From the NCBI RefSeq assembly GCF_000512735.1, contig NZ_CP007028.1:1-64000 (forward strand): DNA of 64,000 nt. Direction: 5' to 3'. Positions 1 through 64,000 of this stretch are shown here, piece by piece. The translations under genes and the position numbers were made by a program. This stretch comes from Thermocrinis ruber. Its GTDB lineage: Bacteria; Aquificota; Aquificia; Aquificales; Aquificaceae. How positions within the stretch are numbered: the stretch's first letter is position 1; each line of letters begins with the position of its first letter. The notes under the pieces were generated by a model. The model was not told where the DNA came from. It worked only from the letters and a program-made list of their open reading frames with translations, and did not search any database.

Positions 1-2
1 GA

Positions 3-24
3 AATTTCTTAACAATTTCTTAAC
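3..24. repeat. Tandem 11-bp repeat (two units) before dnaA
   Basis: The unit AATTTCTTAAC occurs twice back to back (3-13 and 14-24), directly upstream of dnaA and at the window edge, so more copies may lie outside. An 11-bp period is close to one helical turn. It could be an AT-rich unwinding or protein-binding element or part of the dnaA promoter; the sequence alone does not decide. Confidence 0.5.
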
Positions 25-60
25 AAAACCTCCTGCCATTCCCTTATGCTATTCCAAACC

Positions 61-1275
61 ATGGAAGGGGGTAGCTTCTTAAATCTCATAGAGAGCTTAG
101 ACAAGTTCGCAGTTGGAATCTTCAGACAGTTTCTAATAAGGGAGGATACAGATAAGATACTGATTCTGACTCCAAACGAAGAATACAAAAGGTGGGCTAT
201 TGCCTACCTTAGCACCCGCCTTAAGGGCTTTGGCAAAAAGGTAGTGGTAGAGTGCGAAGGAGAAAGAAAAGAGCAAAAGGAAATAGAAAGCCCAAAGGAC
301 AACCTCTTAGATAAATACACCTTTGAAAACTTTGTGGTAGGACCGTCCAACGAGCTCGCTTATAAGGTGTGCCTTGAGGTGACAAAAAACCCGGGCAAGC
401 TTTTTAATCCTCTCTTCATATACGGAAGGTCTGGTCTTGGAAAAACCCACCTTTTGCACGCCATTGGCAACCAGCTCAAAGCCCGGTATAGGGTGCTTTA
501 CATCCCCCTCATGGACTTCTCGGACAGCATGGTCAAGGCTTTCAAAGAAAACAGGGTGGAGGAGTTCAGGGAGAGGTTCTTTAATTTGGATGTTTTACTC
601 TTGGACGATGTGCAATTTTTGGTAGGCAAAGAGAGAACCCAAATTGAGCTCTTTAGAATTTACGAAAAGCTTCAGGCGGAGGAAAAGCAGATCGTCTTGG
701 TTAGCGACAGGCATCCCAGAGACCTGAAGGATGTTTCAGAGAGGCTCGTCAGCCGGTTCGAAAGTGGTTTGATCATAGAGATCGGTTTGGACGAGGAGAC
801 CAAAAGACGTATCATAAAACAAAAACTGATCCTTTACGGACTGCCCTTAGACCAAGAGACCATAGACTATGTCTTTGAAAACACCGGCTACAACGTTAGG
901 GAGATAGAGGGCTTTGTGAAAACCTTAAAGGTAAGTGGTATAAAAAGGCTTCCAAAGTCTGAGGAGTTAGACAAAGAAAAAAAGGTTCAGTTGATAATCA
1001 ACACGGTGGCAAAGGGCTTTAAGCTAAACCCAGAGCTATTAAAAAAGGATACCAAAGAGAGAAGGATGATAAACGCCAGACATATAGCCATGTTTCTGTG
1101 TAAAACCATTCTAAACCTACCCTACTCTCAGATTGGTGAGTTCTTTGGCAAAAAGGACCACACCGCAGTTATGTACGCGGTAAAAAAGGTGGAGCAAAGA
1201 TGCAGGGAGGACAGGAAGTTTATGTACATGGTCTCCTTTTTTGAAAAGAGCATCAGAAAAAGCTTGGGCTTATAA
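61..1275 (+). CDS. dnaA: Chromosomal replication initiator DnaA
   Basis: AAA+ ATPase that binds origin DnaA boxes and melts the origin. Walker A (GRSGLGKTH) lies near residue 122, Walker B (LLLDDVQF) near 179, a sensor segment (SDRHPRDL) follows, and the C-terminal domain IV carries the DnaA-box-binding signature DHTAVMYAVKKVE near 367. The 404 aa length fits Aquificales DnaA, which has a short N-terminal region. I chose ATG 61 over ATG 46 because 46 sits inside a -10-like TATGCT (45-50); neither has a clear Shine-Dalgarno. tatB follows after 9 bp. No cluster of DnaA boxes is visible around it, so its position does not show that the origin is here. Confidence 0.93.
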   Translation: MEGGSFLNLIESLDKFAVGIFRQFLIREDTDKILILTPNEEYKRWAIAYLSTRLKGFGKKVVVECEGERKEQKEIESPKDNLLDKYTFENFVVGPSNELAYKVCLEVTKNPGKLFNPLFIYGRSGLGKTHLLHAIGNQLKARYRVLYIPLMDFSDSMVKAFKENRVEEFRERFFNLDVLLLDDVQFLVGKERTQIELFRIYEKLQAEEKQIVLVSDRHPRDLKDVSERLVSRFESGLIIEIGLDEETKRRIIKQKLILYGLPLDQETIDYVFENTGYNVREIEGFVKTLKVSGIKRLPKSEELDKEKKVQLIINTVAKGFKLNPELLKKDTKERRMINARHIAMFLCKTILNLPYSQIGEFFGKKDHTAVMYAVKKVEQRCREDRKFMYMVSFFEKSIRKSLGL

Positions 1276-1284
1276 TAATCCCAA

Positions 1285-1644
1285 ATGGACTTTCCTGAGT
1301 TAATTCTGATCCTTTTGGTAGCTTTGATTGTCTTGGGACCAGAAAAGACCATAGAACTGGCGGGAAAGCTGGGAGAACTGCTCAGAAAGGTAAGGGAAAC
1401 TTGGGATGAGCTCAGATATCAGATGTATTTAGAGGAGATTAACAGAAAGGTTATGGAAGAATCCAAAAACTTAGAAGAGGAGGCTAAAACTGAAGAAGTG
1501 TTAGAGGAAACCATGAAGCTTACAGAAGAGTCCAATAGCTTGGAGGAAGAGACTAAAACTGAAGAGGTGTTAGAGGATGGGTCAAGAACTTCCCAAGATG
1601 CCGCTGACGGAACATCTGAGGGAACTAAGACAAAGGCTGATTAA
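1285..1644 (+). CDS. tatB: Sec-independent translocase subunit TatA/TatB-type
   Basis: Single N-terminal membrane helix followed by the TatA/B signature (ALIVLGPEKTIELAGKLGELLR) and an acidic, charged helical tail; 119 aa. It works with TatC to export folded, often cofactor-bearing proteins. tatC follows and overlaps it by 68 bp, which supports the Tat assignment; whether it acts as TatA or TatB cannot be settled from sequence, and the FPE/GPE hinge fits TatB. The tail contains a 23-residue near-duplication (about residues 59-75 and 82-98) encoded by a 69-bp-offset direct repeat, probably lengthening a coiled or disordered segment. Confidence 0.85.
   Translation: MDFPELILILLVALIVLGPEKTIELAGKLGELLRKVRETWDELRYQMYLEEINRKVMEESKNLEEEAKTEEVLEETMKLTEESNSLEEETKTEEVLEDGSRTSQDAADGTSEGTKTKAD
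1459..1578 (+). repeat. Internal direct repeat in tatB tail
   Basis: Copies begin at 1459 and 1528 (offset 69 bp, 23 codons). Both encode ES-x-x-LEEE-x-KTEEVLE. The copies differ mainly at silent or conservative positions, so the duplication is not brand new. The second copy runs into the start region of tatC. Confidence 0.7.
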
Positions 1645-2335
1645 GTCCGTTGTAGCCTTTTTGGTTGCCACTGGCGCAGCCTTCTACTTAGCCCAGTATA
1701 TTTTTGAAGTGCTAAAGGAGCCTGTAAAGAGGGCCTACCCTCAGGTCCAGCTCATAACCCTTTCCCCCACAGAGCCTCTCTTCATACTCATAAAGATTTC
1801 GGTGGTTTTTGGCTTTATTCTCTCCTCTCCTGTTATCCTCTATCAGCTTTGGAAGTTTGTGGAGCCAGCCCTTTATCCTCATGAGAAAAGGTTGGTGATC
1901 CCTATAACCCTCTTTTCTATCATACTCTTTCTTTTGGGTGTAAGCTTTGCCTACTTTTTGGTGATGCCCATAGCCCTAAAGTTTTTAATAGGCATAGGCT
2001 TTTCCCAATTGCAGGCTACTCCCTACCTTTCGGTAAATCTTTATGTGTCCTTCTTGCTAAAGATGATCGTGGGCTTTGGTTTGGCTTTTCAGTTGCCAAT
2101 TGTTCTGTACCTTTTGCAGAGGGCGGGCATAGTTTCCGAACAGCAATTAAAAGCCTTCAGAAAATACTTTATAGTCATAGCCTTTGTGATAGGCGCCTTT
2201 ATAGCTCCAGATGCCACCACCCAAGTGCTTATGGCTATACCCCTCATATTGCTTTATGAAATTTCTCTCATCTTTGGGAAGCTGGGGAGGAGAAAAAAGG
2301 AAACCTCCATAGAGCAGGTAAAGGAGAATGTTTAA
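1577..2335 (+). CDS. tatC: Sec-independent protein translocase TatC
   Basis: Polytopic inner-membrane receptor of the twin-arginine pathway. The N-terminal TatC signature PLTEHLRELRQRL is present, followed by about six hydrophobic segments and conserved FEPL-like and P-rich loops (FVEPALYPHEKR). Length of 252 aa is usual. The start lies inside tatB (ATG 1577; an alternative ATG at 1598 gives 245 aa), so the two are probably translationally coupled. tyrA overlaps its 3' end by 8 bp, placing an amino-acid enzyme in the same transcription unit. Confidence 0.93.
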   Translation: MGQELPKMPLTEHLRELRQRLIKSVVAFLVATGAAFYLAQYIFEVLKEPVKRAYPQVQLITLSPTEPLFILIKISVVFGFILSSPVILYQLWKFVEPALYPHEKRLVIPITLFSIILFLLGVSFAYFLVMPIALKFLIGIGFSQLQATPYLSVNLYVSFLLKMIVGFGLAFQLPIVLYLLQRAGIVSEQQLKAFRKYFIVIAFVIGAFIAPDATTQVLMAIPLILLYEISLIFGKLGRRKKETSIEQVKENV

Positions 2336-3179
2336 GAGAGTTGCCATCGTGGGCGTGGGCTTTATGGGAGGTTCCTTTTCCCTCGCGGTGAAATCCCGCC
2401 TTGGCTGTTCAACCTTTGGCATGGACATAAACCCCGAGGCAATAAAAAGGGGAAAGGAGCTTGGAGTGATAGATGAGGGTTCCACTCAAATGTTAGCCCT
2501 AAGAGACTTTGAGCCAGATCTTGTGGTGCTGGCGGTACCCGTGGGAGCCTTTGAACAGGTTGCCAGAGGACTAAAAGAGGTGCTTGATGAGAAAGTCCTA
2601 ATCACAGACCTTGGTAGTGTGAAGGGCAGGCTCGTGTATATGATGGAGGATTTCTTTGGTGGGTATTTTGTGGGAGGGCATCCTATAGCGGGCACAGAAA
2701 AGTCCGGCGTCCAATACAGCAACCCAGAGCTCTTTAAAAACAAAAGGGTAGTTTTAACACCCACACAGAGAACGGACCGGTTAGCCCTCCAAAAGGTCAA
2801 GTTCATGTGGGAAAGGCTTGACGCCTTTGTAGAATTCATGGATCCCTTTGTTCATGATGTGGTTTTTGGTGCGGTTTCCCATCTTCCTCACGCAGTAGCC
2901 TTTGCCCTTATGGACGCCATGGAAAAGCTAAGCAAAAAAACAAACATAGACCTTTTTCTATACCCCGGCGGTGGCTTTAAGGACTTTACCCGTATTGCCG
3001 CCTCGGACCCTGTAATGTGGAGGGACATATTTTTGGAAAACAGGGAGAACCTGCTTTGGGCAATAGAGGAGTTTATCCAATCCTTGGAGAAACTAAAAGG
3101 GCTTATAGAGAACGAAAAGAAGGAAGAACTCATAGAATATCTCCAGCGTGCCCGGGAACACAGGCTAAGAATAGACTAA
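2328..3179 (+). CDS. tyrA: Prephenate/arogenate dehydrogenase
   Basis: Oxidative decarboxylation of prephenate (or arogenate) in tyrosine synthesis. An N-terminal Rossmann motif GVGFMGGS binds NAD(P); the catalytic-domain signature GGHPIAGTEKSG with its His and the SHLPHAVA segment are visible. 283 aa, without a fused chorismate mutase or ACT domain, close to the well-studied Aquifex enzyme in type. It overlaps tatC by 8 bp and runs 15 bp into the convergent deacetylase gene on the other strand. Confidence 0.92.
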   Translation: MFKRVAIVGVGFMGGSFSLAVKSRLGCSTFGMDINPEAIKRGKELGVIDEGSTQMLALRDFEPDLVVLAVPVGAFEQVARGLKEVLDEKVLITDLGSVKGRLVYMMEDFFGGYFVGGHPIAGTEKSGVQYSNPELFKNKRVVLTPTQRTDRLALQKVKFMWERLDAFVEFMDPFVHDVVFGAVSHLPHAVAFALMDAMEKLSKKTNIDLFLYPGGGFKDFTRIAASDPVMWRDIFLENRENLLWAIEEFIQSLEKLKGLIENEKKEELIEYLQRAREHRLRID

Positions 3180-4301
3180 AGCCCTTGCTTTCTCAAGAAT
3201 ATCTTTTACTTCCTGCCTCACTTCTCCTTCCCTTGGCTCATCCAAGAGCCTTTCAAACATGTAGCTTTTGTCCTCTTCTTCAAACTCTTCAAAATCCACC
3301 TTTAAAAGCACCTCCTTTGCCTTTGGAGTTAAAAACTTTGGAATTTCCCTTTGGGAGAGCTCGCACCAGATCAGTGCCCAAGCCCTCGCCAAGGCTATGG
3401 GATGATAGCCACCCCCACCTAAATAAATGCCCTCTCCAAAAGCGTCTTTTACCAACCTAAAAGCCCTCAAAAACCCCCAGTTGGAGAGCTCAAACTTTGA
3501 AAGATAGTCCTCTTTGAGGGTATCTGTCCCCAGCTGGAGCACGTATACCTCCGGTTCAAAGATATCCTTTACTATATCAATGGCTTTTTCTAAAGCGTAC
3601 AAAAACTCACTGTCGTTGATGCCTTTGGGCAGTGGGATGTTCAGATTGTAGCCCTTTCCTTTGCCTCTGCCTCTTTCCTCCAAAAAGCCCCTGTTAAAAG
3701 GAAAGGCATACTCAGGAGACTGATGAAGGGAAAGGACAAAAACCTCGTCATCCTCGTAAAAGCCATCCTGCACACCATCGCAGTGATGGGCATCTAAGTC
3801 TATGTAAAGGATTTTGCGGTAGCCTTTCTGTTTTAGGTAGTTTATTGCCACTGCCGGATCGTTGATAAAGCAAAAGCCATTGGCCCTGCTTGGGTAGGCG
3901 TGATGCATACCACCCGCCGGGTTGAAGGCTAAATTGCCCTCCAAAAAGAGCTGGACCGCCTGCACCGAAGAACCAGTGGCAAGCAAAGAACCCTTCCACA
4001 TGGCGGGAGAAACTGGGTTTTCAATGGTTCCAATATGGAATCTCTCCCTTACTTCTTTACTCACCCTACCCTCCTGGTCTGCCCTCTGGAGGGCTAAAAG
4101 ATATTCCTCTTCGTGAAAGAGCGTGAGTTCCTCCCACTGGGCGGGTCTACTCTCCACCCATTCCCCATCTTCCAAAAGCTCCATAGCCTTCAAAAACTCC
4201 AAAAGAAGGCTGACTCTGGGGATCCTAAGGGGATGGTTTGGAGTGTATCTTAGCTTTCTATAAGAGTAGCTGGCAATGAGCTTGGCAGAGTGCTTTACCA
4301 C
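3165..4301 (-). CDS. acuC: Histone-deacetylase-like (AcuC/HDLP) amidohydrolase
   Basis: Zn-dependent deacetylase of the arginase/deacetylase fold. Metal ligands are visible in LYIDLDAHHCDG, the active-site His pair in GGMHHAY, and the Gly-rich GGGGYHP loop. It closely resembles the Aquifex HDLP protein that served as a structural model for eukaryotic HDACs. The frame is open up to 4391, but GTG at 4301 gives 378 aa with an N-terminus aligned to HDLP (KLIASYSYRKLRY), and that GTG overlaps the nrdB stop codon as GTGGTAA. Substrate unknown; acetoin metabolism (acuABC) is not evident nearby, so protein or polyamine deacetylation are alternatives. Confidence 0.88.
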   Translation of the reverse strand: MVKHSAKLIASYSYRKLRYTPNHPLRIPRVSLLLEFLKAMELLEDGEWVESRPAQWEELTLFHEEEYLLALQRADQEGRVSKEVRERFHIGTIENPVSPAMWKGSLLATGSSVQAVQLFLEGNLAFNPAGGMHHAYPSRANGFCFINDPAVAINYLKQKGYRKILYIDLDAHHCDGVQDGFYEDDEVFVLSLHQSPEYAFPFNRGFLEERGRGKGKGYNLNIPLPKGINDSEFLYALEKAIDIVKDIFEPEVYVLQLGTDTLKEDYLSKFELSNWGFLRAFRLVKDAFGEGIYLGGGGYHPIALARAWALIWCELSQREIPKFLTPKAKEVLLKVDFEEFEEEDKSYMFERLLDEPREGEVRQEVKDILEKARALVYS

Positions 4302-5323
4302 TTTAGTTCGCTTCTTTTGGCGTAGGTTTGAGGCTTTGCTTGGAAGAAGTCTGTTTTTGTATCGTTTATGGTCCTGAACTGGTCTATCCACTTCATGGGG
4401 TTTTCTGTAACCTCCGGATAAAGGGGCTCATAGCCTATCTGAGTGAGCCTGAGGTTGGCAAGATACTTTATATACCTTTCAATGAGCTTGTCGTTTAGCC
4501 CAAGGATTTGGTTGTTGGTAACATACTTGCCCCATTCTATTTCCTTTTCGGTGGCAAACTTGAAAAACTCATAGACCCACTTGTTGATCTCGGGTGTAAA
4601 TAGGTCAGGCTGTTCCTCCTTGAGGGTATTTATTATGTTCCTAAAGAGCGTCACGTGAGTCAGCTCATCCCTGTTGATGTATTTGATCTGCTGGACGGTG
4701 TTTAGCATCTTCCCCTGCCTGCCAAGGGTGTAAAAGAAGGCAAAGCCCGAATAAAAGTACAGGCTCTCCAAGACATAGTTTCCAAAGACAGCCTTTATAA
4801 AGTTCTCCTCGGTGGGATTTTTTATAAACTCGTTGTAAACTTCAGCTACTACCTTGTTTCTTTCCATAAGCTTTTCGTCCTGACGCCAGTAGTTGTAGAT
4901 TTCGTCCGCCTTGGTAGGCTCCACGACGCTCTCAAGGATGAACTGGTAAGAGTAAGAGTGCAGTGCCTCTTGGAACTCCTGAGAGGTAATTGCCATAACC
5001 AACTCCGGTGCAGTCAAATACCGGGCAAACTCCTTTAGCATATTAACCTGATAGGAATCCAAGGCTATCAAAAAGCTGATAACAAGCTCGTAGGCTCTCC
5101 GCTCATGCTCGGACAAAAGCCTCTCATACTGCTTTTTGTCCTCTAGCATCGGAATTTCTTCCGGGATCCAAAAGTTGGTAAAGCCCATAGTCTTGTATAG
5201 GTCAAAAGCCCACTGATATTTGACGTTGTTAAGTTCCATAATGTTGGTGGGGTTACCAAAGACTATCTTTCTCTTGCTTGGCTCTCTGTCTCCCTCTGGG
5301 TTGAAAATAAGTACCCTTTCCAT
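4295..5323 (-). CDS. nrdB: Ribonucleotide reductase beta (radical) subunit
   Basis: Class I ribonucleotide reductase small subunit, which houses the di-metal/tyrosyl-radical cofactor. Metal ligands are recognisable: Asp about 89 (ALDSYQ), Glu119 and His122 (EALH), a Glu in GNYVLESLYF, and EXXH in NRDELTH. Tyr126, four residues after His122, matches the radical Tyr. ATG 5323 (342 aa) is preferred over an ATG 21 bp upstream because a TATAAT box (5336-5331 on this strand) lies 7 bp before it. The catalytic alpha subunit is not in the window. The 3' end overlaps the deacetylase start. Confidence 0.9.
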   Translation of the reverse strand: MERVLIFNPEGDREPSKRKIVFGNPTNIMELNNVKYQWAFDLYKTMGFTNFWIPEEIPMLEDKKQYERLLSEHERRAYELVISFLIALDSYQVNMLKEFARYLTAPELVMAITSQEFQEALHSYSYQFILESVVEPTKADEIYNYWRQDEKLMERNKVVAEVYNEFIKNPTEENFIKAVFGNYVLESLYFYSGFAFFYTLGRQGKMLNTVQQIKYINRDELTHVTLFRNIINTLKEEQPDLFTPEINKWVYEFFKFATEKEIEWGKYVTNNQILGLNDKLIERYIKYLANLRLTQIGYEPLYPEVTENPMKWIDQFRTINDTKTDFFQAKPQTYAKRSELKW

Positions 5324-5326
5324 GGG

Positions 5327-5336
5327 TATAATTATA
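5327..5336. promoter_or_regulatory. Palindromic TATAATTATA: back-to-back -10 boxes of nrdB and cutA
   Basis: Only 19 bp separate the divergent starts of nrdB (5323) and cutA (5343). The 10-bp palindrome TATAATTATA supplies a perfect TATAAT to each strand: 7 bp before the nrdB ATG and 10 bp before the cutA ATG. The -35 elements would have to lie within the opposite gene and are not convincing. Confidence 0.6.
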
Positions 5337-5342
5337 TAAGCC

Positions 5343-5663
5343 ATGGACTGGAAACATGTAGTGGTCTTGATAACAATTCCTACGGATAAAGGCTTAGAAC
5401 TCGCAGACTACATTGTGAAAAATAAGCTGGGTGCCTGTGTCAATGTGGTGCCGGAGGTAAATTCCATCTACTGGTGGAAGGGAAACATTGAAAGGGACAA
5501 AGAGAGCCTGCTGATGATAAAAACTTCTCTCCAAAAGTTGGAAGAGCTTATAAAAGAAGTAAAGAGTGTCCATCCCTACACGGTTCCCGAGATCATAGCC
5601 CTCCCCATTCTGGGAGGAAACGAAGATTACCTTAGATGGATAGACGATAGCCTTGGGCTATAG
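5343..5663 (+). CDS. cutA: Divalent-cation tolerance protein CutA
   Basis: Small trimeric ferredoxin-fold cytoplasmic protein of the CutA1 family, linked to copper and other metal tolerance, with very stable homologues in thermophiles. Signature segments GACVNVVPEVNSIYWWKG and HPYTVPEIIALPI are present; 106 aa is the normal length. No Shine-Dalgarno; a -10 box lies 10 bp before the ATG, so the mRNA is probably near-leaderless. Its last 32 bp overlap the convergent trpG. Confidence 0.93.
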   Translation: MDWKHVVVLITIPTDKGLELADYIVKNKLGACVNVVPEVNSIYWWKGNIERDKESLLMIKTSLQKLEELIKEVKSVHPYTVPEIIALPILGGNEDYLRWIDDSLGL

Positions 5664-6225
5664 TTAAGAAGTTTTTCAAAATATCCATCCCGGCTTCCGA
5701 AAGCACTGATTCTGGATGAAACTGCACTCCAAAGACCGGGTACTCTGTATGCTGGATTGCCATAACCTCGTCGTCCTCCTCAGAGCGGGCGGTTACCTTG
5801 AGAAAGGGCGGTAGGGTGCGCTCGTCTATGACCAGAGAGTGGTATCTAACTGCAGTAAAGGGATTGGGAATGCCAGAGAATATACCCTCTCCTGTGTGAG
5901 TAATGAGAGAGGTCTTTCCGTGCATTAGCCTTTTTGCCCGGACTATGTTTGCCCCAAAGGCATAACCGATGGACTGATGCCCCAAGCAAACGCCCAATAT
6001 GGGATAATCTCTGTATAGCTCCTGGACTACCTTCACTGAAATGCCCGCCTCCTTTGGACTGCAGGGACCGGGGGATATAACGATGGCATCGGGGTATAAC
6101 TCTCTGATCTCCTCAATGGTAGTTTGGTCGTTTCTCTTTACCACCACCTCTGCACCGAGGATTTGAAAATACTGCACCAGGTTGTAGGTAAAGGAGTCGT
6201 AGTTGTCAATCATAAAAACCTTCAT
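5632..6225 (-). CDS. trpG: Anthranilate/aminodeoxychorismate synthase glutamine amidotransferase
   Basis: Class I glutamine amidotransferase that feeds ammonia to the chorismate-using partner for tryptophan or folate synthesis. N-terminal MIDNYDSFTYNLVQY, nucleophile Cys80 in LGVCLGHQ, and the His-x-Glu pair in VQFHPES complete the triad; 197 aa. The start at 6225 (ATG) overlaps the ispH stop as ATGA, so the open frame upstream to 6324 is not used. The synthase subunit is not nearby, so TrpG versus PabA is unresolved; many thermophiles use one protein for both. Confidence 0.92.
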   Translation of the reverse strand: MKVFMIDNYDSFTYNLVQYFQILGAEVVVKRNDQTTIEEIRELYPDAIVISPGPCSPKEAGISVKVVQELYRDYPILGVCLGHQSIGYAFGANIVRAKRLMHGKTSLITHTGEGIFSGIPNPFTAVRYHSLVIDERTLPPFLKVTARSEEDDEVMAIQHTEYPVFGVQFHPESVLSEAGMDILKNFLTIAQGYRLSI

Positions 6226-7079
6226 GATAAAAGCTCTTGAATCTTGCTTTTTACCTGCTCTATAATCCAGTCTGGTGTGGATGCACCGGCGGTTATACCC
6301 ACCCTTTGGACTCCCACAAACCATTCGGGCTTTAGCTCCTCTGCAGTCTCTACGTGATAGCTCCTTGGGTTCAAAGAGGAGGATATTTGATAAAGCCTAC
6401 GGGTGTTTCCACTGTTTTTACCACCCACTATGATCATCACATCCACCTTCCCTGCCAACTCATAAACATCCTCCTGCCTTTCGGAAGTGGCGTTGCAGAT
6501 GGTGTTTATGACCTTTAGCTCCTTTACCCATAGGGCAAGCTCACCTACTACCTCTTTGAAGAACTGCTCGCTTTGGGTAGTCTGGGCAACCACACCAACC
6601 CTCTCCAGGTTTTTGAGCTTTTCCAAGTCCTCTTTCTTTTCCACTACTACGCCTGTGCCACCCGCCTCTTGCAAATACCCAAGTGTGCCAATAACCTCCG
6701 GATGGTCCCTTTCTCCCACCAGTACCACAAAGTAGCCCTCTTGCACAAGCTTTTCCACAGCCTGATGCACTGCCTTCACATAGGGACAGGTGGCATCCAC
6801 AAGCCTTAGGCCCTTTTGCAAAAGTTCCCTTTCCTTCTGGGGTGGTATTCCGTGGGAGCGGATGATCACCGTGTCTCCCTCTTTGGCGTCCTCTTCTGAG
6901 GCCATAACTTCAATGCCTAAACCCCTCAGCCTTTGGACCTCTTGAGGGTTGTGAATGAGGGGTCCCATAGACCATATCCTCTTGCCACCCTTTTCTGCAG
7001 AAACCTTTTCTGCGAGGGCTATTGCCCTCCTAACTCCGAAGCAAAAGCCTGCGTGGGGTGCAACTATAATCTCAGCCAT
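6222..7079 (-). CDS. ispH: 4-hydroxy-3-methylbut-2-enyl diphosphate reductase
   Basis: Last enzyme of the MEP isoprenoid pathway, converting HMBPP to IPP and DMAPP with a [4Fe-4S] cluster. Three cluster Cys are visible: Cys13 (GFCFGVRRAI), Cys98 (DATCPY) and Cys195 (ICNATSERQ). Conserved His42, His75 and His126 and the Glu of DHPE are present. 285 aa, complete. The start overlaps sfsA by 8 bp and the end overlaps trpG by 4 bp, so it is the middle gene of a three-gene operon. Confidence 0.95.
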   Translation of the reverse strand: MAEIIVAPHAGFCFGVRRAIALAEKVSAEKGGKRIWSMGPLIHNPQEVQRLRGLGIEVMASEEDAKEGDTVIIRSHGIPPQKERELLQKGLRLVDATCPYVKAVHQAVEKLVQEGYFVVLVGERDHPEVIGTLGYLQEAGGTGVVVEKKEDLEKLKNLERVGVVAQTTQSEQFFKEVVGELALWVKELKVINTICNATSERQEDVYELAGKVDVMIIVGGKNSGNTRRLYQISSSLNPRSYHVETAEELKPEWFVGVQRVGITAGASTPDWIIEQVKSKIQELLS

Positions 7080-7722
7080 CTTTTAAAAATATAACCTCTA
7101 TCTCCCTGCTTATGCTGATTTCTCTCAGGCTAACATTGCACAGAAAAGCTTTAACCGTTAGCCCTCTGTTGTAGAATTCTTGGACCGCCTCCGAGAAAGG
7201 TTTATCCACTTTGTAGTTTGGAGAGAAGACTAAGGCATCTTCCCTTTGCACCACAAAAATTAGCTGAGGTTCAAAGCCCTGCTCAGAAAGTTCTATGAGT
7301 TTTTGTATGTGCCTTCTTCCTCTCTCGGTAGGTGCGTCCGGAAAGAGGGCTACGCCATCTTCTACCAAATTCACAGACTTTGTTTCCACCACCCTGCTGT
7401 CATACATGAGGTCAAAGCGATGCTTTTCAAACTTGGGCTCAAACCTAACGGGCAAATTCAAAAACTCTGCATACAGCTTTGGGGTGATTGTAGAGTCTAT
7501 GCAAACTAGTGAACTTCCCATATCCACCAAGAGCACTTCAAAGGGATACTTCCCCGAATTCTTTTCCTTCAAAAAGACCGTGTTGCCCGGCTTTAAAAGC
7601 TCCGTCAGCCTCCCCGTGTTTCTTATGTGTGCAAAAACTCTTTTGCCCTCGATGGATACCTCTCCCACAAACCTGTTTAACCTTCTTAAGAACTTTGCCG
7701 GGATCAACTCTGGGAATTTCAT
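7072..7722 (-). CDS. sfsA: SfsA-family DNA-binding/nuclease-like protein
   Basis: Resembles the SfsA (sugar fermentation stimulation) family: an N-terminal OB-like part (HIRNTGRLTELL) and a C-terminal nuclease-like core with DLMYDSRVVETKSVNLVEDGVALFPDAPTERGRRH (shown in parts: DSR, ETKSVNL, FPDAPTERG). The true biochemical role of the family is unsettled; a nuclease-like activity is inferred from fold. ATG 7722 (216 aa) is preferred to the longer frame from 7758, because the upstream 36 bp hold a GC-rich hairpin. First gene of sfsA-ispH-trpG, with its own promoter about 90 bp upstream. Confidence 0.82.
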   Translation of the reverse strand: MKFPELIPAKFLRRLNRFVGEVSIEGKRVFAHIRNTGRLTELLKPGNTVFLKEKNSGKYPFEVLLVDMGSSLVCIDSTITPKLYAEFLNLPVRFEPKFEKHRFDLMYDSRVVETKSVNLVEDGVALFPDAPTERGRRHIQKLIELSEQGFEPQLIFVVQREDALVFSPNYKVDKPFSEAVQEFYNRGLTVKAFLCNVSLREISISREIEVIFLKDG

Positions 7723-7732
7723 TTTTACAAAG

Positions 7733-7752
7733 GCCCCACCTGGCGGTGGGGC
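7733..7752 (-). promoter_or_regulatory. Perfect 8-bp GC-rich hairpin in the sfsA leader
   Basis: GCCCCACC and GGTGGGGC pair perfectly around a 4-nt loop, ending 10 bp before the sfsA start. No U-run follows, so it is a poor intrinsic terminator for recG; it could be a leader structure limiting sfsA translation. Confidence 0.6.
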
Positions 7753-7762
7753 AAACAAATTT

Positions 7763-7780
7763 GGGGAGGGAGGGGGAGGG
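7763..7780 (+). other. G-quadruplex-forming run with 1-nt loops
   Basis: Four G-runs (4, 3, 5 and 3 G) separated by single A residues lie on the + strand, the template strand for the minus-strand sfsA transcript. Single-nucleotide loops predict a very stable quadruplex. It lies between the sfsA promoter and start codon. Confidence 0.65.
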
Positions 7781-7815
7781 AGTTTCTAATCCCCAAACTC
7801 CAATTTACATCTATC

Positions 7816-7843
7816 ATTATATACCTTTTTTAGAGGATGTCAA
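7816..7843 (-). promoter_or_regulatory. Sigma70-type promoter of sfsA-ispH-trpG
   Basis: On the minus strand TTGACA (7843-7838) and TATAAT (7821-7816) are both perfect, with a 16-bp spacer. The -35 box overlaps the recG stop codon. The predicted start is near 7809, giving a leader of about 86 nt that carries the C-rich/G-rich tract and the hairpin. Confidence 0.8.
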
Positions 7844-10188
7844 GGGGGTGCTATTATCCCCTCCGAATACCTGTAAAAGAGCACTTGTCTTAGCTCTGGA
7901 TATCTTTCAAGGTACGGGTCCTTTTCTAAAAGCTCCTGTGCATCTTTTTTACACACTTCAAGGAAGTGTCTATCCCTTTCCCTCTGGAGGTTTGCTACCC
8001 AAAAACCAAAGTATCCAGACTGGCTCTCTCCCAAAAGCTCCCCCGGACCCCTCATCTTCAGGTCCTCCTCTGCTATTTTAAAACCATCGTTAGTTTGCAC
8101 TAAAACCTTCAGCCTTTTTAGACTTTCTTGGTCATATCGCATCTGATCTGGAACCACAAGGAAGCAAAAGGACTGAAGCTGGGACCTGCCCACCCTTCCC
8201 CTCAGTTGATGAAGCTGAGAAAGCCCAAAACGGTGGGCGGATTCTATCACCATAACCGTCGCATCTGGCACATCCACTCCCACCTCTACCACCGTCGTGG
8301 AAACAAGAATGTCCCCATCCTGTTTGAACTCCTCCATTACCCTTTTCTTTTCCTCGTCTTTTAGCCTTCCATGTAAGAGGAGAACCTTCCTATCTGGGAA
8401 GAGGGCTTTCCATCGTTCAAACTCTTTTACCGCAGACTTTAGCTCAAGCTTAGGAGAATCCTCTATAACAGGGTATATAACGTACGCCTTGTGTCCCTTT
8501 TGAAGCTCCTCTTTGATGAACTTTAAAACCTTTTCCATTTCGGACTCAAAAAATAGCCTTGTGATTACGGGCTTTCTACCTGCGGGCATCTGGTCTATTA
8601 TTGAAATATCCAAATCTCCATACAGGGAAAGGGCAAGGGTCCTTGGAATGGGTGTGGCAGACATTACAAGAAGGTGGGGGAAGAATTCTTCTGACTTTTC
8701 AAGGAGCCTTTTCCTCTGCAAAACACCAAAGCGGTGCTGTTCATCAACCACTGCAAAACCCAAGCTTTTAAAACTAACACCCTCCTGTATGAGGGCGTGG
8801 GTCCCCACTACCACCTGTATGTTGCCCTCTCTTATATGCCTCAGCAGGCTCCTCCTTTGGGCGGTTTTTACCGAAGAAGTAAGAAGTCCCACCTTAACGC
8901 CAAGGGGTTCCAAAAACCTTTTAAAGTTTTCGTAGTGTTGGTAAGCCAGTATCTCAGTTGGGACCATTATGGCGGACTGATAACCCTCCTTGGCAAAGGC
9001 GTAGGAGATAGCCATTGCAACCACCGTTTTTCCACTTCCCACATCTCCTTGCAAAAGCCGGTTCATGGGTGTCTCTTGCTTCACATCCTCTAAGATCTCT
9101 TTTAGGACCCTGAGCTGGGCTTGGGTTAGCCCAAAGGGAAGGCTCCTTAAAAACTCCTGTATGTGCTCCTCTGCCCTCAAAAGCCTTGGTGCCCTTAGGG
9201 ATTTTATCTCTCTTCTTTTAAGCTGGAGGGCAAGCTGGAAAAGAAGAAGGTCTTCGTATATCAACCGATGGTGGGCTGGTGTGTCCCAAGTGTTTAACCT
9301 TTCATCCCACTGATGGGGAGCGTGTAAAAAATACAGACTTTCTGGCAGTCTGTAGAGGTTGTGCTTTTTTAAAAGTTCCTCGGGTAGGTATTCGGGCATG
9401 TATCGTAGGTATTCCAACAGCTTTTGAATGGCTTGTCTTACCTTCCTGTGCCTTAGTTTGGCAGACATGCTTTCCGCAGACTTTACCCTTATGTTATAAA
9501 AGGGCAAAACTTTACCAGCTTCCTCTTCCTTCAGCAGTTCCGGATGGACCATATACTTTTCTCCCTTATACTCCATGAGCTTTCCGTAGACTATAAGCTC
9601 GGTGCCTTTTTTGAAGCTTAAAAGTGCCCTTTTATCCTTGAACCTGTATTTTAGGCTAAGGTAGCTGGTGCCGTCTTCACATAACACAGAGATGGGATAC
9701 TTGGCATCTGGCTCCCATGAACTTTCCACCACCTTGACCTTTAGGGCAACCGCCTTTCCGGGAATGGAGGTTTTTATGGAGGTGTTTAGCCTTCGGTCCT
9801 CATACCTTACGGGCACATACCAAAGGGCAGAATACAGGTCTTTTATGTTCAAAGACTTTAAAAGCTTCTTTTCCTTTGGGTCTAAAATCTTTAAGCTTTC
9901 AATAGGGATAAAAAACTTCTCTATGGGCTTTTTGGGATACCCATCAAAAGAAACTGTTGGAACGAGCTCCTCCTTGTTTAATGCCTGCTCTATCTCCTGA
10001 AGTATGGCAACCTTTTTGGGAAAGGGCATGGAGTCAAACTTTTTTAAAAGCTCTAAATGGCTGTTTGAAAGTCTGTTCTTCAGAAGGTTAAAAAGATACA
10101 GCCCTACTCCAAAGCTCCTTCTAAGCTTGAGATGGTTATTCTCCTTTAGCTCCTCTATGAGCTTTTTCGCCTTTTCCACGCTGTCCAT
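7840..10188 (-). CDS. recG: ATP-dependent DNA helicase RecG
   Basis: Remodels stalled replication forks and Holliday junctions. An N-terminal region, a wedge/OB domain (YVPVRYEDR through VHPELL), then the helicase core: Walker A GDVGSGKTVVA, DEQH box (VVDEQHRFGV), motif III MSATPIPRTLA, and motif VI QLRGRVGRS. 782 aa is typical and includes an Aquificales-type N-terminal extension. It is transcribed away from flgM; its own promoter lies in the 47-bp gap with flgM. Confidence 0.95.
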   Translation of the reverse strand: MDSVEKAKKLIEELKENNHLKLRRSFGVGLYLFNLLKNRLSNSHLELLKKFDSMPFPKKVAILQEIEQALNKEELVPTVSFDGYPKKPIEKFFIPIESLKILDPKEKKLLKSLNIKDLYSALWYVPVRYEDRRLNTSIKTSIPGKAVALKVKVVESSWEPDAKYPISVLCEDGTSYLSLKYRFKDKRALLSFKKGTELIVYGKLMEYKGEKYMVHPELLKEEEAGKVLPFYNIRVKSAESMSAKLRHRKVRQAIQKLLEYLRYMPEYLPEELLKKHNLYRLPESLYFLHAPHQWDERLNTWDTPAHHRLIYEDLLLFQLALQLKRREIKSLRAPRLLRAEEHIQEFLRSLPFGLTQAQLRVLKEILEDVKQETPMNRLLQGDVGSGKTVVAMAISYAFAKEGYQSAIMVPTEILAYQHYENFKRFLEPLGVKVGLLTSSVKTAQRRSLLRHIREGNIQVVVGTHALIQEGVSFKSLGFAVVDEQHRFGVLQRKRLLEKSEEFFPHLLVMSATPIPRTLALSLYGDLDISIIDQMPAGRKPVITRLFFESEMEKVLKFIKEELQKGHKAYVIYPVIEDSPKLELKSAVKEFERWKALFPDRKVLLLHGRLKDEEKKRVMEEFKQDGDILVSTTVVEVGVDVPDATVMVIESAHRFGLSQLHQLRGRVGRSQLQSFCFLVVPDQMRYDQESLKRLKVLVQTNDGFKIAEEDLKMRGPGELLGESQSGYFGFWVANLQRERDRHFLEVCKKDAQELLEKDPYLERYPELRQVLFYRYSEGIIAPP

Positions 10189-10196
10189 TTTCGGCT

Positions 10197-10222
10197 TAAA
10201 CTTCCCTTAAAAAATACGATAA
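10197..10222 (+). promoter_or_regulatory. Sigma28 (FliA)-like promoter of flgM
   Basis: TAAA (10197-10200) and TACGATAA (10215-10222) are separated by 14 bp; the flagellar sigma consensus is TAAA-N15-GCCGATAA. The box ends 13 bp before the flgM ATG, the same distance as in the facing flgJ promoter. Confidence 0.6.
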
Positions 10223-10235
10223 TATATTCAGAGCC

Positions 10236-10505
10236 ATGATAGAAAGGGTAGATTTATGGAACTTGGTAAATAATATCCTTGAGCAAGAAAGAAAAAGCAA
10301 GGAAAAGCCCGCAGAGGTTAAAGAACAAGAGGCGGTAAAGGTTGAGCTTTCAGAGGTGGCAAAGAGCAGACCACAACCCGACCTTTCAGAACTGGAAAGC
10401 AAAGTTTCAGAGATAAAGGCAAAGCTGGAAAGGGGAGAGTATAAAGTAGAGCCAGAGAAGATCTTTGAAGGGTTGAGCAAGTATTTGAGCAGTTCCGACA
10501 GATAG
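10236..10505 (+). CDS. flgM: Anti-sigma28 factor FlgM
   Basis: Small, charged protein that holds FliA (sigma28) inactive until the hook is complete. The C-terminal sigma-binding half (KVSEIKAKLERGEYKVEPEKIFEGL, quoted as the stretch around GEYKVEPEKI) matches the FlgM family; the N-terminal half is low-complexity and probably disordered, as known for FlgM. 89 aa, the size of Aquifex FlgM. A sigma28-like promoter precedes it, as expected for a late flagellar gene. One base separates its stop from that of the facing flgJ. Confidence 0.85.
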   Translation: MIERVDLWNLVNNILEQERKSKEKPAEVKEQEAVKVELSEVAKSRPQPDLSELESKVSEIKAKLERGEYKVEPEKIFEGLSKYLSSSDR

Positions 10506-10506
10506 C

Positions 10507-10764
10507 TCAATCCTTTAGGTTTTTGAAGATGAACTGGGCTATGCCCACGCCTCCATTGAGGGCTAAGTGCCTGCTTAAGTTCTCCAAAAAGGCATCGTAG
10601 TATAACCTTTGCTGAAAGCCTTTACCGTTCATAAACCCTTTGAAGCCCTCTTTCAAAACTTCCTTTAACAGGACCGCCTCAAACTCCTGGGCGAGCTTCT
10701 TTTTGTCCTTTGTGTATTCCTGCATGTAGCCCATTGAAGGAGGAAGATAGATTCTAGTGTACAT
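10507..10764 (-). CDS. flgJ: Short FlgJ-type rod-binding protein
   Basis: 85 aa with the FlgJ N-terminal rod-binding signature: AQEFEAVLLKEVLKEGFKGF, then YYDAFLENLSRHLA and GVGIAQFIF. It lacks the muramidase domain seen in proteobacterial FlgJ, as in many other phyla. In those bacteria FlgJ caps rod assembly in the periplasm. The frame stays open up to 10929, but the extra 55 residues are hydrophobic and unrelated; ATG 10764 sits 13 bp after a sigma28-like box. Faces flgM with 1 bp between stops. Confidence 0.78.
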   Translation of the reverse strand: MYTRIYLPPSMGYMQEYTKDKKKLAQEFEAVLLKEVLKEGFKGFMNGKGFQQRLYYDAFLENLSRHLALNGGVGIAQFIFKNLKD

Positions 10765-10777
10765 GATGTTTAAAATT

Positions 10778-10804
10778 ATATCATACATCGTGTGGGAAAA
10801 TTTA
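10778..10804 (-). promoter_or_regulatory. Sigma28-like promoter of flgJ
   Basis: On the minus strand TAAATTTT (10804-10797), 11 bp, then TATGATAT (10785-10778): the -35 matches 7 of 8 bases of TAAAGTTT, the spacing is exactly 11, and the -10 keeps the GATA core. The -10 ends 13 bp before the ATG. A sigma70-type TATAAT overlaps it, so either factor could be used. Confidence 0.5.
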
Positions 10805-10957
10805 AACAGCCAAGACTTCCTGAAGGAAACTATGAAGGTAAGCAAGTAAAGTATTAATATTCCTCCAGAGGACTTTTCCAGCTTTTCTGATGTAAAAAGA
10901 TCAACAGCTTCATTAAAAGATTTTATCAAAGGTCCCCCGGAGGGGACCCAAGGGTTT

Positions 10958-12136
10958 TTATTTCCTTCTTATCCTTCTTGCCAACGCAAAGAATGGGACA
11001 GATAGCCACACGAGGATGTTCCACAAGCCAGCCACAGAAGATGCGGAGCCAGTCATAGAACATCCACCGCCGCCACCGCCGCCACCGCCAGAACCACCGC
11101 CACCGCCACTACCACCGGAACCACTATCCGCCGCCAAATCAGCAGTCAGCCTTGTCACGAAGGCGTCATAGTAGGATCCTCCATGGCTTTCCTGCGCCCC
11201 GTCATTAGTACCAGGAAATTTGGTATACTCTGTATCTCCCGCCACATAGACATCACCCGTTGTGGGATGGATGGCAAGGGCGTAGGCATAATCGCCCCCG
11301 CTTCCTCCCAGGTAGGTCGATTGAAGGATTGGGTCTATCACAATAGGCAAGCTTGGGTCTGCCTTGGCTACCTCAAAGCTGTAGCGGTTTTTGCCAATTA
11401 GCTTGTATGAGACTTCCACTGGAAGCTTTTTGCCATCCTTTTCCTGCCATGCTATGGGTTTAGAAAGCTTTAAATCTCCCAAACCAGTCTTGATGATTAT
11501 CTCTCCATGCTTAGAAAGCTTCAAACCTTTAGCACCGCCAACCTCTACCACAATCTTAGAAGGGTCTGCACCGGGCTGGACATAAAATAGCTTTTCCACT
11601 GTCTTTTGGGTGGCCTTTAGCTTTACCTCCACTCCAGACCATACTTCACCCAAAGAAACATACCTGTAGGTGGAAAGACCAGATTTGTGCTTGGAAGGGT
11701 CGTTTCCTATGAAGTAGCTTACCTTTGTCTGGAGTTCTTCTTCTCCCTTTATGGTTTGAACTTTTCCACCCACCCAGCGTTCAGAAATCACCCAGCTTTT
11801 GGAAGGGCACCCTTTGGCTTTTTCTGTCTTATCTTTGCACTTTTCCTTCTTGACTGCCACATGCAAGAGATCGCCATCCTTAGTTATCCATGTGTTGCCA
11901 AAGTATCCTGGGGCAGAAAAGAGTGCCCTTTCATCCCACTGTCCTTCATTTTTTACCCATCCACGCTCCAAGTCCGCAAGCTTGGCAGAAACAGCTTTCT
12001 TAGAGGGCATTGAAGGAGTGTGTGAAGGATTTGCCTTTGTTAGGCTTTTTGAGGCGGTGGATTGGCTACTTGCAAGCCAAACTAAAGACAGCAAGCTGGC
12101 AATAAGCAAGAGGGCTACAAACCATATTTTTCGCAT
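10958..12136 (-). CDS. Secreted SBBP-repeat protein with Gly-Cys/TM/Arg C-terminus
   Basis: 392 aa. An N-terminal signal/TM segment (residues 5-22) precedes a DUF7948-like beta domain (KNEGQWDERALFSAPGYFG, FYVQPGADPSKIVVEVGG, PIVIDP) and a single SBBP beta-propeller-type repeat (STYLGGSGGDYAYALAIHP ... GDVYVAGDT). A poly-Gly linker then runs into GCSMTG, a hydrophobic segment (residues about 368-385) and RRIRRK. This tripartite tail resembles C-terminal sorting signals that are cleaved and anchored or released; the sorting enzyme is not in the window. Probably cell-surface exposed; function unknown. The RBS GGGAGA precedes ATG 12136. A single repeat is few for this family, suggesting repeat loss. 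Confidence 0.75.
   Translation of the reverse strand: MRKIWFVALLLIASLLSLVWLASSQSTASKSLTKANPSHTPSMPSKKAVSAKLADLERGWVKNEGQWDERALFSAPGYFGNTWITKDGDLLHVAVKKEKCKDKTEKAKGCPSKSWVISERWVGGKVQTIKGEEELQTKVSYFIGNDPSKHKSGLSTYRYVSLGEVWSGVEVKLKATQKTVEKLFYVQPGADPSKIVVEVGGAKGLKLSKHGEIIIKTGLGDLKLSKPIAWQEKDGKKLPVEVSYKLIGKNRYSFEVAKADPSLPIVIDPILQSTYLGGSGGDYAYALAIHPTTGDVYVAGDTEYTKFPGTNDGAQESHGGSYYDAFVTRLTADLAADSGSGGSGGGGGSGGGGGGGGGCSMTGSASSVAGLWNILVWLSVPFFALARRIRRK
11055..11125. repeat. CCN trinucleotide tract encoding the poly-Gly linker
   Basis: A run of CCG/CCA/CCT triplets on the + strand (GGN codons on the coding strand) encodes about 20 Gly with a few Ser. Such tracts are prone to slippage in units of three, so linker length may vary between strains. 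Confidence 0.7.
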
Positions 12137-12363
12137 GGCTAAGTCTCCCTTTAGTTGTTAAATGGGCTCTTAAATTTAAACTAAAGTCAAGGAAAAGATA
12201 TGATATAAATCATAAAGTTGGCCTATACCTTAGGGTTAGAAATTACCTCCGTGTTTGAGACTTCCTGAGAAAGCTATAATAAGCCTTATCCCTGCCAAAG
12301 CTTTTTTAAAAGATTTACAGCTTTTTTGAATTTCTCATCGGAGGCGTGTTTAAAATTATAATC
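12137..12363. other. Divergent intergenic region between the SBBP gene and apgM
   Basis: About 227 bp with no convincing coding sequence. TAAAAT (12351-12356) lies 7 bp before the apgM ATG and TATAAT (12357-12362) abuts it; a further TATAAT is at 12275-12280. CTGAGAAAGCT at 12264-12274 recurs upstream of hdrC1. The SBBP gene has a Shine-Dalgarno but no clean promoter. Confidence 0.5.
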
Positions 12364-13581
12364 ATGCTTGAAAAACTTGTTCAGAAAAACAACAGCAAGC
12401 TTTTGCTTGTAGTTCTTGATGGAATCGGTGGACTTCCCGTAAAGGATGGCAAAACGGAGCTTGAGCTTGCCCACACGCCAAACCTTGATAGCTTGGCAAA
12501 GGAAAGTGCCCTTGGTCTTCATATCCCGGTGGATTACGGCATCACGCCCGGCAGTGGTCCCGGACACTTGGGAATCTTTGGCTACGACCCCCTTGAGTAT
12601 CAGATAGGAAGGGGGATCCTCGAAGCCCTTGGGCTTGGCATTGAGGTAAAGGACACAGACATCGCCATAAGAGGAAACTACGCAACGGTAGAGTATGTAG
12701 ATGGCAAGCCTATAGTGAAGGACAGGAGGGCGGGTAGGATTGCCACAGAAGAAAACAGGAGAATAACCCAAAGGATCAAGGAAAACATAAAGGAAATAGA
12801 CGGAGTTGAGGTGATCATTGAACCGGGAATGGAGCACAGGTTTGCGCTGGTGCTAAGGTTTCCGCATCCACTGCCCGAAGGTTCAGACCAAATAAAGGAC
12901 ACAGACCCCCAAAAGGAAGGAAAGGAGCCCCTAAAACCCATAGCCATGAACGCCAACGCCCAAAGGGTGGCTGAGGTAGTGGAAAAGTTCGTGCATAAGG
13001 TGGGTGAGCTTTTAAAGGATGAGCCAAAGGCAAACTATGTGCTTTTGAGGGGCTTTTCCCAAAAGCCAAAGATGAAGGGTTTTGAGGAGAGGTTTGGGCT
13101 GAAAGCCTGTGCCATTGCGGTCTATCCTATGTATAGGGGGCTTGCCAGCTTGGTGGGAATGGATGTTATAAACTTTGAAGGCTCTTCCATAGAAGATGAG
13201 ATAGAAACCTTAAGAAGCCTTTGGAACGATTATGACTTTTTCTTCTTGCACATAAAAAAGACAGATTCTTACGGCGAAGACGGAAACTGGGAAGGAAAGG
13301 TCAAGGTCATAGAGGAGTTTGACAAAAACCTTCCAAAGATCCTTGAGCTAAAGCCAAGCGTTCTGGTGATCACAGGAGACCACTCTACGCCCTCTGTGCT
13401 CAAAGGACACTCTTGGCATCCTGTTCCGGTGCTTTTGAAGTCCGACTATGTGCTGGGAGGAACTTCCCAAAGATTTACCGAGAGGGAGTGCCTTAAGGGA
13501 GAGCTCGGCATATTCCCAGCTAAGAAGTTAATCAACATTATGTTTGCCCACTCCCTGCGCCTTGCTAAGTACGGAGCTTAA
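12364..13581 (+). CDS. apgM: 2,3-bisphosphoglycerate-independent phosphoglycerate mutase, archaeal type
   Basis: Interconverts 3- and 2-phosphoglycerate in glycolysis/gluconeogenesis; alkaline-phosphatase-superfamily metalloenzyme. N-terminal VVLDGIGG metal/nucleophile region, [24 protein letters not shown] and [16 protein letters not shown] are the family blocks with metal-binding Asp/His. ATG 12364 gives 405 aa, usual for ApgM; the frame opens at 12346 but that ATG lies upstream of the -10-like sequence. The last 54 bp overlap the convergent symporter gene, the longest tail-to-tail overlap in the window. Confidence 0.93.
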
Positions 13582-14934
13582 GAGAGAAGTCAAAAGATAG
13601 GCAAAGAGGCTTGTAAAAAGCCCCGCAAGGAGGGAAAATTCATACTCAAAGCCATAGTTTAAAACTGCCCAGACGAAAAAGCCCGAAGCCATGCTAAATA
13701 TCGCGGAGTGTTGATTAGAACCCTTGAAGTAAAGTCCAGCCACCAAGGGAACAAACAAAGACACCAAGCTCAAGGCGGAGGAGTCTCCCACCAAGTGAAA
13801 GATGGACTCTCCACTGAGGGCAAAGAGAAGGGAAATAAAGCTTATCAAAATCACAGAAAACCTAGTGAGCCAAAGGAAGCCCCTGTCGGAGAGGTTTTTA
13901 AACATCGGCCTCAGAAGGTTTTCACTTAGAATTGCGGAAGGGGCAAGAATGGCAGAACTGGACGTGCTCATTATGGCAGAAAGCAGTGCCCCAAAGAATA
14001 GAACCTTTGTAAGGGTAGATGTATGCTCCATAATCAGCGTAGGAAGCATCAGTTGGGCGTCAAGTTTCAAAAGCTCTGGGTAATTTACCCTCGCGAAGAT
14101 GGCAAGGATCAGAGGGATAAAGGCAATAGTTAGATACATAAAGCCCGCAGTAATGGAAGAATAGACTGCAACCCTTTCTGAACGAGAGGACATAACCCTT
14201 TGGAAGACATCCTGCTGGGGTATGGAACCAAGTCCTATGGTAATAAGGGCGGTGATAAATAGCAAGAACTCGTGGGGGTTCAAAGAAGGAAAGAACTTGT
14301 AGAACTCCGGCTGTTGGGAAGCTAAAACTTGAGGAATCTGGCTAAAGCCTTGAGAAACTTCATAGAGGGCAAACAAAAGTCCTACTATGATCATTATGGT
14401 TTGGATAAAATCCGTAAGAGAAACTGCCCACATGCCACCCAAAAAGGTGTAAAAGACCACCACCAAAGAACCTATAACAGTTCCAAGCTTTATGCTAATG
14501 CCGGTGGTTATGCTCAGGATCAGACCTATGGCAAGCATCTGGGCACCGATCCAACCAAAGTAGGATGCTATGAGTAAAAGGCTCGCCACAATTTCCGCCT
14601 TTCTGCCGTAAAACCTTCTGTAAAAATCTCCAAAGGTCAAGAGGTTCAGCCTATACAGGGGCTTTGCAAAGAATAAACCCACCAATATTAGACAGAGGGC
14701 TGCGCCAAAGGGGTCCTCTATCACGCCCCAAAGCCCTTCCTTTGCCATCTGAGAGGATGCCCCCAAAACAGTTTCTGCACCAAACCAGGTGGCAAAGGCA
14801 ACAAAGGTAGCCATAAAGAAGGGGAGATTTCTCCCCGCCAAAAGGTAATCCTTTGAGTTCTTTACAAAGGTGCTTGCATAGACCCCTATGGCTAAGGTGA
14901 GAAGTATGTAAAGAACTATAGAAAGAAGTAGCAT
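13528..14934 (-). CDS. Sodium/solute symporter (SSS family)
   Basis: Polytopic membrane protein of 468 aa with about 13 hydrophobic segments. SSS-family features: [10 protein letters not shown] after TM1, [14 protein letters not shown] in TM2, [18 protein letters not shown], and [17 protein letters not shown]. It probably imports a small organic or carboxylic solute with Na+; the substrate cannot be read from sequence. It begins 1 bp after mnmG ends and so is likely the downstream gene of that operon. Its C-terminal codons are antisense to apgM. Confidence 0.88.
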
Positions 14935-14935
14935 C

Positions 14936-16780
14936 TCAGTCTAGCTTACCCAAAAATGCCAGCAGGGCTGTTATGGTTGCCGGTGTTATGCCATCTATCC
15001 TGCTAGCTTGCCCCACCGTCAGCGGTCTGAACTTTTTGAGCTTTTCCCTCGCCTCGTTTGTGAGCCCGGGTACCTTGTCGTAGTCTATATCCTCTGGAAT
15101 GGGTGTATCCTCAAGCTTCTTTAATTTTTCGTTCAACTTCCTCTCCCTTTCTATGTATGGTTCGTATTTTAGCTGGATCTCCACCTCCTCCGCCACGTAA
15201 GGATGCTCTGGCACGCTAACTCCAAGCTCTTTTAGATCCCAGATGGAACGCTCAGAGGTCAAGAGTTGAGAAAGACTGTAAGCCCTAACATCGGAGCCTA
15301 TGGCAACGGATACCTTATACCCTTTGTAGAACTCAAGCCAAGCTTGAATTTCACTTTCTAACTCTTTTACCAGTTTATACTGTTCTTCTGTCAAAAGCCC
15401 TAGCTCTCTTCCAAGCTTGGCAAGCCTCAAAATGGCATTGTCCTGTCTCAAGTAAAGCCTATACTCAGAACGTGAGGTGAAAAGTCTGTAGGGTTCCGTC
15501 ACACCCTTTGTGGTAAGGTCATCCACCATTATACCAATGTAGCTCTCGTCCCTTCTAAGATATATGGGCTCTTTGCCAAAAGCCCTCAGGGCAGCGTTTA
15601 TGCCAGCAAGAATGCCCTGTCCAGCCGCTTCCTCGTACCCTGTGGTGCCGTTAAAGTTGCCCGCATGAAAGAGTCCTCTTATTTTCTTGGTCTCCAAGGT
15701 GGGATAAAGTTCCGTCGGAGGCACCACGTCATACTCTATGGCGTAAGCTGGTCTTATCAGCTCCACCTTTTCAAGCCCGGGGATAGACCTGTACATCTCC
15801 CACTGAATTTCCTCCGGTAAAGAGGTGGAAAGTCCATTGGGGTAAATCTCTATGGTGTCCCAGCCTTCAGGTTCTAAAAATATTTGGTGTCTTTCCTTAT
15901 CGGGGAACTTTACCACCTTGTCCTCTATGGAGGGGCAGTACCTTGGTCCTATGCCCTTTATGAGCCCACCGTAGAGGGCAGTTCTATGAAGGTTCTTTCT
16001 TATGATCTCGTGGGTCTTTGGAGTGGTGTAAGTGATCCAGCAGAGGGCTTGGGGTTTACCCTTTTCAAACCAATAGCTTCCCACGGGCTCTGTCCAGAAG
16101 GAGAACTTTGGGGGTGGGTCATCACCCGGTGCGGGTTCAAGGACAGAAAAATCTATAGTCCTCCTGTCCAACCTTGCGGGAGTACCCGTTTTGAACCTCA
16201 TTAGTGGAAAGCCGTGCCTTTTGTAAAAGTCCGCTAGTCCCGTGGAGTTTGGCTCCCAAGCCCTACCGCCCGGAAAGGTTTTATCGCCTATGTAAATAAC
16301 TCCGTTCAGAAAAGTACCCGTGGTGACCACCACAGCCTTTACTTTGTATTCAAGCCCAAGGCGAGTTTTTACTCCCACCACTCGGTTGTTTTCCACGATA
16401 ATATCCACCACCTCGTCCTGTTTTATGTGAAGGTTCTCCTGATTTTCGCAGACCCTCTTCATATACTCCCTGTATGCCTTTTTGTCCGCCTGAGCCCTCG
16501 GAGACCAAACCGCTTTGCCCTTACGGGTGTTTAACATCTTAAACTGAATGCCCGTGTGGTCTATAGCCTTTCCCATCTCTCCACCAAGGGCGTCTATCTC
16601 CCTCACTACAATACCCTTTGCTACGCCACCTATGGCAGGGTTGCAGGACATCTGTCCGATGGTGTCTGCGTTCAGCACGAACATAACCGTTTTGGCACCC
16701 ATACGGGCACTCGCCAGCGCCGCCTCTATGCCCGCATGACCACCACCAATAACCGCCACATCAAACTCATCCACCAACAT
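14936..16780 (-). CDS. mnmG: tRNA uridine-34 5-carboxymethylaminomethyl modification enzyme MnmG
   Basis: FAD-dependent partner of MnmE in wobble-uridine modification. The dinucleotide motif VIGGGHAGIEAALASARMG lies at residues 10-28; SCNPAIGGVAKG, GTFLNG and EAAGQGILAGINAA are signature blocks, and a C-terminal helical domain (TVGQASRIDGITPATI) completes the 614 aa. Its partner mnmE lies at the right end of the window rather than next to it. Divergent from the + strand gene at 16800, with 19 bp between starts. Confidence 0.96.
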   Translation of the reverse strand: MLVDEFDVAVIGGGHAGIEAALASARMGAKTVMFVLNADTIGQMSCNPAIGGVAKGIVVREIDALGGEMGKAIDHTGIQFKMLNTRKGKAVWSPRAQADKKAYREYMKRVCENQENLHIKQDEVVDIIVENNRVVGVKTRLGLEYKVKAVVVTTGTFLNGVIYIGDKTFPGGRAWEPNSTGLADFYKRHGFPLMRFKTGTPARLDRRTIDFSVLEPAPGDDPPPKFSFWTEPVGSYWFEKGKPQALCWITYTTPKTHEIIRKNLHRTALYGGLIKGIGPRYCPSIEDKVVKFPDKERHQIFLEPEGWDTIEIYPNGLSTSLPEEIQWEMYRSIPGLEKVELIRPAYAIEYDVVPPTELYPTLETKKIRGLFHAGNFNGTTGYEEAAGQGILAGINAALRAFGKEPIYLRRDESYIGIMVDDLTTKGVTEPYRLFTSRSEYRLYLRQDNAILRLAKLGRELGLLTEEQYKLVKELESEIQAWLEFYKGYKVSVAIGSDVRAYSLSQLLTSERSIWDLKELGVSVPEHPYVAEEVEIQLKYEPYIERERKLNEKLKKLEDTPIPEDIDYDKVPGLTNEAREKLKKFRPLTVGQASRIDGITPATITALLAFLGKLD

Positions 16781-16799
16781 AGGGATAAAATATATACCA

Positions 16800-17147
16800 A
16801 TGCAACTTAGGGAACTAAGTGAAAGACAGAGGGAGTTTTTGAAAACGGTTTTTGAAATGGAAGAGTTGCCTTTAGATCAGGAGTTGGAGGAGTTTTTGAA
16901 ATCCAAAGGTTGCAAGCTTTATAGTTGTCTTGGTTGTGGAAAGCTCATATTTCACGATAACTACGAGTTTTGGAACCTGACTGATTGCTGTGATGATAAC
17001 TCCAAGCTGGTGGAAGGAGGGCTTTTGTGTGAAGTATGCTATGGCAGAAGCGCAGAGAACTTGAAAGATTGGATTCTTTTTAGACCTACCTATATGAAGC
17101 CCGTAGAGTTTAGAGGTAAGTTCAATGCCTCAGATAAAGAACTTTGA
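16800..17147 (+). CDS. Hypothetical Cys-rich (zinc-ribbon-like) protein
   Basis: 115 aa, not recognised. The N-terminal half is helical and charged. The central part has CxxCGK (CLGCGKLIF), an adjacent Cys pair (LTDCCDD) and CxxC (LLCEVCYG), arranged as a possible metal-binding treble-clef or ribbon. No signal peptide or TM. A -10-like TATATA lies 8 bp upstream, with no Shine-Dalgarno. The next gene begins inside it (23-bp overlap), so it probably shares an operon with the RNase H-like protein, hinting at a nucleic-acid role; that is inference only. Confidence 0.7.
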   Translation: MQLRELSERQREFLKTVFEMEELPLDQELEEFLKSKGCKLYSCLGCGKLIFHDNYEFWNLTDCCDDNSKLVEGGLLCEVCYGRSAENLKDWILFRPTYMKPVEFRGKFNASDKEL

Positions 17148-17565
17148 CGAAGTCAGGGAGTTTATAAAAGGCACCTCAGAGAAGACCGCCATATATGTGG
17201 GTTGCGATTCAAGGCAGGTAAACGATAGCACCATCTTTGTGATAGTGATAGTGGTTCATATAGATTCATGCAGGGGTGCCAAGGTCTTTTGGAAGACGGA
17301 AAAAGTAAAGCGCATAAGGTCCCTAAGACAAAGGCTCATGGAGGAGGTAAGCAGGGCTGTTTACACCGCCCTGGAGCTCATAGATGTGGTAGGCAACAGA
17401 CCCTTTGAGGTGCATTTAGACATAAACCCAAACCCACAGCACAATTCCTCTGTGATCCTCAAAGAAGCAATAGGGTTTGTGTTGGCACAGGGACTAAAGC
17501 CAGTGGTAAAGCCCAAGGCGATCGCTGCCTCCTCTGTAGCGGACTACATAACAGGAAAGTACTAA
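17125..17565 (+). CDS. DUF458/YkuK-family RNase H-like protein
   Basis: 146 aa matching the YkuK (DUF458) family, predicted to have an RNase H-like fold: YVGCDSRQVNDSTIFVIVIVVH, the LDINP block (VHLDINPNPQHNSS) and a C-terminal PKAIAASSVADYITGK. Acidic residues in GCDSR and LDIN could bind metal. Biochemical function is not established for the family. It starts inside the preceding gene and its last 4 bp overlap fliN on the other strand. Confidence 0.82.
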   Translation: MPQIKNFDEVREFIKGTSEKTAIYVGCDSRQVNDSTIFVIVIVVHIDSCRGAKVFWKTEKVKRIRSLRQRLMEEVSRAVYTALELIDVVGNRPFEVHLDINPNPQHNSSVILKEAIGFVLAQGLKPVVKPKAIAASSVADYITGKY

Positions 17566-17951
17566 AGAGCCCTTTTTACCCTCTCCTCCCTCTCCACAAT
17601 GTCCGTGATCTTTACACCAAACTTTTCTTCCACCACAACGAGTTCTCCTTTTGCTACCAGCTTGCCGTTCACCTTTATATCCACGGGTTCTTCCACCAAG
17701 TTGTCCAATTCTACCACAGAGCCAGGACCCAAATTCAGAATTTCCCCTAAGGTCAAAGTGGTGGAGCCAACAACCACCTCTATTAGCAAGGGTAGGTCAA
17801 GGAACTTTTTTAGCTTTTCCTGAATATCCGGTGTCAAAACTTCCCCTTTTTCCTCCCTCTCTTTTTCTTCCTGTTCCTTTAATGTTTCCTGCCAGAGGGA
17901 GGATAGACCCTCACCTTGGGTTTGTGCTTCTTCCCTTTTTTCCTCTTCCAT
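17562..17951 (-). CDS. fliN: Flagellar motor switch protein FliN
   Basis: C-ring component of the flagellar switch. The C-terminal SpoA/SPOA domain is clear: LPLLIEVVVGSTTLTLGEILNLGPGS ... VELDNLVEEPVDIKVNGKLVAKGELVVVEEKFGVKI (key blocks LGEILNLGPGSVVELD and VNGKLVAKGE). An acidic, low-complexity N-terminal 50 residues precede it; 129 aa. ATG 17951 is preceded by AT-rich sequence with TATAAT. FliM and FliG are not adjacent, in line with the dispersed flagellar genes of Aquificales. Confidence 0.92.
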   Translation of the reverse strand: MEEEKREEAQTQGEGLSSLWQETLKEQEEKEREEKGEVLTPDIQEKLKKFLDLPLLIEVVVGSTTLTLGEILNLGPGSVVELDNLVEEPVDIKVNGKLVAKGELVVVEEKFGVKITDIVEREERVKRAL

Positions 17952-17972
17952 GGGACTAATTATATTACTTTT

Positions 17973-18404
17973 TTACTGGTTAGCCTCTCCATGTTTTTCT
18001 TCAACTCCAGCCAACTCTGTAATGGTGGTGGAGGTCAAATACTCCATTATGTGTTCCCTCAGAGCTATCCATTTGTCATGAACTGCACAGGGTGAACTTC
18101 GCCATTCTTCACATCTTCCTGGTCTTAGGGCACAGTAGTCTAAACGATAGTCCTCGTCCAAATACTTTATTACATCGTATATTGTGATCTTCTCTGGTGG
18201 GATCATAAAAGTAAATCCACCGTTTGGGCCTTTGTAGGACCTTAGCACCCTTTCCTTAACCAGTTTGTGGAGTATGTTTGATAGAAAAGGTTTTGGAATG
18301 TTTTGGGCTTCTGCGATCTCCTCCACCTTAACAAGCCTATCCCTGTTCAAAGCCAAGTAAGCAAGCGCCAGCAGGGCATATTTAACAGTTTCTGAGTAGA
18401 TCAT
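17973..18404 (-). CDS. Rrf2-family transcriptional regulator
   Basis: 143 aa winged-helix regulator like IscR/NsrR. The N-terminal DNA-binding part includes YALLALAYLA, the recognition helix (IPKPFLSNILHKLVK) and the wing GPNGGF. Three Cys in CALRPGRC-x5-C are spaced as in Fe-S-binding Rrf2 proteins, so it may sense Fe-S status, redox or NO; targets unknown. ATG 18404 is chosen because TATATT lies 8 bp upstream; the frame opens at 18425. It lies just upstream of fliN, on the same strand. Confidence 0.85.
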   Translation of the reverse strand: MIYSETVKYALLALAYLALNRDRLVKVEEIAEAQNIPKPFLSNILHKLVKERVLRSYKGPNGGFTFMIPPEKITIYDVIKYLDEDYRLDYCALRPGRCEEWRSSPCAVHDKWIALREHIMEYLTSTTITELAGVEEKHGEANQ

Positions 18405-18450
18405 AATAATATAATATACTCTCAAACAGAAAGCCTACAAACTGACGGAC

Positions 18451-19293
18451 TTAAAAGGATTTAACCCTTATCTCCGAAAGGCATCCCACGAACCTCAACC
18501 CAAAGTAAAAACCAAAGGCTTTAAATTTATAGCTATAAACCTTTAGCTGATAGCTTCCCTCCTCCTCAAGGTTCAGGGTAAGCAAAGGTTGGTCATAGAC
18601 CTCAAATAGTCCTCCGTCTCTATATACAAGCATCAGCACCTTTTTGCCTTCCACCTTGAGGTTCAAATGCGCCTTTGGGAGAGGCGCATCCAGCGGAGGG
18701 TTTAATTTTGGAGGGCTGTATATGGAAAAGCTGAGTTCCCTACCCACCACTGGGTAAAAGGAGAGCATGCTATCGCAATCTGGATAGGCAAGGTTCCACC
18801 GTTTTCCCAAGACAAAAAAGTAACTTGGAAGCTCTCCCAGAGGGGTGGAAACGAGCACAGGAAGGTCAGAAAGGACTGGTTTGCAATCCTTTGGTTTCAA
18901 AAGTCCGTAGGGGTCTTCCCTCTCCGAAAAGGTTATAAGCTTGGGCACATAAGAAAAGATAAAGTAAAAAAAGAGACTCAGTCCGCCCAAGTCTCTGTAT
19001 CCATAGCCTTCTGGTACATTACCTCTTCTGATGCGCGGGGAGTAGTCAATGGAGTGTCCAAAAGAAAAGGTTATACCCTTTTCTTCTAATGCCCTTTCCA
19101 AGGAACCTGGCCTTCCAACACCTCCATCAAGGGCAGTTTTTACACCAAAGACCACCTTGCAGGTTTTCTGATAGGGCAGTGGAGCAGGCTTTGGGGGTGC
19201 GTAATTTACATGAACTGCATAAAAGACTGGGGTAAGATGGTAAAAAAGGTAGCCCAAAATATAAAAAGACAGAAGCCACCTAATAACCTTCAA
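18451..19293 (-). CDS. Hypothetical membrane-anchored protein
   Basis: 280 aa, not recognised. One N-terminal membrane anchor (residues 5-25), a second hydrophobic stretch (LSLFFYFIFSYV, about residues 104-116), then a mostly beta periplasmic-looking domain ending in EEGSYQLKVYSYKFKAFGFYFG. Tyr/Pro rich. The gene overlaps the 3' end of the GT39 gene by 14 bp and is the last of the pepA-queH-plsY-GT39 run, so a cell-envelope role alongside the glycosyltransferase is a reasonable guess. Confidence 0.65.
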   Translation of the reverse strand: MKVIRWLLSFYILGYLFYHLTPVFYAVHVNYAPPKPAPLPYQKTCKVVFGVKTALDGGVGRPGSLERALEEKGITFSFGHSIDYSPRIRRGNVPEGYGYRDLGGLSLFFYFIFSYVPKLITFSEREDPYGLLKPKDCKPVLSDLPVLVSTPLGELPSYFFVLGKRWNLAYPDCDSMLSFYPVVGRELSFSIYSPPKLNPPLDAPLPKAHLNLKVEGKKVLMLVYRDGGLFEVYDQPLLTLNLEEEGSYQLKVYSYKFKAFGFYFGLRFVGCLSEIRVKSF

Positions 19294-20716
19294 ACATTCT
19301 TTCCTCCCTTATTGTGTGTTTGTAGTTTTTAAGCTTGTATATATGGAACTCTTTAACCACCTCTCCCCTCCAGCGGATGGGTAAAACCCTGTGCTCTATT
19401 ATACCCTCAAAGCCCTCCAAAACTCTGCTATCAATGGGTGAATAATCCACGTATATGCCGTCTTTGCCTATGTAGCTCTTCATACTTTCTCTCCAAAGGT
19501 CATACTGGTTCATACGCCTTCCAAGGTTTATACAGTAGGTGCGTGGGTTTCCCCGTGTGTAAAAGGCAAGCTCTGCGGATATTTGATAGTGGGGGCTAAG
19601 GATTATTTCCTGTCCTGTGTAGAGTTTGCTCACCTCTTTACCCAAAAGTTCCCAACCTATTGCCACTTTGACTGGGTCTCTGTTTGGGGGCAAAAGTTTT
19701 TTTAACCCCACCTTGTCCAAAATTGGGCTGAAGTGGAGTAAGATAAAGAGGACAAAGCTCAAAGCGTATGTGGGCTTCAAAAACCTGCTTTTGGAAAGAT
19801 AATAGCTCGCCAGCAAAAAACCGCCAAAGTAGGCAAAACCAGACCAGTTGGCTTCCACATGCTTTCTCAAAGACAGGGCTAAAAAGAACAGAAAGACGGG
19901 AAGAGAAAACACTGTCAAAAAGCCAAGCCTTCTGTCCTTCCAGCCCAAAAGCCATCCCTTAAGCATAAAAAAGAAGGGAAGGATTGAAACCAAGAGCAAC
20001 TGCCCTCCTAAATACTCCAAAAGGCTATTTGGATTAAAAAGGCTTGCATGCTTGGTCGCCAAGGTGGAAACATGCTTAAAGGAAACAAACTGATGCTTGT
20101 AGTTCCAGTAAAGCACCGGCAGACTCATAAAAAGGGGTGGCAACAGGCTAAGGTAAGTTTTGGCAGACAAAAGTAGCTCTCTTTTGTATATGCTGAGGTA
20201 AAGCAAGGCTAAAGGCAAAAGAAAGACCGCCGGGTATTTACTCAAAAAGGCAAAGCCAGAAAAAACGCCCAGCAACAGCCACCAAAAGGCACTGTTTTTT
20301 TCCAACGCATACCAAAAGGCTATCAGGCTCAAGCTCCAAAAGAATATCAGCAGGGCGTCTGTAGTCATGAGAAGGGAGTTGATAGCCAAGCCCACGGAAA
20401 GCTGGGGAAGGGTTGAAGAAATTATCGCAACCCTTTCGTCAAAGAGTTTTCTAGCAAAAAAGTAGGTAACGATGGACATCAAAAAGGATAGAACGATCGG
20501 AGTAATCCTAACCGCCAGTTCGGTGTTTCCCAAAAGGGATGTGGTTAAAAAGTTTGCGTATGCCACCATAGGGGGCTTTGAGTAGTAGCTCAGGTCCAAG
20601 CGCCTTGACCAGTCCCAGTACTGGGCTTCTTCGGGGGTAAGATCTAAAGGAGAATAAAGCACATAGAGAACCCTGAAGAGAAAAAGCAGAAGATTAAAGC
20701 CCAAAACAAACTTCAT
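19280..20716 (-). CDS. GT39/ArnT-type membrane glycosyltransferase
   Basis: 478 aa polytopic protein of the dolichyl-phosphate-mannose mannosyltransferase/ArnT superfamily. The first periplasmic loop has the acidic motif LTPEEAQYWDWS, then SYYSKPPMVAYAN, and about ten to twelve membrane helices follow; the C-terminus is a soluble periplasmic domain. It probably transfers a sugar from a polyprenyl-phosphate donor to lipid A or another envelope acceptor; donor and acceptor are unknown. Start ATG overlaps the plsY stop (ATGA). Confidence 0.85.
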   Translation of the reverse strand: MKFVLGFNLLLFLFRVLYVLYSPLDLTPEEAQYWDWSRRLDLSYYSKPPMVAYANFLTTSLLGNTELAVRITPIVLSFLMSIVTYFFARKLFDERVAIISSTLPQLSVGLAINSLLMTTDALLIFFWSLSLIAFWYALEKNSAFWWLLLGVFSGFAFLSKYPAVFLLPLALLYLSIYKRELLLSAKTYLSLLPPLFMSLPVLYWNYKHQFVSFKHVSTLATKHASLFNPNSLLEYLGGQLLLVSILPFFFMLKGWLLGWKDRRLGFLTVFSLPVFLFFLALSLRKHVEANWSGFAYFGGFLLASYYLSKSRFLKPTYALSFVLFILLHFSPILDKVGLKKLLPPNRDPVKVAIGWELLGKEVSKLYTGQEIILSPHYQISAELAFYTRGNPRTYCINLGRRMNQYDLWRESMKSYIGKDGIYVDYSPIDSRVLEGFEGIIEHRVLPIRWRGEVVKEFHIYKLKNYKHTIREERMFEGY

Positions 20717-21294
20717 CTTTTAAAGCCAAGCTCTGTCCCCTCCAAAAGCCTTTTTATGTTATCTCTATGCCTGTAAAAGATAAAAACGCCAATTATAAGG
20801 CTCATCAAAAAGAGTTTAAAGGGCAACAAAAAGAGGGACAAGACCACCGCAAAGGTGCAAGCACTGAGGGAAGCCAAGGAAACATAGCCCTTTAGCTTAA
20901 AAACCAAAAGCCAAACCAATAGGGAAAGAACTGCTAAAAAGGGAGAAATGCCCAAAAGCACCCCAAAGGCGGTTGCTACACCCTTGCCCCCTCTAAAGCC
21001 ATGGAAGACAGGGTACAGATGCCCAAGAAAGGCAAAGAGCCCCACAAAGAAGGTAGTCCAACTATCAAGACCAAAGTAAAACCTTGATAAAAGAATTGGA
21101 AAAAAGCCTTTAAAAAGGTCCAGCAGAAAGACCAACAGGGCATACTTTTTGCCCAGAGCCCTTGCCACGTTAGTAGCACCCACGTTGCCACTACCCACCG
21201 CCCTCAAGTCTATGCCCTTACTCTTTGCCACCACCTCCCCAAAGAGCACAGAACCCAAAAGATAGGCAAAAACCACTAAAAGCAGGGCATCCAT
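20713..21294 (-). CDS. plsY: Acyl-phosphate:glycerol-3-phosphate acyltransferase PlsY
   Basis: First acylation of glycerol-3-phosphate in phospholipid synthesis. 193 aa with about five membrane helices and the three PlsY cytoplasmic motifs: GSGNVGATNVAR, the HGFRGGKGVAT block (FHGFRGGKGVATAFG) and a terminal HRDNIKRLLEGTE. Overlaps queH upstream by 19 bp and the GT39 gene by 4 bp, giving a tightly packed operon of envelope and tRNA-modification genes. Confidence 0.95.
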   Translation of the reverse strand: MDALLLVVFAYLLGSVLFGEVVAKSKGIDLRAVGSGNVGATNVARALGKKYALLVFLLDLFKGFFPILLSRFYFGLDSWTTFFVGLFAFLGHLYPVFHGFRGGKGVATAFGVLLGISPFLAVLSLLVWLLVFKLKGYVSLASLSACTFAVVLSLFLLPFKLFLMSLIIGVFIFYRHRDNIKRLLEGTELGFKR

Positions 21295-22514
21295 TGAGCT
21301 TCCCTTACCTTTATTCCCAAGCGTTCCTCTAAGAACCTGCTACCGCTCCTGCCCAAGGACTCAGCACCTAGCAAGGCTACCGCCAAGCTCCCTTCCCTTA
21401 TTTCCTTCTCTTTCTCTTGTATGAAATTACAGATTTCTTGCAGGCTGACGCCCCTTTGGTCTTGTAGCGTATCCACAGGAAAGCCCAAGACCTTCTCAGC
21501 CCCTTGAGAACCCACCAGCAGGACGCTTGAGGTGTCCCAGCTTAGCTCCGCCTCCAATTGGGCACTTATAGGTTTTTCCAAGAGCATTTCCCTGTAGCTT
21601 TTATCCACCAAAAAGGTAGGGTCTGAAATAGGATTTATATCCTCAATGGGTCTATCCTGAAGCCTTTCCAAAAGCACCACCTTTAGACCCTTTTTGTAGT
21701 AGAGGACATCCTCCGTTACTTCTTCCGGCTTGCCCTTTAAGATGCCCTTGATAGCCCTTGAAAAGGGCACCACATAGTGAGGGATGGCTACCTCTCCCAC
21801 CTTCAAGCTTGAATGCAAGAGTTTCCAGTTTAAAAAGGAGAACTCCCACTCCTTACAGGATAGACCGAGCTTTTCTGCAAAGAGCCGAACCTCTTTTATA
21901 AAGAGCCTTTCCTCCCTACTGCCCGGTCTTCTTCCCCCAAAGGATATAAGGTCCCACATTGCCTTTTCCTTCTTCTGTTTGAAAAGCCCGTATATGCATC
22001 CGCAGTAATCTTGGTGGTAAAGCTCAAGCTCCTTTGAAAGCCTATACATCTCTTGCGTACCACCACCCTTTCTGTAATCCAGCGCCAAAAACTCTATGCC
22101 TTCAGATTCTGAGAGCCTCCTGCCCACCTCCGAAAGGGTCTTAAAGTCCTTTTTCGGACTCATCAAAAGGGTTGTGGTAAAGTGTGTAGCAGAGATCTCT
22201 TTGGCAAACCTTACAGACCTTTGTAGTCGGTAGTCAAAACAAACCTCACACCTTTTTCCCCTCTCTGGTTCCTCTTCTAAGCCCTTTACCGCGTTCATCC
22301 AACTTTCCAGGTCGTACTCTCCTTCATAAAGGGTAATGCCCAGATGATGGCACGTTCTTTCGGTCTCCAAAAGCCTCAGCCTGTATTCCTCGTATGGATG
22401 TATGTTTGGGTCGTAAAAGAAGGCACAGATCTCCGCCTGTGGAAAGTCTTCTCTTAGCCTTTTTAGAAAATAGACTGCATCAGGAGCACAGCATACATGC
22501 ACCAATATTTTCAT
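21276..22514 (-). CDS. queH: Epoxyqueuosine reductase QueH with a long C-terminal extension
   Basis: Residues 1-178 are QueH (DUF208): VHVCCAPD with Cys8-Cys9, RGKRCEVC (Cys89, Cys92) and YCGCIYG (Cys171, Cys173) supply the metal/Fe-S Cys of the enzyme that reduces epoxyqueuosine to queuosine in tRNA. QueH is normally about 180-220 aa; here about 230 further residues follow, with no domain I recognise (LISFGGRRPGSREERLF, then a mixed alpha/beta region). ATG 22514 overlaps the pepA stop as ATGA; the frame opens earlier at 22544. queD lies 30 kb away. Confidence 0.88.
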   Translation of the reverse strand: MKILVHVCCAPDAVYFLKRLREDFPQAEICAFFYDPNIHPYEEYRLRLLETERTCHHLGITLYEGEYDLESWMNAVKGLEEEPERGKRCEVCFDYRLQRSVRFAKEISATHFTTTLLMSPKKDFKTLSEVGRRLSESEGIEFLALDYRKGGGTQEMYRLSKELELYHQDYCGCIYGLFKQKKEKAMWDLISFGGRRPGSREERLFIKEVRLFAEKLGLSCKEWEFSFLNWKLLHSSLKVGEVAIPHYVVPFSRAIKGILKGKPEEVTEDVLYYKKGLKVVLLERLQDRPIEDINPISDPTFLVDKSYREMLLEKPISAQLEAELSWDTSSVLLVGSQGAEKVLGFPVDTLQDQRGVSLQEICNFIQEKEKEIREGSLAVALLGAESLGRSGSRFLEERLGIKVREAQWMPCF

Positions 22515-23968
22515 TGATATTTCTCCATCAGATACTCTACGCAAGTTCTAAGACCAAAGCCCGTGGCACCCTTTGAGTAATAGTCAAACTCCTCTTTGAA
22601 GTAGGCAGGTCCAGCTATGTCCAAGTGGACCCACTTTATGCCTTCCTTCACAAACTCCTCCAAAAACATGGCGGCGGTTATGGCACCACCATACCTTCCA
22701 CCGCTATTTAGAACATCCCCATCGCCCTTCTTGATCTTCTCCCTCAGCTTTTTGTCATCCATGGGCAACATCCAGAGCCTTTCCCCAGTCCTTTTGGAGA
22801 CCTTTATAAGCTCCTCTCCAAATTCTGGGTCGTTGGTAAAGAGCCCCGCAGTGTATTCTCCGAGGGCTACCATACAGGCACCCGTCAAAGTGGCCAAATC
22901 TATGATCCAAGAGGGCTCTAAGTTTGACGCATAAGAAAGGGCGTCCGCCAAGGTAACCCTACCCTCCGCGTCCGTGTTGTCTATTTCAATGGTCTTTCCG
23001 TTCATTGCCCTTATGATGTCATCAGGTCTGTATGCGGTTCCGCTGGGCATGTTCTCCGCTGCACCTATGATCCCGTGCACCTCCACTGGGAGCTTTAACT
23101 GGGCAACTGCCTTCATAATACCCAAAACAGTGCAAGCGCCCGCCTTGTCCATCTTCATAGTCCTCATATAATCGCCCGTCTTTATGTTCAGTCCTCCACT
23201 GTCAAAGGTCAAACCCTTGCCCACAAAGACCACCCTATCCTTTGGCTCACCCTCTGGCTTATAGGTAAGGTGTATGAACCTGGGTGGTGTTGCGGAGCCC
23301 TTTCCTACACTCCAAAGGGCAAGCATGCCCATCTCCTGAATTTGCTTTTCATCATAGACCTTACACTCAAGCCCGTGCTCCTGCGCAAGCTTCTGGGCTA
23401 TTTCCGCAAGGGTTATAGGGTTGATCACATTGCCCGGCTCATTGACGAGGTCCCTTACAAACCTTTGGGCGTTTGCCAGGATCTGCCCGATTCTTATTCC
23501 TCTCTCGTCTCCTTTATAGATTTCTACCGTAGAAAGCTTCGTTTCTTCCTCTTCCTTTTGGGTTTTATACTTGTCAAAGCGATAGTCTCCGAGGATGGCA
23601 CCCTCCGTTATGGCTTGGGTAGTCTTTTCGTCCAAATTTTCCCCCGCATACACAAAAAGGCTTTGGACCTTGTCCTTCTTTGCCCTTTTGACTATGAGGG
23701 CTGTCGCCCTTCTAAAGCTATCTATGTGCACCTTCTCCTTTGGACCCAAGCTCCCCAAGTACAAAGTTATAACCTTTCCATCCTTCAAAAGGTTAAGCTT
23801 TGCAGTGGAGCCCTCTTTACCCTTAAAGTTCTCTGCAGACATCAAAAGCTTGACATCCTGCACCAGATCCTTTAAAAAGTTCAGGTTGGATTGATCATCC
23901 TCGTAGAGCAGGATTGCTATAGGACATTGGACATTCTCTATAGTTTTATCAACAGAAAGGACTTCCAT
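22511..23968 (-). CDS. pepA: Leucyl (cytosol) aminopeptidase PepA
   Basis: M17 dimetal aminopeptidase, 485 aa. Catalytic-domain signatures: VGKGLTFDSGGLNIK, MKMDKAGACTV and NTDAEGRVTLADAL, which hold the metal-binding Lys, Asp and Glu; RPDDIIRAMNGKTIE precedes the last. It removes N-terminal residues from peptides, and in some bacteria also acts in DNA binding. The start codon follows a good Shine-Dalgarno (GGAGGCACCC). First gene of an operon running to 18451. Confidence 0.95.
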   Translation of the reverse strand: MEVLSVDKTIENVQCPIAILLYEDDQSNLNFLKDLVQDVKLLMSAENFKGKEGSTAKLNLLKDGKVITLYLGSLGPKEKVHIDSFRRATALIVKRAKKDKVQSLFVYAGENLDEKTTQAITEGAILGDYRFDKYKTQKEEEETKLSTVEIYKGDERGIRIGQILANAQRFVRDLVNEPGNVINPITLAEIAQKLAQEHGLECKVYDEKQIQEMGMLALWSVGKGSATPPRFIHLTYKPEGEPKDRVVFVGKGLTFDSGGLNIKTGDYMRTMKMDKAGACTVLGIMKAVAQLKLPVEVHGIIGAAENMPSGTAYRPDDIIRAMNGKTIEIDNTDAEGRVTLADALSYASNLEPSWIIDLATLTGACMVALGEYTAGLFTNDPEFGEELIKVSKRTGERLWMLPMDDKKLREKIKKGDGDVLNSGGRYGGAITAAMFLEEFVKEGIKWVHLDIAGPAYFKEEFDYYSKGATGFGLRTCVEYLMEKYQ

Positions 23969-23986
23969 GGGTGCCTCCTTTGATGG

Positions 23987-24063
23987 TGGGGAGGGTGACG
24001 GGACTCGAACCCGCGACCCGTGGATCCACAGTCCACTGCTCTACCAACTGAGCTACACCCTCC
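23987..24063 (-). tRNA. tRNA-His (GTG)
   Basis: Cloverleaf on the minus strand: acceptor GAGGGTG/CACCCTC with an encoded extra G at position -1 facing C73, the hallmark of tRNA-His. D arm with TAGCTCAGTTGGTAGAGC, anticodon stem GTGGA/TCCAC with loop CTGTGGA (anticodon GTG), T arm GGGTTCGAGTCCC. The 3' CCA is encoded. It lies between pepA and the divergent mobB. Confidence 0.96.
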
Positions 24064-24087
24064 TTACGATAAATAAAATTATATCCA

Positions 24088-24513
24088 ATGGACAAAAAAC
24101 TCAAGCTGGTATTCTTTGTGGGATATCATAACAGCGGAAAGACAACCCTTATAGAGCAGGTTGCCAAAAGGCTCACGGAGATGGGCTACAAGGTAGCCTA
24201 TTTAAAGCATGACCCAAAGGGACACGCCCTAACAGACAAAGAAGGCAGTGATACCCACCGGCTCTTTCAAATTCTACCAAAGGTATGCATAGTATCTCCG
24301 GGAAGGATCACCCTCTATGAACGCACGGATGAAGAACTGGAGGATTTAGTTCAAAGATACTTTTCTGACTTTGACTTTGTCCTGTTGGAGGGTTGGAAAT
24401 CTATAAAAGGCTACAAAAGGGTAAGCCTTAGCCCGGAGCTAGAGGGCTTTCCCGCTTACAAAAAGAGCCTTCAGGAGGTTCTCAGCTACCTTTTCTCTGA
24501 AGAAGAACTTTGA
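24088..24513 (+). CDS. mobB: Molybdopterin-guanine dinucleotide biosynthesis protein MobB
   Basis: P-loop GTPase-like accessory factor for bis-MGD cofactor assembly. Walker A (GYHNSGKTTLIEQ) at residues 12-24, KHDPKGHALTDKEGSDTHR and the Walker-B-like FVLLEGWK are the MobB blocks; 141 aa. It implies molybdo- or tungstoenzymes elsewhere in the genome. TAAAAT lies 8 bp before the ATG, so the message is probably leaderless. The last 32 bp overlap the convergent methyltransferase gene. Confidence 0.92.
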   Translation: MDKKLKLVFFVGYHNSGKTTLIEQVAKRLTEMGYKVAYLKHDPKGHALTDKEGSDTHRLFQILPKVCIVSPGRITLYERTDEELEDLVQRYFSDFDFVLLEGWKSIKGYKRVSLSPELEGFPAYKKSLQEVLSYLFSEEEL

Positions 24514-25429
24514 ACCTCTCTCCCATGCTTATGAGCATGGTTTTTAGTCTTGATAGCCTCTCCAAAGCCTGCGGGCTCTGATCTTCTGCTACCGCAGAGA
24601 GTTCTTCAACGAACACCTTTGAGGAGAGCAAAAAGTCCCTTTGGTTTTTAAAAAACACCACCTCAAGCCCGAAGTCCTTGCCGTATTCCATCAGTGCCCT
24701 GAAGTTGACGCTTGCGGTTATGTCAAAGGGCTCGCTGGAGTATATATCCTTTACGAGTCTGTGCCCCCTGTAGCCCACCACTGTGCCAGCCTTTGGGAAT
24801 TCCAAATAACCATAATCTACGGTTAAAATGTAGCCCTCCCTGAGCTTCCTTGCGAGTTCCCCCAAAAACTTCACACAATCCAAACACACCTCGTAGGCAA
24901 CATCTTCCTCCTTCATCCCGAGCCTTTCCATATAGTCCTTCACCTCCAAATCTTCCAAAGGCAACCAAACTTCCTTTCCATCTTCCAAATAGAGCTCCTT
25001 CCCACCTTTGGCGATCCTAACCGGAAGGCAATCAAAGAATTCGTTGGAAAGCACCAAACCAGAGAACTCTGGCACTTCATCCACCCAAAAGACTTTACCC
25101 TCAAAATCCCTTAAAAGCCTCCTTTGCCTTTCTTTTAAACCCTGGCTAAAGTCGTATATAAGATAGTGCAGTCTTTCAAAAAGCTCAGGACTGTAGAGCT
25201 TTAGAAAGCTCAGAATATCGTAAGCAAGTGTCCCCCTTCCCGCACCCAGCTCCAGAATGACTGACTGTGGATGATCCTTCAAAAGCTCACTGGCGAGCTC
25301 TCCCACCGCATAGCCAAAGGCTCTGTCTAACTCTGGTGCAGTAAAAAAGTCCTGTCCTATGTCTCTGCATTGGCTATAATACTCCAAGGACTTTTCCTTC
25401 ATAAACTGATAAAAGCTCTTTAAAGGCAT
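24482..25429 (-). CDS. MidA/NDUFAF7-family SAM-dependent methyltransferase
   Basis: 315 aa protein of the DUF185 family. N-terminal YYSQCRDIGQDFFTAPELDRAFG and the SAM-binding ELGAGRGTLA are diagnostic; LSNEFFDCLPV follows. Mitochondrial NDUFAF7 methylates an Arg of complex I during assembly, and a similar protein arginine methyltransferase role is plausible, but bacterial targets are not established. Divergent from tusA across a 103-bp intergenic region that carries an inverted repeat. Confidence 0.87.
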   Translation of the reverse strand: MPLKSFYQFMKEKSLEYYSQCRDIGQDFFTAPELDRAFGYAVGELASELLKDHPQSVILELGAGRGTLAYDILSFLKLYSPELFERLHYLIYDFSQGLKERQRRLLRDFEGKVFWVDEVPEFSGLVLSNEFFDCLPVRIAKGGKELYLEDGKEVWLPLEDLEVKDYMERLGMKEEDVAYEVCLDCVKFLGELARKLREGYILTVDYGYLEFPKAGTVVGYRGHRLVKDIYSSEPFDITASVNFRALMEYGKDFGLEVVFFKNQRDFLLSSKVFVEELSAVAEDQSPQALERLSRLKTMLISMGERFKVLLQRKGS

Positions 25430-25454
25430 GTTTATAACCTTCTCTTATAGCTCC

Positions 25455-25470
25455 ATTAGAAAATTCTAAT
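25455..25470. promoter_or_regulatory. Inverted repeat (possible operator) upstream of tusA
   Basis: ATTAGAA and TTCTAAT are perfect 7-bp arms around a 2-bp AA spacer. The centre lies about 43 bp upstream of the predicted tusA transcription start and about 33 bp upstream of the methyltransferase start codon, a suitable site for a regulator of either gene. No adjacent regulator gene is present. Confidence 0.5.
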
Positions 25471-25493
25471 AACCCTTCCAATTGGTGGATTAA

Positions 25494-25499
25494 TATAAT
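25494..25499 (+). promoter_or_regulatory. -10 box (TATAAT) of the tusA-dsrE transcription unit
   Basis: Perfect TATAAT 33 bp before the tusA ATG; the -35 position holds no good hexamer, which suggests activator dependence or a weak promoter. The leader of about 27 nt carries the Shine-Dalgarno AGGAGGT. Confidence 0.6.
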
Positions 25500-25532
25500 A
25501 CTATTGCAAAACTTTTTATAGGAGGTGTAAAG

Positions 25533-25769
25533 ATGGCTACGATAACTCCAGACAAAACCTTGGATGCGTCTGGACTTAACTGTCCTCTTCCCGTGCTAAA
25601 GACCAAAAAGGCATTGGAGGAGCTCCAGTCCGGGCAGGTGTTGGAGATAATAACCACAGACCCCGGTGCAAAGGCAGACATACCCGCCTTCTGCAACAGA
25701 ACAGGACACCAACTCTTGGAAGTGGTAGAGGAGGGTGGCAAGATCATATTCTATGTGAGGAAAAAATAA
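25533..25769 (+). CDS. tusA: Sulfurtransferase TusA
   Basis: 78 aa sulfane-sulfur carrier. Cys17 in the CPxP motif (GLNCPLPVLKTKKAL) carries the persulfide; DPGAKADIPAFC is the usual second block. In sulfur oxidisers TusA passes sulfur between rhodanese, DsrE-type carriers and the Hdr-like complex; here it opens the sHdr locus, 12 bp ahead of a dsrE gene, which supports that role over tRNA thiolation. Good Shine-Dalgarno (AGGAGGT) 6 bp before ATG. Confidence 0.95.
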   Translation: MATITPDKTLDASGLNCPLPVLKTKKALEELQSGQVLEIITTDPGAKADIPAFCNRTGHQLLEVVEEGGKIIFYVRKK

Positions 25770-25781
25770 GGAGGGAGTGCT

Positions 25782-26312
25782 ATGGCTGAAAGATTAGCCA
25801 TAATAGCCACAAAGGGCACCCTTGACATGGCCTATCCACCTTTGATCCTCGCCTCCACCGCCGCATCCCTCGGAGTGGAAACTGCCATATTTTTCACCTT
25901 TTATGGGCTAAACATTATCCACAAGCAGAAAATGCATCAGCTCAAGATTGCCCCCATCGGAAACCCAGCCATGCCTATGGCCTTTCCACCATCCATGCAA
26001 AACCCCATAACCAACGCCATATCCTCCATATTACCCGGACCTCCTCAAATAATGGGCATAATCCCCGGTATGACGGACCTTATGACTTATATGATGAAAA
26101 AGACCATAAAAGAGCACGGTGTGGCAGATATTCCAGAGCTTTTAGAAGCATGCAAAGAGGCAGGTGTAAAGCTCATACCCTGCCAGATGACCATGGAGCT
26201 CTTTGGCTACAAGTACGAGGACCTTATAGATGGTCTTGAGCCACCAGCGGGTGCAGCCACCTTCATTAACTACGTTTTAGAATCAGAAAAACCGATGATA
26301 ATCTTTGTATAA
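25782..26312 (+). CDS. dsrE3A: DsrE-family sulfur carrier (DsrE3A type)
   Basis: 176 aa DsrE/DsrF-like protein. N-terminal LAIIATKGTLDMAYPPLILASTAASLG and the membrane-looking Met/Pro-rich middle (IMGIIPGMTDLMTYMM) are typical of the DsrE3 branch. Cys124 and Cys134 (CKEAGVKLIPCQMTMELFG) are candidate persulfide-binding residues. Position directly after tusA and before the hdr genes fits a partner of TusA in moving sulfane sulfur into the sHdr pathway. Confidence 0.88.
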   Translation: MAERLAIIATKGTLDMAYPPLILASTAASLGVETAIFFTFYGLNIIHKQKMHQLKIAPIGNPAMPMAFPPSMQNPITNAISSILPGPPQIMGIIPGMTDLMTYMMKKTIKEHGVADIPELLEACKEAGVKLIPCQMTMELFGYKYEDLIDGLEPPAGAATFINYVLESEKPMIIFV

Positions 26313-26323
26313 GGAGGTTATAA

Positions 26324-26740
26324 ATGGCTTACGAAAAGGTACTCTTCTACATCCTTACTGTACCATTTTTTGTTAGGGCAGAGCCAGCCACTGGAGAGCT
26401 CATCAACCCCCAAGCTGGTGCTCCTTTCTTCCTGGCAACTGCTGCCGCCAGCATGGACTACGAGGTGGAGATGGTCATAACTTCCGAGGCTGGATTTTTG
26501 CTAATGAGGGATAACGCCAAAAAGGTAAAGGTAAGACCGGGTGTGGAGCAAACCGTCTATGACTTTATAAAGATGGCAAAGGACGCTGGTGTGAAGATCT
26601 ACCTCTGCGTGCCTTCTTTGGACCTCACAGAGGAGTATAAGAAAGAGGATGTGAACCCCGAACTGTGCGACGGTATTATAGGCGGTGCAGCCTTCTTGGA
26701 CAAGCTAATGAGCGGTGAGTATGCGGTCATTACCCTTTAA
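26324..26740 (+). CDS. DsrE-family protein (second copy)
   Basis: 138 aa. Shares the DsrE-like alpha/beta layout with its neighbour (APFFLATAAASMDYEVEMVIT, FIKMAKDAGVKIYLCVPSLDL) but is shorter and divergent. Cys95 sits where DsrE proteins carry the sulfur-binding Cys; a second Cys115 lies in ELCDGIIGG. AGGAGG precedes the ATG. It may correspond to the DsrE3B/C-type carriers reported in some sHdr loci, but I cannot assign the subgroup. Confidence 0.82.
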   Translation: MAYEKVLFYILTVPFFVRAEPATGELINPQAGAPFFLATAAASMDYEVEMVITSEAGFLLMRDNAKKVKVRPGVEQTVYDFIKMAKDAGVKIYLCVPSLDLTEEYKKEDVNPELCDGIIGGAAFLDKLMSGEYAVITL

Positions 26741-26859
26741 CTCTTCCCCCTTTTTACACACCTTTATAAGCTTATCCTTATATGCTTATAAGAAAAATTT
26801 AATTGCTTTTTCTGAGAAAGCTCATATGTTTATGCTTATTAATTGCAGGAGGTGATACC
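26741..26859. promoter_or_regulatory. Intergenic region upstream of hdrC1 with clustered palindromes
   Basis: The only sizeable gap inside the sulfur locus (119 bp). It holds ATAAGCTTAT (perfect palindrome, 26766-26775), CTTATAAG (perfect, 26785-26792), a GCTTT/AAAGC dyad (26805-26821) and a third GCTTAT at 26834-26839. Likely a separate promoter/operator for hdrC1 onward. The 20 codons open upstream of ATG 26860 are probably not translated. Confidence 0.5.
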
Positions 26860-27588
26860 ATGGATGGACACAATTATGGATATAACCTGCCCATCTCCGA
26901 GAAGACCAAGATGGTCCCTTGGGAAGAGAAAGTCAGGATCGTGGAAGAGGTAAAATCGGACTTTAGGTTTAAGGAATACATCTTTGGCTGTCTGAACTGC
27001 GGTGTTTGCACTGCATCCTGCCCATCCAACAGGTTCTTTGATTTCTCCCCACGGGAGATCGTCCAGAGGTTCTTAGAGGAAGATGTAGAGGTCCTCTACG
27101 ATATGATGCACGAATACATCTGGGCTTGCTCCCAATGCTTTACCTGTTGGATCAGGTGTCCCTTTGTGAATAATCCCGGTGGGCTTGTGGCAATAATGAG
27201 AGAAGTTGCGGTCCGCAACGCCTTTGAAGCAACAAAGGACCTTCTAAAACCTTACGGAAGGGTTCTGCTAAAGGTTATGACCACCGGAAACCAGCTATCC
27301 GCCGACATGCTACAGCCCGACTTCTTCCCCGACTGGGGTCCCAAGATGGCAGACAACATGGAAAACCTCAGGGCAAAGAGACTTGCCATTCCCTTTGATG
27401 TGGGTAAATCTGTGAAGACCGCTTGGGAAGTATCCTTGGAAACCGCCATAGAAATGTACACCATCTGGAGAGAGACGGGCATCTTTGAAATGTTAGAGAA
27501 GTTGGACCCCAACCTTTACAACGTCATAATGGACATTGTGGAGGAGAACGAAGAGAGATACCAAGAGCTCTATGGAGAGGAAGAATGA
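26860..27588 (+). CDS. hdrC1: sHdr complex iron-sulfur subunit HdrC1
   Basis: 242 aa electron-transfer subunit. Two ferredoxin-like [4Fe-4S] motifs: Cys45-xx-Cys48-xx-Cys51-xxx-Cys55 and Cys90-xx-Cys93-xx-Cys96-xxx-Cys100. It would pass electrons between HdrB1/HdrA and the rest of the sulfur-oxidising heterodisulfide-reductase-like complex, in the cytoplasm. ATG 26860 is set by AGGAGGTGATACC just before it; the frame opens earlier at 26803. A short hairpin separates it from hdrB1. Confidence 0.93.
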   Translation: MDGHNYGYNLPISEKTKMVPWEEKVRIVEEVKSDFRFKEYIFGCLNCGVCTASCPSNRFFDFSPREIVQRFLEEDVEVLYDMMHEYIWACSQCFTCWIRCPFVNNPGGLVAIMREVAVRNAFEATKDLLKPYGRVLLKVMTTGNQLSADMLQPDFFPDWGPKMADNMENLRAKRLAIPFDVGKSVKTAWEVSLETAIEMYTIWRETGIFEMLEKLDPNLYNVIMDIVEENEERYQELYGEEE

Positions 27589-27598
27589 GCTTACAAAA

Positions 27599-27611
27599 GG
27601 GCTTGAAGCCC
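27599..27611 (+). other. Small hairpin between hdrC1 and hdrB1
   Basis: GGGCT and AGCCC pair around a TGA loop (5-bp stem), followed by GAAAAAAC. Too weak and lacking a U-run for termination; may protect the 3' end of a processed hdrC1 message. Confidence 0.4.
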
Positions 27612-27635
27612 GAAAAAACTTAAGGAGGTGTTACC

Positions 27636-29000
27636 ATGGCACACGCCAAGTTAGAGTCTAAATGGGGCTATGTTAGCCCAGGGGGTATTCTCAGGTACCC
27701 CGAAGAGCCACCCTTCCCAGTGAAGGAGTATGACGCCCACTACGACCATATCTTTGAAATGATGGAAGAGCTGGAGGCTAAGGGCGAGATCCTCATACAC
27801 AGGATCACGGAGGAGCATCAACCCATACCCGTCTATACAAGGACTGGAAGGATCAAGCTCATCCCTACCAACAAGCTTTGGCACCACAAATCCTGCGGAC
27901 AGTGTGGAAACATACCCGGATATCCCGCTTCACTGTTCTGGTTTATGAACAAGTTTGGACTCGATTACCTTAACGAGCCTCACCAAACTTCCTGCACCGC
28001 TTGGAACTATCATGGTTCCGGAACTTCCAACCCCGTAGCCTTGGCTGCAGTTTGGCTCAGGAACATGCACCAAGCTTGGAAAACTGGGTACTATCCCCTC
28101 ATTCACTGCGGAACATCCTTTGGTTCTTACAAGGAAACCAGGGAACAGCTCATAATGAACAAAGAGCTCAGGGATGCGGTAAAGCCCATCCTCAAAAAGC
28201 TCGGAAGGCTAACAGAGGACGGAAGGATCGTTATACCCCAAGAGGTGGTTCACTACTCCGAGTGGGTCCACGCTATGAGATACAGGATCAAAGAACTCTA
28301 CGAAAAGGAAGGTAAGGCAAAGGGTATAGATGTCTCCAATGTTAGGGTTGCCATACACAACGCCTGCCATACCTACAAGATGATCGCCGACGACTATCCC
28401 TACGACCCAGAAGTTTACAACGGACAAAGACCTGCCGCATCCACCGCAGTTATAAAGGCACTGGGTGCCCAGGTGGTAGATTACTCCACATGGTATGACT
28501 GCTGTGGCTTTGGCTTTAGGCACATTCTAACCGAAAGGGAGTTCACCAGGTCTATGGCGATCCAAAGGAAGCTTAAGGTGATCGCAGAGGAAGTAAAGGC
28601 AGACGTAATCATTACCCACGACACGGGATGCACCACCACCTTTGAAAAGAACCAGTGGATCGGAAAGGCACACGGCATGTATTACCCTGTGGCGGTAATG
28701 TCCGATGTAATGTTTGCTGCACTTGCCTGCGGAGCTCATCCATTCAAGATTGTCCAGCTCTACTGGAACTGCTCCCACTACGAACCACTTCTTGAGAAGA
28801 TGGGCATCACCAACTGGAGAGAGCTCAAGAAGGAATGGGAAGACACCGTTAAGTACATCTCCGAGCTTGAAAAGGCTGGCAAGTATGACGAGCTGATGGA
28901 ATTCTTCAAGGAATACGACCTTTATGAGCCCTACAGCAAAACCTCCACAGGAAAGCCTAGGGCATCTGCCACTGCCAATATGCCATTGTTTAAGTCCTAA
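27636..29000 (+). CDS. hdrB1: sHdr complex subunit HdrB1
   Basis: 454 aa, longer than HdrB2 by about 135 residues through an N-terminal extension and a C-terminal tail. The two CCG-type domains are reduced: the first half has Cys87-xx-Cys90, a lone Cys120 (SCTAW in place of CCG) and Cys158; the second has Cys244, Cys289-Cys290 (DCCGFGFRH) and Cys332, without the final CxxC. It may therefore bind a different cluster from the canonical noncubane pair of methanogen HdrB. AGGAGGT precedes ATG 27636. Pairs with HdrC1 by position. Confidence 0.92.
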   Translation: MAHAKLESKWGYVSPGGILRYPEEPPFPVKEYDAHYDHIFEMMEELEAKGEILIHRITEEHQPIPVYTRTGRIKLIPTNKLWHHKSCGQCGNIPGYPASLFWFMNKFGLDYLNEPHQTSCTAWNYHGSGTSNPVALAAVWLRNMHQAWKTGYYPLIHCGTSFGSYKETREQLIMNKELRDAVKPILKKLGRLTEDGRIVIPQEVVHYSEWVHAMRYRIKELYEKEGKAKGIDVSNVRVAIHNACHTYKMIADDYPYDPEVYNGQRPAASTAVIKALGAQVVDYSTWYDCCGFGFRHILTEREFTRSMAIQRKLKVIAEEVKADVIITHDTGCTTTFEKNQWIGKAHGMYYPVAVMSDVMFAALACGAHPFKIVQLYWNCSHYEPLLEKMGITNWRELKKEWEDTVKYISELEKAGKYDELMEFFKEYDLYEPYSKTSTGKPRASATANMPLFKS

Positions 29001-29008
29001 GCTTTTTT

Positions 29009-29024
29009 GGGGGCTTTTGCCCCC
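29009..29024 (+). other. GC-rich hairpin between hdrB1 and hdrA
   Basis: GGGGGC and GCCCCC form a perfect 6-bp stem with a TTTT loop, then TTTAAT. It resembles a weak intrinsic terminator in mid-operon and could lower expression of hdrA and later genes relative to hdrC1-hdrB1, or stabilise the upstream transcript. Confidence 0.55.
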
Positions 29025-29054
29025 TTTAATAAACACTTTATAGGAGGTTTGGTT

Positions 29055-30113
29055 ATGGCAAAGAGTGTGCTGGTAATTGGTGGAGGACCTGCCGGTTTGG
29101 GAGCGGCAAGGATCCTTGGAAAGCTTGGTATACCAACTATCCTGGTGGAAAAAGAGGACAGGTTAGGTGGGAACCCTATCCTGAACCACTATCACACCCT
29201 CATACCCAGAAAGCTAAAGCCAGAGCAGGTGCTCGGTCCCTACATCAAGGAAGTTGAAAGCAACCCCAACGTGCAGGTCAAACTAAAGACGGAGCTTACC
29301 GCCTGTGAGGGAGAGCCCGGAAGCTACAAGGTTACCCTCTCCAACGGTGAAACCCACGAGGTGGGTGCTATAGTGGTTGCCACGGGCTTTGAGCACTTTG
29401 ACCCAAGGAGAAAGGGAGAGCTAGGTTATGGACTGTATCCGGACGTGATCACCAACCTAGAGCTTGAACAAATGTTCTCCAAGGAAGGAAGACTTTACAG
29501 ACCTTCAAACGGACAACTGCCAAAGAGGGTAGCCTTTGTTTTCTGTGTGGGTTCTCGGGACAGACAGCTGGGTGTAACCAACGTGCACTGCTGTAGATAT
29601 GGTTGTGCCCTGTCCGGTCTGCAGGCTATGGAAATAAGACAGCACTATCCCGATGTGGATGTCTTCTGCTACTACATGGATGTTAGAACCTACGGAACTT
29701 GGGAGTATCCCTTCTACTGGGCACCCCAAGAGCAGTATGGCGTAAGGTACGTAAGGGGTAGGATAGCGGAGATAACCTACAGCCCTGCAGACGGTAGGCT
29801 AAGGGTAAAGCACGAAGACACCATCGTCCAAAGACCTGCCGAAGTACCTATGGACTTGGTGGTCCTTGTGCTTGGTATGGAACCATCCGCGGGCACAAAG
29901 AAGGTAGCTAAAATACTGGGACTTGCTCAGGACCCAGACAGCAAGTTCTTGGTTCCATCCGAAGAGTCTGGCTCTAACATCATCTCCAACAAACCCGGTA
30001 TATTCATAGCGGGTGCCTGCAAGGGACCCATAGACATAGAGTCCTCCCTCTCCGAAGGTGAAGCGGCCGGTGCAGAGGCTGCAGCCTTCGTGGGTGCAAA
30101 GGTAACGGTATGA
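29055..30113 (+). CDS. hdrA: sHdr complex flavoprotein HdrA
   Basis: 352 aa FAD-binding subunit. The dinucleotide motif VIGGGPAGLGAARIL is at residues 7-21, ATGFEHFDPRRKGELGYG and a C-terminal IFIAGACKGPIDIESSLSEGEAAGAEAA (FAD domain) follow. Cys in FCVGSRDRQ and HCCRYGCALSG (about residues 164-184) can hold a [4Fe-4S] cluster. It lacks the N-terminal and ferredoxin extensions of methanogen HdrA, as is typical of sHdrA. ATG 29055 is fixed by AGGAGGT. Probably the flavin centre of the complex. Confidence 0.94.
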   Translation: MAKSVLVIGGGPAGLGAARILGKLGIPTILVEKEDRLGGNPILNHYHTLIPRKLKPEQVLGPYIKEVESNPNVQVKLKTELTACEGEPGSYKVTLSNGETHEVGAIVVATGFEHFDPRRKGELGYGLYPDVITNLELEQMFSKEGRLYRPSNGQLPKRVAFVFCVGSRDRQLGVTNVHCCRYGCALSGLQAMEIRQHYPDVDVFCYYMDVRTYGTWEYPFYWAPQEQYGVRYVRGRIAEITYSPADGRLRVKHEDTIVQRPAEVPMDLVVLVLGMEPSAGTKKVAKILGLAQDPDSKFLVPSEESGSNIISNKPGIFIAGACKGPIDIESSLSEGEAAGAEAAAFVGAKVTV

Positions 30114-30847
30114 AGAAACTTGCAGTTTTAGACGATTTTTTGGTTAGGGATTATCTCATAAAGATCCTCGGAGAGGGTGAGGAGTTTGTCCAAGAGTTTT
30201 ACAAGGACCTCCTCGCCAAGTCCCTCCTTTTCCAAAAGAGCTTGAGCAAGGAAAACCTTGCTTCTTTGAGCAAAGAAGACCTGGACCGCATCTTAGAAAA
30301 GGTATTCTCTGTGAGGAGAAAGAGACAAAGGCTCGTAGAAGAGACGGGCGTGGAAAATCTAAAAAGGGCTATAAGCGACCTGCTTTATGGAAAGGCTAAG
30401 AGCTGGGAAGAAAGGGTGGAAAATTTTGTAAAGTCCATAAAGGGTGTGGATAGAAAGGCAGCGAGGGACTTGGCGTCTGAGCTTTTGCACTTTACGTTCC
30501 CAGAGGATTATGTGCTGTGGACCAGCTGGATATGGGACCCCGAAAGTGAGAGCGGAGCGGTGGTCTTCCTCAAGGAGGAGCCCCCAAAGAGGCATATGTA
30601 CGGAGAAACCTACGAGGAGTTTGAACAGATCTACAAACAGATACAAGAGAAGCTCCTTGATTTTGGTATAAAGGTAAAGGGCTACCTTTTTGTAGATATC
30701 TTCCTTGCCATGATATACGCCACCTATGTGGATTACATGACGCTATCCACCATGCATAGCGCCAAGGGCTTTTTCCCACCGGCTGGTGTCATGGCAAGGA
30801 GACTTTTAGGTGTTCAAAGACCACAAGACATTGAATTGGAGGTTTAG
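30110..30847 (+). CDS. Conserved sHdr-associated protein of unknown function
   Basis: 245 aa, soluble, helical. It corresponds by position to the conserved gene that sits between hdrA and hdrC2 in sHdr loci and whose product has been reported with the Aquifex complex. Only one region stands out: FPEDYVLWTSWIWDPESESGAVVF and a C-terminal MIYATYVDYMTLSTMHSAKGFFPPAGVMARRLLG block. No Cys, so not an Fe-S protein. Starts with ATGA overlap on hdrA. A structural or assembly role is likely. Confidence 0.88.
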   Translation: MKKLAVLDDFLVRDYLIKILGEGEEFVQEFYKDLLAKSLLFQKSLSKENLASLSKEDLDRILEKVFSVRRKRQRLVEETGVENLKRAISDLLYGKAKSWEERVENFVKSIKGVDRKAARDLASELLHFTFPEDYVLWTSWIWDPESESGAVVFLKEEPPKRHMYGETYEEFEQIYKQIQEKLLDFGIKVKGYLFVDIFLAMIYATYVDYMTLSTMHSAKGFFPPAGVMARRLLGVQRPQDIELEV

Positions 30848-30849
30848 CC

Positions 30850-31608
30850 ATGGCAATACACGAAAGAAGCTTAGTAGAGCCAGAAAGAATTGTAAGGAAG
30901 GAAAGATTAGTTATTGACGGGGTGGATGTATCAGGAGACTGGAACCTGATCATCCTCCCTCGTGTGATCAACGATTATGACCTGGACTTTGCCAAGGAGA
31001 TCATAAACTCCCCAGACGGAAAGACCATAACCCTATGCTATCAGTGTTCATACTGTACCGCTTCTTGTCCGGTGCACAACTATTGGGATGAGCGGTACAA
31101 CCCAAGGCACTTTATATACTTGGCAAGGCTTGGGCTCATTGATGAGCTTCAAAAACGCGCGGATGTAATGTGGAGGTGCGTGTCCTGTCATAAATGCACC
31201 CACAGATGTCCAAAGGGTGTGCTGGTGGAAGAGGTGCTAAAGGTAATCCTCAGAACTATGGCGAAGAAGGGTCTCATAGACGAGTACCCTTCCAAGAAGT
31301 TTGACAAATTCTTTACCGAATCGGTCCTTGAGTACGGAAGGATAGAGGACGGAGAATTGCTCTTTGGTTGGATTGAAAAGCAAGGCTACAATGTGGTAAA
31401 GGACCCCATCCTGAAAAAGCCCATACCCTTCCTCGGAGAAACACCCGAGTGGCTAAAGCAGTTGGTAATGAAACCCATAAAGTCCATGAACATTAGCTTT
31501 TTGGTCCTGAACGCCAAGCACATGCTCTTCCATCCAAGGACCAAAAGTTGGAACAAGTTCAAGCAAGTTCTAAGAAAAGTTATGCAAGAAGAAGGAGCAC
31601 TAACTTAA
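30850..31608 (+). CDS. hdrC2: sHdr complex iron-sulfur subunit HdrC2
   Basis: 252 aa. Two [4Fe-4S] motifs: Cys63-xx-Cys66-xx-Cys69-xxx-Cys73 (CYQCSYCTASCP) and Cys110-xx-Cys113-xx-Cys116-xxx-Cys120 (CVSCHKCTHRCP). An N-terminal extension of about 55 residues (LIILPRVINDYDLDF) distinguishes it from HdrC1. It starts 2 bp after the preceding gene and is followed by hdrB2 after 12 bp, so it is the likely electron partner of HdrB2. Confidence 0.93.
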   Translation: MAIHERSLVEPERIVRKERLVIDGVDVSGDWNLIILPRVINDYDLDFAKEIINSPDGKTITLCYQCSYCTASCPVHNYWDERYNPRHFIYLARLGLIDELQKRADVMWRCVSCHKCTHRCPKGVLVEEVLKVILRTMAKKGLIDEYPSKKFDKFFTESVLEYGRIEDGELLFGWIEKQGYNVVKDPILKKPIPFLGETPEWLKQLVMKPIKSMNISFLVLNAKHMLFHPRTKSWNKFKQVLRKVMQEEGALT

Positions 31609-31620
31609 GGAGGTATAAAG

Positions 31621-32580
31621 ATGGGTGTTATTGGTAAAAGGGTTGCCTATTATCCAGGTTGTTCCTTAGAGGGTGCCGCGAGGGCTTATGATGTATCCAC
31701 CAGAATAGTGGCAAGGGAGCTAGGTTTGGAGCTGGATTATCTGGAAGATTACAACTGCTGTGGTGCAATGGAGTCCAAGAATATTACCTTTATGGGCACC
31801 TTGCTTTTGAACGCTCGGAACATGTCTTTGGCAAGAAAGCAAGGGCACGATGTGATCGTGGCACCCTGCAACGGATGTTCTTTCTCCCTGCAGAGGGCAG
31901 AATACTTCTTGCAAACGGACAGCAAAATCTTTGAAAGGGTCAATGCCCTTCTCAAAGAAGGTGGTGTGGACCCCTTGGACAAAATTCCTGAGACCTATCA
32001 CATCCTAGAGTGGTTCTATCACGAGGCAGGACCTCAGAAGGTAAAGGAGAAGACCAAAAGACCCCTCAGAGGGCTAAAGGTTGCCAACTATTACGGATGT
32101 CTTTATACAAGACCTCACTTCTATGCTAGGACGTACTCCCACGCAGGTGGTCAAAGTGAAGAGGCAAGACCAAGGAGAAGGGAAACTGCCGATGACGACG
32201 AACATCCCTACTACATGAATGCCCTTTTGGAGGCTGCGGGCGCTACCAGTGTAGAGTTTGAGCCCATGCATACCCAGTGCTGTGGAGGACCACACTCTCT
32301 GTCTGACGAGCAAGTATCTGAGAAGTTTGTTATGATGATCCTGCAGACCGCCAAGAGAAATGGTGCAGACATTATAGCTACCGAATGCCCCCTCTGCCAC
32401 GCATCTCTGGAGATGTACAGACACAGGCTCATGATGAAGGGCGTGCCCGATGTGGATGTGCCCGCCGCGTACTTCACACAACTCTTGGGCTTGGCTTTTG
32501 GATACAGCGCCAACGACGTTAAGCTGAAGGATAACCTTTCGGACCCTCTGCCCGTGCTAAAGAGGCTTGGGTTGGCTTGA
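31621..32580 (+). CDS. hdrB2: sHdr complex subunit HdrB2
   Basis: 319 aa. Both CCG domains are complete: Cys14, Cys46-Cys47, Cys83-xx-Cys86; and Cys160, Cys220-Cys221, Cys256-xx-Cys259. This is the Cys pattern that binds the noncubane clusters which make and break disulfides in HdrB, so HdrB2 is the likely catalytic site. A charged insertion (about residues 176-196, with EARPRRRETADDDE) lies between Cys160 and Cys220. AGGAGGT precedes ATG. Confidence 0.94.
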   Translation: MGVIGKRVAYYPGCSLEGAARAYDVSTRIVARELGLELDYLEDYNCCGAMESKNITFMGTLLLNARNMSLARKQGHDVIVAPCNGCSFSLQRAEYFLQTDSKIFERVNALLKEGGVDPLDKIPETYHILEWFYHEAGPQKVKEKTKRPLRGLKVANYYGCLYTRPHFYARTYSHAGGQSEEARPRRRETADDDEHPYYMNALLEAAGATSVEFEPMHTQCCGGPHSLSDEQVSEKFVMMILQTAKRNGADIIATECPLCHASLEMYRHRLMMKGVPDVDVPAAYFTQLLGLAFGYSANDVKLKDNLSDPLPVLKRLGLA

Positions 32581-32589
32581 GGCGGAAGA

Positions 32590-33045
32590 ATGGAAAAGGA
32601 GTGGGAATATAACGGCTGTATAATCCCACTGGACCTGTACTACGAGATAGAAACCCAAACGTGGTTGAGGATAAACGAAGATGGGACTGTGACAATGGGT
32701 CTTACGGATGTGGGGCAGGTCCGGGCTGGGCGCCTGCTCCACGCCCGTATAAAGGACGTGGGTAAATACATAAAGAAGGGAAAGCCGGTGGCATCCCTTG
32801 AAAGTGGTAAGTGGGCGGGACCCATAAACGCCCTAGTGGAAGGAGAGGTGGTGGAACGCAACGAAAAGGTTTTAGAACAGCCAGACATAATAAACTACGA
32901 CCCTTACGGAGAGGGCTGGATCGTGAGGATGAAGCCGGTGGACTTGGAAAGGGACCTAAAGGATCTGCTCTATGGACCCCAAGCCATAGAAAAGATGAGA
33001 GAATACATAGATGAATGGGACATAATCTGCATGAGGTGTACGTGA
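32590..33045 (+). CDS. lbpA: Lipoate-binding protein LbpA (GcvH-like), first copy
   Basis: 151 aa GcvH-fold protein. Lys74 in LESGKWAGP is the predicted lipoylation site (GcvH normally has ESVKAxSD-type context); VGQVRAGRLLHARIKDVG and YDPYGEGWIVRMKP are the flanking family blocks. In sulfur oxidisers with sHdr, LbpA carries the lipoyl group on which sulfur is processed, instead of serving glycine cleavage; no gcvP/gcvT is nearby. The tail ends CMRCT, an extra CxxC absent from the second copy. Confidence 0.93.
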   Translation: MEKEWEYNGCIIPLDLYYEIETQTWLRINEDGTVTMGLTDVGQVRAGRLLHARIKDVGKYIKKGKPVASLESGKWAGPINALVEGEVVERNEKVLEQPDIINYDPYGEGWIVRMKPVDLERDLKDLLYGPQAIEKMREYIDEWDIICMRCT

Positions 33046-33302
33046 TGGCGGCAAAGGACAAACATGTGATCCTTTTGGTCTCTCAATGGTGTGCCACATG
33101 TCCCGATGCGGACGCCCTCTGGCAAAAACTCCAAAAGGAGTATGGTTTTAAGTATGAAGTTTTGGATGTGGCACAGCCGGAGGGTAGAATGTGGGCAAAG
33201 AAGCTCGTAATTAGGGCTGTCCCCTCCACCATCATAGACGGAAAGCTTGCCTTTGTGGGCGTCCCGTCAGAAGAGGAGGCAAGGAGGGCTATAGAGTCGT
33301 GA
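33045..33302 (+). CDS. Small thioredoxin/glutaredoxin-like protein
   Basis: 85 aa thioredoxin-fold protein with redox motif CATC (Cys16, Cys19; VSQWCATCPDADALW), the cis-Pro region RAVPSTIIDGKL and a short C-terminus, like archaeal mini-thioredoxins. ATG 33045 overlaps the lbpA stop as TGATG. Located among lbpA and dsrE genes it may reduce persulfides, dihydrolipoyl intermediates or the DsrE carriers; the exact partner is not shown. Confidence 0.87.
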   Translation: MAAKDKHVILLVSQWCATCPDADALWQKLQKEYGFKYEVLDVAQPEGRMWAKKLVIRAVPSTIIDGKLAFVGVPSEEEARRAIES

Positions 33303-33688
33303 AGGTTGTGATCCTTATGACCAGCGGACCCAGAACTCCCTGGAGATGTGCGTCGCCCTTTTACATTGCTGCGTTGATGGCTTCCAACGACGCAGAGGTG
33401 GAAATGTTTTTCAATATGGATGGAACAAGGCTCCTGAAAAAGGGTGTGGCAGAGAGGATTTTGCCCGCAGAGCCAAACTGTTTGAGCGTCAACGGAAAGA
33501 AGTTGAAGACCGTTTACGATTTTATGAAGGACGCTAAGCAGGCAGGAGTTAAGTTCTACTCCTGTAAGCAGGCTATAGACGCTTTAGGTTACAAGCCGGA
33601 GGAGCTGATCCCAGAGCTGGACGGTATTGTGCCGGCCAGTGAGTTCGCCCTCAGGGCGATGGAGGCAGATAAAGTAATCACCTTTTAA
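33299..33688 (+). CDS. DsrE-family protein (third copy)
   Basis: 129 aa. DsrE-like core: ILMTSGPRTPWRCASPFYIAALMA, AEVEMFFNMDGTRLLKKGVAE, FMKDAKQAGVKFYSCKQAIDALG. Cys89 occupies the DsrE active-site position; Cys17 and Cys61 are additional. GTG start overlaps the preceding stop (GTGA). Lying between the two lbpA genes, it could deliver sulfur to or take it from lipoyl-LbpA; subgroup unresolved. Confidence 0.83.
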   Translation: MKVVILMTSGPRTPWRCASPFYIAALMASNDAEVEMFFNMDGTRLLKKGVAERILPAEPNCLSVNGKKLKTVYDFMKDAKQAGVKFYSCKQAIDALGYKPEELIPELDGIVPASEFALRAMEADKVITF

Positions 33689-33712
33689 AAATCTTATAAA
33701 GGAGGGTATAGC

Positions 33713-34159
33713 ATGGCAGTAGTGAATGGGTGCAACATACCCGAGGACCTGCTTTACGATGTGGACCCAGAGGCCAATGCCTTCACATGGGCAAAGGACA
33801 ATGGAGATGGCACCTTTACCATAGGGCTAACGTCCATAGCGGCCGCAATGGCTGGAAGGCTCGTTGCCTACACTCCCAAGAAGCCCGGCAGGGTGATAGA
33901 AAGGCGTAAAAGTGTAGCCACCATAGAAAGCGGTAAGTGGGTGGGACCCGTGCCTACGCCTCTAACCGGTGAGATAGTGGAGATAAACGAAGCCCTCAAG
34001 ACAAACCCCGCCTTGGTAAACGATGACCCCTACGGTCAAGGTTGGATCGCCAAGATAAAGCCCACCAATCCTGAAGAAATCAATCTACTGCTTAAGGGAC
34101 AGGCAGCTGTGGATGCCCTAACAAAGGTAGCCAACGAAAAGGGTATAAAGTGCGGATAA
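33713..34159 (+). CDS. lbpA: Lipoate-binding protein LbpA (GcvH-like), second copy
   Basis: 148 aa paralogue of the gene at 32590. Lys75 in IESGKWVGPVPTPL is the predicted lipoylation site; NDDPYGQGWIAKIKP is the family block. The two copies differ widely outside these blocks, so they are probably specialised rather than redundant. Strong Shine-Dalgarno (AGGAGGGT) precedes ATG. The last 10 bp overlap the radical-SAM gene. Confidence 0.93.
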   Translation: MAVVNGCNIPEDLLYDVDPEANAFTWAKDNGDGTFTIGLTSIAAAMAGRLVAYTPKKPGRVIERRKSVATIESGKWVGPVPTPLTGEIVEINEALKTNPALVNDDPYGQGWIAKIKPTNPEEINLLLKGQAAVDALTKVANEKGIKCG

Positions 34160-35157
34160 TTCAAAACCTTGAGGGGGTCTCTTCCCCCCTCGATCAAGAA
34201 CTTTTAGAGGAGCTCTTTGAAGGTTTCAAGGTAAGGGAAGAGAACTTCGGGAAGAAGGTTTATTTTTATAGCCCTGGCTTCAAGCACTACCAAGTGGAAG
34301 ACTTTTACGTAGCCACTGGTCCAAAGTTTGTGGATGTTTCCATAACGGGTAAAAACTGCGAGCTTATGTGCGACCACTGTGCGTCCAAAATCCTCTGGCA
34401 CATGATTCCCGCCACCACACCGGAGGAGCTAAAAAGGGTTGGAGAGGAGCTAAAAGCCAAAGGTATTGAAGGCATACTAATATCTGGCGGTTCCAACAAG
34501 GACGGAGTGGTAGAGCTCTACCCTTTCTTTGAAGCCATTGCTTATCTCAAAAAGGAGCTGGGATTGATCACCACCTGCCATGTGGGACTTGTAGACAGGG
34601 AACTGGCAAAGGGCCTAAAAAAAGCCGGCGTAGATGCAGTACTTATGGATGTGATAGGAGATGATAGGACCATAGCGGAGGTTTATAAACTGCCCCATAA
34701 GTCCGTGAAAGATTACGAGGAATCCCTGGCACTTCTTAAAGAATACAACCATAAGATAGTGCCCCATGTGATCATTGGACTCCACTATGGGAAGATCTTG
34801 GGTGAATACAGGGCAATAGACATGATCTCTAAGTTTGACCCAGATGGTCTGGTTTTAGTGGTAGTTATGCCCTACTACGGAAAGGCAAAGTTCCAACTTT
34901 TACCCCCACCCACGCCGGAGGAATGTGCAAAGGTCTTTTTGCACGCAAGGTTGAAACTACCAAAGACGCCGGTGGTTATCGGCTGTGCAAGACCTGCAGG
35001 ACCTGAGAGGATCAAGATGGACCTCTATGCCCTCTATGCGGGCGTCAATGGTATAACCTTCCCCGCAGAAGGTATTTTAACCCACGCTAAAGAGATAGGT
35101 CTGGAGCCAGTTGTATCTCCAAACTGTTGCTCAACGGTAATACTGCCTATAAATTAA
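34150..35157 (+). CDS. Radical-SAM protein, candidate lipoyl-synthase component (LipS2-like)
   Basis: 335 aa with the radical-SAM CxxxCxxC motif at Cys70, Cys74, Cys77 (GKNCELMCDHC), ISGGSNKDG as the SAM-contacting GGxP-like loop, and Cys residues in GCARPAG and PNCCST that could bind a second cluster. GTG start overlaps lbpA. Because it follows a lipoate-binding protein gene, a role in inserting sulfur to form lipoyl groups (as for the LipS1/LipS2 pair) is the best guess. The partner and the lipoate ligase are not in the window. Alternative: another sulfur-insertion or biotin-synthase-like enzyme. Confidence 0.8.
   Translation: MRIIQNLEGVSSPLDQELLEELFEGFKVREENFGKKVYFYSPGFKHYQVEDFYVATGPKFVDVSITGKNCELMCDHCASKILWHMIPATTPEELKRVGEELKAKGIEGILISGGSNKDGVVELYPFFEAIAYLKKELGLITTCHVGLVDRELAKGLKKAGVDAVLMDVIGDDRTIAEVYKLPHKSVKDYEESLALLKEYNHKIVPHVIIGLHYGKILGEYRAIDMISKFDPDGLVLVVVMPYYGKAKFQLLPPPTPEECAKVFLHARLKLPKTPVVIGCARPAGPERIKMDLYALYAGVNGITFPAEGILTHAKEIGLEPVVSPNCCSTVILPIN
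34171..34191 (+). other. Strong hairpin at the start of the radical-SAM gene
   Basis: GAGGGGG and CCCCCTC form a perfect 7-bp stem around a 7-nt loop, 21-41 nt after the GTG start. It could slow translation or transcription into this last gene and lower its yield relative to lbpA. Confidence 0.55.
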
Positions 35158-35162
35158 TAACC

Positions 35163-35561
35163 ATGCAGATGAAGGTTTTTGATTTAGACACCGCAAGAGA
35201 GACCTTAGTTGTAATCAAGCCCATAGTGGAAGAGATAAACACCAAGAGAATGGAGCTAACGGAAGCTTATGAAAGACTTCAGGAGGAGCAGGACCCCCTT
35301 GAAAGGATGTATCTAGAATCCCACATAAAGGACCTGGAAGCGCTAATAGACTCCCTTTTTAGAAAGATAGAAGCACTGGGCGGAGTGATAAAGGGTATAG
35401 ACCCAATACTGGTGGATTTCTTGAGCTTTCATAAAAACAGATACATCTGGCTCTGCTGGAAAGAGGACGAAGATACCATAATGTACTGGCATGAGCTGAA
35501 CGAGGGCTTTGCGGGTAGGAAACCAATAAGCCTTTTGGAAGAGGAAGAGGATATGCTATAA
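35163..35561 (+). CDS. DUF2203-family protein
   Basis: 132 aa. The family blocks are plain: FDLDTARETLVVIKPIVEEI, LGGVIKGIDPILVDF and ICLCW-like YIWLCWKEDEDTIMYWHELNEGFAGRKPI. Function unknown; DUF2203 proteins are small, soluble, helical proteins found in many bacteria. ATG 35163 lies 5 bp after the radical-SAM stop, so it may be co-transcribed with the sulfur locus. A promoter for the next gene lies in its last codons. Confidence 0.85.
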   Translation: MQMKVFDLDTARETLVVIKPIVEEINTKRMELTEAYERLQEEQDPLERMYLESHIKDLEALIDSLFRKIEALGGVIKGIDPILVDFLSFHKNRYIWLCWKEDEDTIMYWHELNEGFAGRKPISLLEEEEDML

Positions 35562-35562
35562 T
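35535..35562 (+). promoter_or_regulatory. Extended -10 promoter for the 35598 gene and sbcDC run
   Basis: TTGGAA (35535-35540), 16-bp spacer, TATAAT (35557-35562) with the extended TGC just before it. It lies at the end of the DUF2203 gene; predicted start near 35569. Confidence 0.65.
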
Positions 35563-35566
35563 TTAA

Positions 35567-35594
35567 CCGCCTCCCTAGGGGGCAAAGGAGGTGG
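35567..35594 (+). promoter_or_regulatory. Leader that can hide its own Shine-Dalgarno
   Basis: CCGCCTCC (35567-35574) can pair with GGAGGTGG (35587-35594), which contains the Shine-Dalgarno, using one G-U pair. The alternative GCCTCC/GGGGGC pairing (35569-35574 with 35578-35583) would free it. Two exclusive structures suggest temperature- or factor-dependent translation of the next gene. Confidence 0.5.
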
Positions 35595-35597
35595 AGC

Positions 35598-35831
35598 ATG
35601 AAGAAGTTAATTTTTGTATTCTTAAGCCTTTTTATTTTTTCCACTATCACCTTACCTGAACCCTCTTTGGCTGCAACCCAGCAGAAAAAGACAACTGTAA
35701 AGTCTTTAAAGAAGAAAGTGGTTAAGCAAAAGAAGAGGGCAAAGGTTAGATACTCCCACCACATAAACAAACCTCAAGAGGGAGACCTTTTAAAGCTAGA
35801 GGGTATGGTAAAGGACCTAAATGAACAATAA
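35598..35831 (+). CDS. Small secreted basic protein
   Basis: 77 aa. Cleavable signal peptide (KKLIFVFLSLFIFSTITLPEPSLAA, cleavage probably after Ala-x-Ala near residue 25), followed by a very Lys-rich stretch (KSLKKKVVKQKKRAKVR) and HHINKPQEGD. Not recognised. The positive charge suggests binding to a polyanion in the periplasm or at the surface. It overlaps the next gene by 11 bp. Strong Shine-Dalgarno AGGAGGTGG, possibly masked in the leader. Confidence 0.72.
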   Translation: MKKLIFVFLSLFIFSTITLPEPSLAATQQKKTTVKSLKKKVVKQKKRAKVRYSHHINKPQEGDLLKLEGMVKDLNEQ

Positions 35832-36558
35832 ACAACTAAGGCTTATAGAAGAGTTAAAGATAAAACAGGGGGACACCTGGAGAGTTTTGAAGATAATGAG
35901 TGAATTTGTGGAGGGGTTTGATACCCTCTCCCATGTGGGTCCTGCGGTTACCTTCTTTGGAAGCTCCCGGTTAAGTCAGGAAAACGAGATATACAAGCAT
36001 GCATACAGAACCGCCTTTATGCTTGGAAAGCTTGGCTTTCACATAATCACCGGTGGCGGTCCAGGGATCATGGAGGCGGCAAACAGGGGAGCTTATGACG
36101 CAGGAACTGTATCTGTGGGTTTAAACATACAAATTCCTACAGAGCAAAAACCCAACAAATACCAAAATATATCTTTGAAGTTTGAATACTTCTTTGTGCG
36201 TAAGGTTATGCTGATCAAATACTCCATGGCTTACGTGATCTTTCCGGGAGGGTTTGGCACCTTTGATGAGCTCTTTGAGGCGCTTACCCTCGTGCAAACG
36301 GGTAAAGTCTACAGATTTCCCATAATCCTCTATTACACTCCCTTCTGGCAACCTCTACTGGACTATATGAAGAACACTATGGTAGAGTTTGGAGTGATAG
36401 ATAAAGAAGATATAGAGCTTATGAAACACGCCAACGCACCGGAGGAGGTAGTTCAAATAGTGCTACGGGAAGCCAAAGATAAGCTGAAGCTTTTGAAGAA
36501 AGAGGACCCACTTAATCCCTTGGTGGAGAAGTTGGATAAAATCTTAAAGGATGTTTAA
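35821..36558 (+). CDS. LOG-family (Rossmann, lysine-decarboxylase-like) protein
   Basis: 245 aa with the family motifs GGGPGIMEAANRGA (residues about 78-91) and PGGFGTFDELFE (about 140-151). LOG proteins split nucleoside-5'-monophosphates to base and ribose-5-phosphate (cytokinin-activating type) or act as PpnN-like nucleosidases. VTFFGSSRL at the N-terminus is also typical. First of a packed run with sbcD and sbcC (8-bp overlap with sbcD). Confidence 0.9.
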   Translation: MNNKQLRLIEELKIKQGDTWRVLKIMSEFVEGFDTLSHVGPAVTFFGSSRLSQENEIYKHAYRTAFMLGKLGFHIITGGGPGIMEAANRGAYDAGTVSVGLNIQIPTEQKPNKYQNISLKFEYFFVRKVMLIKYSMAYVIFPGGFGTFDELFEALTLVQTGKVYRFPIILYYTPFWQPLLDYMKNTMVEFGVIDKEDIELMKHANAPEEVVQIVLREAKDKLKLLKKEDPLNPLVEKLDKILKDV

Positions 36559-37705
36559 GCTACTCCACATATCAGACCTTCATGCGGGGAAAACCTTAAA
36601 CAAAGTATCAAGGAACGAGGATTTGGCTTATGCCTTAGAACAGGTCTCAGACATATGTCTTAGTGAAAAGGTGGATGTTTTGCTGATTTCAGGGGACATC
36701 TTTGACAAGGCGATCCCTGATTACTCCGCAGAAGGTCTAGTCCTTGAGTTTTTGACAGAGTGGGCAGGAAAAGGTATAGAGGTGGTGCTTATAGCGGGCA
36801 ACCACGATAGCTACGATAAACTTAGGGCTTATGCGGGCATCAAAAAGTTGGGGAGGTTGCATATCTTTGACAGACCAAGCCCAAAGGTGGAGGATATGGT
36901 CTTTCAATACAAAGACTTAGCCATTGCGTGCCTGCCCTATCCCAGTGAAAGGGTCCTGACCACCATCTCGGAGGATGCCCACAGAAGCTACTCCCACAAA
37001 GTAGCCCAGTATCTAAAAGCCTTGGCGAAGGCGGTGGAAGGCTATAAATATCGCGTACTCCTTGCCCACCTCATGGTAGAAAAGGGGAAGATTGCTGGCT
37101 CAGAAAGGGAGGCAAGCGTGAGCAGTTTTTATGCCATAAGACCAGACCAAATACCCGAGAGCTTTCACTATGTGGCCCTTGGACATCTCCATCTCAACCA
37201 AAGAATAGAGTCAGCAGTTCCACCCACTCACTACTCGGGCAGTCTTTATCAGATAGATTTTTCCGAGAAGGACACAAAGAAGTTTGTTAATTTGGTGGTT
37301 TTGGAGGAATTTGGGGCGAAGGTGCAAGCCCTGGAGCTTTCCCTATACAGACAGTTAAAGGAGGTGAGAATAGCAAAGGGTCAAAGCATTGACAAGGTTC
37401 TGGATGAAATAAAGGATCAGAAGGCACTCTTTAAGGTGATCTTGGAGGCGGACATAAAGGACCCAATGCTCAATCTGAAAACCCAAAAACTGCATCAGGT
37501 ATTGGGTGAAAAGCTTGTCTTTTTAAACTTGGAACTGCCCGAGAGTAGCTCTACTGAGCTTCCCATAGAAGTAGAAGGCTTGGACCTTTTGCAGATTTAC
37601 AGGGCATACTACAAACAGAATTACAATCAAGAACTACCCGAGGAGATAGAAAGAGAAGTTTTTCGCCTTTTGAACGAAGTTCAGCATGAGACCCATCAGG
37701 CTTGA
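36551..37705 (+). CDS. sbcD: DNA repair exonuclease SbcD/Mre11
   Basis: 384 aa nuclease subunit of the SbcCD (Mre11-Rad50) complex. Metallophosphoesterase motifs in order: ISDLHAGKT, SGDIFDKA, AGNHDSYD, LLAHL, ALGHLHLNQ, with the conserved Asp, His and Asn metal ligands. It processes DNA ends and hairpins. Overlaps sbcC by 20 bp, as expected for stoichiometric partners. Confidence 0.95.
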   Translation: MFKLLHISDLHAGKTLNKVSRNEDLAYALEQVSDICLSEKVDVLLISGDIFDKAIPDYSAEGLVLEFLTEWAGKGIEVVLIAGNHDSYDKLRAYAGIKKLGRLHIFDRPSPKVEDMVFQYKDLAIACLPYPSERVLTTISEDAHRSYSHKVAQYLKALAKAVEGYKYRVLLAHLMVEKGKIAGSEREASVSSFYAIRPDQIPESFHYVALGHLHLNQRIESAVPPTHYSGSLYQIDFSEKDTKKFVNLVVLEEFGAKVQALELSLYRQLKEVRIAKGQSIDKVLDEIKDQKALFKVILEADIKDPMLNLKTQKLHQVLGEKLVFLNLELPESSSTELPIEVEGLDLLQIYRAYYKQNYNQELPEEIEREVFRLLNEVQHETHQA

Positions 37706-40565
37706 ACTGGAAAACTTTACCATCTTTAGGGGAAGGCATAGCGTAGACTTCTCAGGGCTCAGATTTTTTATCATTCAGGGTAGGACAGGGGCAGGAAAGA
37801 CAAGTTTAATAGACGCCATGTGCTATGCCCTCTTTGGAAAGGTGCCAAGGCACGGAGATAAAAGAGACCTCCATGAGCACCTGATCTCAAAAGGAACAGA
37901 CCATATGAGGGTATTCTTGGAGTTCTCCGTCAGGGACAAAAGGTATGCCATCGAGAGGGCTGTGAGGAAGGGAAGGGGTGAGGTAAGATTCTGGGAAGGG
38001 AACAGGCTTAAGAATGTAAAGGCAAACGAGCTTCCTGAGCTGATCAAAAGGGTCTTAGGAGTTGATTATGATACCTTTACCAAGGTTATACTTTTGCCAC
38101 AGGGACAGTTTGACAGGTTTTTAAAGCCCGAAAGGCCACAGCAAAGGAGAGAAATTCTAAACAAGCTCTTGGGTGTAGATACCCTTATTGAGAAAATGGC
38201 GGAGCTGATAAGGGAGACAAAAAGACAGATTGAAAACCGCTTGGAGAGTATAACCGCATCCTTGCGTGAGCTCAGCTTTGCCACAAAAGAGGAGCTTGAA
38301 AGGGTAAACAAAGAGATCACCCTTTTGGAGAAGGACCTTAACCTTTTGGAAGAAGAGAAAAAGAAGCTACAAGAAAGGCTCAATGTTGCATCCAACAGGG
38401 ACCGCCTTCAAGAAGAGCTAACAGAGTGCCAAAGACAGCTAACAGAACTTCTTGAAAAGGCAGAGAAGATGGAACAGCTTGAGAGGGATCTTCAGGTAAT
38501 GGAAGAGCTAAGCTCCTATGCTCCCTACGTGGAAAGTTTTAAGAGTCTTTCCCAAAGGGAGGAGCAGGAGATAAAGGAAATAAAGAGTTTAAGGGAAAAG
38601 CTTGCCAAACTTTCCCATCAGAGGGAGCAGTTCCAAATACAGTTGGAAAAATACCGTCAAGAGTGGGAAAGATTGGGCGAGTACGATGTGCAAATAGAAC
38701 AACTAACAAAGGAGTTAGAAAGGCTAAAGAACGCCCTTGAAAAACACAGAGAAAGAAACCAAAAGTTAAAGGAGTTGGAAAACGCAGAAGAAGAGATAAA
38801 GACTTTGGAGGAAGATATCAAAAATCTAACTGAGAGAATAGACAGGGGCGAAAACTACATAAAGGAGCTAAGGGAGAAGATAGAAGATTTAGAGGAAAAG
38901 CAAAGAAGACTTTTGGAGCTCAATCCCATAAAGATAAAGCTTGATGAGGTAAGGAGGGAAAGGGAAAGCTTGGAACTTCTTAAAGAAGAGAAGGAGCTCT
39001 TGGAAGAACAGCTAGAAAAAATCAGAGAAGACATAAAAGAGAAGGAAAGCTCCCTTATTCGCTTTCATGTGGAACACATAAGGGCACACCTAAAGGAGGG
39101 AGACCTTTGCCCAGTGTGTGGCAACGTAATTACCCAGCTACCTCCCACCGAGCCCTCTGAGAACTTTGAAACCATCAAAAGGGAACTGGATAAGCTTAAA
39201 GCCCTTGAATCTGAGAAACTTGAGAAAAAGGCAAGAATAGAGAGCAAGCTTTCTGCCCTGGAGGAAAAGGAGAGGGAGCTAAGGCAACTGCTAAATGAAT
39301 GGGAGGAAGAAGAGAGGTTTGAAGAGGAGTATAGGGAACTACAAAGGTCCCAAGCTGAACTGGAGGAATGCAGAAGAAAGCTAAAACAGGCAGAGGAAAA
39401 ACTTAAGAATTTAAAGGAAGAGCTAAGCACCAAAAGAGAAAGGCTATCCACCCAGGAGGGTAGAAGGGAAAAGTTGCAAACCTTAATAAAAGAGATAGAG
39501 GAGCATTTAGCAATAGAAGGCTTTTGGGAAGTTAAGGAACAGGACATAAGGGAAAAACAGGTCCAGTTAAAAACCCTCAAAGACAGAAGGGATATGATAA
39601 GAAACAACTATACCACTATCTCCGAACAGTTAAGAAATGTAGAACTGGAGGAGAAAAGGGTCCAAACCGCCCTTTTAGAAAGAGAAAGGAATATACAAAA
39701 CCTAAAAGAGGAAAAGGAAAGGGTTGCCAAAAACTTGGAGCCGGCCATAAAGAAGTTTGGGCTCGGAACGGTGCAAGAGCTGGAAAAACTCATAAAACCC
39801 AAGGAATACATAGAAAGGCTAAAGCAAGAGTTGGAAGATTACAAAAGGAACGTTGCCCTGTTGAAAGAAAAAGAACAAAGGCTAAAGGAAGAACTGAAGA
39901 ACTTTGAGGGAGTAGAACCTACCCAAGAGATAAAGGCTAAGATGCAGCAGGTGGAAGAAGAACACAAAAACAAAAGTGTTCAGCTTGGACATTTAAGGGA
40001 ACAAAAAACGCGCATAGAGGAAGGGTTAAAAAGGAGGGAAGAGCTTTTGAAGGATCAAGAGGAGCTTCAGAGGAAGGAGGGTATATACAGAATCCTTGAA
40101 AGGGACTTTAGGGCAGACAGGCTTCAGGAATTTTTAAGTCAGATCATGCTCCAAAAGATCATAGCAAGGGCCAACTTCTACCTGCAAAAATTCACATCTG
40201 GCGCCTACGAGTATGACTTAGAGGGTTCAGAAATCCTAATAATAGACAGGATATCCGGACACAAAAGAAGCGTAAGCACCTTGAGTGGTGGAGAGACCTT
40301 TTTGGCAAGCCTCTCTTTAGCCTTTGGTGTAAGCGACATAATATCCAAGAACGCACCCATAGAGAGCCTTTTCATTGATGAGGGCTTTGGTAGCCTTGAC
40401 AGGGAAACGAGGGAAGAGCTATCTCAGTTTTTTGAGATGATAAAGCTCAATGCCAACAGGATGGTTGGGATCATAAGCCATCTGGAGGATCTGGCAGAGA
40501 AGTTTGACCAACGCATAGAAGTGGTAAGGCGAGGAGATAGGTCCTTTGTGAACGTGATAGTGTGA
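37686..40565 (+). CDS. sbcC: DNA repair ATPase SbcC/Rad50
   Basis: 959 aa SMC-like ATPase. Walker A GRTGAGKTSLIDAM near residue 34; a long heptad-rich coiled coil broken by the zinc hook CPVC (about residue 475); a second coiled coil; then the signature STLSGGETFLASLSLAFG and Walker B SLFIDEGFGSLD. With SbcD it forms the complex that tethers and trims DNA ends. Codon use is strongly AGG/AAG/GAG in the coil, as expected. Confidence 0.95.
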   Translation: MRPIRLELENFTIFRGRHSVDFSGLRFFIIQGRTGAGKTSLIDAMCYALFGKVPRHGDKRDLHEHLISKGTDHMRVFLEFSVRDKRYAIERAVRKGRGEVRFWEGNRLKNVKANELPELIKRVLGVDYDTFTKVILLPQGQFDRFLKPERPQQRREILNKLLGVDTLIEKMAELIRETKRQIENRLESITASLRELSFATKEELERVNKEITLLEKDLNLLEEEKKKLQERLNVASNRDRLQEELTECQRQLTELLEKAEKMEQLERDLQVMEELSSYAPYVESFKSLSQREEQEIKEIKSLREKLAKLSHQREQFQIQLEKYRQEWERLGEYDVQIEQLTKELERLKNALEKHRERNQKLKELENAEEEIKTLEEDIKNLTERIDRGENYIKELREKIEDLEEKQRRLLELNPIKIKLDEVRRERESLELLKEEKELLEEQLEKIREDIKEKESSLIRFHVEHIRAHLKEGDLCPVCGNVITQLPPTEPSENFETIKRELDKLKALESEKLEKKARIESKLSALEEKERELRQLLNEWEEEERFEEEYRELQRSQAELEECRRKLKQAEEKLKNLKEELSTKRERLSTQEGRREKLQTLIKEIEEHLAIEGFWEVKEQDIREKQVQLKTLKDRRDMIRNNYTTISEQLRNVELEEKRVQTALLERERNIQNLKEEKERVAKNLEPAIKKFGLGTVQELEKLIKPKEYIERLKQELEDYKRNVALLKEKEQRLKEELKNFEGVEPTQEIKAKMQQVEEEHKNKSVQLGHLREQKTRIEEGLKRREELLKDQEELQRKEGIYRILERDFRADRLQEFLSQIMLQKIIARANFYLQKFTSGAYEYDLEGSEILIIDRISGHKRSVSTLSGGETFLASLSLAFGVSDIISKNAPIESLFIDEGFGSLDRETREELSQFFEMIKLNANRMVGIISHLEDLAEKFDQRIEVVRRGDRSFVNVIV

Positions 40566-40580
40566 TAAAATAAAGAACTT

Positions 40581-41300
40581 ATGATAACCAAGGTAGGCTG
40601 GAGTATAACCCATCAGGAATTTACCGTCACAGACTATTATTACTTTTCAATCCTTCAGAGGGAGGCAGAAAAACACAACATAATCATAGAGGAAGTGGAT
40701 CGTTGGGAAAAGTTAAAGGAGTATGATACGATCGTGTTCAACTATCCAGAAATTCCTTTCACTGAAAAGGAGGCGGAGGAGGTAGAAAAGTGGGTTTGGG
40801 AGCTTGGAAAAAAGGTCATACTGGGTGGATACTATAAAAATGAGGATCACATAGCGGACACCTGCAACACTCTGGCAAGAAGGTTCGGCATGGAGCTAAA
40901 CCCAGATGAGGTGATTGACGAGGTAAACAACCACAACGGAGAAAAGTATTTTGTGGTAACCTCAAAAATCAGAAGATACAACAAGAACCAAAAAAACGAA
41001 GTTAATGTAGAAAAAATCATGCTCGCATGCAGTGCGACTATAAAGCCTCTTATGCCCGATATAAAGGTGGTGGTAAGAGGAGAAGACACTGCTGTCTCCA
41101 ACATGGGCAACTACACCCTACTCATTGCAGAGCAGATCGCACCCACCAGCGGTGGGTACTTTTGCCTCGCTGGCACCTGCGTCTTTTGGGACAATTACTC
41201 CATAACCCTATACAACAACCTTGAATTTTCTTTGAATCTGTTGAGACACCAAACTCCTCTGCCAACCCAATCGGGCAAGCAGGTAATCTTCGGCCTATGA
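40581..41300 (+). CDS. GATase/GldG-like (DUF4350-type) protein
   Basis: 239 aa, tentatively of the glutamine-amidotransferase-like fold used in GldG and DUF4350 proteins: KEYDTIVFNYPEIPFTEKEAEEVEKWVWELGKKVILGGYY near the start, then GNYTLLIAEQIAPTSGGYFCLAGTCVFWDNYS and LEFSLNLLRH. No membrane segment or catalytic Cys-His pair is evident, so it is probably a binding domain. It sits between sbcC and the sugar-phosphate isomerase gene, overlapping the latter by 4 bp (ATGA). Confidence 0.65.
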   Translation: MITKVGWSITHQEFTVTDYYYFSILQREAEKHNIIIEEVDRWEKLKEYDTIVFNYPEIPFTEKEAEEVEKWVWELGKKVILGGYYKNEDHIADTCNTLARRFGMELNPDEVIDEVNNHNGEKYFVVTSKIRRYNKNQKNEVNVEKIMLACSATIKPLMPDIKVVVRGEDTAVSNMGNYTLLIAEQIAPTSGGYFCLAGTCVFWDNYSITLYNNLEFSLNLLRHQTPLPTQSGKQVIFGL

Positions 41301-42250
41301 AGGCACAAGAATGGATAGAAAGATTGCCAGAACAATTCGTTGTGTATGAAATCACTACTATATCTCCCAACGATTACAGGGGGATCGTCTTTACCGGAAT
41401 GGGTGGCTCTGGGATTGTGGGGGATGTGCTAAAGCTCTTTTTAGAAAAGGATGGGGTAAGGGTTCCTGTTCTATCTCTGAGGGGTTATGAACTGCCTCCT
41501 TACGTGAGGGAGGGTTGGCTATTGGTGGCTATCAGCTACAGCGGAAACACGGAAGAGACCTTGAGCGTGGCGGATGAAGGGATAAAAAGGGGTTTAAAGG
41601 TTGTCTGCGTCAGCTCTGGGGGTAAGCTAAGGGAGGTTGCCCAAAGGGAAGGTTTAGACTTTGTGGAGGTTCCCTCTAACTATGCTCCACGCTACGCCTT
41701 TGGCTTTATGTTATCGGCGGTTATGAGCTTGTTTGGGAAAAAGGATCCCATAGAGAGAATAAGAAAGCACTTGGAAGAAAGCAAAGGAGAGATAAAGGAA
41801 ACCGCTTACCGCATTGCCCAAGTTGTTCAGAATTACATTCCCATAGTTTATGGCACACCGCTAACGGAACCCATAGCCTTCCGATGGAAAACTCAGGTCA
41901 ACGAAAACTCCAAGACCCTTTGCTACACCGCCACACTGCCCGAGCTCCATCACAATGAAGTTGTAGGGCTTGACAATCCAATAACAAGGAACCTCTGCCA
42001 CTTTATTATCCTGTGGGATCCAGAGGACCATCCTAGAGTTAAAAGGAGGGTTCAAATCACAGAAGAACTCTTTAAAGAGTTGGGCTTGGCTCCCATAGTG
42101 CTACAAGGCAAGGGGGATACCTTAGAGGAGAGGCTTTTATATCTTGCTTACCTTGAAGATTGGGTTAGCTTCTATTTGGCAGAATTTTATGGCTATGATC
42201 CGCTACCCGTTAAGGTGATAGACCGAATAAAGGAAGCCTTAAATGAATGA
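41297..42250 (+). CDS. Bifunctional phosphoglucose/phosphomannose isomerase
   Basis: 317 aa SIS-domain enzyme of the archaeal/Aquifex type that interconverts glucose-6-P or mannose-6-P with fructose-6-P. FTGMGGSGIVGDVLKLF and ISYSGNTEETLS are the sugar-phosphate-binding blocks; the Glu and His in PELHHNEVVGL are the catalytic pair. Together with apgM it indicates archaeal-like sugar-phosphate enzymes in this lineage. Overlaps neighbours by 4 and 8 bp. Confidence 0.92.
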   Translation: MKAQEWIERLPEQFVVYEITTISPNDYRGIVFTGMGGSGIVGDVLKLFLEKDGVRVPVLSLRGYELPPYVREGWLLVAISYSGNTEETLSVADEGIKRGLKVVCVSSGGKLREVAQREGLDFVEVPSNYAPRYAFGFMLSAVMSLFGKKDPIERIRKHLEESKGEIKETAYRIAQVVQNYIPIVYGTPLTEPIAFRWKTQVNENSKTLCYTATLPELHHNEVVGLDNPITRNLCHFIILWDPEDHPRVKRRVQITEELFKELGLAPIVLQGKGDTLEERLLYLAYLEDWVSFYLAEFYGYDPLPVKVIDRIKEALNE

Positions 42251-43160
42251 ACTAAATTGGATAATCTTTGGCTCTGTGGTCCTCCTTGCCCTGTTTTTGG
42301 ACTTATTTGTTTTTCACAGACACCCTCATAAAATATCCGTAAAAGAATCCCTGATCCTGTCCGCCTTTTGGATCGGAGTTGGTCTTGCCTTTTCTGGCTA
42401 TGTGTATTACACAAAGGGAACCCAAGCCTTTTTGGAATACATAACGGGCTATTCCCTGGAAAAAGCCTTAAGCTTGGACAACATATTCGTGTTCATTCTT
42501 ATATTTTCCTACTTTAAAGTGCCTGAAAAGTTCAGACACAAGGTGCTCTTTTGGGGAGTTTTTGGGGCAATAGTCTTTAGGGCGATCTTTATCTTTGCGG
42601 GTGTTGAACTTATAAAGCTCTTTCACTGGGTAATTTACATCTTTGGTGTAATCCTCATAGTCTCCGCTGTAAAGCTTTTGATTACAGAGGAAAAAGAATT
42701 TCACCCAGAAGAAACACTGGTCTACAAAATAGCCAAAAGGCTCATACCTTTAAAACCTAACTACAAGGATGGAAAATTCTTTGTAAGAGAGGGCAAAAAG
42801 CTTTATGCTACACCACTGTTTTTGTCCCTTCTCTTTGTGGAAAGCTCAGACATTATGTTCGCCATTGACTCGGTGCCCGCCATACTTGCCATCTCCAGGG
42901 ATCCTTTCATAGTTTATACTTCCAACATCTTTGCCATATTGGGGCTCAGGTCCCTTTATTTTGCCGCAGATGCCATCTTGCCACTCTTTCACTTTTTACA
43001 CTATGGGCTTTCGTTCATCTTAGCTTTCATTGGCGTGAAAATGCTGATCTCAGAGTTTTATAAAATACCGGTTTTTGTGTCTTTGCTTTTGATCTTCAGC
43101 GCCATATTCATCTCGGTGGTGGCGTCTTTGTTAGTTAAGAAGAAGCCTTCTCAACCATAA
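42243..43160 (+). CDS. TerC-family integral membrane protein
   Basis: 305 aa with about eight membrane helices. TerC signatures: EYITGYSLEKALSLDNIFVFILIF and VESSDIMFAIDSVPAILAISRDPFIVYTSNIFAILGLRSLYF (key acidic residues in SLDN and SSDIMFAIDS). TerC proteins are implicated in metal (Mn2+) export and metallation of secreted proteins. Its 3' end overlaps the convergent CorC-type gene by 26 bp. Confidence 0.93.
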   Translation: MNELNWIIFGSVVLLALFLDLFVFHRHPHKISVKESLILSAFWIGVGLAFSGYVYYTKGTQAFLEYITGYSLEKALSLDNIFVFILIFSYFKVPEKFRHKVLFWGVFGAIVFRAIFIFAGVELIKLFHWVIYIFGVILIVSAVKLLITEEKEFHPEETLVYKIAKRLIPLKPNYKDGKFFVREGKKLYATPLFLSLLFVESSDIMFAIDSVPAILAISRDPFIVYTSNIFAILGLRSLYFAADAILPLFHFLHYGLSFILAFIGVKMLISEFYKIPVFVSLLLIFSAIFISVVASLLVKKKPSQP

Positions 43161-44358
43161 CCTTTTGCACCCTTTTTTCATCTGCTTGAACCACTTTGAA
43201 CATAACACCCTGGATGTTCGTCTGCTCTCCCTTTTTGGGGATTCGTTTCAGATGATAGATCAAAAGTCCCGCTACGGTGGAGTAAGGTCCCTTGGGAATC
43301 TCTACGCCCAAAAGCCTTTCAAGGTCCTCTATCTGAAAGCGCCCGTCTACGATCCACTTATCCTTTTCTATCTCTACGACCCGATCCTCTTCCAGCTCCT
43401 CCCGACCCAAGCCTCCCATAAAGAAGGAAGATAGGTCATCAACGGTAACAATGCCCAAAACCACTCCCAACTCATCTACCACTATTCCCATACCCTCCTT
43501 GGTGCTTTTAAAGGTCTCAAGGGCTTCTTGCAAAGACGCAAACTCAGGAAAGACTGCAACCGGTCTAATAAAGTCCTTTATGCTGAGGTTCCTTCCATAC
43601 CACTCCGCCAAATCAAACATGTCTACATATCCCACAATCTCATCCACCCTGCCCCTATAAACGGGCAGTTTTTTGTATCCGCTCCTCTTCATTTCTGCTA
43701 TTGCCTGCTCTACGGTGGCGTTTTCACTGATCATGACCACCTGGTGGATGGGCTTTAACACCTCCGAAAGGTAAGTATCCCTTGCAGACAGTAGCTTTAC
43801 CGCAAGCCTTAGCTCCTCTCCTTCCGCGAGTTCTTCTTTTATTGCCAACAGATCCCTTCGGGAAAGCTTTTCCTTAGATAACCCTTCTAATCTTTTGCCC
43901 AATTGTCGGCTCAAAATTCTAACCGCCTTAAGAATAGGCAAAAGAACCCTTTTTAGCTTGCTCAAAAACCAGAGGCTGGGCACCAAAACTTTTTCTGAGT
44001 GTTTGTGAAATAGACCCTTTGGAACAAATTCGCCAAAAATAAGAGTAAAGATCACAAGGGTGGCAGAAAAAAGTACCTCCAAACCAGATAAGAACTTAAA
44101 GGTCTCCGCCAAATTGAAGATTATCAGCGTGTAAAAGGTGGTGGCAAGAACTATGCTAACGGTGTATCCAAGCATTGTTAGGGTTATGTAGTCCTCTGGA
44201 TTTTCGTAAAAATCCATCAAAAACTCATACTTGGTCTTTTTGTACAGGGCAAGAATTCTACTCCTGTCTGTCTTTACGAGGGCGATCTCTGAACCAGAAA
44301 AAATACCTTCCAATATAACAAAGAAAACCACTGCAACTAAAAGCCCTAAGATTTCCAT
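43135..44358 (-). CDS. CNNM/CorC-HlyC family transporter (DUF21-CBS-CorC)
   Basis: 407 aa. N-terminal DUF21 membrane domain with three or four helices (LEGIFSGSEIALV), two CBS domains (YLSEVLKPIHQVVMISENATVEQAI ... YGRNLSIKDFIRPVAVFPEFASLQEAL), and a C-terminal CorC/HlyC domain (WIVDGRFQIEDLERLLG, GPYSTVAGLLIYHL). The family exports Mg2+ or other divalent ions and the old name is hemolysin. Overlaps prmC upstream by 13 bp; TerC opposite, so two metal-linked genes meet tail to tail. Confidence 0.92.
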   Translation of the reverse strand: MEILGLLVAVVFFVILEGIFSGSEIALVKTDRSRILALYKKTKYEFLMDFYENPEDYITLTMLGYTVSIVLATTFYTLIIFNLAETFKFLSGLEVLFSATLVIFTLIFGEFVPKGLFHKHSEKVLVPSLWFLSKLKRVLLPILKAVRILSRQLGKRLEGLSKEKLSRRDLLAIKEELAEGEELRLAVKLLSARDTYLSEVLKPIHQVVMISENATVEQAIAEMKRSGYKKLPVYRGRVDEIVGYVDMFDLAEWYGRNLSIKDFIRPVAVFPEFASLQEALETFKSTKEGMGIVVDELGVVLGIVTVDDLSSFFMGGLGREELEEDRVVEIEKDKWIVDGRFQIEDLERLLGVEIPKGPYSTVAGLLIYHLKRIPKKGEQTNIQGVMFKVVQADEKRVQKVMVEKASS

Positions 44359-45155
44359 CCTACTACCACCCTATCCTGCCCTGAGTAATCTTTGAAAATT
44401 TTAGGGGAATAATCCTTAAGTAGTTCTTGGACTATCTGCCCTTGGTCATGCCCTATTTCCAAAACAAAAAAGCCGTTTTCTTTGAGAAAATCTCCCACCT
44501 GCTGGGCAAATCTTTCGTAGAACTCCCAACCCTTTTTGCCACCTATTAGGGCATCTTTACCTTCCAGCTTTACGCCTTCGGGTAAAGTTTCCCAAAGACC
44601 CTCCGGTATGTAAGGAGGGTTAGAAACCACAAAATCAAAGCGAAGGCCCTTTACAGGTTCAAAATCTTTGCCTTGCAAAAGTTTAAGCCTTTGGGAAACA
44701 CCGTAGTTCTCTGCGTTTATCCTTGTAAGTTCCAAAGCCTTTGGATTTATATCCGTGCCATACATAAACAGCCTTTCCCTTTCTAAAAGCAAGGTAATGG
44801 CAATGCAACCACTCCCCACTCCTATTTCTAAGCCTGTGTAATCCCTACGAGAGTCCAACAGCTCCAAAGTTTTCTCCACCAAAAGTTCTGTTTCGGATCT
44901 TGGAATCAAAACCCCCTCCGCCACCTTAAAGGTTCTTCCATAAAAGTCCCATTCTCCAATAAGGTATTGCAATGGATAACCTTCCTCAAGCTTTTTTATA
45001 GATTTTTCGTACTCTTCCAAGAGCTGAAGGGGGACCTCTTCCTCCATTTTCAGATAGAGTTCAGGGGCTTTTACCCCCAGAAGGTGTGCCAGAAGGAGCT
45101 GTCTGTCCCTTTGGGACACTTTGCTGGGTCTGAGTATTAGCTCCTTTACCTTCAT
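44346..45155 (-). CDS. prmC: Release factor glutamine methyltransferase PrmC
   Basis: 269 aa. Methylates the Gln of the GGQ motif in release factors 1 and 2. The N-terminal helical domain (RDRQLLLAHLLGVKAPELYL), GxGxG SAM loop (GLEIGVGSGCIAITLL) and the catalytic NPPY (VSNPPYIPEG) are present. The start lies 95 bp inside the secG gene, in another frame; the conserved N-terminal residues show this overlap is real. Confidence 0.94.
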   Translation of the reverse strand: MKVKELILRPSKVSQRDRQLLLAHLLGVKAPELYLKMEEEVPLQLLEEYEKSIKKLEEGYPLQYLIGEWDFYGRTFKVAEGVLIPRSETELLVEKTLELLDSRRDYTGLEIGVGSGCIAITLLLERERLFMYGTDINPKALELTRINAENYGVSQRLKLLQGKDFEPVKGLRFDFVVSNPPYIPEGLWETLPEGVKLEGKDALIGGKKGWEFYERFAQQVGDFLKENGFFVLEIGHDQGQIVQELLKDYSPKIFKDYSGQDRVVVGWKS

Positions 45156-45399
45156 TTTCCAAAAGGGAGCCCCTCTTTGAGGGATGGAAAAAGCTTATAA
45201 GCAGGGCAATGCCCATGAGCATAAAGCCAAGCCAGTAGGTTGCCTTGGTAAGTATGGTATCCACGCCACCGGGACCAAAGACACCTTGTCCCATACCACC
45301 GAAAGCACTACCCACATCTCCCCTGCCCCTCTGCATCAAAACCACCACTATCAGGAGCAGGGCAACCATTATAAAAAGCACTGTAAGAAGGTAATACAT
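45061..45399 (-). CDS. secG: Protein translocase subunit SecG
   Basis: 112 aa. Two membrane helices (residues about 3-21 and 53-71) joined by the conserved loop with LMQRGRGDVGSAFGGMGQGVFGPGG; it assists SecYE in export. The last 31 residues are a Gly/Ser/Thr/Gln/Pro-rich tail encoded in the 95-bp overlap with prmC, so the tail sequence is constrained by the other frame. TATAAT lies upstream in AT-rich sequence before ATG 45399. Confidence 0.93.
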   Translation of the reverse strand: MYYLLTVLFIMVALLLIVVVLMQRGRGDVGSAFGGMGQGVFGPGGVDTILTKATYWLGFMLMGIALLISFFHPSKRGSLLENEGKGANTQTQQSVPKGQTAPSGTPSGGKSP

Positions 45400-45408
45400 G
45401 GGAAAAAA

Positions 45409-45870
45409 TTATAATCCCTTGCTCACCCTTACCCAAAGCTGTATATATCCCTGCTTGAGTTTGTACCGGTTTATAAGAAGCCTGTTCTTGAACTGTTTGG
45501 GGACTCTGGCGTACTCCTCTGTTTTGGTTATAGCTTCCCAGAGATTAAAAAATACGTGCTCTCCTTCCCTTTTAAAGGGTCCCTTTTGCAAGAGCTCCTC
45601 CAAGCCTTTCTCAGTCATTACCGTAAGTCCTATTGCCCTTATATCCGGCTGTTCGTTTTTTACACTCTGCGCGTCCTCCTTTAGGGGCACCTGCACTTTC
45701 TTTGAAAAGATAAATCCCTTCTTTTTAAAGCCAACCCTCAGCAAGCCATCAAGCACCTCAAAGTTTAAGCCCTTAAAGGTTTCGTTCAAAAGCTCTTTAG
45801 GGACTTTTACCTCAATCTCTGCATCTATGAGATTACCCAGGTTTATAAGGTCCTCGGAAAATATACCCAT
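45409..45870 (-). CDS. Hypothetical protein upstream of secG
   Basis: 153 aa, not recognised. Basic, beta-rich, no signal peptide or membrane segment; blocks EIEVKVPKELLNETFKGLNFEVLDG, KKVQVPLKE and NRLLINRYKLKQGYIQLWVRVSKGL. The start codon is about 15 bp from the tRNA-Ala 3' end. It ends 9 bp before secG and is probably co-transcribed. It could be a lipid- or polymer-binding beta protein; that is a guess. Confidence 0.65.
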   Translation of the reverse strand: MGIFSEDLINLGNLIDAEIEVKVPKELLNETFKGLNFEVLDGLLRVGFKKKGFIFSKKVQVPLKEDAQSVKNEQPDIRAIGLTVMTEKGLEELLQKGPFKREGEHVFFNLWEAITKTEEYARVPKQFKNRLLINRYKLKQGYIQLWVRVSKGL

Positions 45871-45886
45871 AGTTCTTAAATATAAG

Positions 45887-45958
45887 TGGAGACGAGGGGA
45901 TTTGAACCCCCGACCTCCTGCTTGCGATGCAGGCGCTCTCCCACTGAGCTACGTCCCC
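45887..45958 (-). tRNA. tRNA-Ala (CGC)
   Basis: Minus-strand cloverleaf: acceptor GGGGACG/CGTCTCC with the G3-U70 pair that marks alanine tRNA, D arm TAGCTCAGTGGGAGAGC, anticodon stem CCTGC/GCAGG with loop ATCGCAA (anticodon CGC), T arm GGGGGTTCAAATCCCC, A73. The 3' CCA is not encoded, unlike tRNA-His in this window. Confidence 0.95.
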
Positions 45959-45966
45959 TGAGAACG

Positions 45967-45972
45967 TATAAT
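45967..45972 (+). promoter_or_regulatory. -10 box of the P-type ATPase gene
   Basis: TATAAT ends 7 bp before ATG 45980, predicting a transcript that begins at or next to that ATG. The upstream ATG at 45971 overlaps the box and so is unlikely to be used. Confidence 0.6.
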
Positions 45973-45979
45973 GATTTTA

Positions 45980-48484
45980 ATGCATAATAAAGCCATAGAG
46001 GAAGTCCTAAAAGAGTTAAACACCTCTCCCTTTGGTCTCTCCCAAGAGGAAGCGGAGAGAAGACTAAAGCGCTATGGGCTCAACGAAATAGAGGAGAGGA
46101 AAGAGAGCGTCTGGGCGATCCTGCTTAGGCAATACACCAATCCTCTGATTTTGATCTTGGTTGTGGCAGGCTTTTTGGCTCTTCTACTTGGAGATTGGAA
46201 AGATTCTGTGATCGTCTGGGGGCTCGTTCTCGTAAACGGTCTTATAGGTTTTTATCAGGAGCTAAAGGCGAGGGCTTCAATAGAGAGCCTAAAGAAGCTA
46301 ACAAGGCAAAAAGTAATTGTCATTAGAGATGGCAAAGAGATGGAGATAGACGCAGTCTTTTTGGTGCCCGGAGACATAGTGCTTCTATCGGAGGGGGATG
46401 TGGTACCCGCAGACTTAAGGCTTCTGGAAGAGGCGGGTCTGTTGGTGGATGAATCACTTTTAACGGGCGAATCGGTGCCCGTAGAAAAATACTCCCATGT
46501 TGTTTTACCGGAGGACACTCCTCTTTACGAAAGGGTCAATTGCCTATACAAAGGCACGGTAGTGGTTAGAGGAAAGGCAAAGGCGGTCGTTTTTGCTACG
46601 GGAAGGCAAACCCAGATGGGGCTTATGGCGGAAAAGCTTGAAGAAAAGCCTCCGGAGAGCCCCCTAACCCTTGCCCTAAGAGATTTTTCCAAAAAATTGG
46701 TGGTAGGATTAGTGCTCATTCTCTCCACCTTGGTTTTGATAGGTATAGCCCAAGGTAGGAGTTGGGAATTCATCGTGTTCTTTGCAGTAGCCCAGCTTGT
46801 TTCCGCGGTGCCTGAAGGACTTCCCATAGTCATAACCATAGCCCTTGTGATAGGTGCCATAAGGCTTGCCAGAAACAACGTTTTGGTCAGATACCTGCCC
46901 GCGGTGGAGACTTTAGGTAGTGCCACCTTCATATGCACTGATAAAACTGGCACCATAACGGAAGGAAGGCTGAAGGTGGAAGACTATATACCTTTGAACG
47001 AGGAAGAGCTATTTTTATGCTCCGCCTTGTGCAACGATTCGGACGGCAAAAAGGGAGATGCGGTAGACCTTGCCCTTCTTGAGTGGTTGGACGAGATGGG
47101 CTTTAACTGGTTGGGCATAAGAAGTATCTTTGAGAGGGTTTGGGAGCATCCCTTTGACACCAAAAGAAGGTTGATGGCGGTGGTAGTAAAAAGTGATAAA
47201 GGCTACAAACTATACATAAAAGGGGCTTTTGAAAGCCTCTCAAAGCTTGCGGGCAATAGCCTAAATGTTTTACAAGAAAAACATGATCATATGGCAAAGA
47301 GGGGGCTAAGGGTTTTAGCCTTTGGATACGCAGAGCTTGAAAGGATTCCAGAGGATATAGATAGCGTAAAAATTGAGCTAATTGGCTTGGTGGGTTTCTT
47401 AGATCCTCCTAAAAAGGGTGTAAAGGAGGCAGTGGAACGGGCAAAGAAGGCAGGCATAAGAGTGATCATGATCACTGGGGACAATCTGCTGACCGCAAAG
47501 GCGGTGGCAAGTATGGTTGGTATCTACCAAGAGGGAGATTTTGCTATAGAGGGAGCTTCTCTTGCAAACTATTCAGACGCTGAACTCTACGAACTTTTAA
47601 AACGCACCACCGTGGTGGCAAGGGCTCTTCCGGAGGACAAGTATCGGATAGTTAAGGTCCTTCAGTCCCACGGAGAGATCGTGGCGGTAACGGGCGATGG
47701 GGTAAACGACGCACCAGCCCTAAGGGTGGCAGACTTGGGCGTAGCTATGGGTTCTGGTGCCCAAGTTTCAAAGGATGCGTCTGCCATGATCATAACAGAC
47801 AATAATCTAACGGTTATCGTCCAAGCCATAATGATAGGTAGGCTAATAGCCCAAAACATAGCCAAGGTTATAAGATATCTCCTTTCCGCCAACGGCTTTC
47901 AGATAATCTACAACAGCTTGGCCATCATCTCCGGAATGCCTTTACCACTGTATCCTACCCACATACTCTGGCTAAACTTGGTTACCGATGGTGTGGTAGA
48001 CAAGGCTTATCCCTTCACCAAGTACGAAGGAGATCCAACCAAGGAAAAGCCCAAGAGACCTCAAGAAGTTTTCCTGGGGAAGAAGCAGATAATTTACATA
48101 CTCTATACCGCCATAATCTGCGCCCTTGGGCACTATCTACTCTTTAGCTATATACTGTCTAAGTATCCTTACGAGCTGGCGCTTTCTATAAGCTTTACCT
48201 CATCGGTCGTTTCCCTGTGGGCTGTTGGAATTCAAGAGATAAGCTCTAAGCCCTTCCTTTTGAACCCAATTGAATACGTAAGAACGAACCCTTACGTGTA
48301 TTTAGGAATAATCCTAGGCATAGTTCTACAGGCCCTTGCGGTTTATGTTTTTGAGGATTTCTTCAAGACGGTGCCCTTAGACGTGGAACATCTGCAGTAT
48401 ACCCTGATAATGCCAGTGGTTGTCTTTTTAGCTATAGAGCTCAGAAAGTGGGTAGAGTGGCTTTATAATAGAAAAGCGTGGTAA
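45980..48484 (+). CDS. P-type cation ATPase (P2A, Ca2+-type)
   Basis: 834 aa membrane pump. N-terminal cation-ATPase domain (LNTSPFGLSQEEAERRLKRYGLNEI), actuator loop with TGES (LLTGESVPVEK), TM4 PEGLP motif (AVPEGLPIVITIALVIG) typical of Ca2+/Mn2+ pumps, phosphorylated Asp321 in DKTGTITEG, and the hinge GDGVNDAPAL. About ten TM helices. Substrate probably Ca2+ or another divalent ion, not proven. Leaderless start at 45980 predicted. First gene of a run with thpR, purM, bamA. Confidence 0.92.
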   Translation: MHNKAIEEVLKELNTSPFGLSQEEAERRLKRYGLNEIEERKESVWAILLRQYTNPLILILVVAGFLALLLGDWKDSVIVWGLVLVNGLIGFYQELKARASIESLKKLTRQKVIVIRDGKEMEIDAVFLVPGDIVLLSEGDVVPADLRLLEEAGLLVDESLLTGESVPVEKYSHVVLPEDTPLYERVNCLYKGTVVVRGKAKAVVFATGRQTQMGLMAEKLEEKPPESPLTLALRDFSKKLVVGLVLILSTLVLIGIAQGRSWEFIVFFAVAQLVSAVPEGLPIVITIALVIGAIRLARNNVLVRYLPAVETLGSATFICTDKTGTITEGRLKVEDYIPLNEEELFLCSALCNDSDGKKGDAVDLALLEWLDEMGFNWLGIRSIFERVWEHPFDTKRRLMAVVVKSDKGYKLYIKGAFESLSKLAGNSLNVLQEKHDHMAKRGLRVLAFGYAELERIPEDIDSVKIELIGLVGFLDPPKKGVKEAVERAKKAGIRVIMITGDNLLTAKAVASMVGIYQEGDFAIEGASLANYSDAELYELLKRTTVVARALPEDKYRIVKVLQSHGEIVAVTGDGVNDAPALRVADLGVAMGSGAQVSKDASAMIITDNNLTVIVQAIMIGRLIAQNIAKVIRYLLSANGFQIIYNSLAIISGMPLPLYPTHILWLNLVTDGVVDKAYPFTKYEGDPTKEKPKRPQEVFLGKKQIIYILYTAIICALGHYLLFSYILSKYPYELALSISFTSSVVSLWAVGIQEISSKPFLLNPIEYVRTNPYVYLGIILGIVLQALAVYVFEDFFKTVPLDVEHLQYTLIMPVVVFLAIELRKWVEWLYNRKAW

Positions 48485-49035
48485 GAGTTTTTGTTGGTTT
48501 CTTCTCCACAAAGACCATACAGGAACAGGTGGAAAGGCTAAAGGAACAAACGGAGGACTTTATAAAGGGTAAGTGGGTGGAACCACAAAACTACCACATG
48601 ACCTTTCAGTTCATAGGAGAGGTGCCGGAGGAGAAATTGATGGATATAATAAAGGGCGTGCAGGAGGTCTCTCAGAGAAACAAACCCATAAGGGTAAAGT
48701 ATAAATCCTTAGGAGTTTTCCCAGACATAGATAAGGCAAGGGTGCTATGGATTGGTGTATCAGAGGGTGCAGAAAGACTCAAGGCGCTGGCTAAGGATGT
48801 ATACAACACCAACAAAAAATACGGTATAAGGAGCGATGGTAAGCCCTTTTACCCTCATGTAACCATTTGCAGAATAAAGGAGTATGATAAGAAAAAGCTA
48901 AAGAACCTTCTCAAAAGGTACGAAAACTACAATTTTGGAGAGGACCTGGTGGACAGAATATCCATAATAAGGAGTTCTTTAACTTCCATAGGACCTATCT
49001 ACTCGGTTTTGGAGGAGTTTTACTTAAATGGATAA
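48478..49035 (+). CDS. thpR: RNA 2',3'-cyclic phosphodiesterase ThpR
   Basis: 185 aa 2H phosphoesterase. Two HxT motifs, His40-x-Thr42 (YHMTFQF) and PHVTICRI about residue 122-129, form the active site; GVFPDIDKARVLWIGV is the usual middle block. It opens 2',3'-cyclic phosphates on RNA ends. GTG start overlaps the ATPase stop as GTGGTAA, the same arrangement seen between nrdB and the deacetylase gene. Confidence 0.92.
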   Translation: MVRVFVGFFSTKTIQEQVERLKEQTEDFIKGKWVEPQNYHMTFQFIGEVPEEKLMDIIKGVQEVSQRNKPIRVKYKSLGVFPDIDKARVLWIGVSEGAERLKALAKDVYNTNKKYGIRSDGKPFYPHVTICRIKEYDKKKLKNLLKRYENYNFGEDLVDRISIIRSSLTSIGPIYSVLEEFYLNG

Positions 49036-50035
49036 GCTAACGTACAAATCTGCGGGCGTAGACCTGGAAAAGGCAGAAAGATTTGTGGAGTTTATAAAAG
49101 AAAAGACAAGGAGCTTGGGCTTCCAAATCAAGCTTTTTGGAAGTTTTGCCAGCGGTGTTTCTCTGCAGGGCTACAAAAAGCCAATACTCATGATGACCAC
49201 CGACGGGGTGGGTACAAAGCTCAAAATAGCCCAAGAGCTTGGTATCCATCACACGGTAGGCATAGACCTTGTGGCTATGAACGTTAATGACCTTATAACC
49301 TCCGGCGCTAAGCCCTTAGGATTTATGGATTACATAGCTACTGGCAGAATAGAGTTGGAGGTTCTAAAGAAGGTTATTGAGGGTATATTGGAAGGCTGTA
49401 AGCAGGCGGAGATGCCCTTGGTGGGCGGGGAAACTGCAGAGATGCCCGGCTTTTATCCGGATGGCGTCTATGACCTTGCGGGCTTTTGTGTGGGTGTGTG
49501 CGAAGAGGAGGAACTCATAACCGGGGAAAACATAAAACCTGGAGACATTCTAATAGGACTTCCTTCTTCGGGCTTTCACAGCAACGGCTACTCCCTTATC
49601 AGAAAGGTTGTAGAGATAAACAAACTTAGCTATTCCACCTTTATGGAAGAGTTTGGAAAAACCCTTGGGGAGGTTTTGCTTGAACCCACAAGAATATACT
49701 GGAGGGAGGTAAAGGAGCTTATTGAAAAGAAAGTGGAAATAAAAGGCATGGCGCATATAACGGGCGGGGGACTGCCGGGAAACTTGGTTCGGATCCTTCC
49801 AGAAGGTACAAAGGCGGTGGTGGAAGAGAAGAAAATTCCAAAAAATCCTATCTTTGACTGGGTGCAAAGACTTGGTAAAATAGAAAGGGAGGAGATGTTT
49901 AGGGTTTTTAACATGGGTGTGGGGTTTGTTCTGGTTGTGGATGAAATGAACGCAAGCAAAGTGCTTTCCCAAATCCCTCAAGCCTTTGAACTAGGTGTAA
50001 TAAAAGCCGGAGAAAGGAGTGTAGAAATTGCGTAG
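49028..50035 (+). CDS. purM: Phosphoribosylformylglycinamidine cyclo-ligase
   Basis: 335 aa AIR synthetase, fifth step of purine synthesis. N-terminal SAGVDLEKAERFVE, TDGVGTKLKIAQ, GIDLVAMNVNDLITSGAKPLGFMDY, GGETAEMPG and GLPSSGFHSNGYSL are the PurM/AIRS blocks. Complete. Overlaps thpR by 8 bp and bamA by 8 bp, so four genes with unrelated roles are translated from one message. Confidence 0.95.
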   Translation: MDKLTYKSAGVDLEKAERFVEFIKEKTRSLGFQIKLFGSFASGVSLQGYKKPILMMTTDGVGTKLKIAQELGIHHTVGIDLVAMNVNDLITSGAKPLGFMDYIATGRIELEVLKKVIEGILEGCKQAEMPLVGGETAEMPGFYPDGVYDLAGFCVGVCEEEELITGENIKPGDILIGLPSSGFHSNGYSLIRKVVEINKLSYSTFMEEFGKTLGEVLLEPTRIYWREVKELIEKKVEIKGMAHITGGGLPGNLVRILPEGTKAVVEEKKIPKNPIFDWVQRLGKIEREEMFRVFNMGVGFVLVVDEMNASKVLSQIPQAFELGVIKAGERSVEIA

Positions 50036-52352
50036 GATTGTTCTCTTGCTTTTAGTAAGCTTTGGTTGGCTCTTTGCCCAAAGGGTGGAGGGCGTAAAAA
50101 TAGAGGGTGCCCTATATGTGCCGGAGGATGTAATTAGAGGACTTATAAAGGTTAAGGAGGGTATGTCTTACGATCCCTTTGCAGTGCGGGAAGATATAAG
50201 ACGCCTTTACAGAACCGGCTTTTTTGAAAGCGTGGAAGTGTACGAAGAAAAGTTGGGAGATAAAGTGTTCCTAACCTACAAGGTCAAAGACCTGCCGGTT
50301 ATATACAAAATAGAATTCAGAGGAAACAAGAAGATAAAGAGCGATGAGCTTGAAAAGAAAATCGGTATAGAAACAGAGGTGGGAAAGATAGATGTGGAGG
50401 AGTTGACCCGGCAATTCACCTCCTCACCCGCCATAGAAGAGAAAGTGGAGGTACAAAGAAGGCTAAAGCTGGGAAGGGTCCTCAGCCAAGAGGAGATGGA
50501 AACCATAAAAAACAGGATCATTCAAGCATACGAAAGGGAAGGATACCCAAACGTGCAGGTCTCTTATGAACTCGTGCCCAAAAAGGGAGCGTCTAAGCTT
50601 GTGTATAACATAATAGAGGGTGAGCCTGAGTATGTGGCAAGCGTTGAAATAAAAGGAAATAAAAGCTTTAGGAAGGGAAGACTTTTGAACCTGATGGAAA
50701 CGAAGCCCCCGAGCTTGCTTGCCTTTAGACTAAAGCCACCCTTTAGTGAAGAACTCCTTAAGGAGGATATAAAGAGGATCGAAGAGTTTTACAGGTCTGA
50801 GGGCTTTTTGGAGGCAAAGGTTTCATACAGGGTAGAAAAAGAAAAAAACAGGTACAGGATTTTCATAGAAGTTCAAGAGGGACCAAGGTATAAACTGAAG
50901 GCAGTGAAGCTAGAGGGGAACACTTACTTTTCGTCCAGGGAGCTGATAGGTAATCTTCTTAAAAAGAACAAGGGAGGATTTTATAGAGATGAGGTTATAA
51001 AGAACATCATTAAAAACATAAGGGATCAATACACCCAAATAGGCTTCCTTGGTGTTTCTGTGGATAGAGAGGAAAGAAGGGATAACCAAAAAAAGGAAGT
51101 GGAAGTGGTTTTAAGGATATCCGAGGGTGAGCCCTTCTATGTGGGAAGGATAGAGGTAAGAGGAAACTATGAAACAAGAGATTACGTAATAAGAAGGGAG
51201 ATGAGGGTTCAGGAAGGAGACCTTATCAACCAGAGGGAATTGGAGAGGTCAAGAACGAGGATCTTCAACCTGGGTTATTACGAGGATGTTAGCATAGAAC
51301 CCTCCTCTGTCGAAGGGAATAAGCTGGATCTGGAAACCAGAGTAAGAGAGAGATTTACCGGACAGTTCTCTGTAGGTTTGGGCTACAACCAGGTAACCAA
51401 GTTGTCTGGTTTTATCTCCCTTAGAAAGGGAAACTTTTTAGGCACAGGAGACATAGCCAGCATTTCCGTATCTTACGGTAGCAAAATAAAAGACAACGCC
51501 CTTTCTTACACAAAAAAATGGTTTCTGAACCTACCCATAGACCTTAGTGGTTCCGTTTACGACAGGCGTATAGAATACACAACTTACACGGTAGGAAGAA
51601 CAGGTTTGGACCTGATAATATCAAGAGAGATAAGCGAATTTTGGAGGATCAGCGGTGGGATTAGCTTTCAGAGGGTCAAATACTCAAACATATCTCCGAA
51701 CGCATCACCCATAATACTTCAGGAGGCTGGAGAAAGACAATCTAGAAAGTTTATTTTTGGCGTTTCAAGGGATACAAGGGATAACTATCTCTTTCCCACA
51801 AAGGGTTCTCTTACAGAGATAGGGTACTCGGTTGCAGTGCCCGTTTTGGGAGGAACGGAAAGGTTTAACAAAATTAACCTATCCCATCAAACCTTTCTAA
51901 AGGATCCATTTTTTGATACAGACTTAATACTTGCCTTTAAGGGAGTCCTTGGCGTTGTGGAACCTTACAGCAGAAAGACGGTGCCCTTGGACGAAAGGTT
52001 CTTCGTAGGTGGAGACTTCACAATCAGAGGCTACAAATATGGCTATGCAGGTCCTTTGGACCCTAACACTTCAGACCCCATAGGTGCCAAAAGGCAAATA
52101 ATACTTTCTGCGGAAGCCAACTATCCACTTTACAAAAATATACTTTACGGAGCACTATTTTACGACACAGGGCTTGGCTTTGATAAAACCAGCGAGTTAA
52201 AACTTCAAAATCTAAAAGGAGGCTATGGCGTAGGAGTGAGGTTTATCACCCCCTTTGCCCCCATTAAGCTGGACTGGGCCTTTAAGACCAAAAAGGTACC
52301 CGGTGACACCTCTCGCAGTAGAATACACTTTGTCTTGGGATTCTTCTTCTAA
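50028..52352 (+). CDS. bamA: Outer membrane protein assembly factor BamA
   Basis: 774 aa Omp85. Signal peptide (IVLLLLVSFGWLFA), five POTRA domains (repeats such as VEGVKIEGALYVPEDVI, IYKIEFRGNKKIKSDEL, SVEIKGNKSFRKGRL, AVKLEGNTYFSSREL, RIEVRGNYETRDYVI) and a 16-strand-type barrel with the FVGGDFTIRGYKYG loop and aromatic C-terminus HFVLGFFF. It folds proteins into the outer membrane, so the organism is diderm. TTG start at 50028 inside the end of purM. Confidence 0.95.
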   Translation: MRRIVLLLLVSFGWLFAQRVEGVKIEGALYVPEDVIRGLIKVKEGMSYDPFAVREDIRRLYRTGFFESVEVYEEKLGDKVFLTYKVKDLPVIYKIEFRGNKKIKSDELEKKIGIETEVGKIDVEELTRQFTSSPAIEEKVEVQRRLKLGRVLSQEEMETIKNRIIQAYEREGYPNVQVSYELVPKKGASKLVYNIIEGEPEYVASVEIKGNKSFRKGRLLNLMETKPPSLLAFRLKPPFSEELLKEDIKRIEEFYRSEGFLEAKVSYRVEKEKNRYRIFIEVQEGPRYKLKAVKLEGNTYFSSRELIGNLLKKNKGGFYRDEVIKNIIKNIRDQYTQIGFLGVSVDREERRDNQKKEVEVVLRISEGEPFYVGRIEVRGNYETRDYVIRREMRVQEGDLINQRELERSRTRIFNLGYYEDVSIEPSSVEGNKLDLETRVRERFTGQFSVGLGYNQVTKLSGFISLRKGNFLGTGDIASISVSYGSKIKDNALSYTKKWFLNLPIDLSGSVYDRRIEYTTYTVGRTGLDLIISREISEFWRISGGISFQRVKYSNISPNASPIILQEAGERQSRKFIFGVSRDTRDNYLFPTKGSLTEIGYSVAVPVLGGTERFNKINLSHQTFLKDPFFDTDLILAFKGVLGVVEPYSRKTVPLDERFFVGGDFTIRGYKYGYAGPLDPNTSDPIGAKRQIILSAEANYPLYKNILYGALFYDTGLGFDKTSELKLQNLKGGYGVGVRFITPFAPIKLDWAFKTKKVPGDTSRSRIHFVLGFFF

Positions 52353-52355
52353 GGG

Positions 52356-52790
52356 TTAACCTCTTAAGGCGGATAGAACAAGCTCGTCCAGTTCTCCTGC
52401 CTTTTGCAGGTCGCCCGTATGCATAAAGGGTATAGTTCCCACAACGGTGCCACCGGGAAAGAGCGCATCCTCCACTCTTTGGATGGAAACCTCAAACACA
52501 GAAACAGGGAACTTTACCTCTTCTATTCTCTCAAGAATGAGCTTCGCATTGCCATAGAGGGCTAAGGCAGTGTTTGCACTAAAGACCATTATGGCTACCT
52601 TTCCCGTTTCCTGCATGTTTTTTGCGCTTTTGGCGTTGGAACTGAGGGCAAGCCGAAGGGTTTTATCATCAACAGGGTAAACCCATGTTATAAAGGTGGT
52701 GTGAAGGTCTCCGTTTTTGTCGGTGGTGGTAAGGACTATGGGGAAAACTCCCACACTTCTCATAAAATCTATTAGCTCCTTGGGTAGCAT
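52356..52790 (-). CDS. Pyridoxamine-5'-phosphate-oxidase-like flavin-binding protein
   Basis: 144 aa split-barrel protein. FPIVLTTTDKNGDLHTTFITWVYPVDDKTLRLALSSNAKSAKNMQETGKVAIMVF contains the FMN-binding block (key SSNAKSAKN). Probably an FMN-binding oxidoreductase or sensor; substrate unknown. ATG 52790 is chosen since AAGGAGG lies 8 bp upstream and an extended -10 (TGCTATAAT) further up; the frame opens at 52832. It ends 3 bp after bamA's stop, tail to tail. Confidence 0.8.
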   Translation of the reverse strand: MLPKELIDFMRSVGVFPIVLTTTDKNGDLHTTFITWVYPVDDKTLRLALSSNAKSAKNMQETGKVAIMVFSANTALALYGNAKLILERIEEVKFPVSVFEVSIQRVEDALFPGGTVVGTIPFMHTGDLQKAGELDELVLSALRG

Positions 52791-52826
52791 TTTCAAGTCC
52801 TCCTTGAACTTTATTATAGCACGGAC

Positions 52827-52855
52827 TTGCAAAGAATAAAGAGTTTTTTTATATT
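52827..52855 (+). promoter_or_regulatory. Promoter of panD-queD
   Basis: TTGCAA (52827-52832), 17-bp spacer, TATATT (52850-52855), 11 bp before the panD ATG; predicted leader only about 5 nt. Confidence 0.6.
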
Positions 52856-52866
52856 TTTATACTCCC

Positions 52867-53247
52867 ATGAAGAGATATATGCTAAAGTCCAAAATACACA
52901 GGGCAAGGATAACAGGTACAGAACTTCACTACGAAGGTAGCCTATCTTTGGATGTTAGCCTCATGGAAGCGGCCCAGCTACTTCCATACGAGAAGATAGA
53001 GGTCTACAACGTGAACACAGGCAGTAGGTTTTCCACTTATGTAATTCCTGCACCAAGGTATTCGGGCGAGGTGAGACTAAACGGTGCCGCTGCGAGGCTT
53101 GGTGCGGTGGGAGATATTATCATAATAGCGTCTTATGGTCTCTTTGACGAGGAAGAGTTGAAGGACTTTAAGCCTGTTCTTGTTTATGTGGATGAGCATA
53201 ACCGAATAAGAGAGGTAAGAAGGGAGATGATGGAGGAGTTTGTGTGA
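52867..53247 (+). CDS. panD: Aspartate 1-decarboxylase PanD
   Basis: 126 aa pyruvoyl enzyme that makes beta-alanine for pantothenate and CoA. The self-cleavage site Gly24-Ser25 (YEGSLSLD) is present, with Tyr/Arg active-site blocks ([27 protein letters not shown]). Complete. Followed at GTGA overlap by queD. Near-leaderless start. Confidence 0.95.
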
Positions 53248-53744
53248 AGTGGCAAATATCCAAGGTCTTTAGGTTTGAGGCGGGACACAGGGTTTGGAAG
53301 CAAAACCTAACCTACGGAAGAGGAGCTGACTTTACTATTGGAAAGGAGATCCCAGTTAACAAGTGCGTAAATTTGCACGGACATAGTTATGTACTGGAAG
53401 TAGTGCTGGGCTCTGATACCCTCTCTGAGCAGGACATGGTAATAGACTTCTACCATGTAAAAAATGCCCTGAAGGAGCTAATAGACACCATTGACCACAG
53501 CTTTATCATAGACAAAGCGGACCCTATGTATCCAGAGCTTAAAGAATTAGCAGAAAAATACGGTGCCCTCAAGCTCTTCCCGGTGGATTTTTGCCCTACT
53601 GCAGAAGCCCTTGCCAAGTTCTTTTATGACTTCCTTGAAGACAAATTGAGGGCGGTGGGACTTTTGGAAGAGGTGAAGGTTATAAAGGTAGTGCTTTGGG
53701 AAACTGCAACTTCAAAAGCTGAATATTACGGAAATGTGTTATAA
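53244..53744 (+). CDS. queD: 6-carboxytetrahydropterin synthase QueD / PTPS-family
   Basis: 166 aa tunnel-fold enzyme of queuosine synthesis. Zn-binding His residues in FEAGHRVW and [11 protein letters not shown], catalytic Cys in [15 protein letters not shown] and a final [10 protein letters not shown] Glu are present. It is longer than usual by an insertion after the first His ([17 protein letters not shown]). GTG start overlaps panD. With queH at 21-22.5 kb it shows that queuosine is made. Confidence 0.9.
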
Positions 53745-53766
53745 TTTAATAAGGAGGTGAAGAAGG

Positions 53767-53967
53767 TTGGTGTTTGTGATAGTGGATGAAAACGAACCCT
53801 TTGAGAAGGCTTTTAAAAAATTTAAAAGGCTTGTAGAGAAAGAAGGGATACTTACAGAAGTCAGGAGGCGCCAATTCTACGAAAAGCCAAGTGAAAAGAA
53901 AAAGAGAAGGGAACGTCAAGCGAGGAAGAGAATATTGAAGGCCATGAAGAAAAGAAATATGCTTTGA
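53767..53967 (+). CDS. rpsU: Ribosomal protein S21
   Basis: 66 aa, very basic, with the S21 signature: [47 protein letters not shown]. Component of the 30S subunit. The start is TTG 53767, set by AAGGAGGTG 8 bp upstream; GTG 53770 is an alternative. TATAAT at 53740-53745 may give it a promoter of its own. It ends 8 bp before the convergent PilZ gene. Confidence 0.93.
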
Positions 53968-53975
53968 AAAGCCAT

Positions 53976-55046
53976 TTATCTATCCATCTTATAAGCTTTT
54001 AGTGCTTCCCTCTGCTCCTCTATTATAAACCTTCTTATGGTGTCCTCGTAATTTTTTTTCAAGTTTAAAAATTTTAAACCAAAACACGTTCTATCGGTAG
54101 AGCCCGATATATGCCTTATCTCCGCCAAAATGTTTTTAAAAGCTTCACCCTTCCATTCAAATTCTAAAAGCAAGCTATCGCCTTCCTTTGCTGAAAGGAA
54201 CCTATTAAAACAAACCTTAACTCCTTCCGTGCTTATGTTCTCTATGGTTCCTTCCAAAAAGGATTCATCAGGTAGCTCTTCAATAAGAGATAGTTCCTCA
54301 GCTTTTACCTTCCTGTTGAAAAAGAACGCTCGTGCAGGGATGGATACCTTCCATCTTATGGAGTCCCTTAGCTGGACTTTACCAAGCTTTTCGGTATGAG
54401 GAACAACCAAAATCACTTTTCCACCTTCAAGGTAGGTGTTCAAAACTTCCGCTTCAAAGTAATACCTGCCATCGTCTTCTCTTAAAAAGGAAAACCTAAC
54501 TTTTTCACCGGGCTGTGGAAATTCCGGAGCTCTATCAAGGATAGCTATCTTTAGATCCTCTTCTGTTTTTTCCCAAACTGCAGCACCGTATGACTTTCCT
54601 TTGTATGAAACAAAACCTGTCTGATAGACCTCTATGTCTCTCGTGGTAGCAAGTGGTAGAAACCATGGTAAATGCTCAAATTTGAGCTTCTTTCTAACAC
54701 TAACAATGATGGGTATATTATCCGAGCTTTCCTTAACAAGCTTTCCCACACACCTTTCAAATACATACTTGCTGTAAAAAACTTTATTTGGCTCTTCCAA
54801 CGTGCTTGCACACTTATATAGCAAAGCTATTTCTTCTTCATTAAGCCCCATCTGCTTTCCGACAACCTCAAACTCCCTCCTTACAGACCTGCTGGCAAGG
54901 TATTTTGAGACGGCATAAGGAAGAACTATAAGAACAAATACGGAGGCTACAAAACCAAAAAGAACAAGTAATACATCCGCCAGATCAGGTTGGAACATAT
55001 ATCTGGTAGCTTCTTTGAAGGTTTCAAATCCTCCCTGGTAATTCAC
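53976..55046 (-). CDS. PilZ-domain (YcgR-like) c-di-GMP receptor with membrane anchor
   Basis: 356 aa. One N-terminal TM (residues about 24-47), a middle region, a YcgR-N-like segment (PGEKVRFSFLREDDGRYYFEAEVL) and a C-terminal PilZ domain with RDSIRWKVSIPA (the RxxxR motif) and ENISTEGVKV (D/NxSxxG). It probably binds c-di-GMP and modulates flagellar motor or surface behaviour. It starts 1 bp after trxB and is the last gene of arsR-trxA-trxB-pilZ, an unusual partner for thioredoxin. Confidence 0.85.
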   Translation of the reverse strand: MNYQGGFETFKEATRYMFQPDLADVLLVLFGFVASVFVLIVLPYAVSKYLASRSVRREFEVVGKQMGLNEEEIALLYKCASTLEEPNKVFYSKYVFERCVGKLVKESSDNIPIIVSVRKKLKFEHLPWFLPLATTRDIEVYQTGFVSYKGKSYGAAVWEKTEEDLKIAILDRAPEFPQPGEKVRFSFLREDDGRYYFEAEVLNTYLEGGKVILVVPHTEKLGKVQLRDSIRWKVSIPARAFFFNRKVKAEELSLIEELPDESFLEGTIENISTEGVKVCFNRFLSAKEGDSLLLEFEWKGEAFKNILAEIRHISGSTDRTCFGLKFLNLKKNYEDTIRRFIIEEQREALKAYKMDR

Positions 55047-55047
55047 A

Positions 55048-55983
55048 TTAGAAGTTCTCCTGTAGGTATTTTTCTGCCTCTATGGCAGCTATGCACCCTT
55101 CCCCCACCGCCACAGCCACCTGACCGGTGGCTCCGCTTCGGCAATCTCCACATGCAAACACACCCTCCACACTGGTTCTCATTCTCTCATCGGTGATGAT
55201 ATATCCTTTATCGTCCGTTTTGACAAAACCTTTAAGAAAGCCTGTGGCGGGCTCCAAACCGATGAAAATAAACACCCCTTCCACTTCCAAGGTGGAAAGC
55301 TCCCCCGTTTGGGTATCTTTAAGAAGCAAGCTCTCCACTGCATCTGTACCCCTTATCTCTTCCACCACCTTGTTGGGTAAGAACTTGATCTTGGGATGGG
55401 AAAGCACCTTTTCCTGAAGATGTTTTTGAGCCCTCAGCTGATCTCTTCGGTGGATCAGATAAACCACACTACCAAAACGGGTTAAAAACAAGCTTTCCTG
55501 ACAGGCGGAATCTCCTCCACCTATTACTGCAATAGGTACTCCATCAAAGAGGGCACCATCGCAGGTAGCACAGTAGGATACTCCTCTGTTCAAGAACTCT
55601 TCCTCCCCCTTTACACCCAACTTTCTTGGGCTTGCTCCTACAGCAAGAATAACCGTTTTGCTCCTCAAGAGCTCCCCGGTCCTAAGGTGCAAGATTAATT
55701 CTTTACCCACCTTTTCTATCTTTACCACTTCCTTCCTGTGGATTTTCAAACCAAATCTTTCTGCCTGCTCTTTGAACCTGAGGGACAACTCTTTACCGCT
55801 TATCCCTTCTGGAAATCCTGGGTAATTTTCCACCAAGTCTGTAATGGCTATCTGTCCCCCGATGGTCCCCTTCTCCAGAAGGAGGGTGTTCATCTTTGCC
55901 CTTGCACAGTAAAGCCCAGCGGTCAATCCCGCTGGACCGCCCCCCACTATAACACAATCATACAGTATATCCTCAGAGATCAT
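55048..55983 (-). CDS. trxB: Thioredoxin reductase TrxB
   Basis: 311 aa flavoprotein disulfide reductase. N-terminal FAD motif [17 protein letters not shown], redox motif CATC ([13 protein letters not shown]), NADPH motif [13 protein letters not shown] and the C-terminal [21 protein letters not shown]. Uses NADPH or a related donor to reduce TrxA. Start ATG overlaps the trxA stop by 4 bp. Confidence 0.95.
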
Positions 55984-56306
55984 ATGTGGCTAAGGAGCAT
56001 TTGCTTTATGGCTTCTTTAGGTTGAACGCCAATCCTTGTATCAACTACTTCACCGTTTTTGAAAAGCATCAAGGTGGGTATTGCTCTTATGCCATACTGC
56101 ATAGCTATATTGGGGTTTTCGTCGGTGTTTAGCTTGCCAACCTTCACTTTGCCCGCAAACTCATCCGCCAACTCTTCTATGATGGGTGCTATGATCCTAC
56201 AGGGACCACACCAGGGAGCCCAAAAATCCACTAGAACTGGCTTGTCTGAGTTAATGACCTCCGCATGCCAGTTGCTTTCTGTTAATGTGATGACGTTTCC
56301 TGCCAT
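55980..56306 (-). CDS. trxA: Thioredoxin TrxA
   Basis: 108 aa with the active site WCGPC (Cys33, Cys36; [15 protein letters not shown]), [11 protein letters not shown] and the cis-Pro [14 protein letters not shown]. General cytosolic disulfide reductant, here directly followed by its reductase. AGGAGGT precedes ATG 56306; the start lies 25 bp inside the arsR-type gene. Confidence 0.96.
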
Positions 56307-56593
56307 TTTGTTACCTCCTTGCTTAATATTTCATAGATTTTTAAAGCCCTTTCATCCTTTATATAGTAGCAAACTACAGAACCATCCCTTTTACAACCTA
56401 CTATACCTTTGTTCCTAAGTATTCCAAGGTGCTGGGATACGTTGGGTTGGGAGATTTTGAGGAGCTCGCTAAGGTTTTTGACACACTGCCTGCCTTCTAT
56501 CAAGGTTGCCAAAATCCTTAGCCTTATGGGATGAGCCAAAGCCTTTAAAAGCTCTGCCCACTCTTCAAGGATTTCTTCACTCAAATGCTTCAT
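56282..56593 (-). CDS. ArsR-family winged-helix regulator
   Basis: 103 aa. [17 protein letters not shown], the recognition helix [20 protein letters not shown] and the wing [12 protein letters not shown] mark the family. Cys37, Cys67 and Cys75 are candidates for persulfide/tetrasulfide or metal sensing; sulfane-sulfur-responsive ArsR proteins (SoxR, sHdrR, SqrR types) also use two distant Cys. First gene of an operon with trxA, trxB and a PilZ gene, and it has a dyad in its own promoter, so it probably autoregulates. Its ligand and any effect on the sHdr locus are not shown. Confidence 0.88.
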
Positions 56594-56603
56594 CCTTCAA
56601 TAT

Positions 56604-56632
56604 ATATTAACATTGTTATATGTTTTTATCAA
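56604..56632 (-). promoter_or_regulatory. Promoter of arsR-trxA-trxB-pilZ with internal dyad
   Basis: Minus strand TTGATA (56632-56627), 17-bp spacer, TAATAT (56609-56604), 10 bp before the ATG. The dyad TAACA-T-TGTTA (56608-56618) lies between the boxes and overlaps the -10 edge, a good site for repression. The -35 lies within the 3' end of the exporter gene. Confidence 0.65.
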
Positions 56633-57515
56633 CAGAATCCGTACAATATACCACCTCCACCGTAGTATGAACTAAGTTTTCTATTTCCTCAAGGCGTTTT
56701 ACGTAGTCGTCCGCAGGAAGGTCCTGAGTGGTGGTTATAGTAAGTATGCACGCATACTTGTCGTGATGGATGCGGAGGAGGTGTATATCTTGGACTTTGC
56801 TGATGCCATCCCTTTCTATGCTGTTAATTATCCTTTGCACTATGGGGGAGCGCATCTCCCTATCAAGGAGTATCCAGGCGGTTTCTTTGAGAAGTCCATA
56901 CGCCCAGTTGATGATCACAAAAAAGCCCACAATCCCAGAGAGAGGGTCCAAATACCACATGCCAAAATATTTGCCACCCAAAAGGGCACCTATTGCCAAT
57001 ATTGAGGTCAATGCGTCTGTAAGCACATGAAGGTAGGCGGACTTCAGATTAACGTCATGCTTGTGGTCCTCCTCGTGGGACAAGACGAAGGCACTAACCA
57101 AGTTTATCAACAATCCTCCAAAGGCAACCAAAAGGGCTTCTTCATATTTAACCGCTACCCTGTTTATGAGCTTTGACAGGGCTTCTATAAGAACAAGGAA
57201 AGCCATCATACTTAAAAGCACTGCGCTGGTGTATGCCCCAAGCACCTCCACCTTCCAAGTACCAAAGGAAAAGCTAACATCCCTTGACCACCTTCTTGCC
57301 AGCATATAGGCAGTGAAGGATATTCCAAAGGCTAAGGCGTGAGTTCCCATATGTATGCCGTCCGCCAAAAGGGCAACAGAACCAAAGATATAGCCAGAGG
57401 CGATCTCAACAAACATAAAAGCCAGCGTCAGCAAAAACACCAAAAGCACGCGCCCCTCCGCCTCCTTCTTGGGCACATGGAACACATGCTGATGTTTGCA
57501 GTAAGCCCTTTCCAT
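56616..57515 (-). CDS. dmeF: Cation-diffusion-facilitator exporter, DmeF-like
   Basis: 299 aa. N-terminal His/Cys segment (CKHQHVFHVPK), six membrane helices with LLADGIHMGTHALAF in TM2 (the first Asp/His site) and YLHVLTDALTSILAIGALLGG in TM5 (second HxxxD site), a His-rich loop EEDHKHDVN, and a cytoplasmic C-terminal domain. The GIHMGTH form points to the DmeF branch that exports Co2+/Ni2+, but Zn2+ is possible. Promoter with TTGACC and TAATAT; predicted near-leaderless. Confidence 0.87.
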   Translation of the reverse strand: MERAYCKHQHVFHVPKKEAEGRVLLVFLLTLAFMFVEIASGYIFGSVALLADGIHMGTHALAFGISFTAYMLARRWSRDVSFSFGTWKVEVLGAYTSAVLLSMMAFLVLIEALSKLINRVAVKYEEALLVAFGGLLINLVSAFVLSHEEDHKHDVNLKSAYLHVLTDALTSILAIGALLGGKYFGMWYLDPLSGIVGFFVIINWAYGLLKETAWILLDREMRSPIVQRIINSIERDGISKVQDIHLLRIHHDKYACILTITTTQDLPADDYVKRLEEIENLVHTTVEVVYCTDSVDKNI

Positions 57516-57524
57516 AGATTTGGA

Positions 57525-57552
57525 ATATTACACCCACAAAGGGATGGGTCAA
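57525..57552 (-). promoter_or_regulatory. Sigma70 promoter of the dmeF-like gene
   Basis: Minus strand TTGACC (57552-57547), 16-bp spacer, TAATAT (57530-57525), 9 bp before ATG 57515. Predicted leader about 3 nt. The divergent ppx/gppA has TATAAT at 57575-57580, 7 bp before its GTG. Confidence 0.7.
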
Positions 57553-57587
57553 GTAGTAGATGGGACTATTGATGTATAATTACTTCA

Positions 57588-58499
57588 GTGAAGGTTGCAT
57601 CTATAGATGTTGGTTCCTACTCCTGCAGGTTGAGCATAGCAGACTTTTCCAAATCTTTTAGGATCATATACGAAGAGGGCAACATTACCGCCTTGGCTAC
57701 AGGGTTGAAGGAGAACGGTTACCTCCAAGAGGAGCCTATGGAAGAGACATTGCGGACCATCAAAAAATACATACAAGTGGCAAAACAGTATGGAGCAGAA
57801 AGAATAGTCTTAATTGGCACAGAAGCACTACGTAGGGCAAAAAACTCTCAAGAGTTCTTAAAGAGAGTAAAGGATGAGACGGGATTGGAGTTAAAGGTAA
57901 TATCTCCGGATGAGGAGGGTAGCCTTGCCTTCTTAGCGGTCGCCTTTTCTCTAAGACCGGAGGGAAAATTTTGCATAATAGACCAAGGGGGAGGTTCCAC
58001 AGAGTTTGTATGTGGAAAGGGCACAGAGGTTGAGTACCTAAAATCCCTTCCGGTGGGCATAGTTAACCTTACGGAGGAGTTTATACAAAGCGACCCTCCC
58101 AAGCCTTACGAGCTGGAGTCTTTGAAGAATTTTTTGGATGAGCTAATAAAGGATGTGGTCCGTCCCTGCGATGTTTTAGTGGGGTTGGGTGGAACCATTA
58201 CCACTATAAGCGCAATAAAGAACAACGTATTTCCCTATCAAGGTTCTTTGGTGCATGGCTCCAAGCTAACTTTGGAGGATATTATGTTTTGGCTGGAGAC
58301 CCTCAGCAGTATGAAGGCAGAAGACAGGGTAAAGACCTTTCCACACATAGAGCCAAAGCGGGCAAAGGTGATAATCCCGGGACTTATGATCTTCTACAGG
58401 GCTATGCTTTTGTTTGGTAAAAGGGAGATTGTGGTAAGTGATTGGGGCATAAAGGAGGGAGTTCTGATAAGGGAATACCTATCCCTTGGGCTTGGTTAA
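57588..58499 (+). CDS. ppx: Exopolyphosphatase / guanosine pentaphosphate phosphatase
   Basis: 303 aa ASKHA-fold enzyme like the structurally known Aquifex Ppx/GppA. N-terminal ASIDVGSYSCRLSIAD, IVLIGTEALRRAKN, DQGGGSTEF and VGLGGTITTISAI are the phosphate-binding blocks. It hydrolyses polyphosphate and/or pppGpp; sequence does not decide. GTG start directly after a -10 box. 21 bp overlap with the antiporter gene on the other strand. Confidence 0.93.
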   Translation: MKVASIDVGSYSCRLSIADFSKSFRIIYEEGNITALATGLKENGYLQEEPMEETLRTIKKYIQVAKQYGAERIVLIGTEALRRAKNSQEFLKRVKDETGLELKVISPDEEGSLAFLAVAFSLRPEGKFCIIDQGGGSTEFVCGKGTEVEYLKSLPVGIVNLTEEFIQSDPPKPYELESLKNFLDELIKDVVRPCDVLVGLGGTITTISAIKNNVFPYQGSLVHGSKLTLEDIMFWLETLSSMKAEDRVKTFPHIEPKRAKVIIPGLMIFYRAMLLFGKREIVVSDWGIKEGVLIREYLSLGLG

Positions 58500-59621
58500 G
58501 GCAGATGCCACTTTTGGTGCATAGACAAAGGCTATACTTCCAAGAATGGATGTGATAAAAACTACCAAAAAGACCAAAGCCTGGGTGGCTGGAAGTAAGC
58601 TGGCAAAGATCAAAGAGAATTCACCCCTTGCTAAGAAGGAAAGGCTAGCCCTTATGGAAACCCTCTTACTAAGCCCATAAAGCCGGGCACCCCAATAGGT
58701 GGATATGAGCTTTGTGATCAAGGAAAGCAAAAGCAAGGCAATCAAAAGATAAAGGTTCTGATCAAAGCTTATGTTGGCAGAGTAGGTAAAGGAAAAGAAA
58801 AAGACACCCAAAGAGAGCTCTTTTAGGTCAGCTAACCTTTCTTCTACCGTCTTGTAAGTTAAACTGTCTTCTGGAACCACAACGCCCAGCATAAAGGCAA
58901 TCAGGGCAGAGGACACTCCCATCCATTCTCCAAGACCACACAGCAGGAGTAAAGCACCTACGATCAAAAAGGGAAAGATAGTCTCCTCTGAGATCTTATC
59001 TATCTCACCGACCGTCCTGTAGGCTAAGTTTCTAAGAAGGTAAAAGGCAAAAAAGAACACCAAAAGGGAGAGAACGCTTCTTAGCAAAAGAAAGGTAGGC
59101 TCCTCCTGCCCACCATTAATTCCGCCGGAGAGTAGGGAAAGCAGTATTATTGAAATGAGGTCTTCAAATATGAGAATGCCTATGAGCAGTTCCGCTTCTG
59201 GGAAAACAAGTCTTTTGTAGTCGGACAGTAGCTTGGCGGTTATGGCAGTGCTGGAAGGGTAAAGGGCAGAGGCAACCACCGCAGAAAAGAGAAAATCTTT
59301 GGTAGCAATATATGCCACAAGAAACACTGGAAGGAAATTTATAAAAAGGTCCGCCAAGCCGGGCTTTAGAATGTTCCTCATAGCCACAAGGCGCTCAAAG
59401 GAATACTCAAGCCCTATGAAAAAGAAGAGAAATATCACCGCAGAATGCTCTAAAAAGGTAACCCACTCTATTACTTTTTCGTGGAAGAGTTCCTTTCCCA
59501 CAAGTCCAGCCAACATGAAGGAGAGTATGTAGGGAACCTTTAAAAACCTAAGAGAAAAGCCAAAAACAAAAAGCAGGGTAAAGAGAAGTCCTATCCACAA
59601 GAGGATCTCGTGAGAGTGCAT
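58479..59621 (-). CDS. khtU: CPA2 cation/proton antiporter (KhtU/KefB-like)
   Basis: 380 aa, about 12 membrane helices. Contains LKVPYILSFMLAGLVGKELF near the start, the FLFFFIGLEYS segment, the SALYPSSTAITAKLL substrate-site helix, and LARGEFSLIFASLLP. No NAD-binding RCK domain is fused; the TrkA-C protein encoded just upstream (1-bp gap) is the likely regulator, as in KhtTU. It probably exports K+ in exchange for H+. Confidence 0.9.
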   Translation of the reverse strand: MHSHEILLWIGLLFTLLFVFGFSLRFLKVPYILSFMLAGLVGKELFHEKVIEWVTFLEHSAVIFLFFFIGLEYSFERLVAMRNILKPGLADLFINFLPVFLVAYIATKDFLFSAVVASALYPSSTAITAKLLSDYKRLVFPEAELLIGILIFEDLISIILLSLLSGGINGGQEEPTFLLLRSVLSLLVFFFAFYLLRNLAYRTVGEIDKISEETIFPFLIVGALLLLCGLGEWMGVSSALIAFMLGVVVPEDSLTYKTVEERLADLKELSLGVFFFSFTYSANISFDQNLYLLIALLLLSLITKLISTYWGARLYGLSKRVSIRASLSFLARGEFSLIFASLLPATQALVFLVVFITSILGSIAFVYAPKVASALTKPKG

Positions 59622-59622
59622 C

Positions 59623-60108
59623 CTAAGTGCTACATCCTCCGCATAGGTCTAAAAAGGCTTTCATTTGCTGTCTGGTGCCCACCGCAATCAGTGTGTCTCC
59701 TGCCCTTATATGTTCTTTGTAAGGGTCTGGACTTGGGATCACTTTCCCTCCCCTCTCTATGGCAATTATGGAAACGCCAGTCTTTCTCCTTATTTCAAGC
59801 TCCGCGATGGTCTTATTAACAAAGTTTGAGTTTTGATGAACCTTTACCCATTCCATCACCACCTGTTGGAGGATCATTTCCATCTTTTCTGTGGAAATAG
59901 GTTGGTATGTGGCACCCGCCACCAAAAAGCCAAGCTCCTTTGCCTCCTCATCGGTCAGCTCTATAACACATCTGGGCTCTTCATCCTCCATAAGATATAT
60001 CTCCCTCCTGCCCGTATTGTGGATTATTATCACAAGCTCTTTACCGCTCTTTAATAGCACCACATACTTTTTGCCTATACCCGGTAGGTCAGTCTCCCTT
60101 ATTCTCAT
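59623..60108 (-). CDS. khtT: TrkA-C domain regulator of K+/H+ antiporter (KhtT-like)
   Basis: 161 aa soluble protein: N-terminal domain (LPGIGKKYVVLLKSGKELVIIIHNTGRREIYLM), then a TrkA_C domain (TIAELEIRRKTGVSIIAIERGGKVIPSPDPYKEHIRAGDTLIAVGTRQQM, key SPDPYKEHIRAGDTLI). Gating subunit for the antiporter that follows. It overlaps hspR by 20 bp, which places K+ efflux in the heat-shock operon dnaJ-hspR-khtT-khtU. Confidence 0.88.
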   Translation of the reverse strand: MRIRETDLPGIGKKYVVLLKSGKELVIIIHNTGRREIYLMEDEEPRCVIELTDEEAKELGFLVAGATYQPISTEKMEMILQQVVMEWVKVHQNSNFVNKTIAELEIRRKTGVSIIAIERGGKVIPSPDPYKEHIRAGDTLIAVGTRQQMKAFLDLCGGCST

Positions 60109-60490
60109 GCCTGTTAATTATATCCTGAAGGCGTGCCACCACACTTTTGCTAGAGAGCACGATTGCCTTAACTTCTTCACTTTCTTCCTCCCGTAAGCTT
60201 TTTTGGATGATTTCCAAGAGTTTTTGGATCTGCCTTTCCATCTCCTCCATCTGCTCCTTCATTCTCAGGATGATTTCAATGCCCGCCAAATTTACCCCAA
60301 GCTCCCGGGAGAGGGTAAGCACAAGCTCCAACCTCTTTAGGTCTTCCTCCGTGTAATATCTGGTCCTTCCTTTGCTCCTGTATGGTTTTATGAGGCCCTC
60401 CTTTTCATAAAGGCGGAGGGTCTGCGGATGTATGTTATACATTTCTGCCACTACGCCTATGGTGTATTTCTTTTTAACTTCCCTCTTCAT
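60089..60490 (-). CDS. hspR: MerR-family heat-shock repressor HspR
   Basis: 133 aa. N-terminal MerR helix-turn-helix ([28 protein letters not shown]), wing [15 protein letters not shown] and a C-terminal coiled coil. HspR represses dnaK/dnaJ operons through HAIR elements and uses DnaK as co-repressor. It follows dnaJ with 4-bp overlap, and a HAIR-like repeat lies in the dnaJ promoter, so autoregulation is strongly suggested. dnaK is not here. Confidence 0.9.
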
Positions 60491-61620
60491 GGCTGTCTTA
60501 CCCTCAATCTGGTGGGTTCAGGTAGTAGTTTGTCTAACTCTTCAAGAAGCTGTTTGATCTTTTTGCCATCTCCGAAGTGTTTTTCCCAAAAGCTCAGCTT
60601 GGGTATGTCTATATGGACCCTAAGGAATAGGTCTCCAAAACCACCGCCCCTGAGCTTTGGCATACCCTTCCCTTCCACTCGGACTGTGTCTCCCTCTTTC
60701 ACGCCTGCGGGGATCTTCACCTTAATCTTCTCACCATTTAAGGTGGGTACTTCAAGCTCAGTTCCCATAACCGCTTCGGTGAGCTTTAGGTTTACATCCA
60801 AGTAAAGGTTATCTCCTCTCCTTTCAAAGAGCCTATGGGGCAAAACCTTCACAAGCAAATAAAGGTCGCCGGGTGGACCGCCGTATAGTCCTGCATGACC
60901 TTTCCCTTCTACAAGAACCCTGCTACCGTTATCCACACCCGGGGGAATCCGTACCTTCACCTCCTCCCTTTCTGGAACGGTACCTTTTCCACCGCATCTA
61001 CTACAAGGCTCCCTGATTACTCCCTCTCCACCACAGGTAGGACAGGTTTGAGAGATGCTTATGAAAAACTGCCTTTGGTATATACTACCTCTGCCATCAC
61101 AAGTAGGACAAGTCCTTTCTCCTTTATATCTATCATATCCTAAGCCTTCACAGGCAGGGCATGGAACCTCCCTAACTAGTGGGACGCTCACCACTTTGCC
61201 GGAGTAAGCCTCCTCCAAAGTGAGCTCCACCGTGTAGTATATATCTTCGCCCTTTATGGGTCTTCTTTGAGAACGCTTTCTCCCCCTTCTCTCAAATATA
61301 TCCTCAAAGCCAAAGCCTCTAAAGAGGTCCTCTACGGTTTCAAAAATATCTTTCCAAGCTTGCTCGCTGTATTCACTACCACCGGAAGAAGTCTGAAAGG
61401 CGGCGTGTCCATACTGGTCGTAGAGCTTTCTCTTTTCTGGGTCCGAAAGGACCTGATAGGCTTCGTTGATCTCCTTGAATTTCTCCTGTGCCTCTGGGTC
61501 CTTGTTAAAATCGGGATGATACTTTCTGGCAAGACGTCGGTATGCCTTCTTTATTTCCTCCTGCGTCGCGTTCCTTGGAACCCCAAGAATCTCGTAGTAA
61601 TCCTTTTTGGAAGATTGCAT
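60487..61620 (-). CDS. dnaJ: Chaperone DnaJ
   Basis: 377 aa type I Hsp40. J domain with His35-Pro-Asp37 (KYHPDFNK), Gly/Phe region, four CxxCxGxG zinc repeats ([32 protein letters not shown]) and the C-terminal substrate domains ([22 protein letters not shown]). Co-chaperone of DnaK. First gene of dnaJ-hspR-khtT-khtU. ATG 61620 lies 8 bp after the -10 box. Confidence 0.96.
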
Positions 61621-61628
61621 AGATTTTT

Positions 61629-61658
61629 ATAATAAACTTTGAGTGTGGTATTGTCAAG
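61629..61658 (-). promoter_or_regulatory. dnaJ promoter overlapped by a HAIR-type HspR operator
   Basis: Minus strand: TTGACA (61657-61652), 17-bp spacer, TATTAT (61634-61629). CTTGACA-N7-ACTCAAA (61658-61638) matches the HAIR consensus CTTGAGT-N7-ACTCAAG at 11 of 14 arm positions and covers the -35 box, so bound HspR would block RNA polymerase. Leader about 1-3 nt. Confidence 0.8.
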
Positions 61659-61777
61659 AGTATGGGGATATTTTGGAAGAGATCCTTCCGGCGGATAAAG
61701 GAGCAAAAATATTCCTCACTACATCCTAATCCAAAGGTTTTGCAAAGATGTATGTCAAAAGGGCTTATATTAACACC

Positions 61778-63070
61778 TTAAGAGTGCATCGCCTTTAGAA
61801 AATCTTTGTTGGTTTTGAACTTTTTGAGCTTGTCCAAAAGGAACTCCATCGCCTCCACCGGGTCCATGGTCGCCAAGAACTTTCTGAGCACCCAAACCCT
61901 CTGCAATTCCCACTCTTCCAAGAGTAGCTCCTCCTTGCGGGTGCCAGACTTTTCTATGTTGATGGCTGGGAATATTCTTCTTTCCATGAGCTTTCTGTCA
62001 AGATGGATCTCCATGTTTCCAGTGCCTTTAAATTCTTCGTAGATAACATCGTCCATCCTTGAGCCCGTTTCTATGAGGGCAGTGGCTATGATGGTTAAAG
62101 AACCTCCCTCTTCAATGTTTCTTGCAGCACCAAAGAACTTTTTAGGTCTTTGCAAAGCGGTTGCCTCTATACCACCGGAGAGAACTCTACCCGTGGAAGG
62201 AGTTACTGCGTTGGAAGCCCTGCCGAAGCGTGTCATAGAGTCCAAGAGGATCACCACATCCTGCTTTAGCTCCACCATTCTCTTTGCCTTTTCTATGACA
62301 AGCTCCGCCACCTGCATGTGCCTTTCTGGTGGCTCGTCAAAGGTGGAAGCTATAACCTCCGCCCCATCTCCCACAATCCTCCTCATCTCAGTAACCTCTT
62401 CCGGTCTTTCGTCTATGAGCAGGATTATTAGATAGACCTCTGGATGATTCTGTATTAGAGCTTTAGCGATCTTTTGAAGAAGGACCGTTTTTCCTGCCTT
62501 TGGTGGTGCTACTATGAGACCCCTTTGACCCTTGCCTATGGGTGCTATAAGGCTGACTACCCTTGTGGATAGCTCATCCGGTGTGGTTTCAAGATTGAAC
62601 CTTTCGGTGGGATGGAAGGGTGTTAGCTTTTCAAATTGAGGTCTTGACCGTAGGATCTCTGGGTCTGGGCTAAGCCCACACACGGACTCTATCCTAATTA
62701 GGGCTTGATACTTTTCTCTATCTTGCGGTGGTCTTGCAAAACCTATGATCTGGTCTCCCGTCCTCAGTCCAAACTTTTTAATCTGGGAAGGTGCCACATA
62801 AACATCCCCAGGACTTGGCATGTAGTTGTTCTCTTGTTTTCTGATAAAGCCATAACCCTCCGGCAGAATCTCCAAAACACCCTTTACGAAGTTCAAACCC
62901 TCCAACTGGGCTTGAGCTTGGAGTATGTCTTCTATGAGCTCCTCCTTTCTGAGACCAGTGACACGCCTCAGCTCAAGCTCCCTGCCGATCTTTTGTAGTT
63001 CTGCAAAGGACATCTTCTTTAACTCTTCGTAGGAGTAAAGTTTCCTCTCCTGAACTTGGGTTTCTTCCAT
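61778..63070 (-). CDS. rho: Transcription termination factor Rho
   Basis: 430 aa RNA-dependent hexameric helicase. N-terminal Rho-N ([35 protein letters not shown]), RNA-binding CSD ([12 protein letters not shown]), Walker [16 protein letters not shown], Walker [17 protein letters not shown] and the R-loop [28 protein letters not shown] precedes ATG. Its presence fits the lack of intrinsic terminators between convergent genes here. Confidence 0.96.
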
Positions 63071-63085
63071 CCTTTGACCTCCTTA

Positions 63086-64000
63086 TTATTTGCCTATGCA
63101 AAAGTTAGAAAATATCTCTCCCAAAAGCTCCTCCGTTGTAATAGCACCTAAAAGCTCTTCTAAATAAAGTTGAACCTCTCTGAGGTATAGCATTAGGATC
63201 TCGGGCGACAACTCTTTTAAGTTTTTTTCCAGTATTAATTTTATAACACCCAAGGATTTTTGCAAGAGGTCTGCATGCCTCAGGGAAATATAAAGCCCTT
63301 CGCCCACGCTCGCACCCAAGTTGGAAAGGATAGTGGCCTTTAGCTCTTCTATACCGCTTCCATCTTTGGCACTGACCAGTACAAAGCTCGGAAATAACTT
63401 TCTGTGCCCTTCCCAAAAGCCAAGGTCTGCCTTGTTTAGAACCACTATATGGTTTTTATCCTTCACAAGGGAGTAGATGTACAGGTCTTCCTCTTCAACA
63501 GGCTCGTGAGCCTGAACCACAAAGAGTATAAGATGGGCGGTGTTTAGCTTTTGTATGCTCCTTTCTATGCCAATTTTTTCCACTGGATCCTCAGAATGTC
63601 TAATGCCTGCGGTATCTATGAGGTTTATTGGGATGCCTTCCAAGTTCAAAGGCTCCTGCAAAAAGTCTCGCGTGGTGCCCGGAATGTCCGTGACGATTGC
63701 CCTTTGGGTGCCCAGCAATTTGTTAAAGAGAGAGGATTTACCTACATTGGGCTTGCCCACTATTGCCAGATTGACGCCTTTTCTCAAAAACTCCCCCGTT
63801 CGGACTGTGGCAAGCAATTCCTCTATTTTGGTTTTTATTTCCTCAAGTTGGCTTTTTATTTCTTCCTCGCTCAGGGTTGGTATGTCCTGTTCCTCAAACT
63901 CTATGCTTGCCTCCACAAAGGCGCAGAGGTTAAGGATTTTTTCCCTGAGGGGAACAATGAGCTGGGATAGGTCTCCTCTGAGTTGTCTTAGGGCACTTTT
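63086..64000 (-). CDS. mnmE: tRNA modification GTPase MnmE (5' end outside the window)
   Basis: The coding frame continues to the window edge (the first codons seen read KSALRQLRGDLSQLIVPLREK), so the N-terminal tetrahydrofolate-binding domain is missing from view; about 304 aa are present. Helical domain, then the G domain: G1 GKPNVGKSSLFN, G2/G3 with TDIPGTTRD and DTAGIR, G4 NKADL, and the C-terminal CIGK motif that ends MnmE. Partner of MnmG (14936-16780) in wobble-uridine modification. Lies 15 bp upstream of rho. Confidence 0.95.
   Translation of the reverse strand, partial: KSALRQLRGDLSQLIVPLREKILNLCAFVEASIEFEEQDIPTLSEEEIKSQLEEIKTKIEELLATVRTGEFLRKGVNLAIVGKPNVGKSSLFNKLLGTQRAIVTDIPGTTRDFLQEPLNLEGIPINLIDTAGIRHSEDPVEKIGIERSIQKLNTAHLILFVVQAHEPVEEEDLYIYSLVKDKNHIVVLNKADLGFWEGHRKLFPSFVLVSAKDGSGIEELKATILSNLGASVGEGLYISLRHADLLQKSLGVIKLILEKNLKELSPEILMLYLREVQLYLEELLGAITTEELLGEIFSNFCIGK

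Follow-up and report, generated by a model that had tools for sequence, protein, structure and literature searches.

Sequence identification of a LipS1-type lipoyl synthase in the sHdr operon of a Thermocrinis genome and a probable dispersed route to lipoyl-LbpA

The radical-SAM gene at positions 34150-35157 of the window, the 64,000-nucleotide stretch of DNA analysed here, is identified by its sequence as LipS1 itself. It lies at the end of an operon for sulfur oxidation, directly behind the second of two genes for lipoate-binding proteins, and its LipS2 partner and a lipoate ligase are encoded far away on the same chromosome. A dispersed route running from the ligase through LipS2 to LipS1 very probably makes lipoyl-LbpA in this organism, a judgement that does not extend to the role of an additional module fused to the ligase. 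Earlier work had already described both the occurrence of LipS1 in Aquificota and the sHdr-LbpA-LipS1/S2 pathway (PMC6067878, PMC10332631); less expected is the ligase, a fusion conserved across Aquificaceae.

The window comprises bases 1-64,000 of the complete 1,521,037-base chromosome (1.52-Mb genome) of a Thermocrinis-type member of the Aquificaceae, a heat-loving, sulfur-oxidising bacterium. Its closest named relatives are Thermocrinis MAGs, with 94-97% identity in the radical-SAM protein. The sHdr (sulfur-oxidising heterodisulfide reductase-like) operon spans 25782-35561 and runs from two DsrE genes through hdrC1-B1-A-Hyp-C2-B2, lbpA1, a thioredoxin-like gene, a further DsrE gene and lbpA2 to the radical-SAM gene and a DUF2203 gene, as follows.

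25782-26312 and 26324-26740, forward strand: two DsrE-family sulfurtransferase-like genes opening the sHdr cluster (open reading frames; order also found beside shdr in loci L146, L147 and L152)
26863-32580, forward strand: sHdr genes hdrC1, hdrB1, hdrA, sHdr-Hyp (30110-30847), hdrC2 and hdrB2 (open reading frames; relatives share the order)
32590-33045, forward strand: lbpA1, lipoate-binding protein with lipoyl lysine K74 in ESGKW and a C-terminal CMRCT (Pfam GCV_H, 134.9 bits; alignment and tree)
33045-33302, forward strand: thioredoxin-like gene (Thioredoxin_3) whose start overlaps the lbpA1 stop (Pfam PF13192, 49.9 bits)
33299-33688, forward strand: DsrE-family protein between lbpA1 and lbpA2 (Pfam PF02635, 58.8 bits)
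33713-34159, forward strand: lbpA2, lipoate-binding protein with lipoyl lysine K75 in ESGKW, ending in KCG (Pfam GCV_H, 136.1 bits; alignment and tree)
34150-35157, forward strand: predicted lipS1, radical-SAM lipoyl synthase (second sulfur, at C6), GTG start (NF053742 LipS1, 223.9 bits; ligands, clade and fold)
35127-35561, forward strand: DUF2203 gene that begins within the last bases of lipS1 (Pfam PF09969, 129 bits)

Among 136 Aquificota, sHdr-Hyp is found in Aquificaceae only. The DUF2203 gene also follows lipS1 in two further genomes (G037 and G051) and is probably an operon passenger.

Profile searches and phylogeny agree on the identity of the radical-SAM protein. It scores 223.9 bits against the NCBIfam LipS1 model (NF053742), compared with 20 bits for LipS2 and 30.3 bits for BioB, and the LipA model gave no match to it. 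The curated cut-offs of these models are 230 bits for LipS1, 270 for LipS2 and 225 for bioB; the LipS1 score thus falls just under its threshold, which is exceeded in 36 of the 53 LipS1-matching Aquificota genomes (up to 243.6 bits). In a tree of 45 proteins, some of them on long branches, LipS1 and LipS2 form separate clades (support 100/99 and 97/96, respectively) and the window protein falls within the former. On HMM scores and tree together, we reject a BioB, LipA or LipS2 identity. A search of plasmids with LipS1 found no match.

The ligand residues point the same way. The radical-SAM Cx3Cx2C motif (C70/C74/C77) and the auxiliary-cluster ligand positions H206, C279, C326 and C327 are invariant in all 27 LipS1 sequences aligned, and by order and spacing the latter four correspond to H159, C230, C276 and C277 of Thermococcus LipS1, whose ligands are C27/C31/C34, H159, C230, C276 and C277 (PMC9585515). 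The original prediction had named a CxxxCxxC motif and late cysteines in GCARPAG and PNCCST, which are located here at C70/C74/C77, C279 and C326/C327, and had proposed a lipoyl synthase of the LipS1/LipS2 type, an assignment upheld by the LipS1 HMM score, the invariant ligands and the position in the LipS1 clade of a tree set against LipS1, LipS2, LipA and BioB. An AlphaFold2 model (mean pLDDT 84, with the radical-SAM motif loop poorly modelled) finds its best structural matches in BioB and HydE.

The two presumed substrates belong to the sHdr type of carrier. LbpA1 and LbpA2 have the GcvH fold (Pfam GCV_H), and in the alignment both show NGC near the N terminus, a C-terminal CMRCT or KCG, and ESGKW; N- and C-terminal cysteines are characteristic of sHdr LbpAs and are lacking in GcvH (PMC6067878). 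Open reading frame translations and alignment agree with the initial reading that ESGKW occurs in both proteins and a CMRCT end in the first only. This ending is invariant in 6 of 6 aligned LbpA1 copies and in 3 copies from a genus devoid of LipS1 (g10), and such invariance in all copies compared argues that it is not due to chance. The overlap of the radical-SAM gene with the second lbpA, also recognized earlier, measures 10 bases and recurs in Aquificaceae genomes from three other genera, as well as in a congeneric genome. Given this overlap, lipS1 is probably translationally coupled to lbpA2, and because the lbpA2-lipS1 linkage is conserved, LipS1 most likely serves LbpA.

The window holds no second lipoyl synthase and no ligase; both are found elsewhere in the same genome. 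The original prediction was right about these absences, and of its two options assembly by genes elsewhere is the favoured one; it named the wrong partner: the window gene is itself the LipS1 that a genome search was to find, and the missing partner is LipS2, encoded at 1,092,002-1,093,117. The ligase sought in the same search is present at 1,030,306-1,032,495, as a multi-domain fusion. LipS2 scores 206 bits against its curated cut-off of 270 and has the conserved set C55/C59/C62, C104, H207, C310 and C319. LipA of the canonical type (121,327-122,196) is encoded separately, as is a genuine BioB (1,148,101-1,149,141; 390.5 bits). For LipT, the best match here to a LipT-like flavoprotein encoded next to the LplAB-DUF116 gene of another genome (G165) reaches 31% (750,242-751,252) and its family is widespread in genomes without LipS2; we therefore claim none.

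In all five genomes of a sister genus (g4), lipS2 lies approximately 0.7 kb beyond lipS1, inside the sHdr operon, as coordinates show for the five and the gene order read out for two of them, and a small protein of 96-97 amino acids is encoded downstream of lipS2 both there and in the window's genome. By inspection of its sequence, the intervening gene in g4 encodes a HAM1/RdgB-type nucleotide hydrolase, which we treat as a passenger. The two synthase genes are also adjacent or near each other in several genomes outside the phylum. Their linkage within the g4 sHdr operon indicates that the pair belongs together and that lipS2 is unlinked in the window's lineage. Maturation genes of Aquificae (group I) have been described as lying strictly in the same operon (Cao 2018, PMC6067878), a description that fails for this genome.

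By analogy with the Thermococcus and proteobacterial systems, for which pathway biochemistry and genetics are available (PMC9585515, PMC10332631, PMC6067878), a reaction order and substrate can be proposed. The Lpl(AB) ligase, which also carries DUF116 and CODH/ACS-epsilon-like domains, would attach octanoate to K74 and K75 of apo-LbpA1 and apo-LbpA2; LipS2 would put sulfur in at C8; and the window LipS1 would do so at C6, which would provide the sHdr complex with lipoyl-LbpA. LipA presumably serves GcvH. In the Thermococcus pair, LipS2 acts on the octanoyl form and LipS1 only on the 8-mercaptooctanoyl form (PMC9585515), which places the earlier statement that the window enzyme sulfurates octanoyl-LbpA one step off. 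The identity of LipS1 and LipS2, their conserved catalytic cysteines and histidines, the operon linkage and the co-occurrence described below are all read at the level of sequence.

Three other accounts of the window protein and its carriers fare less well. That it makes both sulfur insertions on octanoyl-LbpA alone, as also considered in the original prediction, would suit the single lipoyl synthase-like gene in this genome's sHdr operon; yet the genome encodes a LipS2 ortholog, as do 31 of the 32 near-complete relatives that have LipS1, the two genes are linked in the g4 operon and lie adjacent or near each other in several genomes outside the phylum, and Thermococcus LipS1 uses the 8-mercapto substrate only (PMC9585515), so that a solitary enzyme is very improbable. 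Slighter still are the chances that the protein is biotin synthase-like, or some other kind of radical-SAM sulfurtransferase, with no tie to lipoate: the nearest solved structure has the BioB fold and there is a weak bioB HMM match (30 bits against the cut-off of 225), but the genuine BioB is encoded separately, and the LipS1 score, ligand set, clade and lbpA linkage all speak for LipS1.

Somewhat less remote, though still improbable, is that canonical LipA matures most LbpA and that LipS1/S2 serve another carrier such as an orphan LbpA3. A LipA gene is present, and g10 has LbpA1, LbpA2 and LbpA3 without LipS1/S2. However, the 10-base lipS1/lbpA2 overlap recurs in several genera, the canonical E. 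coli or Bacillus machineries do not modify LbpAs (PMC6067878, PMC10332631), and a further genus (g5) has kept LipS1/S2 without a match to the orphan LbpA3. We thus favour LipS1/S2 as the route to lipoyl-LbpA, to which some LipA-dependent lipoylation of LbpA may also contribute, LipA being present.

The ligase gene encodes 729 amino acids in the order LplA-LplB-DUF116-CODH/ACS-epsilon-like, with the following domains.

Residues 13-214: LplA domain (PF21948, 160 bits)
Residues 264-345: LplB domain (LplB model, 41 bits, below the 65-bit cut-off)
Residues 379-439: DUF116 (weak match of 22.6 bits, cut-off 25)
Residues 573-723: CODH/ACS-epsilon-like domain (118 bits)

The catalytic motifs RRITGGGAIYFD and GRKISG are present in the alignment, and the LplA motifs together with the LplB domain give it the domain make-up of sLpl(AB). 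The full-length fusion recurs throughout Aquificaceae. Outside the phylum, three genomes have LplAB-DUF116 fusions that lack the epsilon-like domain. Two of them, from one other family (G144 and G287), have clusters of the form lbpA-lbpA-lipS1-[LplAB-DUF116]-lipS2, in which the ligase between lipS1 and lipS2 is approximately 50% identical in its catalytic domain to the one here; in the third (G165), the fused gene lies between genes that by inspection encode a TusA-like protein and a LipT-like flavoprotein. A search of 390 genomes with the DUF116 part returned matches in Aquificaceae and these three genomes only, and a cysteine pattern, PYCxKxxxC...CxxCxxC...GxCC...CY, is common to all the DUF116 modules found. 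The last approximately 155 residues of the ligase are 37% identical to a protein at 1,177,895-1,178,602, encoded directly upstream of PFOR/OGOR-type subunit genes; the function of the CODH/ACS-epsilon-like PFOR/OGOR delta subunit has been called intriguing (PMC10052474). In the open-access main texts that we searched, we found no link between DUF116 and lipoate: the 24 papers that name DUF116 do not name lipoate with it, and the 20 of these that were listed seem by title to be on other subjects. Nor did these texts mention the fused ligase or its occurrence together with LipS1/S2.

The distribution of these genes was tallied by hand across 35 Aquificaceae genomes that are at least 94% complete, all of which (35/35) carry sHdr. 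Of these, 32 have LipS1 together with the DUF116 module and three (G058, G060 and G061) have neither, a concordance of 35/35 that mostly reflects one loss in one lineage and is not statistically independent: the three LipS1-less genomes belong to one genus, g10, and therefore probably go back to a single loss event. Searches recovered LipS2 in 31 of the 32 LipS1-bearing genomes, which disfavours the earlier suggestion of an enzyme that works alone; in the remaining genome (G043), it was not found among the 5 of 11 candidates scored. The g10 genomes keep LbpA1, LbpA2 and the rest of sHdr, and LbpA3 as well, without LipS1/S2, and LbpA can therefore persist without this pathway.

Two other genera separate the ligase from the module. 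The fused gene in g5 has a decayed ligase half (SRLSGQA in place of RRxTGGG; 33% identity). Its DUF116 and epsilon-like parts still share 83% and 68% identity, respectively, with those of the window genome's ligase, and a separate stand-alone LplAB with intact motifs could take over catalysis. In a g3 genome (G018), the ligase and the module are encoded side by side as separate genes. The decay in g5, the split in g3 and the joint loss in g10 suggest that the module has its own job tied to LipS1/S2.

What that job might be can be proposed only tentatively. The C-terminal module would most plausibly help LipS1 and LipS2 with electrons or Fe-S clusters, cluster repair and docking being among the candidate tasks. 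A bolder and not very probable reading pictures it as their dedicated auxiliary, a Cys-rich and possibly Fe-S unit joined to a homologue of the PFOR/OGOR delta subunit, which would bring low-potential electrons or replacement clusters on the ligase scaffold and so replace LipT. That the domains were fused by accident and play no part in lipoyl assembly, an explanation that competes with this part of the reading alone, appears doubtful: fusion partners can be passengers, and LipS2-positive genomes of other phyla, bar G144 and G287, lack the module and have no DUF116 match near lipS2; against this, the module is kept across LipS1-bearing Aquificaceae and missing from LipS1-less g10, it is conserved in g5 beside a decayed ligase half and an intact separate LplAB, and in g3 the halves stand as separate neighbouring genes.

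Taken together, the pathway in the window's genome is complete but dispersed, while the sister genus g4 keeps lipS1 and lipS2 in the sHdr operon. The natural experiments in g3, g5 and g10 point to DUF116 as a candidate pathway component and make the module a concrete candidate for electron supply to LipS1/S2 and for the rebuilding of their sacrificed clusters. The g10 genomes make LbpA's need for LipS1/S2 directly testable.

The closest characterized enzymes are LipS1 and LipS2 of Thermococcus kodakarensis (TK2109/TK2248; PMC9585515), which share with the window's genome the same radical-SAM motif, the three auxiliary cysteines and histidine in LipS1, and a LipS2 partner with its own ligand set. 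In contrast to the T. kodakarensis protein, the window LipS1 is extended at the N terminus, where its match to the LipS1 model starts at residue 58, and its gene lies in a sulfur-oxidation operon, far from lipS2 on the chromosome. With the sLpl(AB)-LipS1/S2 pathway (Cao 2018, PMC6067878; Tanabe 2023, PMC10332631), in which Aquificae have already been placed in group I and listed with a monophyletic LipS1/S2 cluster, the genome has in common two LbpA types, an sHdr operon, LipS1, LipS2 and an Lpl(AB)-type ligase. It differs from those systems in that lipS1 is the only one of the maturation genes in the operon, in having no clear LipT, and in the DUF116 and CODH/ACS-epsilon-like domains of its ligase, of which we found no mention in the main texts. 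The delta subunit of the five-subunit PFOR/OGOR of Aquificaceae (PMC10052474) is paralogous to the last approximately 155 residues of the ligase; there it forms a separate subunit, whereas here the epsilon-like domain is fused to a lipoate ligase.

In Aquificaceae genus g10, sHdr sulfur-oxidation clusters carrying both LbpA1 and LbpA2 occur in all of G060 (stretch L194), G061 (L195) and G058 (L196), and LipS1, LipS2 and the ligase-DUF116 module are all absent from these three genomes, which are 99% complete. This absence represents a natural loss that tests the dependence of LbpA on the LipS1/LipS2 pathway. Even g10, despite its loss of lipS1, keeps the two genes that lie between lbpA1 and lbpA2:

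window 33045-33302, thioredoxin-like gene
window 33299-33688, DsrE-like gene

These genes probably serve in sulfur delivery rather than in lipoyl assembly.

In G033 of genus g5 the ligase half of the fused gene has lost its motifs, with DUF116 and the CODH-epsilon-like domain both still conserved; a separate, intact LplAB is also encoded:

L177:6544-8547, fused ligase gene
L176:6393-7424, intact LplAB

Outside Aquificota, a 3.3-kb contig of G165 (L180) holds consecutive genes for a TusA-like protein, an LplAB-DUF116 fusion and a LipT-like flavoprotein, making this the third family to carry the fusion.

Three further genes lie in the T. ruber genome (G000):

1,345,082-1,345,522 (L030:7083-7523), minus strand, orphan third LbpA-type protein with ESGKW, with no sHdr operon around it
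1,149,141-1,149,779 (L024:7142-7780), small 212-aa protein with an LplA/B catalytic domain, immediately following bioB
474,255-474,776 (L031:6256-6777), minus strand, GcvH-like protein

The N terminus of the GcvH-like protein is Tat-like (RRFLLKF), and ESGKW is replaced by VEAGKR in this protein; its gene adjoins FdhE-like and formate dehydrogenase-like genes, as named by inspection. The 212-aa protein is possibly a relative of biotin or lipoate transferases. Best matches to the orphan LbpA, 75-89% identical and likewise outside the sHdr operon, are found in most Aquificaceae genera, whereas in g5 the best match is only the operon LbpA1.
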